From Phycisphaerales bacterium (GTDB taxonomy: Bacteria > Planctomycetota > Phycisphaerae > Phycisphaerales > UBA1924), in contig JALHNK010000004.1 of assembly GCA_022843565.1 (NCBI GenBank), forward strand, positions 1 to 51,712: a DNA stretch of 51,712 bases. Direction: 5' to 3'. Positions 1 to 51,712 of the stretch are shown here, piece by piece; position 1 is the stretch's first letter; each line of letters opens with the position of its first letter. Position numbers and translations under genes: made by a program. The notes beneath the pieces are model-generated. The model saw nothing but the letters and a program-made list of their open reading frames with translations, did no database searches and was not told the DNA's origin.

Positions 1-583
1 CGCCCGCAGGGCCCACGGCGTACGCGTGGCCCTTGTCGATCAACGCTTTGATCATCGCGATCATCTCGGGGATGCAGCGCGTGGGGCGCGGCATCAGCGT
101 CGGATCTTTCTGCTCATCCAGCGCGACCTTCAGCCCCAGTCGGCGCGCGTCTTCAAGGAAGCGTCCCGCGTAGAACTCCGCGATCGTGTACGGGTTGGTC
201 GGGTCGAGTTCGGTGGCGGCCCCCTCGGGGAGCTTGCCGCTCTTCTTGGCTTCGAGCAGACGCTTGCCGGCGACGGCCATGCGGTCCTCGCCGTTCTCGC
301 CGCCCTCGGCGTCGTCGGTCATGTGGCCGACGTCGGTGATGTTCATCACGTGGACGACGGTGCGAGCCGGGCGCGCGGTCGATCCCGCGTCGTTCACGAG
401 CTCGCACAGGGGCGATTCGATCCAGCGACGCAGGACGTCCGCCGCGAGGAAGGAGCGGAAGTTGCCGACGTGCGCGTCGTCGTACACCGTGGGGCCGCAG
501 GAGTAGAACGTCACCCGGCGCGGGTCACGCGGCTGGAAGTCCTCGACTTGGCGGGTCAGCGAGTTGTAAAGGCGCAGCGGCAT
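1..583 (-). CDS. cysS: cysteinyl-tRNA synthetase, N-terminal part (runs off window)
   Basis: Charges tRNA-Cys with cysteine in the cytoplasm. The ATG is at 583-581 and 194 codons are visible before the window edge; the C-terminal half is outside. The N-terminus MPLRLYNSLTRQVEDF leads into CGPTVYDDAHVGN: C29 is the expected zinc ligand and H38-V-G-N41 is the class I HIGH signature in the form usual for CysRS. MNITDVGHMTDD, another family block, follows. An extra segment of roughly 15 residues (about 70-85, rich in Pro, Ala and Arg) sits between the LRRWIE helix and VVHVMNITD, where most CysRS have only a few residues. It is the most downstream visible gene of a long minus-strand series, 337 bp from the next gene. 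The identification is firm; only completeness is unknown. Confidence 0.95.
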   Translation of the reverse strand, partial: MPLRLYNSLTRQVEDFQPRDPRRVTFYSCGPTVYDDAHVGNFRSFLAADVLRRWIESPLCELVNDAGSTARPARTVVHVMNITDVGHMTDDAEGGENGEDRMAVAGKRLLEAKKSGKLPEGAATELDPTNPYTIAEFYAGRFLEDARRLGLKVALDEQKDPTLMPRPTRCIPEMIAMIKALIDKGHAYAVGPAG

Positions 584-605
584 GGGGCGGGAGTTTAGTG
601 CCGGG

Positions 606-645
606 GAAGTGGCAGAGTGGCGAAGTGGCAAAGTGGCAGAGTGGC
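606..645. repeat. 8-bp tandem array, 5 units of NRAGTGGC
   Basis: Five consecutive 8-bp units (gaagtggc, agagtggc, gaagtggc, aaagtggc, agagtggc) lie just upstream of cysS. A shorter relative with the same unit is at 41172-41193, also followed by the GGCAGGCG palindrome. Confidence 0.85.
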
Positions 646-658
646 GCACCCCTTGTGG

Positions 659-678
659 GGCAGGCGTCCTCGCCTGCC
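659..678. repeat. GGCAGGCG palindrome, copy 1
   Basis: Perfect 8-bp inverted repeat GGCAGGCG / CGCCTGCC with the loop TCCT. The flanks (GTGG before, TCCCGCAGACT after) are shared with the copy at 41274-41292. A third copy with only the core is at 48835-48853. Confidence 0.8.
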
Positions 679-740
679 TCCCGCAGACTTCCGCCGCTCG
701 CCGATGGCGTGCCTTTCGCACGGAGTGCGCACGAGCGTTG

Positions 741-777
741 CCGGTGGCGCAGCGAGGCTTTGCGAGTCAGCCACCGG
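741..777. repeat. GAGGCTTTG-loop hairpin, copy 1
   Basis: Stem CCGGTGGC (741-748) pairs with GCCACCGG (770-777). The 21-nt loop contains GCGAGGCTTTGCGAGTCA. Nearly the same loop with a different stem recurs at 3287-3325 inside the NERD-domain gene, so this is a small dispersed palindromic element of REP type. Confidence 0.6.
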
Positions 778-920
778 AGAGCGAGCATTCGCTCTCGTGC
801 CTGCTGCCGCTTGGCCGCCCGTCTGAGGACGGACGGAGATGCCGCGAACGCGCTGGTGCGCAGCTCCGCACTCAGTCAGGCGGCAGAACGCAGTGACAAG
901 CGTCGCGTCTGTGAACTCCG

Positions 921-1601
921 TCACGGGCCGAGGCCGTCGCCGCCTGCGATGAGGATGGCGTTAAAAATCGTGACGAAGAACATTGCGAAGGCTGTCAGGG
1001 TGGTCCAGAGCAACATGAGGAGCAGATTCGCCCAGCGTCCGCGCCGCATGAACTCGATGCTGGCGGCGAGCAAAACGCAGGCGGCGACTGCGAGCAGGAT
1101 CTGCGCGAACGACTCGACAACGACCGATGTGATGGTTGCGGACGGTCGCCCGCGCCACGGGTACTCACCGGCCATCACCGGCGCGATCTTCAGCGAGACC
1201 TCCGCCATCACCAGGCTCGGCAGCGCCAACAGCACGGCAAGCACGCGGAACCATGCGCCGAACAAACGGTCTCTTGACGAACGCTTCGACCGCCAGTTCG
1301 CGATACACACAGGCACGATGACGAGCAGCAGAATCGCGATCGGGAGCGGCAGCGCCCGCGGCCACAAGCGTGGTTGACCGGTAGTGAAGATGAGGCCGAT
1401 CGACACGAAGGCAACGATGACCGCGCCGATGAACCACCAGCCGGCCGTGAGCTTGTAGTAGTGGTCGCGAGCCGCCAGGAGCGGCCGCTGGGTGATGACA
1501 TCGATGCCACACTCCGGGCACGGCAGCCGGACGTCGATGCCACGCAAGTCGTAGTTGCATCGTGGACAAAGATCTTCGGGGCCGGGGCTGCTCGAAGCCA
1601 T
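921..1601 (-). CDS. zinc-ribbon membrane protein, function unknown
   Basis: 226 residues. The N-terminus carries a short zinc ribbon: CPRC near residue 12 and CPEC near residue 28 with NYDLRGI between, a layout I associate with planctomycete membrane proteins. About five hydrophobic stretches follow (around 50-67, 82-100, 115-132, 165-182 and 195-214), so it is an integral membrane protein with the ribbon at the cytoplasmic N-terminus. The ATG at 1601 was chosen over a GTG at 1607 because GGGAGG lies 7 bases before the ATG and would be too close to the GTG. No enzymatic motif is visible. It sits between cysS and an amidohydrolase in the same direction; a 7-bp repeat separates it from the latter. 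Confidence 0.8.
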   Translation of the reverse strand: MASSSPGPEDLCPRCNYDLRGIDVRLPCPECGIDVITQRPLLAARDHYYKLTAGWWFIGAVIVAFVSIGLIFTTGQPRLWPRALPLPIAILLLVIVPVCIANWRSKRSSRDRLFGAWFRVLAVLLALPSLVMAEVSLKIAPVMAGEYPWRGRPSATITSVVVESFAQILLAVAACVLLAASIEFMRRGRWANLLLMLLWTTLTAFAMFFVTIFNAILIAGGDGLGP

Positions 1602-1643
1602 TGTCACGCCTCCCGCTTTCGCCGTAGGACTTGCATTCGCGAT

Positions 1644-1664
1644 TCAAGCCTCAAGCCTCAAGCT
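1644..1664. repeat. 7-bp tandem array, 3 units of TCAAGCC
   Basis: Three heptamers (TCAAGCC, TCAAGCC, TCAAGCT) fill part of the short gap between two minus-strand genes. Confidence 0.65.
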
Positions 1665-1669
1665 TCCCC

Positions 1670-2863
1670 TCACGCCTCAATCGCCGCGCGGCACATCATC
1701 TCCACGCCCAGACTCAGTGCATCGTCGTTGAAATCAAAGTCCGGCTGGTGCAGCGTCGGGTAGCTCTTGGCGCCGGCGGGCCGCAGGCCAAGGCAGAAGA
1801 AGACCGCCGGGACGCGCTGGGCGTAGTACGAGAAGTCTTCGCCGCCCATCGTTGGAAATGGCGTCAGCGGCACGCGATCGGCGCCGAGCGCGCTGCGGGC
1901 GATCTCGAAGAACCGCTCGGTGAGGGCCGGGTCGTTGTACGTGACGGGGTAGCCCTCGTCGAGTTCGACCTCAGCGCGGCAGCCCATGCCCGCCGCGACG
2001 CCCTCGGCGATTTCGCGGACGCGCTGGCGCGCGTGCTGGCGGACTTCGGGCCGCAATGAGCGGATGGTGCCGCTGAGGGTGACGTGCTGGGGGATGATGT
2101 TGGTGGCGGTGCCGCCCTTGATGGTGCCAAGCGTGACGACGCAGGCGTCAAGTGGCGAGGTGTTGCGCGAGACGACACTCTGGAGCGCAACGACGACGTG
2201 GGCCGCGGCGACGATCGGGTCGCGCGAGTAGTGCGGGTACGCTGCGTGGCTCTGCTCACCGACGATGCGGATGCGGATCTCGTCGGTGCTGGCCAGGAGC
2301 GGGCCGGGGCGGGTGCTGATTTTGCCGAGTTCGAGGTCGGGCCAGCCGTGGAGGCCGAACATCTTCTCGACGCGCGGGCCGAGGATGCGGCCGTCGAGTG
2401 CGCCCTCATCGCAGAGGCGCTCGGCGCCGCCGCCGCCTTCTTCGGCGGGCTGGAAGACGAGCGTGACGGGGCGCGGGCGGGGGATGGCGCTGAGGATGCG
2501 AGCGGCGCCGAGAAGGATCGTCGTGTGCCCATCGTGCCCGCAGGCGTGCATCAGGCCCGGCGTCGTGCTGGCGTACTTCAGCCCGGTCTCTTCGTGAATC
2601 GGCAGGGCGTCCATATCGGCGCGCAGGCCGATCGCGGGGGCGGCCGATGCGCCGGTGGTCGCCGGGAGTGTGGCGACGATGCCGGTGCCGCCGGCGAGGC
2701 CGGTGGCGTGGGCGATGTTGAGTCGCGTGAGTTCGGCAGAGACAACGCCGCTGGTGCGGACCTCGCGATAGCCCAGCTCGGGGTGCGCGTGCAAGTCATG
2801 GCGGATGGCCCGGAGCGATTCAAGCTCAGCGGCGATGCGTCGGCGGAGGTCGGGCGTATCCAT
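1670..2863 (-). CDS. M20-family amidohydrolase (N-acyl-amino-acid / hippurate hydrolase type)
   Basis: 397-residue zinc (or other divalent metal) peptidase-like hydrolase that removes acyl groups from amino acids or splits small amide substrates in the cytoplasm. Visible signatures: RHDLHAHPELGYRE near the N-terminus, RADMDALPI, MHACGHDGHTT (ligands H106 and H110, with C108) and QPAEEGGGGAE, with the catalytic-base/ligand pair E142-E143. The length is normal for the M20D subfamily. I chose the ATG at 2863; an upstream in-frame start at 2905 would add 14 residues encoded by a 7-bp repeat array, which is unlikely. The exact substrate cannot be read from the sequence; hippurate, indole-acetyl amino acids or N-acetyl-diaminopimelate are family possibilities. 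Confidence 0.92.
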   Translation of the reverse strand: MDTPDLRRRIAAELESLRAIRHDLHAHPELGYREVRTSGVVSAELTRLNIAHATGLAGGTGIVATLPATTGASAAPAIGLRADMDALPIHEETGLKYASTTPGLMHACGHDGHTTILLGAARILSAIPRPRPVTLVFQPAEEGGGGAERLCDEGALDGRILGPRVEKMFGLHGWPDLELGKISTRPGPLLASTDEIRIRIVGEQSHAAYPHYSRDPIVAAAHVVVALQSVVSRNTSPLDACVVTLGTIKGGTATNIIPQHVTLSGTIRSLRPEVRQHARQRVREIAEGVAAGMGCRAEVELDEGYPVTYNDPALTERFFEIARSALGADRVPLTPFPTMGGEDFSYYAQRVPAVFFCLGLRPAGAKSYPTLHQPDFDFNDDALSLGVEMMCRAAIEA

Positions 2864-2886
2864 GACGGCAAGCGTAGAACCAGAGC

Positions 2887-2914
2887 GGCAATCGGGATTC
2901 GGCAATCGGCAATC
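2887..2914. repeat. 7-bp tandem array, 4 units of GGCAATC
   Basis: GGCAATC, GGGATTC, GGCAATC and GGCAATC lie head to tail, immediately upstream of the amidohydrolase start. Confidence 0.8.
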
Positions 2915-2960
2915 GTGTTTCCGCTTGCGGGCGAATCGGGCGTGATCGTCGGGTCGGGCG

Positions 2961-4031
2961 TTACGAGAGGGCGTGGTTGACCCAGAACAGCGTTGAAGCG
3001 CCGCACCCGCCGCGGGTCGGGTCGCAGTCGCGGAAGAAGCTGTCGCCCTGCTTGCGAATGCGGGCGCGCTGGCCGCAGGAGGGGCATGCGAGCCCGAGTG
3101 CGGTGTAGCCCTGGCAGTCGGCGCAGAGGATGCAGTAGTCGCGACGGTAGACGACTTCGATGTTCGTGCTGGCGCACTTGATGCAGACGAGTGGGTCGAG
3201 CTTCGTTGTTGCGTTGTTGACAGGCTTTGGCGCGGGCGCAGGCGATGGCGCTGGATGACGAGCGGGTGAAGCGATCGACTTTGACTCGCCGCGCGGCGAG
3301 GCTTTGGCAGTCAGCCCGCGCGGCGCGTTCTTTGAGAGCAGGTAGTTCGAGATGCGGTTGAGCTCGTCCGGCGTGAGGTTGTACGTGGTCGCCTCGCGAT
3401 CGGCGATGCTTGAGCGGATCAATCCGATGAATCCGGCGTCGGCGCGAGCCGCGTTGATGTCGTCGCGAACCGTCCGAGAGATGATGTCGGCTTTCATGAC
3501 CTCGTCGGCGGTCACGCTGCTCGCGGATGCGAAGCGGCCGTGTTCGCTGATGGCGACGAGCGTGCGGATTGGGAATCCGCCGAAGCGGGCTTGTGCGATG
3601 CCGAGGACCTTGTTCAGCAGGGGTGGATCAGCGAGTTCGAGGAGCTCGGTCAGCGCCTTTGCTTGACGTCTCGCTTGCTCGATCGGTCCGAAGATGTTCT
3701 CGGTTCCGGACCGCCCGGATCTCGAACGCCATGTTCGGCTCCATTGGTCGCGGGCGTCGACGCGGAGCTCGCCGGAAACGCTTTTGCTCTCGACGACCGC
3801 CGCGCCGTGCGGATGCAGGATCAGGTGGTCGATCTGTGCGAAATCACCGTCGTTGTCTGGCGCTCGTCCGCGGACGATCGCGCAGGGGAAGCGCAGGCCG
3901 TGGAGGAGGAGAATGTCGCGTGAGTTTCCGAACTCGCGATCGAGGAAGTGCGCGAGTTGTTGCTCGGCCTCCCACCCGGCGTGCAGGCGCGGGTCCTTCG
4001 GTTCCACGGCTTGAAAGGGCAAGATCACCAT
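2961..4031 (-). CDS. NERD-domain protein with C-terminal zinc ribbons
   Basis: 356 residues. Residues of about 20-150 match the NERD (nuclease-related) domain: EQQLAHFLDREF, then DFAQIDHLILHPHGAAVVESK, the D...E-x-K pattern of the restriction-endonuclease-like fold. The C-terminal 75 residues hold a series of CxxC pairs (CIKC, CILC-CADC, CPSC and a last CDPTRGGC) that read as two or three topoisomerase-type zinc ribbons, so DNA binding is likely. The middle is a Pro/Ala-rich linker, and part of it (codons over 3287-3325) is encoded by a dispersed hairpin repeat. The ATG at 4031 was preferred; a TTG at 4067 would overlap the stop of the upstream peptidase gene. A nuclease role in repair or against foreign DNA is inference only. 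Confidence 0.85.
   Translation of the reverse strand: MVILPFQAVEPKDPRLHAGWEAEQQLAHFLDREFGNSRDILLLHGLRFPCAIVRGRAPDNDGDFAQIDHLILHPHGAAVVESKSVSGELRVDARDQWSRTWRSRSGRSGTENIFGPIEQARRQAKALTELLELADPPLLNKVLGIAQARFGGFPIRTLVAISEHGRFASASSVTADEVMKADIISRTVRDDINAARADAGFIGLIRSSIADREATTYNLTPDELNRISNYLLSKNAPRGLTAKASPRGESKSIASPARHPAPSPAPAPKPVNNATTKLDPLVCIKCASTNIEVVYRRDYCILCADCQGYTALGLACPSCGQRARIRKQGDSFFRDCDPTRGGCGASTLFWVNHALS
3287..3325. repeat. GAGGCTTTG-loop hairpin, copy 2, inside a gene
   Basis: A 10-bp stem CGCCGCGCGG / CCGCGCGGCG encloses CGAGGCTTTGGCAGTCAG. The loop matches that of the intergenic hairpin at 741-777. It lies in frame within the linker of the NERD gene. Confidence 0.6.
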
Positions 4032-4063
4032 GCCTGACGAAGATACCGCCTCGCGAACCTGTG

Positions 4064-6946
4064 TCAACCACCCGGCTTCGCTGGCGTTGATGATTCCAAT
4101 CGCCGCAGGGCTTCGAGCCTCTTGGCGTGCTGCTCCACGGTGGGCTCGAGGGCTTGGAGGAACTCCAGGTGGCGGCGGGCGGTGGTGAGGTCGCGGTTGC
4201 GGAGGGCGACGGTCGCCGCGAGCTCGCGCATGGCTGGTGAGTAGGGGGCCATCTGCGTGGCGCGCTCGGCCTTCTTGGTGGCGCGTTCGAGGTCGGCGGC
4301 GCCGAGATAGATCTTCGCCAACTCCGCGGCGTAGATCGACGATTTCTCCTCGCGAGCGTCCAGATACTCCAGATGCTCCGCGGCGGTGCCGGGCTCGGCG
4401 CTCGCCAGCGCGAGCGTCGCGAGTTGGCGGCGTGGCATCGGGTCCACCGGGCGGGCCTTGGCGTACCGCTCAAGCAGCGGGCGCAGGTCGGGCGTTGCGC
4501 GTCCGTCGGCCGCGTTCATGCGCAGCGTGATCGCAAGCTCCAGCACGTCCGGGTGTGCGGGGTGCTTATCGAGCCACGCGCCCGTCATGGCGATCGTGGG
4601 CTCGAAGCCTTCGAGGTCTTCGGGCTTGACGTTCTTCTCAGTAGCGACGCGCTCGCGCTCGGCGTCCAGCAGCGATTGCAGCGATGGCAGATCCGCGGGC
4701 GTTCGCATCCCCCAGGCCACGAGCTGTTCAGATGCCCAAACCTTGAAGCGCGACATGAACTCGGCTCGCGAAATGCCGAGCACGGTTTGGAAGGCTTGTT
4801 CCTCGCGAACGCCCTTGGCGTAGAGGTCCATGAGTTTGAGCGGTGCCTCGCTGCCGAAGGCGCCGATCATGTGCTCGATCATCCAATGGCCCTGCGCGTA
4901 CGCCTGTTGGCGATCGGTCGGGCGCTTGGGGCGCGTAAAGGCGATGTTGATCTCGCTGAAGTCAAAGAGATCATCACTCTCCATGACGCGGGCGAGCAGT
5001 TGCACCGTCGGGTAGTCGCGCGGCGCAAGCTCAAGGTACACCGCCTGGGCCTCGGTGAACCAGTGTGGGATGCGGTTGCCCGTGCGGGAGAGGCCCACGG
5101 TGTGCGTGTACTCGTGACGCAGCACGCGGTCCCAGTCGTACGTGCCCGTGTGGCCGGCGCCGTCGCGGGGCGCCTCCATCGCGATCACCGGCCCGGTGCT
5201 GGCGGCGATCGTGTGGATCCGCGGCATGCCCGCGATCCGCACCGCGAACCACGCGTGCGTGGGCATCAGGTCGATCAGCGTCTTCTGGGCCGGCGTGTGG
5301 CGCAGGCCGCCCGGGCCGTCGCCGGTCACGCTGTCGGCCGAGCGCTCCAGCGCGCCGAGCATCTCCTTGGCCAGCATCAGGTCCAGCCCGGGCTTGGCGC
5401 GGACTTCGAATCGCGCGCTGCTGACGCGGGTGTACTTGGTGATCTCGCGCATGAGCTTCAGCGAGTTGGCCACGCGCAGGTTGAACGGGTCGAGCTCCTG
5501 GGCGCGGTTCAGCGCGTCCAGCGCGTCGTCATCGCGCCCGGATTGCATGGCGAGCAAGCCCGCCTCGCTCCACGGCTCGGACCAGCCGGGGCTGCGTTTG
5601 GAGGCTTCGCGGAGCAACGCCGCCGCGGATTCGTACTGACGGGCATCGGCCAGTGCCCGCCCCGCGTTGAAGTAGCCATCGGCCGAGAGGGCCGCGAGGG
5701 CGATGTCACCCGCCGGGGTGGTGCCGGTTGGCGCCGCTTGGCGCGCGTTGAGCGTGTCCAGCGCATCCAGCTCGCGCTGCGTGCCGGGCGTGTCGTATTC
5801 CACCGCTCGCGTCGCGATCGCGACGTGCAGCAGCCAGCGCGAGCGCGGGAGCGCGCCCAGCGCTCGATCGATCAGCTCGCGGGCCCGCGTGATGTCGTCT
5901 ACGCGCAGGGCGATGCGGACCCGCAGCACCGTCGCCAGCACCGAACGGCCCATGCGGGCCTCGTGCGGTTCCTGGCCGTCTTTCGCTTCGACCGTCTCGC
6001 CGGGCATGACGGCCATCGCGTCTAGCGCGCGAGCGAAGCGTTCGACCCCGGCGGTGTCGAAGCTCATCGCTGCCATCTGACCGCCGAGGAACGACATCGC
6101 GCTGGCGCTGGGGTTCAGCGCCGCGGCCTCCTGGAGCGCAGCGCCGGCCTGTTCAAAGTTGCCGCGATCGACCAGGAGACTCGCCTCGACGACGCGAGCC
6201 TCCCACGAGAGTGGATCAAGGCGACGCGCCTCGGCCAGCAGTGTCATCAGCGTGTTCAGGTCGTTCTGAACGGCATCGGCCTGACCCTCGCCGGCGCGCT
6301 GGCCTCGGCGCAAGATCACCGCGCCCGATCGCGCCGCTTCGACGATCCCGATCGCGGTGCGCGTCTTCGTCGCGCTGAGCTCGCGCAGGCACTGCATCGC
6401 GCTCTGCACCGCCAGTTCGTGGAGCCCCAGCATCTCGCGGGCTTCGCTGAGCAATCGCAGCGCTCTGAGCGAGCTTTCGGTGCCCGCCGGGCCGAAATCG
6501 CCGCTGAGGATCGCCAGCGCGTCGTTGATCTCGCCGCGATTGATCGCGGCCTCGGCGCGATCGAGCGGATCGGCGGCGACGGCGCGGGCGCCGATGAGCG
6601 CGTCATCATCCCAGCAGCCGCGCTGGAGCGCGAGTTTGGCCCGCAGGGCCGGGAGCTGGATATCGGCCTCGGTCGCCAGACCATGCCGAACGCGCAGCTT
6701 CGCACGCTCGGCATCGGTCAGGAACTCCGCTTCGAGCGCCAGCCGCAAGACCGGGGAGACTCGTGCCAACGGGTCGGCGACCGCTGGCTCTTTGCCCTCG
6801 GCGGGTGCCGGCGCGTCCGGCCCGGTGATCACCGGTTGAGATGCGACCGCGAGCGCCTGAGCGCCCAGCGGCGTAAGCAACCCTGCGATCGCGATCAAGG
6901 CGAGCAGGCGACCCGCGGCCCCGGCGTGTGTGTGTTGTTGCCGCAT
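4064..6946 (-). CDS. secreted TPR protein with HEYTH metallopeptidase domain
   Basis: 960 residues. A signal peptide (MRQQHTHAGAAGRLLALIAIAG then ALA) sends it out of the cytoplasm. Residues of about 100-510 look like tetratricopeptide repeats (alternating Ala/Leu-rich helices, AGLLAMQSGRDDDALDALN). Around residue 610 LRHEYTHTVGL gives the zinc motif HExxH, followed about 20 residues later by HWFTEAQAVYLE, whose Glu can be the third ligand; this is the gluzincin-like layout of the peptidase MA group. More TPR-like helices follow to the end. The ATG at 6946 avoids overlap with the LolA-like gene upstream; an earlier frame start at 7048 would overlap it. A role in periplasmic protein processing is inference. 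Confidence 0.85.
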   Translation of the reverse strand: MRQQHTHAGAAGRLLALIAIAGLLTPLGAQALAVASQPVITGPDAPAPAEGKEPAVADPLARVSPVLRLALEAEFLTDAERAKLRVRHGLATEADIQLPALRAKLALQRGCWDDDALIGARAVAADPLDRAEAAINRGEINDALAILSGDFGPAGTESSLRALRLLSEAREMLGLHELAVQSAMQCLRELSATKTRTAIGIVEAARSGAVILRRGQRAGEGQADAVQNDLNTLMTLLAEARRLDPLSWEARVVEASLLVDRGNFEQAGAALQEAAALNPSASAMSFLGGQMAAMSFDTAGVERFARALDAMAVMPGETVEAKDGQEPHEARMGRSVLATVLRVRIALRVDDITRARELIDRALGALPRSRWLLHVAIATRAVEYDTPGTQRELDALDTLNARQAAPTGTTPAGDIALAALSADGYFNAGRALADARQYESAAALLREASKRSPGWSEPWSEAGLLAMQSGRDDDALDALNRAQELDPFNLRVANSLKLMREITKYTRVSSARFEVRAKPGLDLMLAKEMLGALERSADSVTGDGPGGLRHTPAQKTLIDLMPTHAWFAVRIAGMPRIHTIAASTGPVIAMEAPRDGAGHTGTYDWDRVLRHEYTHTVGLSRTGNRIPHWFTEAQAVYLELAPRDYPTVQLLARVMESDDLFDFSEINIAFTRPKRPTDRQQAYAQGHWMIEHMIGAFGSEAPLKLMDLYAKGVREEQAFQTVLGISRAEFMSRFKVWASEQLVAWGMRTPADLPSLQSLLDAERERVATEKNVKPEDLEGFEPTIAMTGAWLDKHPAHPDVLELAITLRMNAADGRATPDLRPLLERYAKARPVDPMPRRQLATLALASAEPGTAAEHLEYLDAREEKSSIYAAELAKIYLGAADLERATKKAERATQMAPYSPAMRELAATVALRNRDLTTARRHLEFLQALEPTVEQHAKRLEALRRLESSTPAKPGG

Positions 6947-6995
6947 GGATGAGAAGGGGTGTGGCGGGGCGAGCTGCTGAGGGAGTGCGGGTGAG

Positions 6996-7994
6996 TTATC
7001 GGCGCGGGCGTTCTTCGCCTTGCCAGCCCGCGGGGGCCATGGTGTCAAACATCGCGTCGTTCAGGGCCGCCGCGGCGTTGGTCTTGATATCGACCAGCAA
7101 GACCTCGGCCTTGCTGTCATCGGTGTTGGAAGTCTGCGCAAAGACGGGCAGGTTGTCGCCGTTGCGATACCAGAGCGAGATCTCGCGGAAGTTGCGGGCC
7201 TCGGGGCCGCCGGGGGCGGGCTTGAGGCGGAGCTGGCGTGTGTTTTTGAGCAACGCGCGGAGCGACTCGAGCTCTTTCCCGGTGCCGATTCCATCAAGCG
7301 GATCCTCCGGCGATGTGAGCGAGAACCGGGCGATCATGTCGTCCTTGCGCTGGCCAACGGGCAGGGGCACCGGCCCTTCGCCGATCTTCAGCGGGTCTTT
7401 GCCGCCCGCTTCGTTGATCAGCTCGATGCGGTTGAACTGCTTCTCGACGGGGTTCCGAGTGATGAGCCAGCGCCCGTCGAAGACGTATTCCTGCTTGTCG
7501 TCGCGCTTCTTGTCGTCGACGATCATCGTGTCAAACATGACCGCGAACTGGCGCTTGCCCTTGGCGGCTTCGCGATAGTTCACGCGGCCGCGCCAGACGT
7601 GGGTGCCGCCACCTTGGATATCGGGGAAGCGTTTGACGTACTGCACGGTGGACGAGAGCCCGCTGAGCCCCTTGTCCGCGGCTTCGAGATCCGTGAGCAG
7701 CTTCTCTGTGCGTTCATCCGGCTTCGCTGGCGGCACCTGAACCGCCGGCGCGACTCCGTCGCCGGGCTGCGCGGGCTTGACGACGATCGTGCCGGGCAGG
7801 ATCTGCGGCGGGGCCGGGGGCGCGCTCGGATCGGGCGTCGGCACCGGCGTCGGAGTGCTTGCGGGCTGGGCCATCGCCATCGCCCCGGGCCAGATTCCCG
7901 CGATCGTCACGCCTGCGGCGCAGATGAATGCCAGCGGCCGTGCGAGTCGGCGGGCGTTGGGAGTGGCATTCGGCATCTGGCGTGCGTTGGGCAT
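6996..7994 (-). CDS. LolA-like outer-membrane lipoprotein carrier protein
   Basis: 332 residues. An N-terminal signal peptide ends near AMAMAQ, followed by a Pro/Thr-rich linker of about 50 residues. From about residue 95 the sequence has the LolA/LolB-like fold pattern: LSGLSSTVQYVKRF, then GRVNYREAAKGKRQFAVMF, then EYVFDGRWLITRNPVEKQF, the usual alternation of beta strands in periplasmic lipoprotein carriers. A specific Lol role is not proven, since planctomycetes have several paralogues of this fold. The ATG at 7994 has AGGA ten bases upstream. It lies 49 bp upstream of the TPR peptidase gene in the same direction, so both may act in the periplasm as one transcription unit. Confidence 0.8.
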   Translation of the reverse strand: MPNARQMPNATPNARRLARPLAFICAAGVTIAGIWPGAMAMAQPASTPTPVPTPDPSAPPAPPQILPGTIVVKPAQPGDGVAPAVQVPPAKPDERTEKLLTDLEAADKGLSGLSSTVQYVKRFPDIQGGGTHVWRGRVNYREAAKGKRQFAVMFDTMIVDDKKRDDKQEYVFDGRWLITRNPVEKQFNRIELINEAGGKDPLKIGEGPVPLPVGQRKDDMIARFSLTSPEDPLDGIGTGKELESLRALLKNTRQLRLKPAPGGPEARNFREISLWYRNGDNLPVFAQTSNTDDSKAEVLLVDIKTNAAAALNDAMFDTMAPAGWQGEERPRR

Positions 7995-8053
7995 GTGTGG
8001 TCCTGGATCCTGTGGCGGGAGTGCCGCCGGTTGGCCGGCTCTCGGTTGTACGT

Positions 8054-8560
8054 TTAATGCTGTGTATTCGCTGCGTCGCCGGGCGCGGATTCTGGGGTCG
8101 AGTCCGCCGCGGAGCCCGCGGGTGCCCGCGTTGATTGCTCCTTCAGGTGCGTGAAGAAGTCCGTGAGAATACTCGCGGCGGCGAGGGCATCACGCCGGGA
8201 TTTCTTCTCGCCGCGGGTCATGCCGCTGCGGCTCATCTGCCAATCGGCCTGCACGCTGCTGAGGCGCTCGTCTTGAAAGTGGATCTGGAGCCCGGTGGCG
8301 GCGGCGATCTTGTCGGCCAGCGCTCGCACCTTCTTGGCGCGCGGGCCCTCGGTGTCGTCCATGTTGATGGGCAGCCCGACGACGAGTGCGCCGGCGCCGC
8401 GATCGCGCGCCGCCCGGACAAGTGCATCCAAGATCGCGCGCCCGGCGTCGTGCGTCACCGGCACTTCGAGGACTTCATCCGGCGAGACGAGCCATGTCTC
8501 CGTATCGCCCACCGCAAGCCCCGTCCGCTTGTCCCCAAGATCGATGCAGAGGTATCGCAA
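8054..8560 (-). CDS. ruvX: RuvX/YqgF-family Holliday junction resolvase-like protein
   Basis: 168 residues. The RNase H-like fold is recognisable from CIDLGDKRTGLAVGD at the N-terminus (first acidic residue), LVVGLPINMDDTEG, FQDERLSSVQAD (second acidic cluster) and SRRDALAAASIL near the end. The family is linked to 16S rRNA 5-prime maturation and to resolvase activity. The start is a TTG at 8560, because the family begins right at RYLxxDLGxKR and no ATG is available; no clear ribosome site precedes it. The last 25 residues form a Ser/Ala/Pro-rich tail absent from most members. A purine-rich tandem array lies directly upstream. Confidence 0.9.
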   Translation of the reverse strand: MRYLCIDLGDKRTGLAVGDTETWLVSPDEVLEVPVTHDAGRAILDALVRAARDRGAGALVVGLPINMDDTEGPRAKKVRALADKIAAATGLQIHFQDERLSSVQADWQMSRSGMTRGEKKSRRDALAAASILTDFFTHLKEQSTRAPAGSAADSTPESAPGDAANTQH

Positions 8561-8599
8561 GGGGAAGGGTAGGGAAGGGGGTGAAGGGCCGAGGGGGGA

Positions 8600-8639
8600 G
8601 GGATCGAGGGATCAAGGGATCGAGGGATCAAGGGGACGA
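8600..8639. repeat. 8-bp tandem array, 5 units of GGGATCRA
   Basis: GGGATCGA and GGGATCAA alternate strictly for four units and end in GGGGACGA. A looser GGGAAGGG-type purine tract precedes it (8560-8598), reaching the start codon of ruvX. Confidence 0.85.
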
Positions 8640-8697
8640 GCCAGATCGCGCGAAGTCGCGCGATCCTGACGCGAACGCCGAGTCAGCAATCCGTGTT

Positions 8698-8721
8698 GCC
8701 CAGTGCCCGATGCCCAGTGCC
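8698..8721. repeat. 7-bp tandem array, 3+ units of GCCCRRT
   Basis: GCCCAGT, GCCCGAT, GCCCAGT and GCC lie just past the 3-prime end of manC. Confidence 0.7.
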
Positions 8722-8727
8722 TTCCGC

Positions 8728-9855
8728 CTACTTCAACTTCCCATCCACCAGCCCATGCAGCGTCTTGAGTTCCTCCGCCTTGCTGCGCGGCATCACCAGC
8801 GTTGCCTCCGGCGTGTGCACCACGATCATGTCCTCGCACCCCAGGACCGCGATCGTGTGGTTCGGGTCGCTGCTGACAAGCAGGTTGTTCTTGCCGCTGA
8901 CGATCGTCGCGTGGTCCTTGTCCAGCGAGCCGCCCACGCGGTTTCCCGCAGCGTCCGGCACCAGCGTCTCGCCATAGCTCGGCCATGAGCCAACGTCGAG
9001 CCAGCTCAGGTCCATCAGCACGGTGCAGACCGGGAAGTCACCGCTGGTGCTCGCGGGCTCCATCACTGCGTAGTCCACGCTGATCTTCGGGAGTGTCGGG
9101 TAGATCTCGCCCAGCACCTTCTGCTGGTCCTTGGTGCCCCAGGCCGCCTGGATTTTCATCAGCCCTTCGTAGCACTCGGGCTTGTACTTCCTGATCGCGC
9201 TGAGCACGGTGCTGGCTTTCCAGACAAACATACCGCTGGACCAGCCGAAATGCCCGGATTGCACGTACGCCTGCGCCCGCTCGATGCTGGGCTTCTCGAC
9301 GTATCGCGCCACGCGCCACGCGACGCCCTCGGCCCCTTTGACACCCTGCACCGGAGAGCCGCGCTCGATGTAGCCGAAGCCCGTCGCGGCGTGCGTGGGC
9401 TTGATCGAGAACGTCACCAGTCGCTGCGGATCGGCCTCGACGAGCTTGAAGCCCGCCTCAACGCGAGCACGGAAGACATCCGCCGGTTCGATGACATGGT
9501 CAGCGGTGAAGACCGCGAAGATCGCGTCCGGGTCGAGTTTGTGCAAGACCGCGGCGGTGAAGCCCACGGCGTTGACGGTGTCGCGAGCCGCGGGCTCGCC
9601 GAGCACCTGTGCATCGCTGAACGCGCTGAGACTCTCGCGGATCTGCGAGCGGTAGCCCTCGCCGGTGCAGATGTAGCGGCGCTCGGGGGGCACGAGGCCA
9701 TCGAGGCGCGCGGCGGAGACTTCCAGCAGGCTTCGCGCCGCGGTGTTGGAGCCCGAGCCTCGCACCAGCGGCAGGAGCTGCTTGGGCTTGTCCAGGCGGC
9801 TCATGGGCCAGAGTCGCGTGCCCGCACCGCCGGCCATGATCATCGCGTATCGCAT
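8728..9855 (-). CDS. manC: mannose-1-phosphate guanylyltransferase
   Basis: Makes GDP-mannose from mannose 1-phosphate and GTP for surface polysaccharides and glycosylation. 375 residues, which is the short form without the phosphomannose isomerase half of the bifunctional enzyme. The N-terminus YAMIMAGGAGTRLWPMSR is the nucleotide-binding signature, followed by DKPKQLLPLV. FGYIERG and YVEKPSIERA match the sugar-binding part, and SVDYAVMEPAS and WLDVGSWPSYGE are strongly conserved in the GMP family. ATG at 9855. It sits between ruvX and ruvA in the same direction; with the dehydratase and nonulosonate genes further on it adds to the surface-sugar theme of this region. Confidence 0.94.
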   Translation of the reverse strand: MRYAMIMAGGAGTRLWPMSRLDKPKQLLPLVRGSGSNTAARSLLEVSAARLDGLVPPERRYICTGEGYRSQIRESLSAFSDAQVLGEPAARDTVNAVGFTAAVLHKLDPDAIFAVFTADHVIEPADVFRARVEAGFKLVEADPQRLVTFSIKPTHAATGFGYIERGSPVQGVKGAEGVAWRVARYVEKPSIERAQAYVQSGHFGWSSGMFVWKASTVLSAIRKYKPECYEGLMKIQAAWGTKDQQKVLGEIYPTLPKISVDYAVMEPASTSGDFPVCTVLMDLSWLDVGSWPSYGETLVPDAAGNRVGGSLDKDHATIVSGKNNLLVSSDPNHTIAVLGCEDMIVVHTPEATLVMPRSKAEELKTLHGLVDGKLK

Positions 9856-9913
9856 AGACGCACTGTATCGGTTCGCGCCGGGGCTGAGTCAACTCAGAAT
9901 TGCGGGGTCATCC

Positions 9914-10642
9914 TCATCGAGCCGCGAAAACCGAGCGCACCAGTTCATCGACGGTCCACGCCCGCCCGGCCTCGTGAGCGCCGACAACCTTGGCGATGTT
10001 CCGCTCGGCCTCGTCGCGCTTCTGGCCCAGATTCATGAGGGCGGCGACGGCGTCTTCTTCGGCGGTGCTGCGGGTTGAGGCTGGCGTGACGCCGCCGCCG
10101 GCGCGACGCCCGGTGCCTTTGATCTCGACCTCAAGATCTGCGAAGGAATCCACCTTGCCCTTGAGCTCGGCGATGATCGTCTCGGCCAGGCGCTTGCCGA
10201 CTTCCGGGAGCTGCGTCAGGGCCTTGGCGTCGCCCCGCATCACCGCCCCGGCGATCGCGCCCGGATCCTCGGCCAGCGCCCGCAGCGCCCGCCGATTGCC
10301 GATGCCCTTGACGGTGGTGAACAGCTCGAAAAACTCCCGCTCGCGAGCGGTGGAAAAGCCGATCAGGCGCGGGATGAAGCTGGAGCCCTGGTTCTGCCCT
10401 TCGAGGTAGGCCATGGTCCAGAAGGTGACCGGCTGGCCGATGCTCGTGGCCAGGCGTCGCGCGACATACTGCGGCGTCATCACTTCGAGCCAGACATCAA
10501 AGCCCGCCAGGCCCGGAGCGCCGAGGCCGCCAGCGGCGACGGCCGGGGCACCGTTGGGCTCGTTCGCCAGCCCGGGGCCGCTCCGCAGGACCACGGTCTG
10601 GCCTTCGATCGACTCGATGATTCCACGCACGCGGGCGATCAT
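9914..10642 (-). CDS. ruvA: Holliday junction branch migration protein RuvA
   Basis: 242 residues. Tetrameric RuvA binds the four-way junction and loads the RuvB motor. MIARVRGIIES is the standard start, and the frame is open for 141 codons upstream without family resemblance, so the ATG at 10642 is secure. The OB-fold domain carries a Gly/Ala-rich insertion of about 20 residues (near 25-45) not found in typical RuvA. The two helix-hairpin-helix motifs follow: ELFTTVKGIGNRRAL and LTQLPEVGKRLAETIIAELK. A linker and domain III (DAVAALMNLGQKRDEAERNI) end the protein. ruvB and ruvC are not in the window. Confidence 0.95.
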   Translation of the reverse strand: MIARVRGIIESIEGQTVVLRSGPGLANEPNGAPAVAAGGLGAPGLAGFDVWLEVMTPQYVARRLATSIGQPVTFWTMAYLEGQNQGSSFIPRLIGFSTAREREFFELFTTVKGIGNRRALRALAEDPGAIAGAVMRGDAKALTQLPEVGKRLAETIIAELKGKVDSFADLEVEIKGTGRRAGGGVTPASTRSTAEEDAVAALMNLGQKRDEAERNIAKVVGAHEAGRAWTVDELVRSVFAAR

Positions 10643-10805
10643 GGGGCGAGCATAGCGAATCCGAACTTCCGCCGGACAGCCGACCGATATTTTCGCGGAT
10701 CTCTTGGCCGCACGGCTCGGTTCGGGCGCGGCAAACGCCGATAACGAGTGGAGTTGCCCGGTTGCTGATGACTGGTGGTCCGTCGAACGAAGTGAGCGAT
10801 CCCTG

Positions 10806-12608
10806 ATGAGCGCCTTGACCAATGCCGCCGCGTTGCCCGACTCCGGTCTTGAGATCGACGTGCTGGGGCCGCTGCCCGATGCACCGCCGGGGGTCTTGCC
10901 CAAGACCGGCGTGGTGCTGATCGGCACACCCGCGACGATCCGACACATGGCGGCGGGATTGGGCGAGCTTGAGACGCCTTGCGTCGTCACCGGGTGCATC
11001 GGCCTGGAGACGTTCTCGATCGGGCGGCAGGACGCGCCACAGTCTGGCAGCGCAGCGACGCCCACAAACGCCGCTTTGCCCCCGCTGCTGGGGACGATCG
11101 CCGATCTGGCATCGATTCACGCACGAAGGCGGATCTCCCTGGCGCTGGTCAGTGTTCCTTCGGATCGCGCCAGCGCCGCAACGCGCGTGCTCGATGCGCT
11201 TGATCGCATGAGCATCCCGCACCGCGTCGTGCCGACGCTTCAGGACAGCCTTCGCGGCGTCGTCGCACAGCGGCCCCTGCCCACGCCCCGCGCGGGCCTG
11301 GCCATCACCGAGCAATCACCCGCAGCATCGAGCGCCCCGCGCAACACCAGCATCGTTACCTCCCCCCGCGCGATCGATATCACCCGCCTCATCGGGCGCT
11401 CGCAGGCCCGCTTGGATGAAGACGCCATCGCCCGCATCATCACCGGCAAGCGCGTGCTGATCACCGGCGCCGGCGGCAGCATCGGCGCTGAGCTCGCCCG
11501 CGTCTGCGCCCGCTTCAGCCCGCAGAAGCTCCTGCTGATGGAGCGCGCCGAGAACGCGCTCTTCCAGATCGATCACGAGATGGGCTCGCGCTTCGCCAGC
11601 ATCCCGCGACAGGCCATCCTGCACGATGTCAACGACGCCGATCAGACGCTGCGGCTCATGCTGGAGCATCGGCCGCACGTCGTCTTTCACTCTGCCGCTC
11701 ATAAGCATGTGCCGCTGATGGAAGATCACCCGGCCCTGGCGGTGGGCAACAACCTCTTTGCCACCAAGTCCATCGCCGACGCGTCGATCGCCTCGGGCGT
11801 CGAGCGGTTCGTGATGATCTCCAGCGACAAGGCGGTGAACCCCTCCAGTGTGATGGGCGCGACGAAGCGACTCGCGGAGCTCTACATCGCCGGCATCGCC
11901 CGGGCGCATAGCGCCCCGACGCGCCTGAGCATGGTGCGTTTCGGCAACGTGCTGGCGTCGGCGTGTTCGGTGATCCCGATCTGGTCGCAGCAACTGGCCG
12001 AGGGCGGGCCCCTGAGCGTGACGGACCCGCGCATGACGCGGTACTTCATGACCATCCCCGAAGCCGCGGCCCTGGTCGTCCAAGCCGGCGCCCTGGATCA
12101 ACCGGCCCAGCGAGCGCCGGTGTATGTCCTGGACATGGGCCGCCCGATCTCGATCCTTCGGTTGGCACAACGATTCGCTCGCCTCAACGGCTACGCGCCG
12201 CGCGTGCGGTGGACGCCGGAGCTCGCGGCCCTCATCCGCAACACCCCCGCCTCGCCCGATGACCAGCTCGCCGATGATGACCTCGACACGCCGAAGGACT
12301 CGCACGCAACCGCCCAGGGTGTTGACATCGTCTTTACCGGCGTTCGTCCCGGCGAGAAGCTCTTTGAGCAGCTCGCCTACGACGCCGAGCAACTCGCCCC
12401 GACCGCTCACAACGCGATCAACCAATGGTCCTCGCCCGAGCCGGAGGTTGCCGACCCCAGCGACGCGCTGCGGCTTGTTGCGGACATGATGCCCTACCGC
12501 TCGGCTGGCGCAGAGAAACGCGCAGTCATCGACGCCATCCGCCGCTGGGTGCCGGAGATGACCGGCGGCTCGGCCCCAGGTGGCTCGGCCTCGCCGAGGC
12601 CGAGTTGA
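10806..12608 (+). CDS. nucleotide-sugar 4,6-dehydratase, PglF/CapD/PseB type
   Basis: 600 residues. From about residue 205 it has the extended short-chain dehydrogenase fold of UDP-GlcNAc 4,6-dehydratases: VLITGAGGSIGAELAR (NAD loop near 220), FHSAAHKHVPLME, then ISSDKAVNPSSVMGATKR. In that last block Met replaces the usual catalytic Tyr, as in the PglF/WbpM class. FTGVRPGEKLFEQL near the end is typical of the family. PglF/WbpM proteins carry four membrane helices in front; here the first 200 residues contain no membrane helix and look like a soluble Rossmann-like domain. The reaction would start bacillosamine, legionaminic or pseudaminic acid synthesis, fitting the NeuB and CMP-synthetase genes at 16519-18573. 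ATG 10806 was chosen, with GTGAG upstream. Confidence 0.88.
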   Translation: MSALTNAAALPDSGLEIDVLGPLPDAPPGVLPKTGVVLIGTPATIRHMAAGLGELETPCVVTGCIGLETFSIGRQDAPQSGSAATPTNAALPPLLGTIADLASIHARRRISLALVSVPSDRASAATRVLDALDRMSIPHRVVPTLQDSLRGVVAQRPLPTPRAGLAITEQSPAASSAPRNTSIVTSPRAIDITRLIGRSQARLDEDAIARIITGKRVLITGAGGSIGAELARVCARFSPQKLLLMERAENALFQIDHEMGSRFASIPRQAILHDVNDADQTLRLMLEHRPHVVFHSAAHKHVPLMEDHPALAVGNNLFATKSIADASIASGVERFVMISSDKAVNPSSVMGATKRLAELYIAGIARAHSAPTRLSMVRFGNVLASACSVIPIWSQQLAEGGPLSVTDPRMTRYFMTIPEAAALVVQAGALDQPAQRAPVYVLDMGRPISILRLAQRFARLNGYAPRVRWTPELAALIRNTPASPDDQLADDDLDTPKDSHATAQGVDIVFTGVRPGEKLFEQLAYDAEQLAPTAHNAINQWSSPEPEVADPSDALRLVADMMPYRSAGAEKRAVIDAIRRWVPEMTGGSAPGGSASPRPS

Positions 12609-12638
12609 AGCGCCACGCCATCTTCCACACACCCACCC

Positions 12639-13679
12639 TCACTTGATCTCAATCAACGCCGCGATCTCGCCCGGGCGCTGCTCGCGCAAGATCGCCGGCG
12701 CATCTTCGAGCTTCGCTCTCCGTGTGATCAGCCCGTCGGTCTGGACATGGCCCTTCTGGATCAGCGCCAGGCCCTCACCGATCGTGCCCTCGCGGCTGCC
12801 GAGCACCTCGATCTCGCTCCGAACGATCGCGTCCATCACACCCGGCGCGATCGAATCGCCCGATGCCGCCTCGCTCGCTTCCCGCACACCCAGTGACACG
12901 CACGACTTCATCACCAGCCGCCCCCGCGGGCGGAGCAACCCAGTGGCGATCGCCGGGCCTTCGGGCGAGCCGGTGCAATCGATCACGACATCCTGGTCGT
13001 TGCGGCGACCGGCCTCGTGCTCGGGCCGGTGCTTGATCCCCCAGCGCTCGCAGAGCGAGAGCTTGCTCTCGTGCCGCCCGAGCAGCCGCACGCTGGCGTT
13101 CAGTCGGGCCATTGCCTGGACGCACAGCAGCGCCATCGGCCCGTCGCCCAGCACCGTGATGTACGGCTTGCCTTCGACGCGGAAACTCGCCGCGGCGTGG
13201 GCGGCCGCTCCGGCCAAGAACGCAAACACCGCGTGCTCATCGTTCATCGACTCTGGCACCGGCAACAGATTCGCCGCGGGCATGAGCAGCTCGTCGGCGA
13301 GCCCGCCATCACGCCCGCTGATGCCCATGATCGCCCGGCGCGCGCAGTGCGTGCTCAGCCCGCGCATACACAGCTCGCACGTCGAGCACGGCACGCAAGG
13401 TGAGATCACCACGCGCTGTCCGATGAGCTTCTGCGCGCGACCGATCGCGGCGATCTCGCCGGGCGATCGGCCCGGAGCCGACGAGACGCGATCGACCACC
13501 GCCAGCACGCTGACGCCCGGCGTGAGCGTGTGCGTCCGCGCCGGTGCGGTGGCGTGCCGATCGATGCGTGAAATCAGGACGTGGGTCGGGCGCAGGACCA
13601 CCTCTGCGGGGCCGGGTGAGGCCGATGCGCAGTTGCGGTCGATCGAGAGTGTGTGGGCGTGAAAGCGAACGCGTCGCAC
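12639..13679 (-). CDS. zinc-type MDR alcohol dehydrogenase family protein
   Basis: 346 residues. The structural-zinc lobe is clear: CVPCSTCELCMRGLSTHC gives the four cysteines in the C-x2-C-x2-C-x7-C spacing. ITVLGDGPMALLCVQAMARL is the nucleotide-binding segment (GDGPMA in place of GxGxxG, as in several MDR enzymes), and IDCTGSPEG and PRGRLVMKS follow. Substrate is unknown; sugar or polyol dehydrogenases have this layout. The start is a GTG at 13679, since no ATG occurs before the zinc lobe. It is convergent with the 4,6-dehydratase gene, with 30 bases between the two stops. Confidence 0.85.
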   Translation of the reverse strand: MRRVRFHAHTLSIDRNCASASPGPAEVVLRPTHVLISRIDRHATAPARTHTLTPGVSVLAVVDRVSSAPGRSPGEIAAIGRAQKLIGQRVVISPCVPCSTCELCMRGLSTHCARRAIMGISGRDGGLADELLMPAANLLPVPESMNDEHAVFAFLAGAAAHAAASFRVEGKPYITVLGDGPMALLCVQAMARLNASVRLLGRHESKLSLCERWGIKHRPEHEAGRRNDQDVVIDCTGSPEGPAIATGLLRPRGRLVMKSCVSLGVREASEAASGDSIAPGVMDAIVRSEIEVLGSREGTIGEGLALIQKGHVQTDGLITRRAKLEDAPAILREQRPGEIAALIEIK

Positions 13680-13803
13680 GCGAGGCCCTCTCAGAGAGGC
13701 GAAGAGATCGTGGCAAGTGCCGCGGAGGCGGGATGATCAGCGAAGCCCCGACGGGCGCTGGGCGCCGGCGGCCGGGTGTGTGCGTCCCGGGCCGGCCGAC
13801 CGC

Positions 13804-14310
13804 TCAATACACCGGCTCGGTACCGGTGGCCGGCGGCGGCGCGATGGGGGCGGGCGGCAGCGCCGCGGGCGTGCCGGGGGCCGGCGTCGCGGCGGTGCTC
13901 GCACCGGCGCGCATCGCCTCGGGCATCTCGGGGCTCTTGCGGACGCTGACTTCGAGCATGCGACCTGACGCGGGCGGAACCGCCAGTTCCTTGCTGGGCG
14001 AGCCGAAGCGGGTGCCAATCTCCCAATCGTCCCACATCATGAGATCCGGGAACGCGGCGTCGTCCGGCGTGTGATCCGCAAAGAACCGAACGACGAGCTG
14101 CCGCCCGACGGGGATGTCATAGGAAAAGAGCGTCTCGCCGGTCCGCGTGTCTTTGACAGTGACCGTCTGCGGGATCATCGAGGAGGATTCGTAGGTGTAA
14201 GCGTCCTTGACCCAACCTCGCGAACCGCCGGGCGACCAGCAGCCGGAGAGGCCAGCGGTGGCGCAGAGGGCGAGGCCGAGGGTCAGGGAGGTGAACGTTG
14301 AGCGATGCAT
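13804..14310 (-). CDS. putative lipoprotein of unknown function
   Basis: 168 residues. The signal peptide ends in the lipobox LSGC with Cys24 as the lipidation site. The middle (about 38-110) is a small beta-rich domain with VTVKDTRTGETLFSYDIPVG and two aromatic blocks (VRFFADH, MMWDDWEIG). The tail from about 125 is Ala/Pro/Thr-rich and probably disordered. I do not know the family; the domain resembles planctomycete lipoproteins of unknown role. It lies 124 bp upstream of the MDR dehydrogenase in the same direction. ATG at 14310. Confidence 0.75.
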   Translation of the reverse strand: MHRSTFTSLTLGLALCATAGLSGCWSPGGSRGWVKDAYTYESSSMIPQTVTVKDTRTGETLFSYDIPVGRQLVVRFFADHTPDDAAFPDLMMWDDWEIGTRFGSPSKELAVPPASGRMLEVSVRKSPEMPEAMRAGASTAATPAPGTPAALPPAPIAPPPATGTEPVY

Positions 14311-14470
14311 CAGTGGGTCTCCGCGCGTCGTGTGGAACGGGTCATGGTAGGTGTTCGGTTCGTGTGCGTGCGATTCTGTCGCGCAAGTGTTCTATCGGCC
14401 CTTGGACGGTGGGACGTGTGAGAATCGGCGGCGCTTGACCCTGATCGCTGGCGTGCGGATGCTGTTCCTC

Positions 14471-15112
14471 ATGGCCACCAAACGCCGCACACCCCCGCCC
14501 GCCCCCTCCAACCGCCGCGCGAAGCCCGCCCGCTCGGGCACGGCCACCAAGAAGCCGGCGGCTCGTCGCGCAAAGGCCGCCCAGGCCAAATCGCGGAGCG
14601 GCGTGCCAGGGCTGCGTGTCGGCCATGGGTACGACCTTCATCGCCTGGAAGTTCGAGCCCCCGCCGGGCCGGGACGGCCGCTGATCGTCGGGGGTGTCAT
14701 TCTTGACGATCCGCTGTTCGACCGTGGACCGGTGGCCCATAGCGATGGCGATGTGCTGTATCACGCCGTGACCGATGCGTTGCTCGGGGCCCTTGCGCTG
14801 CCGGACATCGGGCAGCTTTTCCCGGACACTTCGCCGGCCCACGCCGGGCAGGATTCAAGCGACTTCGTCCGCGCCGCGTACTCCGAGATCTCATCTCGCG
14901 GCTGGTCGATCGTCAATCTCGACTGCACCGTGATCCTGCAGCGCCCGAAGCTCAGCCCGGTGAAGGACAAGATCCGGGCCAATCTGGCCAAGCTGCTGCG
15001 TTTGGATCTCGCCAGCGTAAACCTCAAGGGCAAAACGCACGAAAAGGTGGACGCCGTCGGCGAGTCCCGCGCCATCGAGGCGCACGTCGTGGCGTTGCTC
15101 TGGAAGCGTTGA
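14471..15112 (+). CDS. ispF: 2-C-methyl-D-erythritol 2,4-cyclodiphosphate synthase
   Basis: Fifth step of the non-mevalonate isoprenoid pathway, cyclising CDP-methylerythritol 2-phosphate. 213 residues. RVGHGYDLHRL gives metal ligands D55 and H57, and AHSDGDVLYHAVTDALLGA gives H90 and the third ligand H98; KDKIRANLAKLL and TTEK-like THEKVDAVGE end the fold. The first 47 residues are an unusual basic tail (many Lys, Arg, Ala and Pro) absent from standard 155-160-residue IspF. ATG 14471 is used; ATG 14459 would add four residues. The tail may bind nucleic acid or a partner, or the true start could be an alternative codon further in, although no ATG lies between the tail and the domain. Confidence 0.93.
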   Translation: MATKRRTPPPAPSNRRAKPARSGTATKKPAARRAKAAQAKSRSGVPGLRVGHGYDLHRLEVRAPAGPGRPLIVGGVILDDPLFDRGPVAHSDGDVLYHAVTDALLGALALPDIGQLFPDTSPAHAGQDSSDFVRAAYSEISSRGWSIVNLDCTVILQRPKLSPVKDKIRANLAKLLRLDLASVNLKGKTHEKVDAVGESRAIEAHVVALLWKR

Positions 15113-15188
15113 ACATCGTGGCGGCCTCTGGCCCGCGCGATTCTGGTCATTCCGCTGTTCTTTTTGTTTGCGAACGCTAACATCTGCC

Positions 15189-15974
15189 GTGTTTGTTGAT
15201 CTCATTCTCATTCCGGTGCTGGTGCTCGCCTGGGGCGCGTTCTGCGTGTGGTCCTGGCGCGTGGCCCACAACCCGCGCGGCGACATCCCCAGCGGCATCG
15301 CGTGGTCGGTCACCAAGCTCTACGCACGCGTGTTTCACGCGATGAAGATCCGCGGGCGCGAGAACATCCCCGCCTCCGCGATCGTCAACGGGCGCGGCGT
15401 CATCGTGATCTCCAATCACTCTGCGGGCCTTGATCCGATCCTGATTCAGTCGGCGCTGCCGTTCTTTGTGCGGTGGATGATGGCCGCGGACATGCGGGTG
15501 AGCGTGCTGGAATCGCTCTGGGATTTTCTGGGCGTCATCACGATCGATCGCTCGGGGCGGGCCGACGTCGCGGCCATCCGCACCGCCTCGCGAGTCGTCG
15601 GAACGGCCGAAGCGCTGGGTGTGTTCCCCGAGGGTCGCCTGCGCCGCACGCGCACGGAGCTCAACGAGTTCCAGCCCGGCATTGGCCTCTTGATCGCGCG
15701 GAGCAACGCGCTGGTGCTGCCGGCGATTGTCACGGGCGCACCGTTCTGCGAAGAGGCGTGGACGAGCCTGTATCGCCCGAGCCGCTCGCGCGTGCACTTC
15801 AAGCCGCTGATCGATCCGAAGGCGATGGGTTGGAAGGCCGGCGACATCCCGCGCGAGCTGCGGACGCTGTACATCCAGTGGTTGCGCGAAGCGGGCGTTG
15901 AGCCTACCGCCCCGATCGATGACACGCCACCATTGGAACGCGCGCCCGACGCTTCGATCAAGCGACGGAAGTGA
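15189..15974 (+). CDS. 1-acyl-glycerol-3-phosphate acyltransferase-like (PlsC family)
   Basis: 261 residues. One N-terminal membrane helix (LILIPVLVLAWGAFCVW) is followed by the PlsC domain. VISNHSAGLDP contains the catalytic H77-x4-D82, GVITIDRSG matches block II, VFPEGRLRR block III, and LPAIVTGAP block IV. It should transfer an acyl chain to lysophosphatidic acid or a related lipid at the inner membrane. The start is uncertain: GTG 15189 gives a compact N-terminus, and TTG 15168 would add seven residues; neither has a clear ribosome site. It is 76 bp downstream of ispF, and its stop overlaps the convergent Nudix gene by 17 bases. Confidence 0.88.
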   Translation: MFVDLILIPVLVLAWGAFCVWSWRVAHNPRGDIPSGIAWSVTKLYARVFHAMKIRGRENIPASAIVNGRGVIVISNHSAGLDPILIQSALPFFVRWMMAADMRVSVLESLWDFLGVITIDRSGRADVAAIRTASRVVGTAEALGVFPEGRLRRTRTELNEFQPGIGLLIARSNALVLPAIVTGAPFCEEAWTSLYRPSRSRVHFKPLIDPKAMGWKAGDIPRELRTLYIQWLREAGVEPTAPIDDTPPLERAPDASIKRRK

Positions 15975-16377
15975 CCCGCGAGATCACACGCGAGAGGTCG
16001 TCAAACTCCACGCGACTCGCAGCGTCTTTCACCGTCAGCCACTGGCGCTTGCGGCGCTTGTTCTCCGGCCAGCTTGACAGGATTTCCGTCACCCGCAGGG
16101 CAAAGAGCTGCACGCGATGCGAGCCCTCGGCTTTGGTGTACGAGTAGTGGCCCAGTTCGCTGGTGAGCAGGATGCCGCGGACGCCGGCCTCTTCGAGGCA
16201 CTCGATGTGGGCGGTTTGCCGGGCGGTGTGGCCTTCGTCGATGCCCCCTTTGGGGACGATCCACTTGCCATTGGAGTTGGTAATGAGCAAGACCTCGACG
16301 GAGCCATCGTCGAGCGTGCGAAAGGGCACGGCGCCCGCCTGCGGAATAGTCCCCCCCGGAGCTGTGACCTTGCTCAT
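15958..16377 (-). CDS. Nudix-family protein with a degenerate Nudix box
   Basis: 139 residues. The Nudix fold is clear from QAGAVPFR, LLITNSNGKWIVPKGGIDEGH and YTKAEGSHRVQLFALRV. The signature helix reads GGIDEGHTARQTAHIECLEE. Compared with G-x5-E-x7-R-E-U-x-E-E-x-G-U, the first Glu is His and the Arg is Ile, while the metal-binding E-x2-EE core is kept. It might hydrolyse a nucleoside diphosphate derivative such as a diadenosine or inositol polyphosphate, like the small DIPP-type enzymes, but activity is uncertain. ATG 16377 (MSKVTAPGG) was chosen; the frame is open 40 codons further up without resemblance. Its 3-prime end overlaps the convergent acyltransferase gene by 17 bases. Confidence 0.85.
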   Translation of the reverse strand: MSKVTAPGGTIPQAGAVPFRTLDDGSVEVLLITNSNGKWIVPKGGIDEGHTARQTAHIECLEEAGVRGILLTSELGHYSYTKAEGSHRVQLFALRVTEILSSWPENKRRKRQWLTVKDAASRVEFDDLSRVISRVTSVA

Positions 16378-16518
16378 GAATCGCTTCCGTGCCGGGGCCG
16401 CGGCTGGCGCGGTTGCCCGATGGACTGGCGCGAGTCCCTCGCGCGATACGGAAGTTGTACCACACAGTGAGCCTCTGGGCAAATCACCTGACCGCATGCG
16501 AACTCAATTCGTGCTGGT

Positions 16519-17691
16519 TCACGCGATCTTCGCGTTGGATCCGGTCGCGGGCGAGCCGAGGTTGGGGGTTGCGGCTGGCGCGAGGTCATCGTGCTGGATC
16601 GGCGCGTCGGGGGCGACTGCGCGGGTGGTGCGCCGGCCGAGCACGCTAGCCAGCTCAAACGGCGCGATGCCGCCGCCGGGGCGTTTGAAGCACACATCCG
16701 CCGGCACGACGACCTGACCGGGAGCGATGGCGCGGGCCGCCACGATGGACTGGCGCGAGACGCTTCGGACATCGCGCTCGATATCCAGGACGCGCTTGAT
16801 CCGCTCGAAGGGGGCGATCTCGCGCATGACGCCGTCGTCGAAGCGCTGATGGCGCTCGTCGATTGCGCGGGCACCGGTTGATCGCGCCCGCTGGAGTGTC
16901 TGCCAGCCCAGGCGCGCGCCGTCGGCATAGCGGCGCATGGGCAGGGCTTCGAGCGACGCGGCGTGGTCGGGGCCTTGGGCGCCGACGTCGTGGGTGAAGT
17001 GCTTCTCGAGGATGGTCGCGCCCGCCGCGGCGGCGAGCATGCCGCTGCGCTCGCCGGGCGTGTGATCGCTGTAGCCGATCGGACCGTCGAAGAGGTCTGC
17101 AAGAGCCGCGATCCCGCCGAGCTCGGCGGAATCCATCGGCGTCGGATAGCTGCTGACGCACTGGAGAATCGCGGTGCGGTGGCGGGCACCGGAGAGCCAG
17201 CCCAGCGCACGGGTGATCTCGTGTGGCTCGCTGGCACCGGTGGAAATGATCAGCGGCTTGTTCAGGGCGCAGAGCGCTTCAAGCAACGGGCGATGCACGA
17301 TGTCCGGGCTCGCGGTCTTGTACGCGTCCCAGGGCAGCTTGGCGGCCAACGGCACCAGCGGAAGGCTGAAGACGGTGACGATGGCGTGAACACCCAGCGC
17401 GTGCGCCCGCTTCACGCACGCGTCCAGCGCGTCGATCGAGAGCTCCAGCCGGCGCAGCATCTGGATCGGATCACGCTCCCCCGCCTCCGCCTGATACCCC
17501 GCCAGACGCGATGCGCCCGACATCAGCATCTCGGCGCGAAAGTACTGGAACTTCACGGCGTCAACCCCCGCGCTCGCGGCACGCTCCACCAGCTCCAGTG
17601 CACGCTCGGGCGAGCCGTCGTGATTCACGCCCAGCTCGGCGATGACATACGGAGGGTGGTCAGGCGAGATGGGGCGGGAGGAGATGTGCAT
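16519..17691 (-). CDS. nonulosonate (sialic/pseudaminic/legionaminic acid) synthase, NeuB/PseI family
   Basis: Condenses phosphoenolpyruvate with a six-carbon amino sugar to form a nine-carbon acid. 390 residues. VIAELGVNHDGSPERALELV and GVDAVKFQYFRAE are the N-terminal TIM-barrel signatures; PLIISTGASEPHEI, LQCVSSYPTP, GYSDHTPG and TILEKHFTHD are the family blocks. The C-terminal SAF (antifreeze-like) domain is SIVAARAIAPGQVV onward, with FKRPGGGIAP. The start is ATG 17691; a start nine codons upstream would be inside a 6-bp repeat. The gene follows the CMP-synthetase on the same strand. Which of the three acids is made cannot be decided from this sequence. Confidence 0.92.
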   Translation of the reverse strand: MHISSRPISPDHPPYVIAELGVNHDGSPERALELVERAASAGVDAVKFQYFRAEMLMSGASRLAGYQAEAGERDPIQMLRRLELSIDALDACVKRAHALGVHAIVTVFSLPLVPLAAKLPWDAYKTASPDIVHRPLLEALCALNKPLIISTGASEPHEITRALGWLSGARHRTAILQCVSSYPTPMDSAELGGIAALADLFDGPIGYSDHTPGERSGMLAAAAGATILEKHFTHDVGAQGPDHAASLEALPMRRYADGARLGWQTLQRARSTGARAIDERHQRFDDGVMREIAPFERIKRVLDIERDVRSVSRQSIVAARAIAPGQVVVPADVCFKRPGGGIAPFELASVLGRRTTRAVAPDAPIQHDDLAPAATPNLGSPATGSNAKIA

Positions 17692-17706
17692 GGGGAAGGG
17701 CAAGGC

Positions 17707-17742
17707 GAACGTGAACATGAACGTGAACGTGAACGTGAACGT
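17707..17742. repeat. 6-bp tandem array, 6 units of GAACGT
   Basis: GAACGT six times, the second unit being GAACAT, between the CMP-synthetase stop and the NeuB-like start. Confidence 0.9.
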
Positions 17743-17757
17743 GAAAAGGACGCGGAG

Positions 17758-18573
17758 CTAGTTCGGCGTGCGAGACTTGGCCTCGGTTCTGACTTCTGCA
17801 CTTCCACTGGCGACTCGGGACTCGCGACTCGCGACTGTGCCATCGCTCGCGTCAGCGAGCATGGCACCGGCCACGATCAGGTCGATGGGGGTGTCGATGT
17901 CGATGACCGAGCCGTGGGGGTTGATGACGCCGCGGCGGTCTTTGCCGAAGAAGGCGTGCGGGCCGGGCTGCACGCCCGGCACTTCGAGCATCAGCGCCCG
18001 AGCGGTGACGGCGATGATCGCGCCATCGGGGATGAACGCCGGGGGCAGATCCTGCCGCCGGAAGACATTGTGATTCAGCACCTCGCCCTCCCAGGGGCTC
18101 ACCGTGCCCGAGTCGCCATCGACGCGGGCGGTCCACCACGGGTGATGCTTGCCCACGGGTTGATAGCTTTGCACGCTGTCGCAGCCGGTGGATCGCAGCA
18201 TGCCGATCGCGCGATCGATGAGCCCGGTCGGGCGAACGGGCACGTTGGCGTAGAGGATCACGATGTGCTCGGGCGAGTTCGCTGCGCCAGTGCGATCTCG
18301 CACGAGCGTGAGCGCGTGGCGAGCCGCATCGTCGACGGTGGCCCGATCGTGCGCCAGCGACTCGGGCCGATCGATGACGGTGGCGCCGTTCTGGCGAGCG
18401 ATCGTCGCGGCGTGGGGGCAGTCGGTGCTGACGATGATCTCGGTCAGCGAGCGGGCCTGTCGCGCGTGGTCCAGGGTCCACTGGATGCACGGTCGCCCAC
18501 CGACGGGCGCGATGTTCTTCCCCGGCACGCCCTTGGAGCCGGCCCTGGCCAGGATGATCGCGACCGCGCTCAC
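17758..18573 (-). CDS. CMP-nonulosonate synthetase (acylneuraminate cytidylyltransferase, NeuA/PseF family)
   Basis: Activates the nine-carbon acid with CTP. 271 residues. AIILARAGSKGVPGKNIAPVGG is the cytidylyltransferase nucleotide loop; EIIVSTDCPHAATIARQNGA, RPESLAHDRATVDDAARHAL, ILYANVPVRPTGLIDRAI and VIDIDTPIDLIVA complete the family pattern. The GTG start at 18573 overlaps the stop of the preceding Maf-like gene by 4 bases (GTGA), so the two are translationally coupled. The last 27 residues (ASRESRVAS and onward) are outside the fold and encoded by a GACTCGC repeat, so the natural stop may have been overrun by repeat growth. It directly precedes the NeuB-like synthase. Confidence 0.93.
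   Translation of the reverse strand: MSAVAIILARAGSKGVPGKNIAPVGGRPCIQWTLDHARQARSLTEIIVSTDCPHAATIARQNGATVIDRPESLAHDRATVDDAARHALTLVRDRTGAANSPEHIVILYANVPVRPTGLIDRAIGMLRSTGCDSVQSYQPVGKHHPWWTARVDGDSGTVSPWEGEVLNHNVFRRQDLPPAFIPDGAIIAVTARALMLEVPGVQPGPHAFFGKDRRGVINPHGSVIDIDTPIDLIVAGAMLADASDGTVASRESRVASGSAEVRTEAKSRTPN
17812..17836. repeat. 7-bp tandem array of GACTCGC inside the 3-prime end of the CMP-synthetase gene
   Basis: GACTCGG, GACTCGC, GACTCGC and GACT. The same unit occurs at 24695-24740 and at the end of the array at 25712-25800. Confidence 0.8.
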
Positions 18574-21500
18574 GACGCCTCGCTCGTTGCGATCGGCGTG
18601 CGCTCCAGAGCGGCCTCCGCCGTCGGCAGCACGCCACGACCGCGCGCCTCATCAAGCTGCGCAGACCACGCCCAGAGAATGCCACGCTCGGCGATCCGCG
18701 TCGCCATCGCGGCATCGATCCGCAGCGTTGTCATCGCCTCGCGCTGCAGCGCCAATCGCGGCAGCGGGAGCGGCTGGATCCTGGCGTTCGGTGGTGGATT
18801 CTGCATCGGGTCCAGCACGCACCAGCCAGCGAGCATGATCGAGGAATCGACAACCAGCTCGACCTGGGAGTAGACCTCGTCGCGACGGGTCAGGCGAGGC
18901 AGGACGAACGGCACCTGCACGCCGCGCGTCGCGCCATCGGGCTCAGCGCGGAGCGCCAGCAACGCGTCCAGCGCCGCTCGCGACGCGGACATGCCTGCGG
19001 GTCCGGCCTCTGGGAGCAATCGTGCGTGCAGCTCCGCCGAGTCGGCGACGAGATCGATCGAGATCACGTCCGCCAGCGGCTCGGCGGCGTGCGGTACGAG
19101 GCTCTTGGGATCCAGCGTGCCGCGGCTCAGGGTCGAACGCAGGTGTACGCACAAGTGCTCGAACTGGCGGGCGGCCCGCAGCAGGTCTACGAGCGCCGGG
19201 TGATCGCCGAGCGGGTCATTGAGCGTCAGCGTCGGCGGCCCGCCGATGCGGTCTGTCGCCGTGAGCGCGCCGAACTCGTTGATCAGCGCCATCGCGATGC
19301 TCGCGTCCACGCGCGCCGCGGAGCGGTCGGTCCCCGAGAGCGTGATCGCCAGATGTCGCGGCGAGGTCGGCGGGTGAGCGGTCGCATCGCGTGCCAGCAC
19401 GCGGGCCAACTCCTGGCCCTCGGCGCCCGCCGGGTCCAGCCCCGCGGCGATGAGCGCGGCGCAGAGTCGCCGGCCTTGCTCCGGCGTGTCGGCGATGCAG
19501 CGCAGCGGCAGGTCGCGCAGGGCGGGGGAGACCTGGACGCAGACGCTCTTGGCGATCATGTCTGCCAGCGGCACGATCGGCACGTACGCGAGCATCCCGC
19601 CGATCGATGCGTGGACGCCGGCGGTCAGCGAGTTGCGATGGAGCTGCGCGGAGATCTCAACATCGAGTACGCAACCGGCGAGCCCCGGCGCCGCTTGCGA
19701 GAACGCTACCCGATGGGCCCGTGGATCTTCGTGGTATCGCTCGATGAGCTGGTCGCACGCCGTGGGGTCAACGAAGCACCAGTCGCTGGCGACCAGGAGC
19801 CCCGCGGCGGCCCCGGTGCTCCGGAGGATGCTGGAGAGTTGGCCGGGTTCGATGAGTTCGTCAAAGACGCTCAGCGGCCCGCCGCGCCAGGAGTGAGAGG
19901 CCAGCGAGCGAAAGGCGCGCACCACGCGCGGGTCGTAGCGCCGAGCGTCGGTGCCGGAGGCGATGAATGTGACGCGGCTGTTGTGTACCAGCGGGCCCGC
20001 CGCAGCTTTGGCCAGATCGGGCGAGGCGGCGACCACGCAGATCCCTCGCGCGCGCCGGACGCGGAGCAGTCGCGTGAGCGTGAGCGAGAGCGCGGTGTGC
20101 CCGGGTGTGATCTCCGCCAGCGGGTCGGTCGGCTGACCGGTGGCGCTGTGCGATTCGCGGAAGAGGACGATGACGTCAACAGCGCTGGCCGGTGCGCCGG
20201 TCGGTGCGCCGCTCTCCATCGCTTCGCCCGCGCCGACATCGCGCGTGATCTTCTGGCCGGTGCGGATCGAGACGCGCGCGTCGCCCAGGATGCGCGTCAG
20301 CGCATCGGCGGCGTCGGCCAGCCAGTTGACGTTCGTCAAGTCTCGCTGCATCTGGCGGCGCTGGACCTCCAGCGGCTCCAGAGTCGTTTCGGTGTGGATC
20401 GCGCGATCGGCGCGAGCGCGATTGAACGCGCCGGTCTGGTTCAACCGCTGCACGATCGAGTACGCCGGCTCCAGCTTGCGGACGCGCTCGGCCAGCGCGT
20501 GCGCCCGGGTGATGAGCCGGTTGACGCGATCCTGGTCGTCGCGATGCTCGATCATCTCAGTCAGCACGCTGGCCGCTTCTCGAGAGAGATCGGCGACGCC
20601 GTGGGCGTTGCGTTGCAGGTCGGCCAGACGATTGAGCAGTTTTTTGGCGCGCGGTGACTCGGCGTTCGGATGACTGGCGGAGGCGGTGGAGGGGGTCGAT
20701 GGAGTGGTGGCGGGCAGGCCGCGGGTCAGTTCGCCAGCGATCGGTGTGGCGTGTGTGTGTCGCTGGATGGCATCGGCGAGGGACATGATGCGGGTATGGA
20801 GCTTGGCGACACCGCCCTCGCTGGCGTCGATGACGGTGAGCCCGGCCTCGGTGTCGCGCTTGAAGTCGCGCTGGAACTGCATGAGGTACGAGTCCATCTG
20901 CTCGTCGCTGTAGATCTCACGCCCGAGCACATCGGTGCGCTTGTGAAGGTGCGAGCGGTGGCGCGCGATGCGTTGCCATTCGTAGTTCTCCAGCGTGTTG
21001 ATCTCACTGAGCTCGCCGGCCCAGACATCGTGGATCGAAGCGCCAGGCGCGTAGTACTGCCCGTCGGTGAAGCCCAGGTCCTGGCCGATGAGGATGGCCG
21101 GGTCGCAGCCGAGCCAGCGGGCCAGCTCGTAGCACAGGTGCGCGACGGTCGCGCCCTGGCGGACGATGCCCATCGGGCGAGAAAGGTCTTTGCCGATGAT
21201 CTCGTCCAGCCAGGTGTCGCCGGTGCAGCGGACGACGCCCGGGAAGGCGCTGGTGACCGCGGGGTTGACCTTCGGCTCCACAACCAGCGTGACGCCCTCG
21301 ACATCCTGCGCGCTGAGGCCCTCGTAGAACCGGGCGCTGATCTCGTGGTAGTCCAGGGCACAGACAAAGTGCGGCTTGATCCCAGCGCGGAGCAGCGGCT
21401 TGAGGACCGTCTGCACCGCGATGATCACGATGCGCTCACGGACCTTCGGGTCGCGCAGGAGGTGCATGTTCCGCCTGAGCGAAGGCCCGGCGGAGACGAC

Positions 21501-22226
21501 GATCGCCGCGCGCCCGGCGCAGACGCCCTTGAGCTCCTCGATCCCGGCGCCGAGCGTGTAGTGGTCCAGGTTCTGCGCGAGGTTGCGGAGCGTGGTCTGC
21601 GTCTGCACCATCGTGGTGGCGACGGTGGTCTGCACCGATTGCATCACCCGCGCGAGCAGGCCCAGGAATCGCGTCGCGTCCTCGCCTAGGCGCGTGGCGC
21701 TGGGCGGGTGTTCGAGCGTGGCCACACCCATGGCCAGCATCGTCTCGATCGGCTGCAGGATCTCGCTGAGATCCGACTCGTTGCTGGCTTCGGTGATCAG
21801 CAGGAGGTTTGTCTGCCGGATCCACGCGCTGTGATCGACGCGCTCGAGCACCGCCCGCAGCAGCGCCGCGTCGGGCTCGTAGACGATGATCACACCGGTG
21901 TGCTTCATCCGGCGGGCCAGCTCGGCGACGTGATAGCCCATGCCGAAGCCGGTCACCACGACGCTGGCGCTGCGCGTGATGTCCACGCGATCGGCGAGCT
22001 TCTTCGCTTCGCTCAGCGGCTGGCGCTTGCTGGCCAGGGCACGATGCACGAGTCCCGAAAGGGTGAACTCGCCGATCGAGGCGCTGGGGACGTGCTCTTG
22101 GGTCTGGACAAAGTCCAGGTCGGTGCGGGCCTGCGCTTGGCTGATCGCCTTGGCCGCGCGGGGCGAGCAGAGCGCAAGCGCCGCCAGGTTGGCGCTGAGT
22201 GGGCTCGTGGTCGTGGTCGTCGTCAT
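18570..22226 (-). CDS. giant Maf-like (DUF115) / SpsF-like / degenerate radical-SAM-like fusion protein
   Basis: 1218 residues. Residues of about 85-130 (VVVTGFGMGYHVAELARRMK, VYEPDAALLRAV) and 225-420 (AAIVVSAGPSLRRNMHLL, FVCALDYHEIS, RQGATVAHLCYELA, LIGQDLGFTDGQYYAPG) match the DUF115/MptE-like domain of Maf proteins, which attach pseudaminic or legionaminic acid to flagellin. About 680-935 (VDVIVLFRES; WRGGPLSVFDELIEP; LLVASDWCFVDPTACD; FSQAAPGLAGCVLD) resembles an SpsF-type nucleotidyltransferase. About 950-1165 (LPRLTRRDEVYSQ, LAGWCVLDP) resembles the radical-SAM half of spiro-SPASM proteins but lacks the CxxxCxxC cluster. The domain calls after 680 are from memory. The ATG at 22226 has AAGGGA nine bases upstream. 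First gene of the NulO operon. Confidence 0.78.
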   Translation of the reverse strand: MTTTTTTSPLSANLAALALCSPRAAKAISQAQARTDLDFVQTQEHVPSASIGEFTLSGLVHRALASKRQPLSEAKKLADRVDITRSASVVVTGFGMGYHVAELARRMKHTGVIIVYEPDAALLRAVLERVDHSAWIRQTNLLLITEASNESDLSEILQPIETMLAMGVATLEHPPSATRLGEDATRFLGLLARVMQSVQTTVATTMVQTQTTLRNLAQNLDHYTLGAGIEELKGVCAGRAAIVVSAGPSLRRNMHLLRDPKVRERIVIIAVQTVLKPLLRAGIKPHFVCALDYHEISARFYEGLSAQDVEGVTLVVEPKVNPAVTSAFPGVVRCTGDTWLDEIIGKDLSRPMGIVRQGATVAHLCYELARWLGCDPAILIGQDLGFTDGQYYAPGASIHDVWAGELSEINTLENYEWQRIARHRSHLHKRTDVLGREIYSDEQMDSYLMQFQRDFKRDTEAGLTVIDASEGGVAKLHTRIMSLADAIQRHTHATPIAGELTRGLPATTPSTPSTASASHPNAESPRAKKLLNRLADLQRNAHGVADLSREAASVLTEMIEHRDDQDRVNRLITRAHALAERVRKLEPAYSIVQRLNQTGAFNRARADRAIHTETTLEPLEVQRRQMQRDLTNVNWLADAADALTRILGDARVSIRTGQKITRDVGAGEAMESGAPTGAPASAVDVIVLFRESHSATGQPTDPLAEITPGHTALSLTLTRLLRVRRARGICVVAASPDLAKAAAGPLVHNSRVTFIASGTDARRYDPRVVRAFRSLASHSWRGGPLSVFDELIEPGQLSSILRSTGAAAGLLVASDWCFVDPTACDQLIERYHEDPRAHRVAFSQAAPGLAGCVLDVEISAQLHRNSLTAGVHASIGGMLAYVPIVPLADMIAKSVCVQVSPALRDLPLRCIADTPEQGRRLCAALIAAGLDPAGAEGQELARVLARDATAHPPTSPRHLAITLSGTDRSAARVDASIAMALINEFGALTATDRIGGPPTLTLNDPLGDHPALVDLLRAARQFEHLCVHLRSTLSRGTLDPKSLVPHAAEPLADVISIDLVADSAELHARLLPEAGPAGMSASRAALDALLALRAEPDGATRGVQVPFVLPRLTRRDEVYSQVELVVDSSIMLAGWCVLDPMQNPPPNARIQPLPLPRLALQREAMTTLRIDAAMATRIAERGILWAWSAQLDEARGRGVLPTAEAALERTPIATSEAS

Positions 22227-22501
22227 GGCGATCCCTTGTTCGTGCGACGGCGGTGACGGTGGCGGTGGCGGCGTGGATCGGGGGCTCGGGCGTAGCGGTG
22301 ACTGAGCTGGCGTGTGGGGCGTGGCACGCGCGGCAACCGCGCCGCACCGCCCCGGAGCGCCCCGGAGCGCCCACGCCCGAGAACTGATCGGCGTTTGCCG
22401 GAGCGCAAGTTGAGCAACCTTGGGACGTCTCGCGTTTTCCCTGTGAACTCCTCGCATCTTCCGATCGCTATTGGAAACTGTTCGGTGCCTGTCACCGTAT
22501 C
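22227..22501. other. divergent intergenic region
   Basis: 275 bases between the Maf-like gene (-) and a membrane-protein gene (+), so it must contain promoters for both. I see a GGTGGC-rich stretch near 22250-22280 but no box pair good enough to name, and no gene. Confidence 0.5.
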
Positions 22502-23248
22502 ATGAAGCATCCCATGGCACACATCGCCTCAGTTTGTTCAATGGCCTTCACCCTCGCTCAGGCTGGATCGAGCGCCGCGGGGCAACGGGGCGGGCCGAGC
22601 GGTGGGCTGGGTCGGTTGCTCAGCGGCGGCAAGGGCGTTCCGGCGCTCGATCCGCCTTCGCAGTTCGAGGAATACCTGTTGGTGTGGCCGTGGCCGGTCG
22701 CCGCGATTCTCATCGCGGTGGGCCTTGTCGGGTTCTTCCTGCTCAACCGAATGGGCAAGCCCGCACGGACGAGTTTGGGCGTCCTGGTTCTCGGTGTCGG
22801 GCTGGGGCTCGCCGTCGTGCTCCTGGCGTCGCTGGTCACGACGACGAGGGAGAAGATCATGATTCGGACGCGAGCGTTCATCGCCGCGGCGGCTCAGGCC
22901 GATCGCGCAGGCGCCGATCCGCTGCTGGCTCCCGACCTGGAGCTCCGCGGCTTGGGGAGCGGTCGCATCATCGATCGCGCCCGGCTGCTGACGATCATCG
23001 ATTCGGACATGAAGACGCGCTGGGTCGTCAAGGAGCACTCGATCGGCACGCTTCGGAGCGTGATCGACGGACCCAACACCGCCCGCTCGCAGGTGGAGGT
23101 GAGCGTGACTCCCCGCGATTTTCCGATGTCGATGGGCAGTTGGTGGCTGCTGCGCTGGCGGATGGACCCCGACGGCACCTGGCGGATCACGTCGATCGAG
23201 CCGCAGCAGATTGATGGCGTCGGCTCGCCTGGGAACGTCGCCTTGTAG
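22502..23248 (+). CDS. membrane protein with C-terminal NTF2-like domain, unknown function
   Basis: 248 residues. After a short hydrophobic N-terminus there are two clear membrane helices, around 65-81 (VAAILIAVGLVGFFLLN) and 90-110 (LGVLVLGVGLGLAVVLLASLV). The remaining 130 residues begin with a long helix (IRTRAFIAAAAQADRAGADPLL) and end with strands (SQVEVSVTP, WWLLRWRMD, WRITSIEPQQI). That order resembles the SnoaL/NTF2-like fold, so the domain probably sits outside the membrane. No catalytic residue is evident. It lies 82 bp upstream of nuoD in the same direction, but I see no functional link. ATG 22502 is used; ATG 22514 is equally possible. Confidence 0.75.
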   Translation: MKHPMAHIASVCSMAFTLAQAGSSAAGQRGGPSGGLGRLLSGGKGVPALDPPSQFEEYLLVWPWPVAAILIAVGLVGFFLLNRMGKPARTSLGVLVLGVGLGLAVVLLASLVTTTREKIMIRTRAFIAAAAQADRAGADPLLAPDLELRGLGSGRIIDRARLLTIIDSDMKTRWVVKEHSIGTLRSVIDGPNTARSQVEVSVTPRDFPMSMGSWWLLRWRMDPDGTWRITSIEPQQIDGVGSPGNVAL

Positions 23249-23330
23249 AACCCCGGGCGGTTGGATCAGCCGCGGCCTTGGACGCTACCATCGCGGTCCT
23301 CTCACCGGATCGTCTATTCACGGAGTTCTC

Positions 23331-24617
23331 ATGCCGTTCACGCTTCGCCCCGACGAGGGCTACGACGTCGATATCGAGAAGGTTGATTACCTGTCGAAGC
23401 ACATCGATACCGGCGAGCGCTGGGTGCTGAACTTCGGCCCGCAGCACCCGGCGACGCACACGACGCTGCGCGTGGTGCTGGAGCTGGATGGCGAGCGGGT
23501 GGTGCGGTGTACGCCGCACATCGGCTACCTGCACTCGGGCTTTGAGAAGCTCGCCGAGCACATGGATTACAACCAGTATGTGACCATTGTCAGCCGGATG
23601 GACTATCTCTCGCCGATCTGCAACGACATCGCCTGGCACCACTCGGTCGAGCACCTGTTTGATGTCGAGATCACGCCCCGGTGCAAGGTTCTGCGGACGA
23701 TCATGTTCGAGCTGGGGCGAATTCAGAATCACATGCTCTGCGTCGCCGCGGCGGGGCTGGACCTTGGCGCGATCACCGCGTTCCTCCTGGGCTTTAACTG
23801 CCGCGAGTCGATCTACGACGTGTGCGACTACGTCTCCGGCCAGCGGTTTCACCCGGACTGGACGCGGGTGGGCGGGCTGATGCAGGACCTGATCGACGAG
23901 GACATGTTCAAGCGGCTCGTGAAGCGGGCGCTGGAAGACAGCCGCAAGGCCCTGGGCGATGTTGAGGGCCTGCTCAACCGCAACCGCATCTTCATGGATC
24001 GCACGCAGGGCATCGGCGTGCTGACCAAGGCCGAGGCGATCTCCTGGTCGCTCACCGGTCCGCTGGCCCGCGCCAGCGGCATCGTCCGCGACGTTCGCAA
24101 GGACAAGCCCTATCTCTGCTACGCCGACAACTGGGATAACAACGGCGCCCCGGCGGTCAAGTTCCAGGTGCCGGTCATGACCGAGGGCGACACCTACGCG
24201 CGATACGTCATCCGCTGTGAAGAGGTGAAGCAGTCGATCAAGATCATCGAGCAGCTCATCGACAACATTCCCGCCGGCCCGGTTGACACGCTGGCCGATG
24301 GCAAAATGGTCAAGCCCGACAAGTCGCAGGTCTATGGCTCGATTGAAGGCCTCATCCAGCACTTCGAGCTCATCATGAGCAACCGCGGCTGGAAGGCCCC
24401 GATCGCTGAGGCGTACTCGTGCGTCGAATCGCCCAACGGCGAGCTGGGCTACTACATCGTCGCCGACGGCGGGCCGCGCCCGTGGCGCGTCAAGGTTCGC
24501 CCGCCGGTGTTTATCAACTACTCCACCATGGCCAAGATGACCGAGGGTCACATGGTCAGCGATGTCGTCGCGATCCTGGGCTCGATCAACGTCGTCGCGG
24601 CGGAACTGGACCGGTAG
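23331..24617 (+). CDS. nuoD: NADH-quinone oxidoreductase subunit D (49-kDa subunit)
   Basis: 428 residues, near the usual length. The 49-kDa subunit sits in the peripheral arm of complex I and forms the quinone pocket together with NuoB. LNFGPQHPATHTTLRVVLELDGE, PHIGYLHSGFEKLAEH, ELGRIQNHML, LTGPLARASG and the final GSINVVAAELDR are family blocks; the His and Tyr of the quinone pocket (HPATH, Y in MDYNQYV) are present. ATG 23331 is preceded by GGAG five bases away. No other nuo gene is adjacent, so this is an orphan nuoD; complex I genes are often dispersed in planctomycetes. Confidence 0.96.
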   Translation: MPFTLRPDEGYDVDIEKVDYLSKHIDTGERWVLNFGPQHPATHTTLRVVLELDGERVVRCTPHIGYLHSGFEKLAEHMDYNQYVTIVSRMDYLSPICNDIAWHHSVEHLFDVEITPRCKVLRTIMFELGRIQNHMLCVAAAGLDLGAITAFLLGFNCRESIYDVCDYVSGQRFHPDWTRVGGLMQDLIDEDMFKRLVKRALEDSRKALGDVEGLLNRNRIFMDRTQGIGVLTKAEAISWSLTGPLARASGIVRDVRKDKPYLCYADNWDNNGAPAVKFQVPVMTEGDTYARYVIRCEEVKQSIKIIEQLIDNIPAGPVDTLADGKMVKPDKSQVYGSIEGLIQHFELIMSNRGWKAPIAEAYSCVESPNGELGYYIVADGGPRPWRVKVRPPVFINYSTMAKMTEGHMVSDVVAILGSINVVAAELDR

Positions 24618-24694
24618 ACATCGAGAATCCGGCGAGTTTCGCGACCGCGAGTCGGTCTCGCGGACGGCCGCGGGTTTCGGCGTTCGGATCTGGC

Positions 24695-24740
24695 GACTCA
24701 GCACTCGCGACTCGCGACTTTGCGGCGCGACTCGCGACTC
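24695..24740. repeat. 7-bp tandem array of GACTCGC with interruptions
   Basis: GACTCAG, CACTCGC, GACTCGC, GACTTTG, a 6-bp break, GACTCGC and GACTC. It is the same unit as at 17812-17836. Confidence 0.75.
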
Positions 24741-24752
24741 AAAAAAGAACCA

Positions 24753-24783
24753 CCCCGAAGCGAGGAGGCGTTTCGCTTCGGGG
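24753..24783. terminator. 11-bp hairpin flanked by A-run, possible terminator
   Basis: CCCCGAAGCGA (24753-24763) pairs with TCGCTTCGGGG (24773-24783). The six-A run at 24741-24746 would be a U-run for minus-strand transcripts; there is no T-run for nuoD transcripts, so on the plus strand it would at most be a barrier to 3-prime exonucleases. Confidence 0.45.
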
Positions 24784-25024
24784 CGTTCGCAGGGGTTGGG
24801 GCTCGGTTGGTCGGCGTCACGGGCACACCGGTCGATCACTCACACACAGAAGATGACATACGCGGGACTGCCTCGCCAACGAACGCGGCGTCCTTTGGGT
24901 CGGTTCGTTGTTACCGGGCGGCGGCTTTGTGGGTTGGAATAGTCAGGAAACCTGCCGCGGCGAAGAACATCGGATATGCTGTAAGCGGCGGTGCATGGCC
25001 GTGCTGCTGAAATGGAGTTCGAGC

Positions 25025-25612
25025 ATGTTCGCGGTGCTCTTTGAGCTGACCCCAAGAGAAGGCCGTGCGGCCGATTGCGCAAAGTTGTTGCGTGAGATGC
25101 GTCAGCAGGTCGAGAACGTCCACGGCTTCGAGTCGTCCGAGCGATTCGCCTCGCGATCACCGCGGGGCCGGTTGCTCGTGGTTTCGTACTGGTCCGACGA
25201 GCGCTCGATCGCGAACTATCGCGCCAATCAGACCCACCACGGCACACAGCTCCAGGCCCGTCGCGAGCTGCTGGATGACTATCGCGTCGGCGTCGGTCGG
25301 ATCATCAACGACGCGGGTGCGGTCAAGCCACCGGCGCAGTTTGGCGATCCGCCGCCGCGACGCTATGTCGCCATCGGCGTGGGCTACGCGAACAAGTTCG
25401 ACCAGATCACCCCCGCGGCGTCGTGGTACGACAGCCTCTACGAGCCGGGCAAGGCCCTGGCACTGTCGCCCTGCACGCTGGAGTCGGCGCCGGGCGTGCT
25501 GGCGGAGATGAACCGTCGTGGCGCGGTCGATGGTCGCGTGATCGCGATCAGTCGCGACTACGGCATGTTTGATCGCGACGATGCGCCGCAGTTCCTGCCG
25601 CCGACAGGCTGA
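25025..25612 (+). CDS. antibiotic-biosynthesis-monooxygenase (ABM) domain protein
   Basis: 195 residues. The first 95 have the dimeric ferredoxin-like ABM pattern: MFAVLFELTPREG, QQVENVHGFESSERFA, RLLVVSYWSDERSIANYR and the long QLQARRELLDDYRV helix. Such domains occur in heme-degrading enzymes and small oxygenases and often only bind ligands. The second half (ASWYDSLYEPGKALALSPCT, GVLAEMNRRGAVDGRVIAISRDYGMF) is not a family I recognise. ATG 25025 has GGAG eight bases upstream; ATG 24995 would give a poor N-terminus. It is convergent with the DoxX gene, with two repeat arrays in the gap. Confidence 0.78.
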   Translation: MFAVLFELTPREGRAADCAKLLREMRQQVENVHGFESSERFASRSPRGRLLVVSYWSDERSIANYRANQTHHGTQLQARRELLDDYRVGVGRIINDAGAVKPPAQFGDPPPRRYVAIGVGYANKFDQITPAASWYDSLYEPGKALALSPCTLESAPGVLAEMNRRGAVDGRVIAISRDYGMFDRDDAPQFLPPTG

Positions 25613-25617
25613 GGGAG

Positions 25618-25645
25618 CCGTCAGCCGCCAGCATTCAGCCGTCAG
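25618..25645. repeat. 7-bp tandem array, 4 units of NNNTCAG
   Basis: CCGTCAG, CCGCCAG, CATTCAG and CCGTCAG lie just after the stop of the ABM gene. Confidence 0.75.
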
Positions 25646-25711
25646 CAGAAAGACAACCGGGCGCTCGGGCGGGATGGGGATGTCGCGAGGTCGGCTTGCG
25701 TCACGCCTCAC

Positions 25712-25800
25712 TATTCGCCATTCGCCATTCGCCATTCGCCATTCGCCACTCGCCACTCGCCACTCGCCACTCGCGTCTCGCGACTCGCGACTCGCGACTT
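25712..25800. repeat. 7-bp tandem array, 12 units drifting from CATTCGC to GACTCGC
   Basis: After an initial TATTCGC there are four CATTCGC, then four CACTCGC, one GTCTCGC, two GACTCGC and a partial GACTT. Identical variants are grouped in blocks rather than mixed. It ends a few bases from the DoxX stop. Confidence 0.95.
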
Positions 25801-25803
25801 CCC

Positions 25804-26844
25804 TCACGCCTCGGGCTTCGGTGCCGGTTTCGGCGGCGGGCCGCCTTCGCCGGAGCCGAAGACGCCGTGGTCGAGGCTGAGCGGGCCGGGGCCGAGCATC
25901 GCCAGGGCGATCCCGGAGCAGATGAGCGAGAGCTGCCAGAACCAGCGCTGCCAGACCGCAACACTGAAGAGCTCGCCGGCTTCGCGTGATGGGACGAGGT
26001 AGAGGAACGTTTTGCCCGTCTGGATCGCTGGGCCGAGCTCGGTGAGCCACATGGCCCCGAGCATGATGCTCACGATGCCCAAGGCGCTGATCCGCGTGAA
26101 CAGACCGACGAGCAGGGCAGCACCGCAGACGAACTCACCCAGAGCCGCAGCCCACGCGAAGGTCACCGGCCACGAGCCGCCGCTTGCCCAGCCCGGCCAC
26201 AGGGCCATGCCGCCGGAGGCTGGGGGCGTGCTCGATTTCTTGAGCAGCAGCGCAAGGTCGTAGAGCTTGCGAACAGCCGGGCCGCTGGCGGGCGCTGTCG
26301 CGCTGGGCTTGGTGGCGCTGGGCGTTGCTTTGGGGCCGGCGGGTTTGGGATTCGTGGCCTGTGTCTTACGAGCCGCGGCCATGTCTGCGAGGTCGAGCTG
26401 ATCGCCCGGCACGGGTGGCGAGTTGGCCAGGAGTTTCGCGGATGGCTCGGCGCTGGTGATCTGTCGGGCCGGGTTGTCGCGCTTGGTGGGGCTGGATTGG
26501 CGATTGCGGGGCTGGTTGCCGCGCGGCTGTTCGGGAATTGGCACCGCTGGCGGGCTCATCGCTGGCGCCGGGGCGTCGGTCGCCGGGGCCGCGCCGGGTT
26601 TGGGCGTCGGCGGCGTGGTCAGTGGCACTGCGGGGGGCGTTGGAGCGGGCGTCGCGGCCGGAGCGGTCGTCGCGCCCGGCAGTGTGACGCCCATGCTGGT
26701 CAGGATCGCCGCCTCGTTGGAATCCAGGCGTTTCTCGTCAAAGAGCTTTCCAGCGCCGGCCCACAGGAACGTGAGCCCGAGGGCCACGCGCAGGAACACC
26801 GGTGAGAACGCCAGAGCGAGTTTGTCACGCCGCCGAAGTGCCAT
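25804..26844 (-). CDS. DoxX-family membrane protein with long Pro/Ala insertion
   Basis: 346 residues. The first DoxX helix is FLRVALGLTFLWAGAGKLFD (about 17-36). About 170 residues rich in Pro, Ala and Thr (roughly 55-205) then interrupt the domain. After the insertion the remaining helices follow: WPVTFAWAAALGEFVCGAALLVGLFTR, ISALGIVSIMLGAMW, and WFWQLSLICSGIALAMLG. Ordinary DoxX proteins are 130-180 residues with no such loop. The helix order would place the insertion on the periplasmic side. DoxX proteins associate with oxidoreductases and respond to thiol stress, but the role here is open. ATG at 26844. It is 124 bp downstream of the FtsW/RodA gene on the same strand. Confidence 0.82.
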   Translation of the reverse strand: MALRRRDKLALAFSPVFLRVALGLTFLWAGAGKLFDEKRLDSNEAAILTSMGVTLPGATTAPAATPAPTPPAVPLTTPPTPKPGAAPATDAPAPAMSPPAVPIPEQPRGNQPRNRQSSPTKRDNPARQITSAEPSAKLLANSPPVPGDQLDLADMAAARKTQATNPKPAGPKATPSATKPSATAPASGPAVRKLYDLALLLKKSSTPPASGGMALWPGWASGGSWPVTFAWAAALGEFVCGAALLVGLFTRISALGIVSIMLGAMWLTELGPAIQTGKTFLYLVPSREAGELFSVAVWQRWFWQLSLICSGIALAMLGPGPLSLDHGVFGSGEGGPPPKPAPKPEA

Positions 26845-26968
26845 GGATGGTCAGTGGATCGACCAAACGCGCAGTTCCGGCCCACAAACGGCTGATCGAG
26901 CCTGCGATCCTGATCCGAAGCTCTCGCGGGCATTGAGATCGCGCCGTGGGCGCAAGTCGCGCGACCGA

Positions 26969-28315
26969 TCACGCCACGGCGTGCTGGCCGCGGGAGACGT
27001 CGGGCAGTTGCTCGGCCGGAGTCGGTGCAGATCCGGAGAATGGCGACCCGCCCTGCATGATCGGCGAAGCAGCCACGCCGGACTCGCGCCGGCGCTGCCG
27101 CCTTGCGAACCGATCCATGTTGACCAGCAGGCCGAGGCACGCGCAGGTGAGGATCCAGCCGGTGCCGCCGCTGGACAGCAGCGGCAGCGCGATGCCCTTG
27201 GTCGGGGCCATGCCGGTGACGACCGCGAGGTTGATCACGGCCTGGACGCAGATCGTGGTGATGATGCCGACCCCGATGAGGGCCATGACCTTGCTGCGCT
27301 GGGCCATGATGATCATGAAGCCCGCCCAGATCATCGCGATGTAGAGCGTGATGACCAGCGCGGCTCCGGCAAGGCCGAGCTCCTCGCAGATGATGCCGAA
27401 GAGGAAGTCGGTGGTGTCTTCGGGCAGGTAGCCGAACTTGCTGAGAGAGAAGCCCAGCCCGCGCCCCCACACTTGGCCGTTGGCGACCGCGATCATCGAC
27501 TGCACCTGGTGATAGCCGGCGCCCATCGGATCTGCGTACGGATCAAGGAAGCTGGTGATGCGCGTGAGGCGGTAGGGGTTGGCGTGGACTGCGTACGCGA
27601 ACGCGCCCGCCGCGGGGGGCACAAAGAGCAGGAACTGCCACCACCGTGCGCCGCCGACCAGCAGCACGGTGCTGCCGACCAGGGCGATCAGCACGCCGGT
27701 GCCGAGGTCTTCGATCACGACGAACGCAGCGACAATGCCGATCGCCGCGAGCCCGGGAACAAGCCCCGTGAAGAACTTGCGGAGCCCCGAGCCCATCTTC
27801 CACGCGTACCACGCGATGACGCCGATGAGCACCCACTTGGCGATTTCCGATGGCTGCACCGACAAGTCGCCGATGCCCGGCAGCTTCAGCCCCAGCCAGC
27901 GATGTGAGCCGTTGACCTCGCGGCTCAGCCCCGGCACATAGACCGATGCCATGACCGCCAGCAGGATCGCGACGCAGGCCCACATGGGCCAGAGCGACCA
28001 GCCGCCAAAGTGCCGCAGGGCCGGGAGTGAAACGGACTGGTTCGGCTCGACGTCGAGCGTCTGCGCCGGCTTAGCGCCGAAGGGCATCCATCGCCCGGGC
28101 ACGCCGGGGGTGAAACGGAAGATGGGCAGCAGCGCCGTCATCGAGAGCGCGAACATGGCCAGGCCCATGTAGATCGATGATCGCGACAGCAGGATGCTCT
28201 CGATGGTGACGGGCGTCCGCGCGTTGACGGTCATGCCCGCGGAGTTGACCATCACCACGCCCAGCGTGAGCAGGGCCATGGCACAGATGACGATGACGTG
28301 GCCCGGGCGGAGCAT
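26969..28315 (-). CDS. FtsW/RodA/SpoVE-family cell-wall polymerase
   Basis: 448 residues with about ten membrane helices. SEDS family marks are present: GSHRWLGL, QPSEIAKW, VVIEDLGTGVLIAL, RLTRITSFLDPYADP, GYHQVQSMIAVANGQVWG, LPEDTTDFLFGIICEELG and PLLSSGGTGWI. SEDS proteins polymerise glycan strands of peptidoglycan with a class B penicillin-binding protein. The GYHQVQS and TDFLF blocks favour the FtsW side, but FtsW and RodA cannot be separated with certainty. A cytoplasmic loop of about 30 residues near 80-110 is longer than usual. ATG 28315 was taken in preference to GTG 28339. Together with murA it suggests the organism makes peptidoglycan. Confidence 0.9.
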   Translation of the reverse strand: MLRPGHVIVICAMALLTLGVVMVNSAGMTVNARTPVTIESILLSRSSIYMGLAMFALSMTALLPIFRFTPGVPGRWMPFGAKPAQTLDVEPNQSVSLPALRHFGGWSLWPMWACVAILLAVMASVYVPGLSREVNGSHRWLGLKLPGIGDLSVQPSEIAKWVLIGVIAWYAWKMGSGLRKFFTGLVPGLAAIGIVAAFVVIEDLGTGVLIALVGSTVLLVGGARWWQFLLFVPPAAGAFAYAVHANPYRLTRITSFLDPYADPMGAGYHQVQSMIAVANGQVWGRGLGFSLSKFGYLPEDTTDFLFGIICEELGLAGAALVITLYIAMIWAGFMIIMAQRSKVMALIGVGIITTICVQAVINLAVVTGMAPTKGIALPLLSSGGTGWILTCACLGLLVNMDRFARRQRRRESGVAASPIMQGGSPFSGSAPTPAEQLPDVSRGQHAVA

Positions 28316-28373
28316 TGAACACAGGGTATCGGCACGCACCGGCCGAAACCCTCAATCAGCGTGAGAGGAAGAC

Positions 28374-28862
28374 TCAATCGTCGTCTTCGTCCGAGCGCAG
28401 GCGCTTGTGGAGCTTGCCCGAGCCGAGTTTGGCGGGGTCCTCGATATCGATGATGAGGGCCTCGCCGGTGCGAAGGACGATCGGCGCGGACGAGGCGCCG
28501 AGCAGGGCGCTGGCGGCGATCTCGAGCGTCGGGTTGTGGGCGACCAGGGCGACGGCGCGCGGGGCGTGCTCGGCCCCGCGTTTGAACAGGAGGGTGAGCA
28601 GCTCGTTGACGCCGTGCTTCGTGGACAGGGCGTCATCGACTTCGAGTCCGAGGTTGAGCGTCTGGCCGAGGATCCGGGCGGTGTCCAGTGCGCGAACGAC
28701 CGGGCTGGTGATGAGCACGCCGGGCTTCTTCTTGAGTTTGGCGATGGCCTCACCGAGCCAGGTGGCCTGGCGGATGCCGCGCGGCTTGAGCGGGCGATCG
28801 TCGTCCCGCCCGGTGGGCGAGTCGCGTTCGGCTTTGGCGTGCCTAATGAGATACACACGCAT
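28374..28862 (-). CDS. sixA: phosphohistidine phosphatase SixA-like
   Basis: 162 residues. MRVYLIRHAKAERDS at the very N-terminus holds the phosphate-accepting R-H (H8), and ALVAHNPTLE holds the second catalytic His. DDRPLKPRGIRQA and TSPVVRALDTA are family blocks of the small histidine phosphatases that dephosphorylate HPt or phosphotransferase proteins. ATG 28862 is unambiguous, since the family starts at this point. The last residues are a charged tail ending SDEDDD. It lies 58 bp upstream of the SEDS gene and 67 bp downstream of the FabZ-like gene. Confidence 0.85.
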   Translation of the reverse strand: MRVYLIRHAKAERDSPTGRDDDRPLKPRGIRQATWLGEAIAKLKKKPGVLITSPVVRALDTARILGQTLNLGLEVDDALSTKHGVNELLTLLFKRGAEHAPRAVALVAHNPTLEIAASALLGASSAPIVLRTGEALIIDIEDPAKLGSGKLHKRLRSDEDDD

Positions 28863-28929
28863 GTTGGGCGATACGTTCTGTCTGGAGCGACGGTTCGGGG
28901 TTTCGATCACGCAGCGCCCCGAAGGGGCC

Positions 28930-29454
28930 TCAGGACAGCGTGTTCGCGGCCCCGAGGGAGATCCCCTCGACGACCGCGTCAAAGACGATGCGATCACGCA
29001 CGAAGCCCTGCACGCGGCTGTTGAAACGCCGGTCGCTGGCCTTGATTTCGTCGGTGATGATGTAAAAGGTGTCGCCCGGGGCGACTTGGGATCGGAACGA
29101 ACAATCTGAGATGTGCGTGAAGCCGCAGAGCTTGGGCACGGCGTAACGCGAGTTGTAGAGGAAGACCGAGAGCTGTGCCCCCGCCTCGACCATCAGCACG
29201 CCCGGCAGCAGCGGCTTCTGCGGAAAGTGCCCGCGAATCCAGAACTCGTCGTGCCGCACGCGCCAGACCGCGACGCCCTTCTTCATGTCGGCGGAGGTCC
29301 AGATGACCTCATCGAGCAAGGCCATCTCGTGCCGGTGCGGGTTTTGTTTGGCGATCAGCTCGCGCGACGCAACGTGCCCGGCGAAGTCAATGCCACTCAA
29401 ATCGATGATCGTGTTCTTTGGCAGCGTCATCACTGAAGGAGGACTCGGGGTCAT
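28930..29454 (-). CDS. FabZ/FabA-like hotdog 3-hydroxyacyl-ACP dehydratase
   Basis: 174 residues. NPHRHEMALLDEVIW corresponds to the FabZ N-terminal strand, and GHFPQKPLLPGVLMVEAGAQL is the catalytic signature (His of GHFP and an acidic residue in VEAGAQ). CSFRSQVAPGDTFYI completes the fold. The DKI/hydroxyacyl dehydratase step of fatty acid synthesis is the likely reaction, but sequence details (VWRVRHDEFWIRGHF) place it among planctomycete hotdog paralogues rather than the main FabZ. ATG 29454 is used; ATG 29430 is a reasonable alternative. It is not next to the KAS gene at 33658. Confidence 0.8.
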   Translation of the reverse strand: MTPSPPSVMTLPKNTIIDLSGIDFAGHVASRELIAKQNPHRHEMALLDEVIWTSADMKKGVAVWRVRHDEFWIRGHFPQKPLLPGVLMVEAGAQLSVFLYNSRYAVPKLCGFTHISDCSFRSQVAPGDTFYIITDEIKASDRRFNSRVQGFVRDRIVFDAVVEGISLGAANTLS

Positions 29455-29607
29455 CAACTTCGTCCGTGGGAATGGTGCCCGAAGGCTGCGGGCGCTCGAA
29501 ACATGCGGAAGTGGCTTCGGCTTTCAGAACCCGAGGATACCAAGACTTCCGCAATACCGGACGACCGCGTCGCTCGGGGCGCGGTTCCGCCGGCTGCGAC
29601 GGACGAT

Positions 29608-29823
29608 TCAGGACTTGGTCTTGGCGTCGCCCTCGGCTTCGGCGCCGCCGGCTTCATCGGCCTCGGTCACGAGCAAGCTCTCGCGGACATCCTGTGCCGC
29701 GGCCTTGATTTCCTGCATTTTCTTGCGGGCACGGACCTTCGCGGCCTTGTTGCCGCCAGCGCCCTTCATGACGTCCACCTCGGCCTCGGAGATCAGTTGC
29801 TTCAGGCGATCAAATGCTTCCAC
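29608..29823 (-). CDS. small Hc1-like histone H1 homologue
   Basis: 71 residues. The core AFDRLKQLISEAEVDVMKGA, then GGNKAAKVRARKKMQEIKA and the AQDVRESLL helix, matches the N-terminal domain of chlamydial Hc1, where GNKAA-x2-R-x-R is the recurring feature. Hc1 condenses the nucleoid; in that protein a Lys-rich tail follows. Here the tail is short and acidic (TEADEAGGAEAEGD), so DNA compaction by charge alone seems unlikely. The start is a GTG at 29823 with AAGGAG seven bases upstream, a very good ribosome site that suggests strong expression. I recall similar small proteins annotated as histone H1 in planctomycetes. Confidence 0.75.
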   Translation of the reverse strand: MEAFDRLKQLISEAEVDVMKGAGGNKAAKVRARKKMQEIKAAAQDVRESLLVTEADEAGGAEAEGDAKTKS

Positions 29824-30004
29824 GGGCTCTCCTTGGTGTCGGCGGGCTCACAGGCAGTGAGCACCAGCCGAGCGATGGGCGATTGCGGAAGTATATGACC
29901 CTCGGCCGACGGGGGGCAGAAACCCCCGCGGAAGTACGAAATCGCGGGTCGGGGTCGGCGTCGCCATCTGTTTGGGTCGCATGTCGCTCTCGCGCAGGCT
30001 GGCG

Positions 30005-31240
30005 CTATCGAGCAACTTGTGGCAGCAGGCGTTCGATGATCTCCAGGGCGTGGGCGAGGTGGCGCGGGTTGCCCTCGCGCTCGATCCATGCCGGGGCGCA
30101 CGCGGCCATCAAGACGCGCCGGATGTTGGCGAGCTGGCCGTAGTCGTCATCGCAGGCGAGGCCGAGCTCGCGCCGGAATGAAGCGAGTTGCGAGAGCAGG
30201 CTCGGCGTCTGCGAATCGCGGGATTGACGATTGTCGTGCTTGTGTTTGCGATCAGCACGCCCGGCGGGCTGGTGGAGGTGGTCGGCGTGGTGGCTGAAGG
30301 CGTGCCGCTCGCCGAACTGCTTACCCCGCCAACCTTCGTGGTGCTGCGGCAGGCGAGATTCTGGCGTGGCTTCCTGCGAGCCGATCTGGTGAGTGTCGTT
30401 TGCTGAGGCCGGGGAATCTACTGGCGCGGTGCGCTGAGTTTGGGCGATCGAGCGCGACCAGGTGACGCGTTCGAGGTAGAGCGCATCCTCGAGCCAGTGG
30501 CCGGGGTGAATGAGGGCCAGGTCGATGAGGCAGATAGAGCCATCAGCGCGCCGGAGGGCGTTGCCGCCGTGCAGATCGCCGTGACACCACGCGTTGATGG
30601 TGCGGCCGTTCCATCGCTTGACGAGGGTGGGCAGGGCGCGGGCGACATCGCGGAGGGCGTGGGCCCAGACTTGGGCACCGGCGATGACGCCGAGCTTGGC
30701 GACCTGGCGGCTCTTGTCGATGAGGCGATCAAACGGGAGCTCCGCGGGCGGGCCGATGACGGGCGCGTGCGCCTCGCACCGTGCCTGCACGGCGGCGCAG
30801 GCCTGGAGCATCTGGCGGATGGTCGCGGGCGAGAGGTCATGCCCGACGGGCGCGCCGGGGATGCGCTCGATGACGAGCCACGACAGGTCTGTGCCGGCCA
30901 ATTCATCGCCGTGCGCTAGCACGCGGGGCGTGGGTGCCAGCGGGTCATCCGACAGCGCGCAGGTCCAGCGTTTCTCCACCGGCCCGACCGGGAGCTTAAT
31001 CACCACGGGGATGGGCGATTCGAGCGAGGCCGAGCGGAGGGTGGCGAAGCCGGTGGAGCCGCCGCCGCGCTGCCAATCGGAGCGGAACCACTCGATGTGA
31101 TCAAGTGTGAAGCCTTGATCTGCGCAGGCACGCACGACGGCGTCGCCGAGCATCGGGCCGAGTGATGAACCGTGTGCGGGGAGTGCAGCGCCGGCGTGAG
31201 TCGCCGAGCGGTCGTCGCGCTTCCCGAGTGGGTCAGCCAT
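30005..31240 (-). CDS. aminoglycoside-phosphotransferase / choline-kinase-like protein
   Basis: 411 residues. FRSDWQRGGGSTGFATLR and IPVVIKLPVGP form the nucleotide lobe, LVIERIPGAPVG the hinge, and CHGDLHGGNALRR the catalytic loop with the Asp base and Asn; ICLIDLALIHPGHWLEDAL gives the metal-binding Asp. This is the APH/choline-kinase fold. The substrate is unknown. A stretch of about 70 residues rich in His, Gln and Arg (roughly 290-360) is inserted before the last helices and is unusual. ATG 31240 was chosen, with 58 bases to rsmA upstream, so the two are probably cotranscribed. Antibiotic resistance is one of several family roles and is not indicated by anything here. Confidence 0.8.
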   Translation of the reverse strand: MADPLGKRDDRSATHAGAALPAHGSSLGPMLGDAVVRACADQGFTLDHIEWFRSDWQRGGGSTGFATLRSASLESPIPVVIKLPVGPVEKRWTCALSDDPLAPTPRVLAHGDELAGTDLSWLVIERIPGAPVGHDLSPATIRQMLQACAAVQARCEAHAPVIGPPAELPFDRLIDKSRQVAKLGVIAGAQVWAHALRDVARALPTLVKRWNGRTINAWCHGDLHGGNALRRADGSICLIDLALIHPGHWLEDALYLERVTWSRSIAQTQRTAPVDSPASANDTHQIGSQEATPESRLPQHHEGWRGKQFGERHAFSHHADHLHQPAGRADRKHKHDNRQSRDSQTPSLLSQLASFRRELGLACDDDYGQLANIRRVLMAACAPAWIEREGNPRHLAHALEIIERLLPQVAR

Positions 31241-31298
31241 TCGCTGAGAGGAACGTACCGCGCCGCGGGGCGTTTGTCGAGTGGCATTGGGTGGCGAG

Positions 31299-32162
31299 CT
31301 ACGAGAAAGCTGCGTTCGCGTCTGGCGTGCTCGGGCCGAGTGCGACCATGAGCCGAATAAGGTCTTCGGGTGAACAGTTCTCGGGCCTGAGGGCCGGGTC
31401 GATTCCGGGTGGAAACGGCACGTCACGTCCGAGGATTGCCCCCAGTTGCTTGCGGCGTTTGGAGAAGAGCGTGTGGCAGAATGAAGCCAAGCGGCCGAGG
31501 TCCGGCGTCAGCGGCGTCTGGCGGCGCGTGAGCAGCACCATGGCGCTGGTGATCTCCGGACGGGGCCAGAAGCACTCGGGCGGGAGCTTGGCGACCGGCT
31601 CGATGTGAGCGCCGGCTTGGGCCACGACGCCGAGCAGGCCGTACTCCTTAGAGCCGGCGGGAGCGCCGAGGCGCTGGGCGACCTCGCGCTGGATCGTCAC
31701 CGCCATGTGCGAGCAGCCGGGGTGCTCGATGAGCAGGTTCAGCATCAGCGGCGTCGCGGCTTGATACGGCAGATTCGCAATGAGCTTGAACGCCGGCGGT
31801 GCGCCGCCGCTCGCGACGTCGAGCGCTCGCACGACATCGGTGTTCAGGCGTTTGCCGGAGGCGAGGCAGTCGCCCTCGATGAGCGTGAACGATGCGCGCG
31901 AGCCCAGGCGGTCGCGAAGAAGCTCGGCCAGGCCTCGATCGAGCTCGCAGGCGATAATGCGGCAGCCGCGATCCAGAAGAGCCTCGGTCAGCGTGCCGGT
32001 GCCGGGGCCAACTTCGAGGACCAGATCACCCGGCTGGGCTCCGGCGCTATCGATGAGCTTTGTGATCAGCTTCTGCTCGATCAGGAAGTTCTGCCCAAGC
32101 GCATGGCGCGGCGACAGCCCCCGCTCCTCCAGCATCGCCTTGATCTCGGTCAGCGTCTGCAC
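31299..32162 (-). CDS. rsmA: 16S rRNA dimethyladenosine transferase
   Basis: Dimethylates two adjacent adenines near the 3-prime end of 16S rRNA. 287 residues. HALGQNFLIEQKLITKLID, VLEVGPGTGTLTEALLDRG (SAM loop), ACELDRGLAELL, EGDCL and KLIANLPYQAATPLM (the NLPY active site) are all present; FSKRRKQLGAIL ends the C-terminal domain. The start is taken as GTG 32162, because the family begins QTLTEIKAMLEERGL. An ATG at 32321 would add 53 unrelated residues and overlap the divergent phosphatase start. Confidence 0.92.
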   Translation of the reverse strand: MQTLTEIKAMLEERGLSPRHALGQNFLIEQKLITKLIDSAGAQPGDLVLEVGPGTGTLTEALLDRGCRIIACELDRGLAELLRDRLGSRASFTLIEGDCLASGKRLNTDVVRALDVASGGAPPAFKLIANLPYQAATPLMLNLLIEHPGCSHMAVTIQREVAQRLGAPAGSKEYGLLGVVAQAGAHIEPVAKLPPECFWPRPEITSAMVLLTRRQTPLTPDLGRLASFCHTLFSKRRKQLGAILGRDVPFPPGIDPALRPENCSPEDLIRLMVALGPSTPDANAAFS

Positions 32163-32319
32163 CGACCATTGTTGGGGGCACGGGTGTGTCGTGCGGGCGG
32201 GGCGGGGCGTGTGCTTGGCGGCGCGGAGGTTGAGGCCTGGACGTGTGCGGAGCGCAAAGAATCGATCGACGCAGCCGGGCGCGAGTGAGTTGGTCGGGCG
32301 TCGCCGGTACACTGGCGAC

Positions 32320-33405
32320 ATGAATGATGACCTCATGCTGTCGCGTCGGCGGGCGTTGATGCTGGGCTCGGCGGGCGCGTTGATCGGTGCCGCGGGGGGC
32401 CTGAGCGCGTGCGCTCGGATGCCGCAGGGGCGGAGCGCCAGCGGCGTGACGATCGATCAGGCACGCGGCTCGACGCGACTGGTCCACTTCACCGACCCGC
32501 ACATCCGCCCGGAGTTCAACGCGGTCAAGGGCGTTGACGCGGCGCTGGCCCATGTTCAAGCCAACGCGGGCGATGCGGACATGCTCATCGGCGGCGGCGA
32601 CATGATCATGCACGCGATGGACCAGGAGTTTGCGCGCACGCGAGAGCTGTGGTCGTTGTGGACGCGCGCGGTGAAGAACGGCTGCTCGATGCCGGTGGAG
32701 TATTGCATCGGCAATCACGACATCTGGGGCTGGAACAAGGAGAAGAGCAAGTCCAGCGGCACCGAGGCGACATGGGGCAAGAAGTGGTGGTCAGAGATCA
32801 CCGGGCGACCCACGACGTACAAGGCCATCGATCGGGGCGTGTGGCGCATCGTGATCCTCGACAGCGTGCAGCCGCTGGGTGCGAGTTATCAGGGGCGGCT
32901 GGATGAGGAGCAGTTTGCGTGGCTGGAGAATCAGCTCGCCACCGCCGGCGCCGGGCGGCATGTGCTGGTGATCTCGCACATCCCGATCCTGTGCATCAGC
33001 ATGGTGGACTGCGACGCGCGGCTGTATCCGAACGCTGAGGGTGAAGGGCGCATGGGCTTGGTGCTCGGTTCGGGCGCGATGCACATGGATGCGCACAGGC
33101 TGCTGCGGCTCTTCCAGCGCGTCGGAAACGTGCGGGCGTGCCTGAGCGGGCACATTCACACCGTGGACCACATGAACTATCTGGGGATCGATTGGTTCTG
33201 CAACGGCGCGGTGTGCGGCATGTGGTGGCGCGATTTCGCCGCGAACATGGACTTCATGAAAAGGCGGTTCCGCGAGGGCGATGTGCCGCTGGAGCACCGC
33301 CCAGCGCGAGCGGATCCGGGGTACGCCGTGGTGGATCTGTTTGATGACGGGCGCGTGGCGCGGAAGTATGTGACGTTTGGTTGGACGCCGGCGAGTGGGG
33401 GGTGA
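32320..33405 (+). CDS. exported calcineurin-like metallophosphoesterase
   Basis: 361 residues. The N-terminus SRRRALMLGSAGALIGAAG is a twin-arginine-type signal, and LSAC31 reads as a lipobox, so a Tat-exported lipoprotein is likely. Metal motifs: FTDPHIRP (D59, H61), GGGDMIM (D94), GNHD (N132, H133), SHIPIL and SGHIHTVDH. The layout resembles the CpdA/Icc-type phosphodiesterase group. Substrate is unknown. MWWRDFAANMDFMK and VVDLFDDGRVARKYVTFGW near the end are typical of the planctomycete and Bacteroidetes exported group. ATG 32320 is used; ATG 32335 is a possible internal start. Confidence 0.88.
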   Translation: MNDDLMLSRRRALMLGSAGALIGAAGGLSACARMPQGRSASGVTIDQARGSTRLVHFTDPHIRPEFNAVKGVDAALAHVQANAGDADMLIGGGDMIMHAMDQEFARTRELWSLWTRAVKNGCSMPVEYCIGNHDIWGWNKEKSKSSGTEATWGKKWWSEITGRPTTYKAIDRGVWRIVILDSVQPLGASYQGRLDEEQFAWLENQLATAGAGRHVLVISHIPILCISMVDCDARLYPNAEGEGRMGLVLGSGAMHMDAHRLLRLFQRVGNVRACLSGHIHTVDHMNYLGIDWFCNGAVCGMWWRDFAANMDFMKRRFREGDVPLEHRPARADPGYAVVDLFDDGRVARKYVTFGWTPASGG

Positions 33406-33417
33406 GGGTGGCGTGCT

Positions 33418-33594
33418 CCCACTCTCCCCCGCGCGAGCGGGGGAGATGGCGAGTCTGCGAGCCAGAGGGGGCTTCGGGCCTCCGGCGGATGTTGTGGTCA
33501 CGAGTAGCTCTGTCGTGACAACGAGGACCTCGCAGACCTGCCCCTCCGCCGCGAGGCGCGGCACCTCCCCCGGTGGGAACCGGGGGAGGGCGGA
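33418..33594. mobile_element. foldback (MITE-like) repeat element
   Basis: Left hairpin CTCCCCCGC-GCGA-GCGGGGGAG (33424-33445), right hairpin CCTCCCCCGGT-GGGA-ACCGGGGGAGG (33564-33589) and a central inverted repeat GTCACGA (33497-33503) / TCGTGAC (33513-33519). Read outward from the centre, the two halves are imperfect reverse complements (TCTGCGAG occurs in the left half and CTCGCAGA in the right). It fills the gap between two convergent genes and may also act as a transcription barrier for both. No transposase is encoded. Confidence 0.6.
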
Positions 33595-33657
33595 GTGCCG
33601 TCGGCCCTCACGCCTCATGTCTCATGCATCACGGCCCACCCCTCGGCCCTTTCCACG

Positions 33658-35010
33658 TCAAACCGCCCGCACCACCAGGCAGTCATTCTGCCCGCCGAAG
33701 CCGTACGCGTTGCACAAGCACGCACGCACGCCGCCTTGGTCGGTGAGGTTGCGGGCCTTGTTGACCACATAATCCAGGTCGAGCCCCGCGTCGGGCGTGG
33801 TGTAGTTGATCGTCGGCGGCACCCAGCCGCTGCGCATCGCCATCACGCTGGAGATGACGTTGCTCACGCCCGCGGCGGCGATGAGGTGGCCGAGCATGGA
33901 CTTGATCGATGAGATCGGGATGCGCGGCGCGTGCTCGCCGAAGAGGGCTTTGATGGCGGTGGTTTCGATCTTGTCGTTTTCTTTGGTGCCGGTGCCGTGG
34001 GCGGAGATGTAGTGGATCATGGGGCGGCTGCGCTCATCGAGGGCCGCGGGATCGATGCCGGCCTGCGTCAGCGCGCCGATCATCGCGGCTTTGGGGCCGT
34101 CGCCTCGCGGGTGCATGTCGGTGATTCTGAAGGCGTCGGCGGATGAGCCGTAGCCGGCGATCTCAGCGAGGATGGTGGCGCCGCGCTTGAGCGCGTGCTC
34201 CTTCGACTCCATCACCAGCATCCCCGCGCCCTCGCCCATCACGAAGCCGTCGCGCGTCTGATCAAACGGACGCGGCACCGTCGTGTGCTCCTCGTTTCGC
34301 GAGCTGAGGGCGGTGAGGCGGATGAAGCCGGTGACGCCCAGCGGATGGACCATCGAGTGTGCGCCGCCGGCGAACATCACGTCAGCATCTCCACGACGAA
34401 TTGTCTCGAACGCTTCGCCGATGGCTTGGATGCTCGCGGCGCACGCCGTGAGGCAGTTGCTCGCCGGTCCGCGGCAGCCAAAGGCCCATGCGACGTGAGC
34501 GAGCGTCATGCTCGCCTCCTGCTCGATCTCGCGAGCCGGGCTCATCTTCTCGTAGGCGAGCTTGGCCCACTTCACCGCGTCCACCTTCTTGGTCGCGTCG
34601 TCCCACGAGCCGACGTGGACATCGGCGTAGTTGTCAAAGTCGAGCGTGCCCTCGCCGGAGCCGAGATACAGCCCGAATCGGCGCGGATCGATCTTGCCGG
34701 GGCGTCCGGCGGTGCCCAACACGCCGGGCTGATCGAGGCCGGCCTGCTTGAACGCCTGAGCCGCGGCGGCCAATGCAAACTGCGCATTCAGCCCCGCGTC
34801 GACGTGTGGCGAGGCGTCGGGCAGGAAGTCGGCGAGGCGGAAGTCTTTGACCTCCGCGGCGAAGTTGGTCTTGAAGGTGGAAGCCTGAAAGCGCGAGATG
34901 CGGCCGACGCCGGACTTGCCGCTCAGCAGCGCATCCCAGACCGCCTGCACCGAGTGCCCGAGCGGCGTGATCCAGCCCATTCCCGTGATGACGACAGGAG
35001 ATTCAGACAT
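33658..35010 (-). CDS. beta-ketoacyl-ACP synthase (KAS II/FabF-like)
   Basis: 450 residues. SPVVITGMGWITPLG is the standard start. The catalytic triad is complete: C190 in CLTACAASIQAIGEA, H338 in SAHGTGTKEND and H375 in KSMLGHLIAAAG, with K370. It should condense malonyl-ACP with an acyl-ACP. About 30 extra residues lie before the Cys compared with FabF of E. coli (ASPHVDAGLNAQFA and GRPGKIDPRRFGLYLG). The FabF-like fold could serve fatty acid or polyketide-type synthesis. No acyl carrier protein gene is adjacent. ATG at 35010. Confidence 0.9.
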   Translation of the reverse strand: MSESPVVITGMGWITPLGHSVQAVWDALLSGKSGVGRISRFQASTFKTNFAAEVKDFRLADFLPDASPHVDAGLNAQFALAAAAQAFKQAGLDQPGVLGTAGRPGKIDPRRFGLYLGSGEGTLDFDNYADVHVGSWDDATKKVDAVKWAKLAYEKMSPAREIEQEASMTLAHVAWAFGCRGPASNCLTACAASIQAIGEAFETIRRGDADVMFAGGAHSMVHPLGVTGFIRLTALSSRNEEHTTVPRPFDQTRDGFVMGEGAGMLVMESKEHALKRGATILAEIAGYGSSADAFRITDMHPRGDGPKAAMIGALTQAGIDPAALDERSRPMIHYISAHGTGTKENDKIETTAIKALFGEHAPRIPISSIKSMLGHLIAAAGVSNVISSVMAMRSGWVPPTINYTTPDAGLDLDYVVNKARNLTDQGGVRACLCNAYGFGGQNDCLVVRAV

Positions 35011-35073
35011 GCCGCAGGATAGGGCGATGGTGGCGAGCGCTCGGCGATGCGGCCAGTCGGCGACAGGCCGGGG

Positions 35074-35523
35074 CTAGCCCTGTGCCAGCCTCTTGCGGAG
35101 CTTCGTGACGAGGTCATCGCGGATGGCATCGCTCACGCCGCAGTCGAGGAACTCCGGCGCGTGCCGAAAGACCGGCCATGTGGGCTCGGCGTCGATCGGC
35201 GGGGCGTATCGCGGGATGATGTGCCAGTGCACGTGTGGTACGACGTTGCCGAGGTTCTCGTAGTTCAGCCGGCGACAGCCGGTCACCTCGCGAATCGCCC
35301 GCGCCAGATCCGCGGCGTCTTCCCAGAGCTCGAGTTGCCGCGGGCGGGGGAGATCGTCGGTGTGCTCGCAATGGTCCTTGAGCCACAACGTACACCAGCC
35401 GGCGAAGGGCTGGTGCTTGTGCAAGATCGCGACGCTCTGGCGCATCATGGCGAGGAAGAACGGATCGCCCGGGGTCTGGGCGCGGGCGATGCGGTCGCAG
35501 GCTGGGCAGGGTGGGGAGTGCAA
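35074..35523 (-). CDS. HIT-family nucleotide-binding protein
   Basis: About 149 residues. NVVPHVHWHIIPRY is the HIT motif (H-x-H-x-H), with the middle His as nucleophile for hydrolysis of AMP or NMP derivatives. CPACDRIARA near the N-terminus may bind zinc, as in some HIT proteins. The start is uncertain: no ATG precedes the CPAC motif. TTG 35523 gives a natural N-terminus; TTG 35586 would include 21 residues encoded by a GCAAATG repeat. Downstream of murA on the same strand. Confidence 0.8.
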   Translation of the reverse strand: MHSPPCPACDRIARAQTPGDPFFLAMMRQSVAILHKHQPFAGWCTLWLKDHCEHTDDLPRPRQLELWEDAADLARAIREVTGCRRLNYENLGNVVPHVHWHIIPRYAPPIDAEPTWPVFRHAPEFLDCGVSDAIRDDLVTKLRKRLAQG

Positions 35524-35562
35524 AATGGCAAATGAGCAAATGGCAAATGGGCAAATGAGCAA
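35519..35562. repeat. 7/8-bp tandem array of GCAAATGR at the 5-prime end of the HIT gene
   Basis: GCAAAATG, GCAAATGA, GCAAATG, GCAAATGG, GCAAATGA and GCAAC. The array overlaps the chosen start codon of the HIT gene. Confidence 0.8.
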
Positions 35563-35671
35563 CGCAGCAGACCAGCAAAGCAGCAAATTTCAAGGCAGTG
35601 CAGTCCTTGCCCTCAGCGGCTGAGGGGAGGCGCGGGGTGGCCCGGGGTGTTCTGCTGCCCCGCGCGAGGCC

Positions 35672-37036
35672 TCAAGCGACGCCGGGGGCGAGCGTCGCTT
35701 CTTCGCGTTCGTTGATTCGCACGACGTCGGCGCCGAGGGATTGCAGGCGGAGCTCCATCTTCTCGTAGCCGCGGTCCAAGTGGTAGACGCGGTTGATGAC
35801 GGTCGGGCCGTTGCCCTCGGCGGCGAGGCCGGCGAGGATGAGGCAGGCGCTGGCGCGAAGGTCGCTGGCCATGACCGGCGCGGGCGTGAGCTTGCGCACG
35901 CCGCTGACGATGACGGTTGAGCCCTGGCGGTAGAGCTGGGCGCCCATGCGCCCGAGCTCGGCGACGTGCAGGAATCGCTCGGTGAAGATCCGCTCGGTGA
36001 TGACGCTGTTGCCCTCAGCCAGGCAGAGCACCGCCATCAACTGGGCCTGAAGGTCGGTCGGGAAGCCGGGGTGCGGCTGGGTGGTGACTTCGATCGGCTT
36101 CAGGAGGCGCGAGGCCTTGATGCGGCAGGTGGCCCGCATGGGGTCGGCCTTGGCGTCCCACTGCATGGTCACGCCCATGTGGTGCAGCCGGTCCATGTGG
36201 GCCATGAGCGCATCGACGGGGCAGTTGTCCAGGGTGATATCGCCGGCGGTGATGGCCGCGGCGCACATGTAGGTGCCGGCCTCGATGCGGTCGGCGATGA
36301 CGCGATGGTCAACGCCCTTGAGCTCACGGACGCCCTCGATCGTGATTCGTGGCGAGCCATGCCCGGTGATGCGGGCGCCCATGGCGTTGAGCATGTTGGC
36401 CAGGTCGACGATCTCCGGCTCGCACGCGGCGCATTCGATGATCGTGGTGCCCTCGGCGAGCGTCGCGGCGGACATGACGTTCGCGGTGCCGAGCACGGTG
36501 CTGCCGAAGGGGCCGCCGAGGAAGACGCGGGCGCCTTTGAGGCGGCCGGGCTTGCCATGGGCGAGGGGGACCTTGGCGATGATGTCGCCCTGATCGACGA
36601 TGATGTCGGCACCGAGGGCGGTGAGCCCGCGGAGATGGATGTCCACGGGGCGTTCGCCGATGGCGCAGCCGCCGGGGAGCGAGACGCGTGCATGGCCTCG
36701 CCTGGCGAGCATGGGGCCGAGGGTGGAGATGCTGGCCCGCATGGTGCGGACGATGTCGTAGCGGGCGTGGCTGAGCGTTTCGTCAACGGTCTGCATGCGC
36801 AGGACGCCGCCGGGAGAGTCGATGTCTTCGGCGATCTCGCGCGTGACGCTGACGCCCAGCTCGCGGAGCAGGCGTTCCATGTTGCTGAGGTCGGCCAGCT
36901 CCGGCACGTCACGGAGGACAAAGGGCTTGTCGGTGAGCAGCACGGCGCACATCAGCGGCAGGGCCGCGTTCTTGGAGCCCTTGATGGTCAATCGGCCGGC
37001 GAGCCGGTTTCCGCCCTTGATCTCAAATCGGTCCAT
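35672..37036 (-). CDS. murA: UDP-N-acetylglucosamine 1-carboxyvinyltransferase
   Basis: First committed step of peptidoglycan synthesis: enolpyruvyl transfer to UDP-GlcNAc. 454 residues. GSKNAALPL carries K22 and N23, R100 lies in DIVRTMRAS, and SLPGGCAIGERPVDIH has the catalytic C124. PGFPTDLQAQLMA and the C-terminal ASDLRASACLILAGLAA are family blocks. The Cys (rather than the Asp found in some bacteria) predicts sensitivity to fosfomycin. ATG 37036 with GAGGAA nine bases upstream. Its presence supports a peptidoglycan-containing planctomycete. Confidence 0.96.
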   Translation of the reverse strand: MDRFEIKGGNRLAGRLTIKGSKNAALPLMCAVLLTDKPFVLRDVPELADLSNMERLLRELGVSVTREIAEDIDSPGGVLRMQTVDETLSHARYDIVRTMRASISTLGPMLARRGHARVSLPGGCAIGERPVDIHLRGLTALGADIIVDQGDIIAKVPLAHGKPGRLKGARVFLGGPFGSTVLGTANVMSAATLAEGTTIIECAACEPEIVDLANMLNAMGARITGHGSPRITIEGVRELKGVDHRVIADRIEAGTYMCAAAITAGDITLDNCPVDALMAHMDRLHHMGVTMQWDAKADPMRATCRIKASRLLKPIEVTTQPHPGFPTDLQAQLMAVLCLAEGNSVITERIFTERFLHVAELGRMGAQLYRQGSTVIVSGVRKLTPAPVMASDLRASACLILAGLAAEGNGPTVINRVYHLDRGYEKMELRLQSLGADVVRINEREEATLAPGVA

Positions 37037-37623
37037 GCGTTCCTCGTTCCGTGCGTGTGGTGTGGGGGTGGGGTGTGCGGGGTGGCTATGTCGGGTGGCT
37101 GCGGTGGCTGCCCGTCGGACCGATCCGGCAGAGCGCCAGCGAGCCAGCGGGCACCGGTATTTCGGCGCTTGGCGATGATCTTGACCAAAAGAAACGGGAG
37201 GTGATCGTGATCGCGTGGTTGGGTTGCGGGCCCCGCACAGTTTGACGCGCCGGGCTCGCTGGCGGCTTGCACCGGCGGCAGTCCAATCGGACAGTGTGAA
37301 TCCCTGCCGCGACAGGTCGGGTTGCCGGTGGATCTCGCGCTGGCGTGCGGCGTTGTTGGTGCCTGGCGGCGCTGCGTTACGGCGTGATTGAAGCCTCCGG
37401 CGTGCGAGGCCGGGTGCGTGGCGTTATCGGCACGCCGGATGGCGACGTTTGAACCGGCATCATCGCCCGCAGCGCTTGCCCCGCCCGCACAGAGCGTCGG
37501 CCGGAACGAAATCACCGGCCCAGGGCTTGGCACGCGATCACAGGCAATTGCACAGTTCATCTTGACAGGGCCGGGTGCCGAGACGCCCGGGCCCACCAGG
37601 GTCCATTCACTGAGGAGTTGAGT
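37037..37623. other. long divergent leader region without a gene
   Basis: 587 bases between murA (-) and the fibro-slime gene (+). No protein-like frame is present. A TTGACA at 37562-37567 lacks a partner -10 box at normal spacing. The last 12 bases hold the strong GAGGAG ribosome site of the fibro-slime gene. The length suggests regulation or a long untranslated leader, but I cannot name an element. Confidence 0.5.
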
Positions 37624-38595
37624 ATGAACGCAGCATTCAAGAGTTCCGGCACCACCCGCACCCGTACGAAGCGTTGGACGATGTGCGCCGCGATCTGCGC
37701 CGTTGCTGGCGCGGTCGTGATGATCGGCTCGCCCGCTTCGTCACAGGCCCGCTCGTCGACTTCGACCGACGCCTTCGCCAGCCTGCCGGCGACGATGATC
37801 CTGCAGGGCACCGCTCGCGACTTCCGCGAGCGCACCGAGACCGGTGGCCACTCGGACTTCGAGCGTCAGCCGACGCGTGGCTTTGGCCACTATGTCGAGA
37901 TGGTCGCCGACGACCTGGACTCTGACGGCAAGCCCGTCTTCCGCTCCGGCGGCAAGAAGGTCAACACCCAGCGCCGCGACGCCGCGGGCCGGAACATCAT
38001 GCCCGTGAACAAGTCGTACATCCAGGCTCGCACGGGCGACACGACGCCCGCGCTGGAGACTCAGGATGGTGGCGCCGCAACCAGCGCCCAGACGATGGCC
38101 CAGTGGTACCGCGATGTGCCGGGCACCAACGCCTCAACGATGATCCCCATCACCCTGCGCCGCCAGAGTGGCTCGAAGATCTACTCCTTCGATGACAAGA
38201 ACGACCCCACCTATCAGTCCCGCGGCGGCTTCTTCCCGATCGATGGCCAGTTGTTCGGCAACTCCCGCAACGGCGCGAAGAACTTCCACTTCTCGTACGA
38301 ACTGTCGACGAAGTTCACCTACCGCAAGAACGGCGGTCAGGTCTTCACCTTCACCGGTGACGATGACGTGTTCGTCTTCATCGGTGGCAAGCTGGTCATC
38401 GACCTGGGCGGCGTCCACGGCGCCGTCTCCCAGACGATCGACCTGGACCGCCTGACCCACCTGGTCGATGGTAACGAGTACGACCTGAAGCTGTTCTTCA
38501 CCGAGCGTCATCGCACCCAGTCGAACATGCGAATCGACACCACCTTGGAGCTGCGCCCCGCGACCCTGCCGGCGGTCAGCGCGCTGGCTGACTGA
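37624..38595 (+). CDS. secreted fibro-slime domain protein
   Basis: 323 residues. A signal peptide (MCAAICAVAGAVVMIGSPASSQA) exports it. The single fibro-slime domain fills most of the rest: PATMILQGTARDFRE at the start, GQLFGNSRNGAKNFHFSYELST and GDDDVFVFIGGKLVIDLGGVHG in the PA14-like core, then YDLKLFFTERHRTQSNMRIDTTLEL. The DDDVFVFI block with its acidic residues suggests calcium binding. The domain is found in cell-surface and sheath-like proteins of planctomycetes and slime moulds; sugar binding is possible. ATG 37624 has GAGGAG at 37612-37617, and a strong terminator follows, so it is probably a monocistronic, well-expressed gene. Confidence 0.9.
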   Translation: MNAAFKSSGTTRTRTKRWTMCAAICAVAGAVVMIGSPASSQARSSTSTDAFASLPATMILQGTARDFRERTETGGHSDFERQPTRGFGHYVEMVADDLDSDGKPVFRSGGKKVNTQRRDAAGRNIMPVNKSYIQARTGDTTPALETQDGGAATSAQTMAQWYRDVPGTNASTMIPITLRRQSGSKIYSFDDKNDPTYQSRGGFFPIDGQLFGNSRNGAKNFHFSYELSTKFTYRKNGGQVFTFTGDDDVFVFIGGKLVIDLGGVHGAVSQTIDLDRLTHLVDGNEYDLKLFFTERHRTQSNMRIDTTLELRPATLPAVSALAD

Positions 38596-38657
38596 TCCTC
38601 ACTGCCCAGTCTCCACTCCACCCGCTCAGCGCACCTCAGCCGAGCACCCTGTCAGCG

Positions 38658-38694
38658 AGGCCCGCGGCACACGCCGCGGGCCTTGTTGCTTTTG
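38658..38694 (+). terminator. Rho-independent terminator of the fibro-slime gene
   Basis: Perfect 11-bp stem AGGCCCGCGGC (38658-38668) / GCCGCGGGCCT (38673-38683) with loop ACAC, followed by TTGTTGCTTTTGT. It is the clearest intrinsic terminator in the window. Confidence 0.9.
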
Positions 38695-38790
38695 TCTAGG
38701 GTGGCCGGCTTCTTTGGTCGCCCGCCGCTCCGAGGCGGGCCTGTCAGACTCCCGCATCCGCCACCACGCTCGACGCGCACACAGGCCAAC

Positions 38791-39312
38791 TCACCGCCAA
38801 TGCCGCCGCCCGTGCAGCGGTTGCTCCGGCAGGAAGATCAGAAATGTGTTCTGCGAGCCGACGAAGATGCGGCGCTGGCGTTCCAGTGAGGGTTGCTCGG
38901 GCGCGGGCCATTGCGATGTGGCCAGTTGCACGCTGCTGCCACTGACGCTGGTGCGGGCGTCGTTGCGTGCGTATTCGGCGAACGCGCTGGGATCGACGCC
39001 GTCGAGCCCGAGTTCTGTCGCTTCGGGCAGGAACGCCAGGCCGTCGCGCGGCGCTCGCTCGCCCCGCAGGCCGGCGGGCGATCCTGGGGTCCGATCGGCC
39101 TCGGCGGCGCTGGCGGCGACACCCCGCGAAGCCTCGACACGCGGCACCTGGACCGAGCACCCCGCCAGCACCACCCCGCTGAGCACTGCGAAGGAGACGA
39201 TGACACGACCGAGAAGGCGCGGGTGTGTGCGGATGTTGACGTTTGTGCGTTGCGTATGGGCAACACGCGCGCGTCTGGCAACACCGAAGACTGGGTTTGA
39301 TCGCTCTGGCAT
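38791..39312 (-). CDS. putative lipoprotein of unknown function
   Basis: 173 residues. A long basic N-terminal region is followed by the hydrophobic RVIVSFAVLSGVVLAGC, ending in the lipobox LAGC with C52. The remainder (EYARNDARTSVSGSSVQL, RQRRIFVGSQNTFLIFLPEQPL) has a short amphipathic stretch but no family I recognise. ATG 39312 has GAGGAG about nine bases upstream. Its stop faces the fibro-slime terminator. Confidence 0.65.
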   Translation of the reverse strand: MPERSNPVFGVARRARVAHTQRTNVNIRTHPRLLGRVIVSFAVLSGVVLAGCSVQVPRVEASRGVAASAAEADRTPGSPAGLRGERAPRDGLAFLPEATELGLDGVDPSAFAEYARNDARTSVSGSSVQLATSQWPAPEQPSLERQRRIFVGSQNTFLIFLPEQPLHGRRHWR

Positions 39313-39624
39313 GGTCTCACACTCCTCGATCAAGTCATGGCAACGGCCGTGCCCCGATCGAGCGATCACTCTGGAACCCCCGCTGGCCTCGCGTGTTTGC
39401 CCCGAAAGTTGACGCTGGAGGTGTATACGCGGGCCGCGGGGTGGCGAGGTCCGGAATCCAGGCGCGCGGAAGCTGTTTCATGAAACGGGCATTCAGGCTA
39501 CACGAACAAGTCCCTATCCACCCTCGCGCCTAAACTCACTGTTCATCTCTGACCGCCCGCGGCTGGCCCAAGGCACCCGCGAGCCCGGTCTTTGTCCCTT
39601 TTCCCGTCTCTCGGAGCGCGTTCG
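39313..39624. other. divergent promoter region of the lipoprotein and secG
   Basis: 312 bases without a gene. It includes a 12-bp perfect palindrome GTTTCATGAAAC at 39475-39486. No convincing -35/-10 pair was identified. Confidence 0.5.
39475..39486. promoter_or_regulatory. 12-bp perfect palindrome, possible operator
   Basis: GTTTCATGAAAC lies in an otherwise GC-rich divergent intergenic region, 139 bases before secG. A dimeric regulator site is possible; nothing in the neighbourhood says which. Confidence 0.35.
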
Positions 39625-40218
39625 ATGCTCGATTCATTGCCGACTCACCTCGCCTCGCTTCAGCCCGTTTGGACGCTGGGGATTGCCACATTCACGAGCA
39701 TCATGTTCGTGCTCTTCCTCGCGGCGTGCTTTTTGCTCATGCTGACCGTCCTGATTCAGAAGCCGCAGGGCGGCGGCCTGGCCGGTGCGTTCGGCTCCGG
39801 CGCGGGCTCGGGTCAGACGGCCTTCGGCACGCGCACGGGCGATGCCTTGACGTGGGCGACGATCGGCATGTTCGTGTTTTACCTTTTGACGGCGATCGGC
39901 CTGAACTACGCCGCGAGGCCCGAAGCGCCGCTGGCACCCGGTACGAAGCTCGAGTCGACGACCCCGGCGGGCGCGACCGCTCCGGCCGATGCGACCAGCC
40001 CCGCCGGCACCACCCCCGCGGGCGCAACGCCCGCGGCACCGGGCAACGTCACCGTGACGCCCGTGACGCCGCCGGCCACGACCACCACGCCGGCCCCCAC
40101 CCCCTCGCCGACCCCCGCTCCGTCCCCCACGCCTGCGCCCGAAGCGCCCGCGGCAACTCCGGCGGCAACGCCCACACCGGCACCGGCCCCGACCCCCGCG
40201 CCGACTCCGAATCCCTGA
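39625..40218 (+). CDS. secG: protein translocase subunit SecG with long Pro/Ala/Thr tail
   Basis: 197 residues. SecG supports SecYE in protein export. Two membrane helices are visible: TFTSIMFVLFLAACFLLML (about 24-42) and TWATIGMFVFYLLTAIGL (about 75-95). VLIQKPQGGGLAGAFG, the loop between them, is diagnostic. The remaining 95 residues consist almost wholly of Pro, Ala, Thr and Gly (repeated TPAPTPSP-like units); most SecG end soon after helix 2. ATG 39625 has GGAG ten bases upstream. Confidence 0.92.
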   Translation: MLDSLPTHLASLQPVWTLGIATFTSIMFVLFLAACFLLMLTVLIQKPQGGGLAGAFGSGAGSGQTAFGTRTGDALTWATIGMFVFYLLTAIGLNYAARPEAPLAPGTKLESTTPAGATAPADATSPAGTTPAGATPAAPGNVTVTPVTPPATTTTPAPTPSPTPAPSPTPAPEAPAATPAATPTPAPAPTPAPTPNP

Positions 40219-40275
40219 TCTCGTGTCGCGTTCGGTGTGTCACGTCTGAAACTCATCTCCGCACAGGAGCCATCC

Positions 40276-41166
40276 TTGATCCGATCGATGACGGGCTACG
40301 GCGAGGCGAGCAGTGAATCTGGCAGCGCCCACCACTTCCTTGAGTTGCGCTCGCTGAACAACCGCTATTTCAAGGCCACGATCCGGCTCCCCGATGAGTT
40401 TCAGGGTTTGGAGGCCGAGCTTGAGGCCGAGCTGCGCAAGCGGCTGTCGCGCGGCAGTGTGACGCTGGTGGCGCGTGCGAGCGATAGCTCGGCGCACGCC
40501 GCGTTCGGGATTAATCACGCGGCCCTGGAGAACTACATCCGCCAGCTCAAGAACACGCCGCAGGTTGCCAGCGGCGAGGTGCGGATCGATCTGGGTCCGT
40601 TGCTCGGCCTGCCGGGCGTGATGGTGCCGCCGGCGGATGAAGAGGCACGCCTGGAAGTTGCACGCACCGCGTTCATGGCACTCCTCGAGCGTGCGTGCGC
40701 CTCGCTGATCGCGATGCGCAATCGCGAGGGCGCGGCGCTGGTTGAGGATCTTCTGGCGCAGCGCGACGTGATCGAGACACACCTCCGCACCGTCTCGGAC
40801 CGCGCGCCGCAGGTCGTTGAGGATTACGAGCTCCGGCTCAAGAGCCGCATCGAGCTGATGCTCAAGGACGCGAACCTGCGCATCGATCCGCCGGATCTCA
40901 TCAAAGAGATTGCGGTCTACGCCGAGCGATCGGACATCAGCGAAGAGATCCAGCGCTTGGGCGAGCACATCAAGCAGTTCACCGAGCTGGTCACCGCCAG
41001 CGGCGGCAAACCGGTTGGCCGCACGCTCGATTTTCTCGCCCAAGAAATGCTCCGCGAAGCCAACACGATGGCCAGCAAATCCGCCGACTCGATGATCAGC
41101 CGAAGCGTGGTCGAGATTAAGGGCGCGATCGACCGGATCAAGGAACAGGTTCAGAATGTGGAGTGA
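40276..41166 (+). CDS. YicC-family endoribonuclease
   Basis: 296 residues. IRSMTGYGEAS is the family start, and ELRSLNNRYFKATIRLP, AHLRTVSDRAPQVVEDY-like TVSDRAPQV, the acidic block EIAVYAERSDISEEIQRLGEH and GRTLDFLAQEMLREANTMASK are all standard. E. coli YicC is an RNase that acts on a small RNA. The start is TTG 40276: AGGAG lies at 40265-40269, and the family begins IRSMTG, so the later ATG 40288 is less likely. Probably cotranscribed with secG (57 bp gap). Confidence 0.93.
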   Translation: MIRSMTGYGEASSESGSAHHFLELRSLNNRYFKATIRLPDEFQGLEAELEAELRKRLSRGSVTLVARASDSSAHAAFGINHAALENYIRQLKNTPQVASGEVRIDLGPLLGLPGVMVPPADEEARLEVARTAFMALLERACASLIAMRNREGAALVEDLLAQRDVIETHLRTVSDRAPQVVEDYELRLKSRIELMLKDANLRIDPPDLIKEIAVYAERSDISEEIQRLGEHIKQFTELVTASGGKPVGRTLDFLAQEMLREANTMASKSADSMISRSVVEIKGAIDRIKEQVQNVE

Positions 41167-41171
41167 TGCGG

Positions 41172-41193
41172 GAAGTGGCAGGGTGGCAGAGTG
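41172..41193. repeat. 8-bp array relative of the 606-645 repeat
   Basis: GAAGTGGC, AGGGTGGC and AGAGTG; the same unit as upstream of cysS. Confidence 0.6.
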
Positions 41194-41212
41194 AAAGCAG
41201 CAAGGCAGCAAA

Positions 41213-41247
41213 GCCGAAAGCCCGATGCCGAAAGCCCAATGCCGCAA
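41213..41247. repeat. 7-bp tandem array, 5 units of GCCNNAW
   Basis: GCCGAAA, GCCCGAT, GCCGAAA, GCCCAAT and GCCGCAA; alternate units resemble each other, giving a 14-bp super-period. Confidence 0.8.
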
Positions 41248-41273
41248 ACTGAACCTCACGGGGAGCCCCGTGG

Positions 41274-41292
41274 GGCAGGCGTCTCGCCTGCC
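41274..41292. repeat. GGCAGGCG palindrome, copy 2
   Basis: GGCAGGCG-TCT-CGCCTGCC with GTGG in front and TCCCGCAGACT behind, the same flanks as at 659-678. Confidence 0.8.
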
Positions 41293-41359
41293 TCCCGCAG
41301 ACTCGCGGCGACGCAGTTCGCAGCGGAACTTCACGCAGCCCATTGAACGGTGACTCCCC

Positions 41360-41399
41360 GCGATTGCCGCGATTGCCGATTGCCGGCTCCCGATTGCCG
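41360..41399. repeat. short irregular array of CGATTGCC
   Basis: Four copies of CGATTGCC or GATTGCC with spacers of 0 to 6 bases, just before the Gfo/Idh/MocA gene. Confidence 0.65.
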
Positions 41400-41422
41400 T
41401 CTGCTTGAAGTACACTCGCATC

Positions 41423-42568
41423 ATGCGATCACTCTTGCTCGGCATTGTCTGCGTCGGCGTGTTGATTCTGGGTGCGTGCTCGCAGTCGGTGCCGCGGGCG
41501 GGTGGGGGCGTGGTGGGGGGTGAGATTGGTGGTGGTGCGTTGCCAGCGCCAAAGCTCTCCAACCAGACCGGCCCGCTGCGCATCGCCGTCGCGGGCCTTG
41601 TTCACGGGCACGTCGAGGGCCTGCTCTATCGCGCATCGCAGAACACCGATGTGAAGCTCGTCGGCATCTATGAGCCGGACCGTGCGCTCTTTGACCGGCT
41701 GGCCAAGAAGTACAACATTGACGCCTCGCTCTATCACGCGGACCTTGGCGCGATGCTCGACGCCACCAAGCCCGAGGCGGTCAGCGTGATGTCCGCGATC
41801 AGCGATCACCTCCGCATCGCCCAGCAATGCGCCCCGCGTGGCGTTCACATGCTCATGGAAAAGCCGCTGGCCTTCTCGCGTGCTGATGCTCAGGCTTTGT
41901 GGTCGCTCAGCGCCGAACATCGCGTGCTGATCCTGACCAACTTCGAGACGAGTTGGTACGCCTCGGTCCGCGAGAGCGCCCGCCGCGTCCGCAGCGGCGA
42001 GCGAGCCCCGATCCGCCACATGGTCTTCCGACATGGGCACAAGGGCCCCGTCGAGATCGGCTGCTCGCCCGAGTTCCTCGCGTGGCTCACAGACCCGGCT
42101 CAGAACGGCGGCGGGGCGGTGGTCGATTTCGGCTGCTACGGGGCGGTGCTGGCGACATGGCTGATGGACGGACAGCGTCCGACCTCGGTCGTCGCGTCAC
42201 TCTCAACCACCAAGCCCAACATCTACCCGCGCGTTGACGACACCGCGACCATCGTCCTCACCTATCCCGGCGCCACCGCGACCATCCAGGCCTCGTGGGC
42301 CTGGACACACGACAACAAAGAGATGGACCTCCACACCGAGCGCGGCTCACTCCACGCGGCCAAGTGGGACTCGCTCACGGCGCGCGACGAGAATCAGCCG
42401 CCCGTCGCCATCAAGCCCGCGCCGATGCCCGAGCACCTCAAGGACGAGTGGGTCTACCTCCGCAACGTCGTCCGCGCCCAGTGCGAAGTCGATCCGCTCT
42501 CATCGCTGGAACTGAACGTCATCGTCGCGGAGATCCTCGACGCCGCGCGTACGCAGGGCGCACGCTGA
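41423..42568 (+). CDS. Gfo/Idh/MocA-family oxidoreductase with lipoprotein signal
   Basis: 381 residues. MRSLLLGIVCVGVLILGAC19 is a lipoprotein signal with the lipobox LGAC and no twin arginine. A Gly-rich linker is followed by the Rossmann domain (IAVAGLVHGHVEGLL in place of the usual GxGxxG), then the family-specific MEKPLAFS, with Lys as the active-site residue, and GGGAVVDFGCYG and LHTERGSL in the C-terminal domain. NAD(P)-dependent sugar dehydrogenases have this layout. Placement outside the inner membrane means it would have to bind its cofactor there or act in another way. ATG 41423 was preferred to TTG 41405. Convergent with the following gene; the stops are 8 bases apart. Confidence 0.85.
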   Translation: MRSLLLGIVCVGVLILGACSQSVPRAGGGVVGGEIGGGALPAPKLSNQTGPLRIAVAGLVHGHVEGLLYRASQNTDVKLVGIYEPDRALFDRLAKKYNIDASLYHADLGAMLDATKPEAVSVMSAISDHLRIAQQCAPRGVHMLMEKPLAFSRADAQALWSLSAEHRVLILTNFETSWYASVRESARRVRSGERAPIRHMVFRHGHKGPVEIGCSPEFLAWLTDPAQNGGGAVVDFGCYGAVLATWLMDGQRPTSVVASLSTTKPNIYPRVDDTATIVLTYPGATATIQASWAWTHDNKEMDLHTERGSLHAAKWDSLTARDENQPPVAIKPAPMPEHLKDEWVYLRNVVRAQCEVDPLSSLELNVIVAEILDAARTQGAR

Positions 42569-42575
42569 GACTCGA

Positions 42576-44588
42576 TTACCGCAGCGGTGCCATCGGCACA
42601 GATTCGATCGTCGGCGGCTGCGGATCGGGGATCGGCCTGTCGCCCCAGATCGCGCGGGCGGCGTCGAGCAGTTCGATCATCGAGTAGTCCAGTTGTGATC
42701 GGCGCGAGTCCAGGCGCGCCAGCCCTTCGCGGACCATCGCGCCGTCTTCGAGTTGATACCCGACGTACGCCAGCAGCAGGGCCGCGTTGTCGCCCATGGC
42801 GGTCATGCCTTTGCCGATCTCGGCGCGCAGCTCGGTGGTGACCTTCTGGAACTTGGCGCTGGTCATGATGATCGACGGGTCGTAGCGAACGCCCAGCATC
42901 TCCGGGTGATCGGTCACGAGCACGCGCAGGGCGGTGCTCGCTGAGAGGTACAGCCCGGCACCGAGCTGCGCGTGAACGCGTCCGGCGCGAGCGAGCACGT
43001 CGCCATCGCCGGCGGCTCGGGCGCTCATGGCCTGCGAGAAGAACGCCTCGGCGTCGAAGGAGCGATCGGCCTTGATCGCTTCCTCGCCGCGGCGCATGAG
43101 TGTTGCGTACGAGCCGGCCTGATCAGCGTCGGCGGGGATCATGGTCTTGACGCGTTCGCCGCGCCCGGACTCGCGCAGCGCCTTGAGCAGGACGCGCTCG
43201 TAGTACTCATCCCAGGGGGTGCGGGGCGTGCGGGGCGCGTCCGCAGCCGGGCCGGGCATGCCCGGCCCGCTGACGCCGGGGCCCTGAATGCCCGGGCCGG
43301 TCGGCGTGGGGATGGATGTCGGGCGTGTGACGGTGGGAATGCCGGTCGCGCTGCCCGAGCCGGCGGCGCCGCCGGGCGACGCGCGATCTCGGCCGGCGCG
43401 AGGTAGCCCGGCCAGATCTTCTCGCAAGCGCGGGCCCACGACCCCGCCCACCGGCATCGCTTCGGTGCGGGCGGCGGTGTCAGTGCGCTCGGCGCTCAAA
43501 CGCTCGCGCAGCTTCTGCAGCTCGCGACGCCACACCTCGTCGTTCTTCGGATCACCGGGCGACAGCGGGCGAAGCTCGCCGGGGCGCACGCCCGCGGCTT
43601 CTTCGGTGCGCGTGGCGCGCGGCTCACGGGCATCTCGAGCCTCGCGCGGCTCACGGGCGGCACGGATCGCCTCCGTCTGCGGGTTCAGCCCGCCCTGCTG
43701 GGCCGCGGCTCTCAGGCGATCCAGCGCCGCGTCGTAGCCGGTGCGGATCGTGTCGGCACGCGCGGGCGCGCCAGCCGAAGACGCGGGGTCGCCGGGGCTC
43801 GGGGTCGTTCCGCTTGGAGAGACACGATCGCTGATCGGCGCAGCTCCGGCGCTGGCGGTGCGCGAGCCCGGTGGATCACCGGCGCGCGGTGCCGGGATGA
43901 GCCCGAGTCGGTCGGCGGTGGTGTCGTCGATGCGTTGCTGGCGGATGCCGGTCAGTCGCGAGGCGGTGATGATCGATCGGTTGGGCGAGTCGGCCAGTTG
44001 CTGAACACCCAGGACGGTGGGGCGGCGCGCCTCGCTGGCCTGAAACTCGGAGATCGATCGGGCGGTGCGGAAGGAATCGCCGGTGGAGACGCCGCCCCGG
44101 TTCGGCGTCAGGGATTGGCTCAAACGCGGGTCCAGGCCGCCCGTTGATCGCCCGGAGGACGCCGCGATCTGGTAGTTCAACAGATCACTGGAGCGGATGC
44201 CCGAGCCGGCGAGGCCGGAGGCGGCGCTGTCGCGATTGAAGCGATAGGTGGAGTCGCCGGCGGATGAGCCGCTGAACTCGTTGGTCGCGCGATAGTTGAT
44301 CGGCCCGCGGAAGCTCTTGCCGCCGCCGGCCTGCCCGGTAACCACCGCGTTGTTGAAGCGGATGATCGCGTCGACGTCCTGCCCGCGCGCGTTGGTGCCG
44401 TCGCCGCCGACGCGCGTGTTGGCGTCCAGCGCGCGCCCGCCACCGAGCGCGGGTCTGCCGCCGGGTGCTGGCTGCTGCGCCATCGCCGGCGCCACCGCAA
44501 TCGACAGCCCAAGCCCCGCGGCGGCCACGATCATCGTCGCCCGCAATCCGCCGAGTCTCGCACGCGTCATCGTTTCATGCTCGCACAT
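42576..44588 (-). CDS. secreted TPR-like protein of unknown function
   Basis: 670 residues. A signal peptide (ATMIVAAAGLGLSIAVAPAMAQ) exports it. Residues of about 45-470 are low-complexity, rich in Ser, Arg, Gly, Pro and Ala, with no clear domain. The last 190 residues are helical with a TPR-like pattern (SYATLMRRGEEAIKADRSFDAEAFF, RAGRVHAQLGAGLYLSASTALRVLV). I do not recognise a family. ATG 44588 has GGAGG six bases upstream, so it is preferred over ATG 44570 (MTRARLGG) and earlier open frame. Confidence 0.72.
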   Translation of the reverse strand: MCEHETMTRARLGGLRATMIVAAAGLGLSIAVAPAMAQQPAPGGRPALGGGRALDANTRVGGDGTNARGQDVDAIIRFNNAVVTGQAGGGKSFRGPINYRATNEFSGSSAGDSTYRFNRDSAASGLAGSGIRSSDLLNYQIAASSGRSTGGLDPRLSQSLTPNRGGVSTGDSFRTARSISEFQASEARRPTVLGVQQLADSPNRSIITASRLTGIRQQRIDDTTADRLGLIPAPRAGDPPGSRTASAGAAPISDRVSPSGTTPSPGDPASSAGAPARADTIRTGYDAALDRLRAAAQQGGLNPQTEAIRAAREPREARDAREPRATRTEEAAGVRPGELRPLSPGDPKNDEVWRRELQKLRERLSAERTDTAARTEAMPVGGVVGPRLREDLAGLPRAGRDRASPGGAAGSGSATGIPTVTRPTSIPTPTGPGIQGPGVSGPGMPGPAADAPRTPRTPWDEYYERVLLKALRESGRGERVKTMIPADADQAGSYATLMRRGEEAIKADRSFDAEAFFSQAMSARAAGDGDVLARAGRVHAQLGAGLYLSASTALRVLVTDHPEMLGVRYDPSIIMTSAKFQKVTTELRAEIGKGMTAMGDNAALLLAYVGYQLEDGAMVREGLARLDSRRSQLDYSMIELLDAARAIWGDRPIPDPQPPTIESVPMAPLR

Positions 44589-44858
44589 GGCAACCTCCGT
44601 GATCCCGCACCCCGTTCCCGCCGCGGCGCCGCACGCCCGATCAACCGCCGTGACGCTCCGCCGCCACAGAACGATACGGGCTCCGCAGGCCCGGGGGTTC
44701 GAGGCTTTGTTCGAGTCGGCGCTGACCTTGCAAGAGATCGGCACCCGTCAGCCCTTTCGCCCGAGAACGCGATGATCCGGCTCTTGATCATCGGCTGTTC
44801 TGACCCGCCGAACGCACGCCGCCGCTCGGTCTGTAGACCCGCCCCCTACCCTGACGGC

Positions 44859-46496
44859 ATGACGACCTGGTACGTGACAACGCCGATCTATTACGTGAAC
44901 GACCGCCCGCACATCGGGCATTGCTATACGACCACGCTGGCCGACGTCGCGGCTCGGTTTCACCGGCTGTTCGGGCGCGAGGTGCTCTTCCTCACCGGCA
45001 CCGATGAGCACGCCGACAAGGTGATCGCCAAGGCGGTGGAGAACAACATCACGCCGCAGGAGTGGACCGATCGCTGCAGCGCGGAGTTTCAGAAGGCCTT
45101 CGCGATGCTGGACATCCGCGAGGACATCTTCTATCGCACCAGCAGCCCGCACCACAAGACGCTGGCGCTGCGGTACATCGCCAAGCTCCAGGCCCAGGGC
45201 GATATCTACCTGGGCGATTACGTCGGCTGGTACGACGTCTCGCAGGATGAGTATCTGACCGAGACCGTCGCCAAGGAGAGCAACTATCTCAGCCCCGTGA
45301 CCAAGAAGCCGCTGGAGAAGCGCACGGAGAAGAACTACTTCTTCCGCCTCAGCAAGTACCAGGACTTCCTGCAGAATCACATCGATACGAGTACCTCGTT
45401 CATCCTGCCCGAGGTGCGGCGCAACGAGATTCTCGGGCGGCTGAAGCAGGGGCTGCAGGACATCCCGGTGAGCCGCGCGGTCAAGCCCGGCGAGCAGCGC
45501 GGCGATGCGCCCGATGCCTGGGGCGTCTTCATGCCCGGCGATCCGGGCCATCGCGTCTACGTGTGGATCGAAGCGCTCTGCAACTACCTGACCGCCGTCG
45601 ATACCCCCGATCGCAAGCGGTTCTGGCCGCCGTCGGTGCATCTGATGGCCAAGGACATCGTGTGGTTCCACGCCGTGATCTGGCCGGCGATGCTGCACGC
45701 GCTGGGCGAGGCGACGCCGCTGACGGTGTACGCGCACTCGTACTTCATTCGCGACGGCGCGAAGATGAGCAAGTCGCTGGGCAACTTCATCGATATCGAC
45801 GTGATCGGCGCGTACGTCAGCCGTTATGGCTCCGACGCGTTCCGCTATTACCTTGCCACCAACGGCCCGTTGGGCAACAACGACGCGGACTTCACGCACG
45901 CCAAGTTCGTCGAGGTCTTCAACGCCGACCTGGCCAACGGCATCGGCAACGCCACCAGCCGCGTGGGCAACATGATCCAGAAGTACTTCGACTCAAAGGT
46001 GCCCGACCCCAAGGGCACGCGCGAGCTCGCCGGGCACGACTGGCCCACGATCATCAGCGCCAGCGTCTCTCGCGCGATCGCGGCGGCGGACACGATGGAT
46101 CTCGCGTCTGCCCTGGCCGAGGGGATGCACCTGGTCCGCAAGGTCGACGGCTACATCAACGCGACCGAGCCGTTCAAGCTCGCCAAGCGCATCGAGGCCG
46201 AGCCGGCCCTGCGCGATCAACTCGGGGCGATCCTCTACCACTGTGCCGAGGCGCTCCGCGTCGCGACGCTGATCCTGAGCCCGGCGATCCCGCAGGCGTG
46301 CGAAAAACTGTGGGCGACATGGTCCTGCGCCGCGCCGTCAGCGCCGCCGGGCCAGCCGGCTCCGACGCTCACCCAACGCTCAGCGTGGATGGGCGAGTAC
46401 TCACTTAAGCCCGGCCAGTCACTCAGCAAGGGCGAGGTGCTGTTCATGCGAGCCGACCCGGCGGAGGCGGCGCCGGGGAACACGACTGCGGAGTGA
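44859..46496 (+). CDS. metG: methionyl-tRNA synthetase
   Basis: 545 residues. WYVTTPIYYVNDRPHIGH holds the HIGH motif (18-21), and AKMSKSLGNF holds KMSKS near 302-306. FLTGTDEHADKV, YVWIEALCNYLTA and KDIVWFHAVIWPAML are family blocks. The insertion where other MetRS carry zinc knuckles reads YVGWYDVSQDEYLTE without cysteines, the MetG2 type without zinc. The anticodon domain ends near 515, and there is no C-terminal dimerisation domain. ATG 44859; the frame is open 94 codons upstream but without resemblance. Confidence 0.96.
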   Translation: MTTWYVTTPIYYVNDRPHIGHCYTTTLADVAARFHRLFGREVLFLTGTDEHADKVIAKAVENNITPQEWTDRCSAEFQKAFAMLDIREDIFYRTSSPHHKTLALRYIAKLQAQGDIYLGDYVGWYDVSQDEYLTETVAKESNYLSPVTKKPLEKRTEKNYFFRLSKYQDFLQNHIDTSTSFILPEVRRNEILGRLKQGLQDIPVSRAVKPGEQRGDAPDAWGVFMPGDPGHRVYVWIEALCNYLTAVDTPDRKRFWPPSVHLMAKDIVWFHAVIWPAMLHALGEATPLTVYAHSYFIRDGAKMSKSLGNFIDIDVIGAYVSRYGSDAFRYYLATNGPLGNNDADFTHAKFVEVFNADLANGIGNATSRVGNMIQKYFDSKVPDPKGTRELAGHDWPTIISASVSRAIAAADTMDLASALAEGMHLVRKVDGYINATEPFKLAKRIEAEPALRDQLGAILYHCAEALRVATLILSPAIPQACEKLWATWSCAAPSAPPGQPAPTLTQRSAWMGEYSLKPGQSLSKGEVLFMRADPAEAAPGNTTAE

Positions 46497-46499
46497 GGA

Positions 46500-46534
46500 G
46501 GCACTGGGCATGAGGCATCGGGCACTGGGCAAGG
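46500..46534. repeat. 7-bp tandem array, 5 units of GGCANNN
   Basis: GGCACTG, GGCATGA, GGCATCG, GGCACTG and GGCAAGG lie directly after the metG stop. Confidence 0.8.
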
Positions 46535-46560
46535 CCAGTGCGAGCACCTCTGCCCATCTG

Positions 46561-46595
46561 CTGAAGGCTGAAGGCTGATTGCTCGGGGCTGAGAG
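46561..46595. repeat. 7-bp tandem array, 5 units of CTGANNG
   Basis: CTGAAGG, CTGAAGG, CTGATTG, CTCGGGG and CTGAGAG; a second heptamer array in the same gap with another unit. Confidence 0.7.
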
Positions 46596-46611
46596 CCGGG
46601 CGTCAGCCCTC

Positions 46612-47079
46612 TCACGCCGCCCGCTTATCCCAGCCCGGTGCCCGCACGTTTGACGGGGCGGTCGGTGCTTCAGTCCAGTCCTCGGCCGAGCGGACCCGCA
46701 GTTCGCTGGGCATGGTCTTGCGATAGCCCAGGAGGCGTACGACTTCGAGCACGTCGGTCCACTGCGGGAAGGTCTTGTTGTTCTCGCGTTTGAAAGCGTC
46801 GATCGCCATGACGAAGAGGAACTGCTCGCGGTTGAGTTCGCCCTCTTCGGCGCCGCGTGTGAAGTCGCTGAGGCGGCGGCCGACGCCGCGACGCCGATCG
46901 AGGCCGAGCGTGCCGGCCTTGGCGTCGGCGGCGCTGTCGATCTCTTGCTCGAAGGCGCGCCGATCGATGCCCGACCGACGATCGATGACGCTCTTGGTGA
47001 GATCGGCCAGCTCGCGCAGGGCCTCATCGCTGAGGTGCTCCGGCGTGGCCTTGGGCTGATGGTTCGGACGCTTGCTCAT
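46612..47079 (-). CDS. small charged protein with RRSGxDRR motif, unknown function
   Basis: 155 residues, with no signal or membrane helix. Two related basic blocks are evident: IDRRSGIDRRAFEQEIDS and LGLDRRRGVGRRLSDFTRG, about 30 residues apart. They are followed by EEGELNREQFLFVMAIDAFKREN and FPQWTDVLEVVRLLGYRK, which look like a compact helical domain. I recall similar proteins only in planctomycetes, without a known role; nucleic-acid binding is possible given the Arg pairs. ATG 47079; the stop faces metG, with two heptamer arrays in the gap. Confidence 0.75.
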   Translation of the reverse strand: MSKRPNHQPKATPEHLSDEALRELADLTKSVIDRRSGIDRRAFEQEIDSAADAKAGTLGLDRRRGVGRRLSDFTRGAEEGELNREQFLFVMAIDAFKRENNKTFPQWTDVLEVVRLLGYRKTMPSELRVRSAEDWTEAPTAPSNVRAPGWDKRAA

Positions 47080-47166
47080 GGCGCGCTCGCAGCAAAGGGG
47101 GTGGAACATCGGGCGGACGCCGCCCGAAAACCCTCCCCGCGCAAAGCGTCAGCGCCCGCGCGGGGA

Positions 47167-47484
47167 TCAGATGTCCTCGTCACCCTCTTCATCGTCGAAC
47201 TCGTCGTCGAACTCGTCGTCTTCATCGGCATCGCCGTCGAAGCCCTCTTCCTCGTCCTCAAACTCGTCATCTTCCTCATCACCCTCAAACTCGGCACCAC
47301 CCTCGCCCTCCTCGGCGTCGTCTTCAAACTCGTCTTCCTCGAAGTCGTCGCCGCCGAAGTCGCTGCCCTCTTCTCCGTCCTTGCGCTTGGCATCGCTCAG
47401 CGGGTGCGCAAAGGGGAACGCCGGGTTCGGCAGCAGCGTCGTCGTTCGCTCGTCGGTCGTCAGCGTGTCGTCCAGGATCAGCAT
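47167..47484 (-). CDS. small highly acidic protein, unknown function
   Basis: 105 residues. The first 40 residues (LILDDTLTTDERTTTLLPNPAFPFAHPLSDAKRK) are ordinary; the rest is a run of Asp, Glu, Phe and Gly (EEDEFEDDAEEGEG, DDEFDDEFDDEEG) with almost no basic residue. The tail is probably disordered and could bind metal ions or basic proteins. The codons of the tail are mostly GAC and GAG/GAA, giving a repetitive TCGTC/CTC pattern on the plus strand, but the reading frame is intact. ATG 47484. It is 88 bp downstream of the previous small gene in the same direction. Confidence 0.7.
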   Translation of the reverse strand: MLILDDTLTTDERTTTLLPNPAFPFAHPLSDAKRKDGEEGSDFGGDDFEEDEFEDDAEEGEGGAEFEGDEEDDEFEDEEEGFDGDADEDDEFDDEFDDEEGDEDI

Positions 47485-47862
47485 GGCTCGCCTCGGTCGA
47501 AGGATCTCGCTCGACGCCGCGCTCCCGGGAAGAACCGTTCCTCCCGACCACCCGCGCGACGCCAGAAGCACGCGCCCATCTCGCGACGCGTGCGCCCAAC
47601 CGTACCCACGCCGATGCACCAGTCAACACCCGTCGCATTCTTCGCGCACCGCCCATCGCGCCACCGGCCGGGCTCAGGTCACCGCCTTCGAGCCACCGAC
47701 CTGTCCTCGGGTCGGTGCCCGAAGTCATCGATCGCGTATCACGCTCTGTCTGGCACCAACGGCCGGGTCTTCTTCAGCACGCCACAGCCACTGACCATCC
47801 GCCGCCGCGCGCTTCGTGATCAACCCTCGCTCCGTCCCGCGCTCCGGGTACGATCACCACCC
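47485..47862. other. divergent region between the acidic protein and a membrane-protein pair
   Basis: 378 bases without a recognisable gene. An 8-bp inverted repeat CACCGACC (47694-47701) / GGTCGGTG (47710-47717) is present. Promoters for both sides must lie here but none stands out. Confidence 0.5.
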
Positions 47863-48474
47863 ATGCCTGACTCCTCTGACAACTCCGACCGCTGGCAGCC
47901 CGTCGCCGCGGCTTTGGCATTCCTCCTGCCCGGCGCAGGCCACGCGTATCTCGGGCACACCGCACGCGGGGCGTGCGTATTGGTCGGCGTTGGCGGCCTC
48001 TTCGGCGGCGGTCTGTTCATCGCTGGGCTTGACGCAGTGGACTCCCAGCTCTTCGTCCAAAACCTCGCACGCTCGGCCATCTCCCGCGTCACAGGCACGC
48101 CGGCCAAGCCCGAGATCGTCGCCGATGGCGACTCGATCTGGTTTCTCGGCACCATGTTCGTCGGCCCCGCGGCGTTCATCGTCGACAACATCCACCAGTA
48201 CCACTTCAAAGTCCGCGAGCCCAATGGCGTCCTCCGATCCGCCCGCCCGGGCGAGGGGCGCGGGCCAAATGGCGAACTTTTGCCCATCACCACCGACAGC
48301 CGCGGCGTCCGCACCCTGGGCGGCACGCCGCCGAATCGGCGAGCCCTCGCCCGCATCGGCGAGATCGGCACGCTCTACTGCACGATCGCCGGCATCCTGA
48401 ACCTCATCGCGATCATCGATGTCGCCTACTCGCGCCGGCGCCAGCCCGCCGCGCCCGCCGGGAGCAACCCATGA
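47863..48474 (+). CDS. membrane protein of planctomycete type (DUF6677-like)
   Basis: 203 residues. QPVAAALAFLLPGAGHAYLG is a short hydrophobic start with the GAGHxYLG motif shared with TM2-type membrane proteins; ACVLVGVGGLFGGGLFIAGLD is a helix, IWFLGTMFVGPAAFIVDNIHQYHF another, and TLYCTIAGILNLIAIIDV the last. The middle loop carries a polar segment (about 125-165). The family name is from memory of planctomycete proteins with this pattern. ATG 47863; the stop overlaps the next start by 4 bases (ATGA). Confidence 0.72.
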   Translation: MPDSSDNSDRWQPVAAALAFLLPGAGHAYLGHTARGACVLVGVGGLFGGGLFIAGLDAVDSQLFVQNLARSAISRVTGTPAKPEIVADGDSIWFLGTMFVGPAAFIVDNIHQYHFKVREPNGVLRSARPGEGRGPNGELLPITTDSRGVRTLGGTPPNRRALARIGEIGTLYCTIAGILNLIAIIDVAYSRRRQPAAPAGSNP

Positions 48475-48821
48475 CCCGCGGCTCGCTCATCACCTGCTTC
48501 GCGTCGCTGGCCTGCGTTGCGAACGTCGCGATGGCCCAATCACCCGCTGGCCCCGCGAACCCCACCGGACCCGCAGAGGTCGGCCCCTATCGCCCGTTCA
48601 TCGACCCGATCGACGCGCAGTCGTACTGGTTCGCCCTGCTGATCCCGCTGGCGCTTGGAATTGCCATCGCGTACAAGGCGGTGCGAATGCCCGACATGAA
48701 TGGCTACCCGCGCCAGGTGCTCTTCATGACCGTGCAGATCATCCTGGGTATGGTCGCGCTGGCGCTCGCGTTCTACCTCTTTGTGCTTGTCTATCTGCCC
48801 TGGGCCTCGGGCGCGAACTGA
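48471..48821 (+). CDS. small two-helix membrane protein, unknown function
   Basis: 116 residues. A signal-like N-terminus (LITCFASLACVANVAMAQ) is followed by two membrane helices, YWFALLIPLALGIAIAYKAV and LFMTVQIILGMVALALAFYLFVLVYLPW. The ATG at 48471 overlaps the stop of the preceding membrane-protein gene by 4 bases, so the two are made together and may form one complex. No family recognised. Confidence 0.7.
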   Translation: MTRGSLITCFASLACVANVAMAQSPAGPANPTGPAEVGPYRPFIDPIDAQSYWFALLIPLALGIAIAYKAVRMPDMNGYPRQVLFMTVQIILGMVALALAFYLFVLVYLPWASGAN

Positions 48822-48834
48822 CTACGCTCACCCG

Positions 48835-48853
48835 GGCAGGCGTCCCGCCTGCC
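48835..48853. repeat. GGCAGGCG palindrome, copy 3
   Basis: GGCAGGCG-TCC-CGCCTGCC between two convergent genes. The flanks differ from copies 1 and 2. It may help end transcription on both strands, but no T-run follows. Confidence 0.7.
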
Positions 48854-48865
48854 TCCGCCGCGCCA

Positions 48866-49960
48866 TCAGCCGATCGTCCGCATCACGCTCACCGCGGCGT
48901 ACACACCCGCCACCTCTTCTCGCGCCAGCGTCATCGGTCTGAACTTCGGGTTCAGCGGCTGCAATCGCACCCGCTCCGCCCGCGGCGAGCCGGGCTCGGC
49001 GGTTTCTTCGTCGATCGCCCGCCCGTCAGCGGTCTCAAAGAACACGCGCTTGAACGTGGTCTGGTGATCCGGCTCGACGCGTACGAAGCAGTCTTGCCCG
49101 CTGCGCACCGGCTTGCTCGGTGAGAAGATCACCAGATCGCCCTCGCGATACTCCGGCAGCATCGACTCGCCGACGACGCGGGCCGCGAACGCATCGGGAT
49201 CGCGAATGTCGGGGCTCCGCACGTATTCATCGGCGACGCGCGCGGGGTACCCGAGATCCGAGAAATCGCCGGGGTAGCCCGCAGCGACCGAGTTGATCAG
49301 CGGCACCTCGACCGGCAGCGCCAGCGAAGCCAGCACGCCATCGCGCTCGATGGCCCCACCGTCATGGCGTGAGCCGGTACCGGTCGGCTGGCCGACATCG
49401 CCCGCACCCCCCCCGCGCCGCGCCGCGTGTCCAGAAATCATCGCACCCGCCTCGGGGTCAATGCGAGCGATCAGTTTCGCCAGCCGGCCGGATCGAAACG
49501 CTTCATCCAGCGAGCCCACGCCGCGCAGCGCGCCAAGCTCGCGAGCGACGGCGGTCGCGGCCTCGATCCGCTCGCCATCGCGTCGCACTTCGCCCGGTGC
49601 GTTCTCCCAATGCGCCGCCCGCACGAGCACGCCACGCGTGATTCCCAGCGCGTCCTCGAGGCGAATGAGGATCTCGCGAGAGACGCCGCCGCCACGCCGC
49701 ACTTCGTTCTCAAGCATCGAGAGGTGGCTCTTGGCGCAGCCGACAAGGGCCGCGAGCTGCGCGAGTGTCAGCCCGCGTTGACGCCGCGACTGTCGCACGA
49801 TGTGCGCGAGTGTCGAGCGTTCAGGGTGCTGGCCGTCCGCGTCGCGCGCACCGCCGGCGCGAGCCTCGGGCGCTGCGTGCGCGGCGTGAGTTTCTGGCGC
49901 GTCACGACAGCTTTGCGCGCGATCTTTTGCACTTTTGGATTCGGGGCCTTGCCAAACCAT
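48866..49960 (-). CDS. XRE-type HTH / S24 LexA-CI-like self-cleaving repressor
   Basis: 364 residues. About 50 disordered N-terminal residues precede an XRE helix-turn-helix (RRQRGLTLAQLAALVGCAKS). A variable middle of about 100 residues is followed by the S24 peptidase fold: cleavage site A227-G228 in NSVAAGYPGDF, catalytic S266 in VVGESMLPEYREGDLVIF and general-base K304 in TTFKRVFF. Distances of 38 residues (site to Ser) and 38 (Ser to Lys) match LexA and lambda CI, so RecA-stimulated self-cleavage after DNA damage is expected. ATG 49960 has no ribosome site, and a -10-like box ends only nine bases before it, which would give a nearly leaderless mRNA as for lambda cI. GTG 49801 (RQSRRQRGLTL) is an alternative. 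Divergent from the operon at 50034. Confidence 0.87.
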   Translation of the reverse strand: MVWQGPESKSAKDRAQSCRDAPETHAAHAAPEARAGGARDADGQHPERSTLAHIVRQSRRQRGLTLAQLAALVGCAKSHLSMLENEVRRGGGVSREILIRLEDALGITRGVLVRAAHWENAPGEVRRDGERIEAATAVARELGALRGVGSLDEAFRSGRLAKLIARIDPEAGAMISGHAARRGGGAGDVGQPTGTGSRHDGGAIERDGVLASLALPVEVPLINSVAAGYPGDFSDLGYPARVADEYVRSPDIRDPDAFAARVVGESMLPEYREGDLVIFSPSKPVRSGQDCFVRVEPDHQTTFKRVFFETADGRAIDEETAEPGSPRAERVRLQPLNPKFRPMTLAREEVAGVYAAVSVMRTIG

Positions 49961-49976
49961 ACCCAAACAGTATCAA
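49949..49976 (+). promoter_or_regulatory. predicted rightward promoter for the HTH-ATPase-GNAT operon
   Basis: TTGCCA (49949-49954) and TATCAA (49971-49976) with 16 bases between; 5/6 and 4/6 matches to the standard boxes. The expected start of transcription, near 49983, lies inside the palindromic operator. Confidence 0.5.
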
Positions 49977-49995
49977 ATAGGAAGTTCACAGTCAA
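49967..49995 (-). promoter_or_regulatory. predicted leftward promoter for the repressor gene
   Basis: On the minus strand TTGACT (49995-49990), then 15 bases to GATACT (49974-49969) or 17 to TACTGT. The -35 box is exactly the 6-bp centre of the operator, so repressor binding should shut off its own gene or modulate it. Confidence 0.45.
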
Positions 49996-50003
49996 GTGAA
50001 CTT
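49982..50003. promoter_or_regulatory. palindromic operator of the S24 repressor
   Basis: AAGTTCAC (49982-49989), six bases AGTCAA, GTGAACTT (49996-50003): a perfect 8-bp inverted repeat in a local AT-rich patch between divergent genes, one of which encodes a CI-like repressor. Binding is inferred from position. Confidence 0.7.
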
Positions 50004-50033
50004 TTCAGGGCGAACACCGATCAGGAGCCGATC

Positions 50034-50525
50034 ATGACCTATGAACCGATCGAGATCCGAGACTTTGACGCCGCGGGGGCGGCCGCGCGAACCGAACGGC
50101 GCGAGGCCTCGCAGACGATGGCGGAGCTTGTGCTGCAACGGGCCGAGGTGCTCGACGAGCACGACCGGGCGTTGCTCCAGGCGATCTACGCCGAGGGCAA
50201 GAGCTGCGCGTTCGTGGCTCGGCTTTCGAACGTGCCGGCCCATCAGGTGCAGCGGCGCGTCCGCGAGCTGGCGAAGCGGGTGACCTCGCCGCAGTTCGCG
50301 TTCGTCCTTCGCCAGCGGGCACACTGGAACCCGACGATGGCCCGCGTCGCCACCGAGGTCTTCCTGCGTGGGCGCTCGCTCAAGGGCGCTCAGAACGCGC
50401 TGAAGTTCACCTATCACAGCGTGCGCCGCCAGCGCGACGCGGTTTTGGCCATGTTCGCGGCTGAGACCTCCAAAGCCGCGGCCAACCGCATCCCCCAAAG
50501 CACCCACAGCCGGAGCGCCCGATGA
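50034..50525 (+). CDS. small HTH protein, first gene of the switch operon
   Basis: 163 residues. LDEHDRALLQAIYAEGKSCAFVARLSNVPAHQVQRRVRELAKRV (residues of about 40-85) reads as a sigma-region-4-like or resolvase-like helix-turn-helix. A second helical block with Arg and His follows (RQRAHWNPTMARVATEVFLRGRSL, FTYHSVRRQRDAVLAMF). I do not recognise the family. The first helix resembles regulators that start a phage or mobile-element operon. ATG 50034 has AGGAG at 50023-50027; its stop overlaps the ATPase start by 4 bases. Confidence 0.75.
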   Translation: MTYEPIEIRDFDAAGAAARTERREASQTMAELVLQRAEVLDEHDRALLQAIYAEGKSCAFVARLSNVPAHQVQRRVRELAKRVTSPQFAFVLRQRAHWNPTMARVATEVFLRGRSLKGAQNALKFTYHSVRRQRDAVLAMFAAETSKAAANRIPQSTHSRSAR

Positions 50526-51238
50526 CCCGGCGCCTCATCGATGCCTCCATCGCCCTGGGCTTGCCTCTGGGATCGCTCGCAAAGCTCCCGGCCCTCGACG
50601 CTCGCCAGCTCGCGCTGCACGAGTCCATCGCCCGCGACATCGCGGCGCTCGCCGCGTCGCAATCGCCCTCGGTCATCCTGATCACCGGCGCATCGGGCAC
50701 CGGAAAGTCCACGTTGCTCCGGCGGTTGCGCCGAGAGCTGCGTGATCGTGGCGTGCGGTGCGTGTCGCCCAGAGATGTCTCGCAGCGCTCTGCGACCACG
50801 CGCGTGATTGACCTCTCGCCCAGAACATCGCCAGCGCTCTGGCTTCGCCAGCTTGGCGATGCGGGGCTCGCCGAGGCGAGGCTTCTGAATCGCCTGCCGC
50901 GTGACCTGTCCGAGGGCCAACGAGCACGACTGTCGCTGGCGATCGGCTTGGCATCGACGCGTCGCGATCGCCGCTTGCGTGCGCTGCTCGCCGATGAGTT
51001 CCTGGCGCTGCTGGATCGAGCGACCGCGATGTCGTGCGCCGCATCGATCGCCCGGGCCGTCCGGCGCGATGCGGACAGGCCCCGCTCGCTGATCGCCTGC
51101 ACATCGCACGACGACCTCGCGGGCGCGCTGTGCCCGGACATGCACGTTCACCTTCACCCGCACCGGCCGCCAGCCGTTCACACGCGTGCCACGGCTGCAC
51201 CTGATCAGACAACACCGCAAGCCGGAGAAGCCCCATGA
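50522..51238 (+). CDS. soluble ABC-type ATPase (COG2401-like, without acetyltransferase half)
   Basis: 238 residues. GASGTGKSTLL (about 56-66) is Walker A, LSEGQRARLSLA (about 131-142) the ABC signature with Glu for the second Gly, LRALLADEFLALLD (about 157-170) Walker B with the catalytic acidic pair, and ACTSHDD the H-switch. There is no membrane segment and no permease gene, so it is not a transporter. The Q-loop region is short. The compact form recalls the ATPase half of COG2401 proteins, in which an ABC-type ATPase is fused to a predicted acetyltransferase. The C-terminal 45 residues are low-complexity. ATG overlaps on both sides (4 bases each). Confidence 0.8.
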   Translation: MTRRLIDASIALGLPLGSLAKLPALDARQLALHESIARDIAALAASQSPSVILITGASGTGKSTLLRRLRRELRDRGVRCVSPRDVSQRSATTRVIDLSPRTSPALWLRQLGDAGLAEARLLNRLPRDLSEGQRARLSLAIGLASTRRDRRLRALLADEFLALLDRATAMSCAASIARAVRRDADRPRSLIACTSHDDLAGALCPDMHVHLHPHRPPAVHTRATAAPDQTTPQAGEAP

Positions 51239-51712
51239 TCCGTTGCTCATTGCTCACTGGATTCGACATCGCCCCCGGCACGCGGGCCGACGCTCAATCG
51301 CTCGCCCCGTCACACTATCGCGCCGGGCCGCCGGCGACGATCGAGCTGGTGCTGGCGGCGCGAACGCGGGCGACACGAGAGCTCGCGGGCGTGCTCGTCA
51401 TCAGTCGCCCGGTGCTGAACGCCTCGTGGCGTGCGGTCGCCTGGCCCGAACACTTCGGCTCGCAATCGACCTTCTCGCTGATGCCGATGGCGGAGCGGGC
51501 GCGCATCGTCAACCAGCTCGTTCGGTGCATCTCGCGTGTGATCATCGATCAGCGACATCGGGGCATCGGGCTCTCGACGGCGCTCGTCCGCGCGTACGTG
51601 CGCGAGCCGCTCACGCCGCTGACCGAGGGGATCGCCGCCATGGGCGGCGCGTGCCCGTTCTTTGAAGCCGCGGGGATGCGGCGCGTGCCCCGCCCGCCGG
51701 CGCGCCGCGAAC
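51235..51712 (+). CDS. GNAT-like acyltransferase, C-terminus beyond window
   Basis: 159 codons are visible, without a stop. TIELVLAARTRATRELAGVLVIS is the N-terminal strand pair; ISRVIIDQRHRGIGLSTALVRAYV is GNAT motif A with R-x2-G-x-G for acetyl-CoA; IAAMGGACPFFEAAGMRRV is motif B, where the last visible residues are. The start ATG 51235 overlaps the ATPase stop by 4 bases, the strongest hint that both act together. The order (ATPase, then GNAT) is the reverse or split equivalent of the COG2401 fusion as I recall it. Substrate unknown. Confidence 0.78.
   Translation, partial: MIRCSLLTGFDIAPGTRADAQSLAPSHYRAGPPATIELVLAARTRATRELAGVLVISRPVLNASWRAVAWPEHFGSQSTFSLMPMAERARIVNQLVRCISRVIIDQRHRGIGLSTALVRAYVREPLTPLTEGIAAMGGACPFFEAAGMRRVPRPPARRE

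Follow-up and report, generated by a model that had tools for sequence, protein, structure and literature searches.

The stretch of DNA analysed here, the window, is 51,712 bp long and is a complete contig, the end of which falls inside the gene for a GNAT-fold acyltransferase. This gene belongs to an operon, HTH1-ABC-GNAT, that faces a divergently oriented repressor gene and whose reading frames are joined by ATGA overlaps at 50522-50525 and 51235-51238. An earlier, sequence-only reading of the locus had described this arrangement, and its coordinates and domains are confirmed. A conserved gene for a small membrane protein (47887..48474, plus strand) lies outside the element and serves as a synteny marker, its homologue adjoining the module in 25/50 relatives. 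Some of the flanking genes, putatively named from their translations alone, are LptF/G-like, GH57-like, RpiB, DUF488 and Der.

The repressor gene (48866..49960, minus strand) encodes a Peptidase_S24 domain (PF00717) and an HTH_3 domain (PF01381) with homology to lambda CI. Its start had been placed at a TTG at 49966, to which the ATG at 49960 is an alternative. The Ala-Gly cleavage site, the serine and the lysine are all found in the window protein, and among the relatives that possess these columns Ala-Gly is retained in 37-38 of 38, and the serine and the lysine in 37 of 38 each. With a helix-turn-helix, a cleavage site and a Ser-Lys dyad, the protein is by its sequence features an S24/LexA-CI-type repressor, predicted to be self-cleavable. 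The palindrome AAGTTCAC-N6-GTGAACTT sits between the divergent start codons and forms a putative operator, GTTCACAGTCAAGTGAAC (49984..50001), with the core GTTCAC-N6-GTGAAC. This core has a single exact occurrence in the genome, where an exact core match revealed no second operon under the same operator, and the palindrome is found at the equivalent place in G001, G011, G013, G023, G047 and G059. Because the repressor is of a phage type and appears autocleavable, control of the operon by DNA damage through predicted self-cleavage is plausible, in keeping with the phage-type switch proposed earlier.

The first gene of the operon, HTH1 (50034..50525, plus strand), encodes a small sigma-region-4-like helix-turn-helix protein whose homologues reach E=2e-12 against phrog_11138 and which is found in 44/50 modules. 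The second (50522..51238, plus strand) encodes an ABC ATPase of a packaging-associated family that displays all ATPase motifs (Walker A GASGTGKST, LSEGQ, LLADEF and the H-loop). Its earlier description as an ATPase with no permease holds: a permease gene is absent from the operon in every relative examined, and the protein does not qualify as part of an ABC transporter. The window contains the first 159 codons of the GNAT gene (51235..51712, the contig end; plus strand). The assignment of its product is weak by sequence (Pfam E=0.03, phrog_886 E=1.6e-8), and the fold is firm in the family model (AF2 model of a homologue, pLDDT 94).

The last 145 bp of the window (51568..51712) are shared, with two mismatches, with the start of contig C66, which carries the remainder of the GNAT gene (ending at L087:450) followed by a gene for a terminase large subunit, TerL (L087:607-2487, on contig C66 beyond the window end; phrog_2 E=1.7e-16). 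The operon had been taken for a three-gene unit running off the window; GNAT is indeed cut by the contig end, but because C66 adds TerL after GNAT, the set comprises four genes rather than three. The genes past TerL on C66 are apparently ordinary. The ATPase residues K, T, D and E and the nuclease residues D434 and D488 are present in 86/86 TerLs, and the nuclease residue D604 in 85/85 sequences having that column. Judged by these residues, the protein is a phage terminase large subunit, with a Walker A/B ATPase and an RNase-H-like nuclease.

Across the class Phycisphaerae the genes form a single-copy, syntenic set, HTH-ABC-GNAT-(ParB-TerS)-TerL, in which a TerS-like protein was identified among the packaging genes. 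TerL, its most widely retained member, occurs in 50/61 relatives and 136/248 class genomes, and strong matches are confined to Phycisphaerae within the phylum sample. Where TerL is solitary, HTH1-ABC-GNAT is usually kept elsewhere in the genome, often 14-44 kb away. The TerL tree requires 18 changes over 19 host families, which is the minimum possible, and the module genes have dN/dS values of 0.02-0.43, indicative of purifying selection. The packaging set is, as far as trees and synteny tell, vertically inherited across the class.

These properties bear on the possibility that an ordinary prophage, integrated or decaying, has its left end in the window. The phage-type repressor and the packaging genes are what such a prophage would contain, and in one genome of another family, G068, head genes lie directly downstream of TerL. 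However, TerL is single-copy and syntenic and tracks the host family tree, all genes are under purifying selection with their catalytic residues kept, and the parts are dispersed yet retained. No integrase was found with the set, and adjacent virion genes are missing in most genomes. Judged from gene content and distribution, the set does not show the features of an ordinary prophage (integrase, patchy spread, contiguous virion genes), with the G068 head genes as the exception. For the class as a whole, tree, dN/dS and catalytic residues contradict this explanation, which we consider very improbable, and the "integrated element" of the sequence-only reading finds no support in the usual meaning of the term, given a single-copy, class-wide set with vertical inheritance.

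As the window ABC found no match in phages and the window GNAT no relatives in viral contigs when used as sole queries, viral searches required profiles; both were rebuilt, the first versions having been contaminated by fused relatives. Among the 80 viral contigs with the ATPase, GNAT is present in 78 and TerL lies nearby in 67. The ABC family profile matches the ABC proteins of SSU5, nickie and a Rhizobium phage with E values of 1e-55 to 1e-59. In SSU5, nickie, RHEph10 and BUCTxx99, phages or phage-plasmids of about 110 kb, ParB, ABC, GNAT, a DNA-binding protein and TerL follow in the same order, and their ABC, GNAT, TerL and ParB proteins are homologous to those of the class. These elements differ in being viruses, in having portal and capsid genes immediately after TerL and in lacking an S24 repressor/HTH1 pair adjoining the packaging region. 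By this shared genomic context, the ABC-GNAT pair is a feature of phage DNA packaging. The pair also has the same two domains as COG2401, an MK0520-type ABC ATPase fused to a predicted acetyltransferase for which no paper was found in a literature search, except that in the window the domains are encoded by two separate genes in a DNA-packaging context. The two are fused in 27/69 class relatives and 16/80 viral contigs, and one homologue from a phage carries the annotation MK0520 protein, which bears out the earlier view of a two-gene form of this pair. Housekeeping genes downstream and a pair not conserved as neighbours had been named as findings that would speak against the earlier interpretation; the former apparently occur, but only after TerL, and the pair is strongly conserved.

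Mu Mom is a DNA-modifying enzyme of the GNAT fold, and it is among the nearest structures to the well-folded GNAT model (8bv8, rank 4, Z 12.0 over 162 residues). This would fit a module for stress response or defence whose ABC and GNAT modify a macromolecule, for example DNA, with TerL being secondary. However, Mom is tied with unrelated N-acetyltransferases, the sequence match to phrog_1384 has E=0.24, the fold matches pointed to no specific substrate, and PADLOC returned generic ATPase matches for ABC and nothing for GNAT. Furthermore, TerL is retained more widely than the pair, which is linked to TerL in phages. We consider this explanation very improbable, and the self-contained module of the earlier reading gives way to an operon whose next gene encodes a terminase.

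Head genes were observed in only two families apart from that of the window. In five f20 genomes TerL has genes for a portal, a scaffold and an SU10-type capsid in its vicinity, and these are under purifying selection (dN/dS 0.07-0.18); in G068 such genes follow directly downstream of TerL, and in G099 SU10/SPP1-type head genes are situated between TerL and GNAT. In f20, f23 and f24, packaging genes, TerL and head genes occupy separate chromosomal sites. No head genes were found near the module in the window's family, in which G090 carries a homologous but interrupted portal 58 kb from TerL and no capsid in some 240 kb surrounding TerL. G068 might carry an intact prophage, which would count against the gene-transfer-agent reading given below. 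No tail or lysis genes were identified, a PHROGs scan of the G068 late genes gave no tail assignment, and most of the complete genomes that bear the module lack the HK97-type markers for capsid (PF05065) and portal (PF04860). Uncultivated IMG/VR phages (L476-L480, L483, L484) encode TerLs that match the class profile (E 1e-43 to 1e-64), located 3-7 kb ahead of an SU10-type capsid that shares 34-38% identity with the f20 capsid, but theirs are phage-like contigs, and ABC-GNAT was not seen within the stretches examined.

In other families of the class ParB and TerS precede TerL, whereas the window's family has lost the N-terminal portion of ParB and mostly also TerS, while TerL, ABC, GNAT and the repressor remain intact. 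Such selective retention might indicate a domesticated terminase that forms no particle, a DNA-damage-induced motor-nuclease that ABC-GNAT would load and that would serve to cut, trim or clear cellular DNA. The lack of head genes near the module in this family, the broken G090 portal and the finding of the cognate portal, that of IMG/VR phages whose full-length TerL is similar, in 1/248 class genomes agree with it. Nevertheless, head genes under purifying selection coexist with the module in f20, head genes also accompany it in G068, and a portal homologue persists in G090; we regard this alternative as unlikely, though worth serious attention.

A different portal is common in the class (66/248 genomes, up to 6 copies) and was considered as the module's own, but was rejected: being multi-copy, patchy and present in genomes without the module (22/66), it belongs to ordinary prophages. 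The abundance of these prophages, together with a complete packaging part that in most genomes has no heads nearby, would suit a helper-dependent, satellite-like module whose TerL packs host DNA into heads made by phages, infecting or resident, and could also interfere with these phages. The fit between TerL and portal is usually specific, however, inheritance is vertical with no mobility or integrase, and the module is lacking from those 22 portal-bearing genomes, which makes such a module decidedly improbable.

Gene transfer agents (GTAs) are characterised by (i) proteins derived from tailed phages, (ii) full endogenisation, often over multiple loci, (iii) mostly vertical inheritance and co-diversification with hosts, and (iv) particles that package mostly random host DNA, never their own whole genome, and deliver it to other cells (PMC9662315). 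In Phycisphaerae we find tailed-phage proteins (TerL, a TerS-like protein and, in certain families, also the portal, the scaffold and the SU10 capsid), endogenisation at separate sites in f20, f23 and f24, and co-diversification in the TerL tree. As to particle formation, head genes in the same genome were seen in f20 and G068 and, as an interrupted portal, in G090. We favour, with moderate confidence, a dispersed, DNA-damage-switched GTA-like element. The gene group at the end of the window is best read as the front, packaging-initiation section of a tailed-phage gene set that was endogenised long ago, kept probably to load the host's own DNA into virus-like particles.

In the mechanism that we propose, DNA damage would activate RecA, the repressor would cleave itself, and the freed operator would allow expression of the operon. 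The ABC ATPase and GNAT may then prepare or mark the initiation complex, upon which TerL would cut chromosomal DNA and pump it into a head. Because the N-terminal part of ParB and, mostly, TerS are lost in the window's family, initiation there would be less site-specific, resembling known GTAs.

RcGTA, BaGTA and BhGTA, which are viriforms (PMC9662315), likewise consist of multi-locus, vertically inherited, endogenised packaging and head genes with no integrase, and the window's family has, like GTAs, lost the site-recognition part of packaging initiation. The Phycisphaerae element differs from them in that its hosts belong to another phylum and its ancestor was another phage, with a capsid of SU10 type and a portal of SPP1 type, in its S24 self-cleaving repressor and ABC-GNAT pair, and in being known from genes alone. 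A literature search yielded no report of GTAs or solitary terminases in Phycisphaerae and none of a GTA in the phylum. We give even chances to a new GTA family, apparently the first in Planctomycetota, that is spread over the class, multi-locus, DNA-damage-switched and equipped with a dedicated ABC-acyltransferase pair, and that in the window's family has no site-recognition subunits, so that any chromosomal DNA could be loaded.

If true, GTAs would extend to another phylum, in hosts that are mostly known as assembled genomes; they would stem there from an independent phage ancestor, and their DNA-damage switch would be a trigger open to testing. The orphan enzyme pair of COG2401 gains a consistent context in phage DNA-packaging initiation, which opens both enzymes to study in tractable phages, SSU5 among them. 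Should no particle be formed, a viral DNA-packaging motor would have been retained by cells for another purpose, which would be equally surprising.

The window is complete as one contig of 51,712 bp, and its last 2.8 kb carry a repressor gene on the minus strand (48866-49960), divergent from three plus-strand genes that encode a small HTH protein (HTH1, 50034-50525), an ABC ATPase (50522-51238) and a GNAT-fold protein (51235 to the contig end, first 159 codons only). This divergent arrangement, with two 4-base ATGA overlaps joining the HTH1, ABC and GNAT genes, is as the sequence-only reading had described it. The repressor comprises HTH_3 and Peptidase_S24 domains, resembles lambda CI and retains the Ala-Gly self-cleavage site, the Ser and the Lys. 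A palindrome, AAGTTCAC-N6-GTGAACTT, lies between the start sites of the repressor and HTH1 as a putative operator; the genome has no second exact copy of its core, and several relatives carry comparable palindromes at the same position. A second common motif of the repressor-HTH1 intergenic region (window 49940-49990 and the upstream regions of relatives), ATACCAAACA, is shared by 12 relatives and may be another binding site.

In relatives, the GNAT gene is followed by that of a large protein carrying WANRGGGKT, which, used as a query, returned a homologue on a second contig (C66) of the window's own genome. The first 145 bases of C66 match the last 145 bases of the window with two mismatches, the GNAT reading frame runs on into C66, and the next gene encodes a large terminase subunit (TerL, 626 amino acids; phrog_2, E=1.7e-16). 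A genome of the same genus (G001) has the gene set on a single contig. The sequence-only reading had counted ordinary housekeeping genes to the right, together with a pair not conserved as neighbours elsewhere, against its interpretation; by our reading, ordinary chromosomal genes do lie downstream on C66, but after TerL, which directly follows GNAT. Elsewhere on C66 (L087:17190-17844), a small gene precedes a PIN-like one, and the two look like a toxin-antitoxin pair.

The window GNAT matches phage proteins at 27-29% identity. Several phages that encode the pair (Salmonella SSU5, Pseudomonas nickie, and Rhizobium, Klebsiella and Stenotrophomonas phages, mostly of about 110 kb) share the order ParB, a second ParB-like protein, ABC, small genes, GNAT, a small gene, a DNA-binding protein, TerL, portal and capsid. 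Profiles built from the bacterial families and run against phage proteins gave E-values of 1e-55 to 1e-59 for ABC, 1e-12 to 1e-21 for GNAT, 1e-27 to 1e-29 for TerL and 1e-8 to 1e-9 for ParB. Among 80 viral contigs found with ABC alone, up to 6 kb on either side contained GNAT in 78, TerL in 67 and ParB in 63. The earlier comparison with COG2401 is borne out as a related pair with conserved neighbours; the COG2401 name covers the fused form (16/80 viral contigs; 27 of 69 loci in named bacterial genomes, the other 42 being separate), whereas the window's two genes are separate. Judged by gene context, ABC-GNAT is a predicted packaging pair, the COG2401-type form being consistently set here in phage DNA packaging, and we infer a role for both proteins within that process. 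The GNAT structure model is confident, and the nearest structures to this predicted fold include Mu Mom (Z 12.0), tied with unrelated acetyltransferases. Our literature search found no paper with COG2401 and no report on gene transfer agents (GTAs) or solitary terminases of Phycisphaerae; a TerL survey mentions planctomycetes only for a prophage of another planctomycete (PMC7947584).

TerL is present in 50 of 61 genomes of the order, nearly always at one place per genome. Fifty modules that were compared contain HTH1 (44), ABC (46), GNAT (46) and the repressor (40), contig ends accounting for part of the missing genes, and the same chromosomal gene adjoins 25 of them. In families f3 to f6, TerL is additionally preceded by ParB and a gene of roughly 150 amino acids, and homologues of the latter elsewhere in the class match a terminase small subunit (TerS; phrog_2538, E down to 1.4e-7). 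In the window's family, some of whose modules lie on short contigs, full-length ParB is absent from 34/34 modules and TerS from 29/34. Class-wide, 136 of 248 genomes have TerL, a count that includes about 12 weak partial matches; a phylum-wide draw confined strong matches to Phycisphaerae, and named TerL records belong to this class or to unclassified planctomycetes, except for one or two odd labels. A tree of 86 TerL sequences requires 18 changes over 19 host families, the minimum possible, every module gene has a dN/dS of 0.02-0.43 within one genus, and all 86 TerLs share the Walker A and B residues, two aspartates of the nuclease and four cysteines. The distribution, vertical inheritance and selection together rule out, at the level of the class, a prophage that is recent or in decay.

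Several other genes occur in or near modules. A pair of small minus-strand genes in the window (46612-47109 and 47167-47619) includes a hyperacidic one with long Asp/Glu runs, and similar pairs lie near the module in two relatives (G007, L036:12630-13358; G025, L040:4051-4808). What we take to be an RpiB-like gene adjoins TerL in G118, G077 and G271, which belong to two families (L283, L284 and L303), and presumably DUF488-like genes, also so labelled from their translations, lie within the module in G203 and G262.

TerL stands alone in families f20 and f24 and part of f23. A GNAT-profile search of 21 genomes, some with compact modules as controls, recovered GNAT in 19, mostly with ABC and HTH1 and often with ParB; where the set is dispersed, GNAT and TerL are 14-44 kb apart, mostly with ordinary genes between them, or on different contigs. 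In G243 the intervening genes include ParB and a TerS-like gene. In G099, of f20, they include genes for a portal of SPP1 type (PF05133, E=6e-14), a scaffold-like protein and a major capsid protein of SU10 type (PF17236, E=1e-80), a cluster also present in G106, G093, G086 and G280 of that family, with capsid and portal dN/dS of 0.07-0.18 in the genus of G099. In another family, G068 has portal and capsid genes directly after HTH1-ABC-GNAT-TerL, its capsid being 60% identical to that of G099. HK97-type markers missed the SU10/SPP1-type head genes of G099, G068 and their relatives. As TerL and capsids of these types lie 3-7 kb apart in uncultivated phages, both gene sets are tied to one kind of ancestor. 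A common prophage family of the class (L088, L089, L090; G039, G021, G055) is marked by a portal found in 66/248 genomes, some of which lack the module, and a single genome can hold as many as six copies.

Within the window's family, the single-contig genome G090 has a homologous portal gene 58 kb from TerL, cut short beside an integrase gene; no capsid gene turned up in about 240 kb around TerL, nor did the rest of the portal in the stretches searched. The tyrosine-recombinase gene abuts the truncated portal, with relaxase-like and coupling-protein-like genes beyond (L462:486-2755, L461, L460), which looks like the insertion of an integrative element into the portal gene. Head genes are known from other genomes and not from the window's own, which makes a terminase retained for DNA processing without particles the main rival explanation, albeit one we consider rather unlikely.

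Against the GTA criteria that can be checked in sequence (PMC9662315), the class combines tailed-phage proteins, endogenisation over several loci and vertical inheritance, and the erosion of ParB and TerS in the window's family parallels known GTAs. Because of these features and this erosion, the module is probably best explained as a DNA-damage-switched, GTA-like element of the Phycisphaerae.
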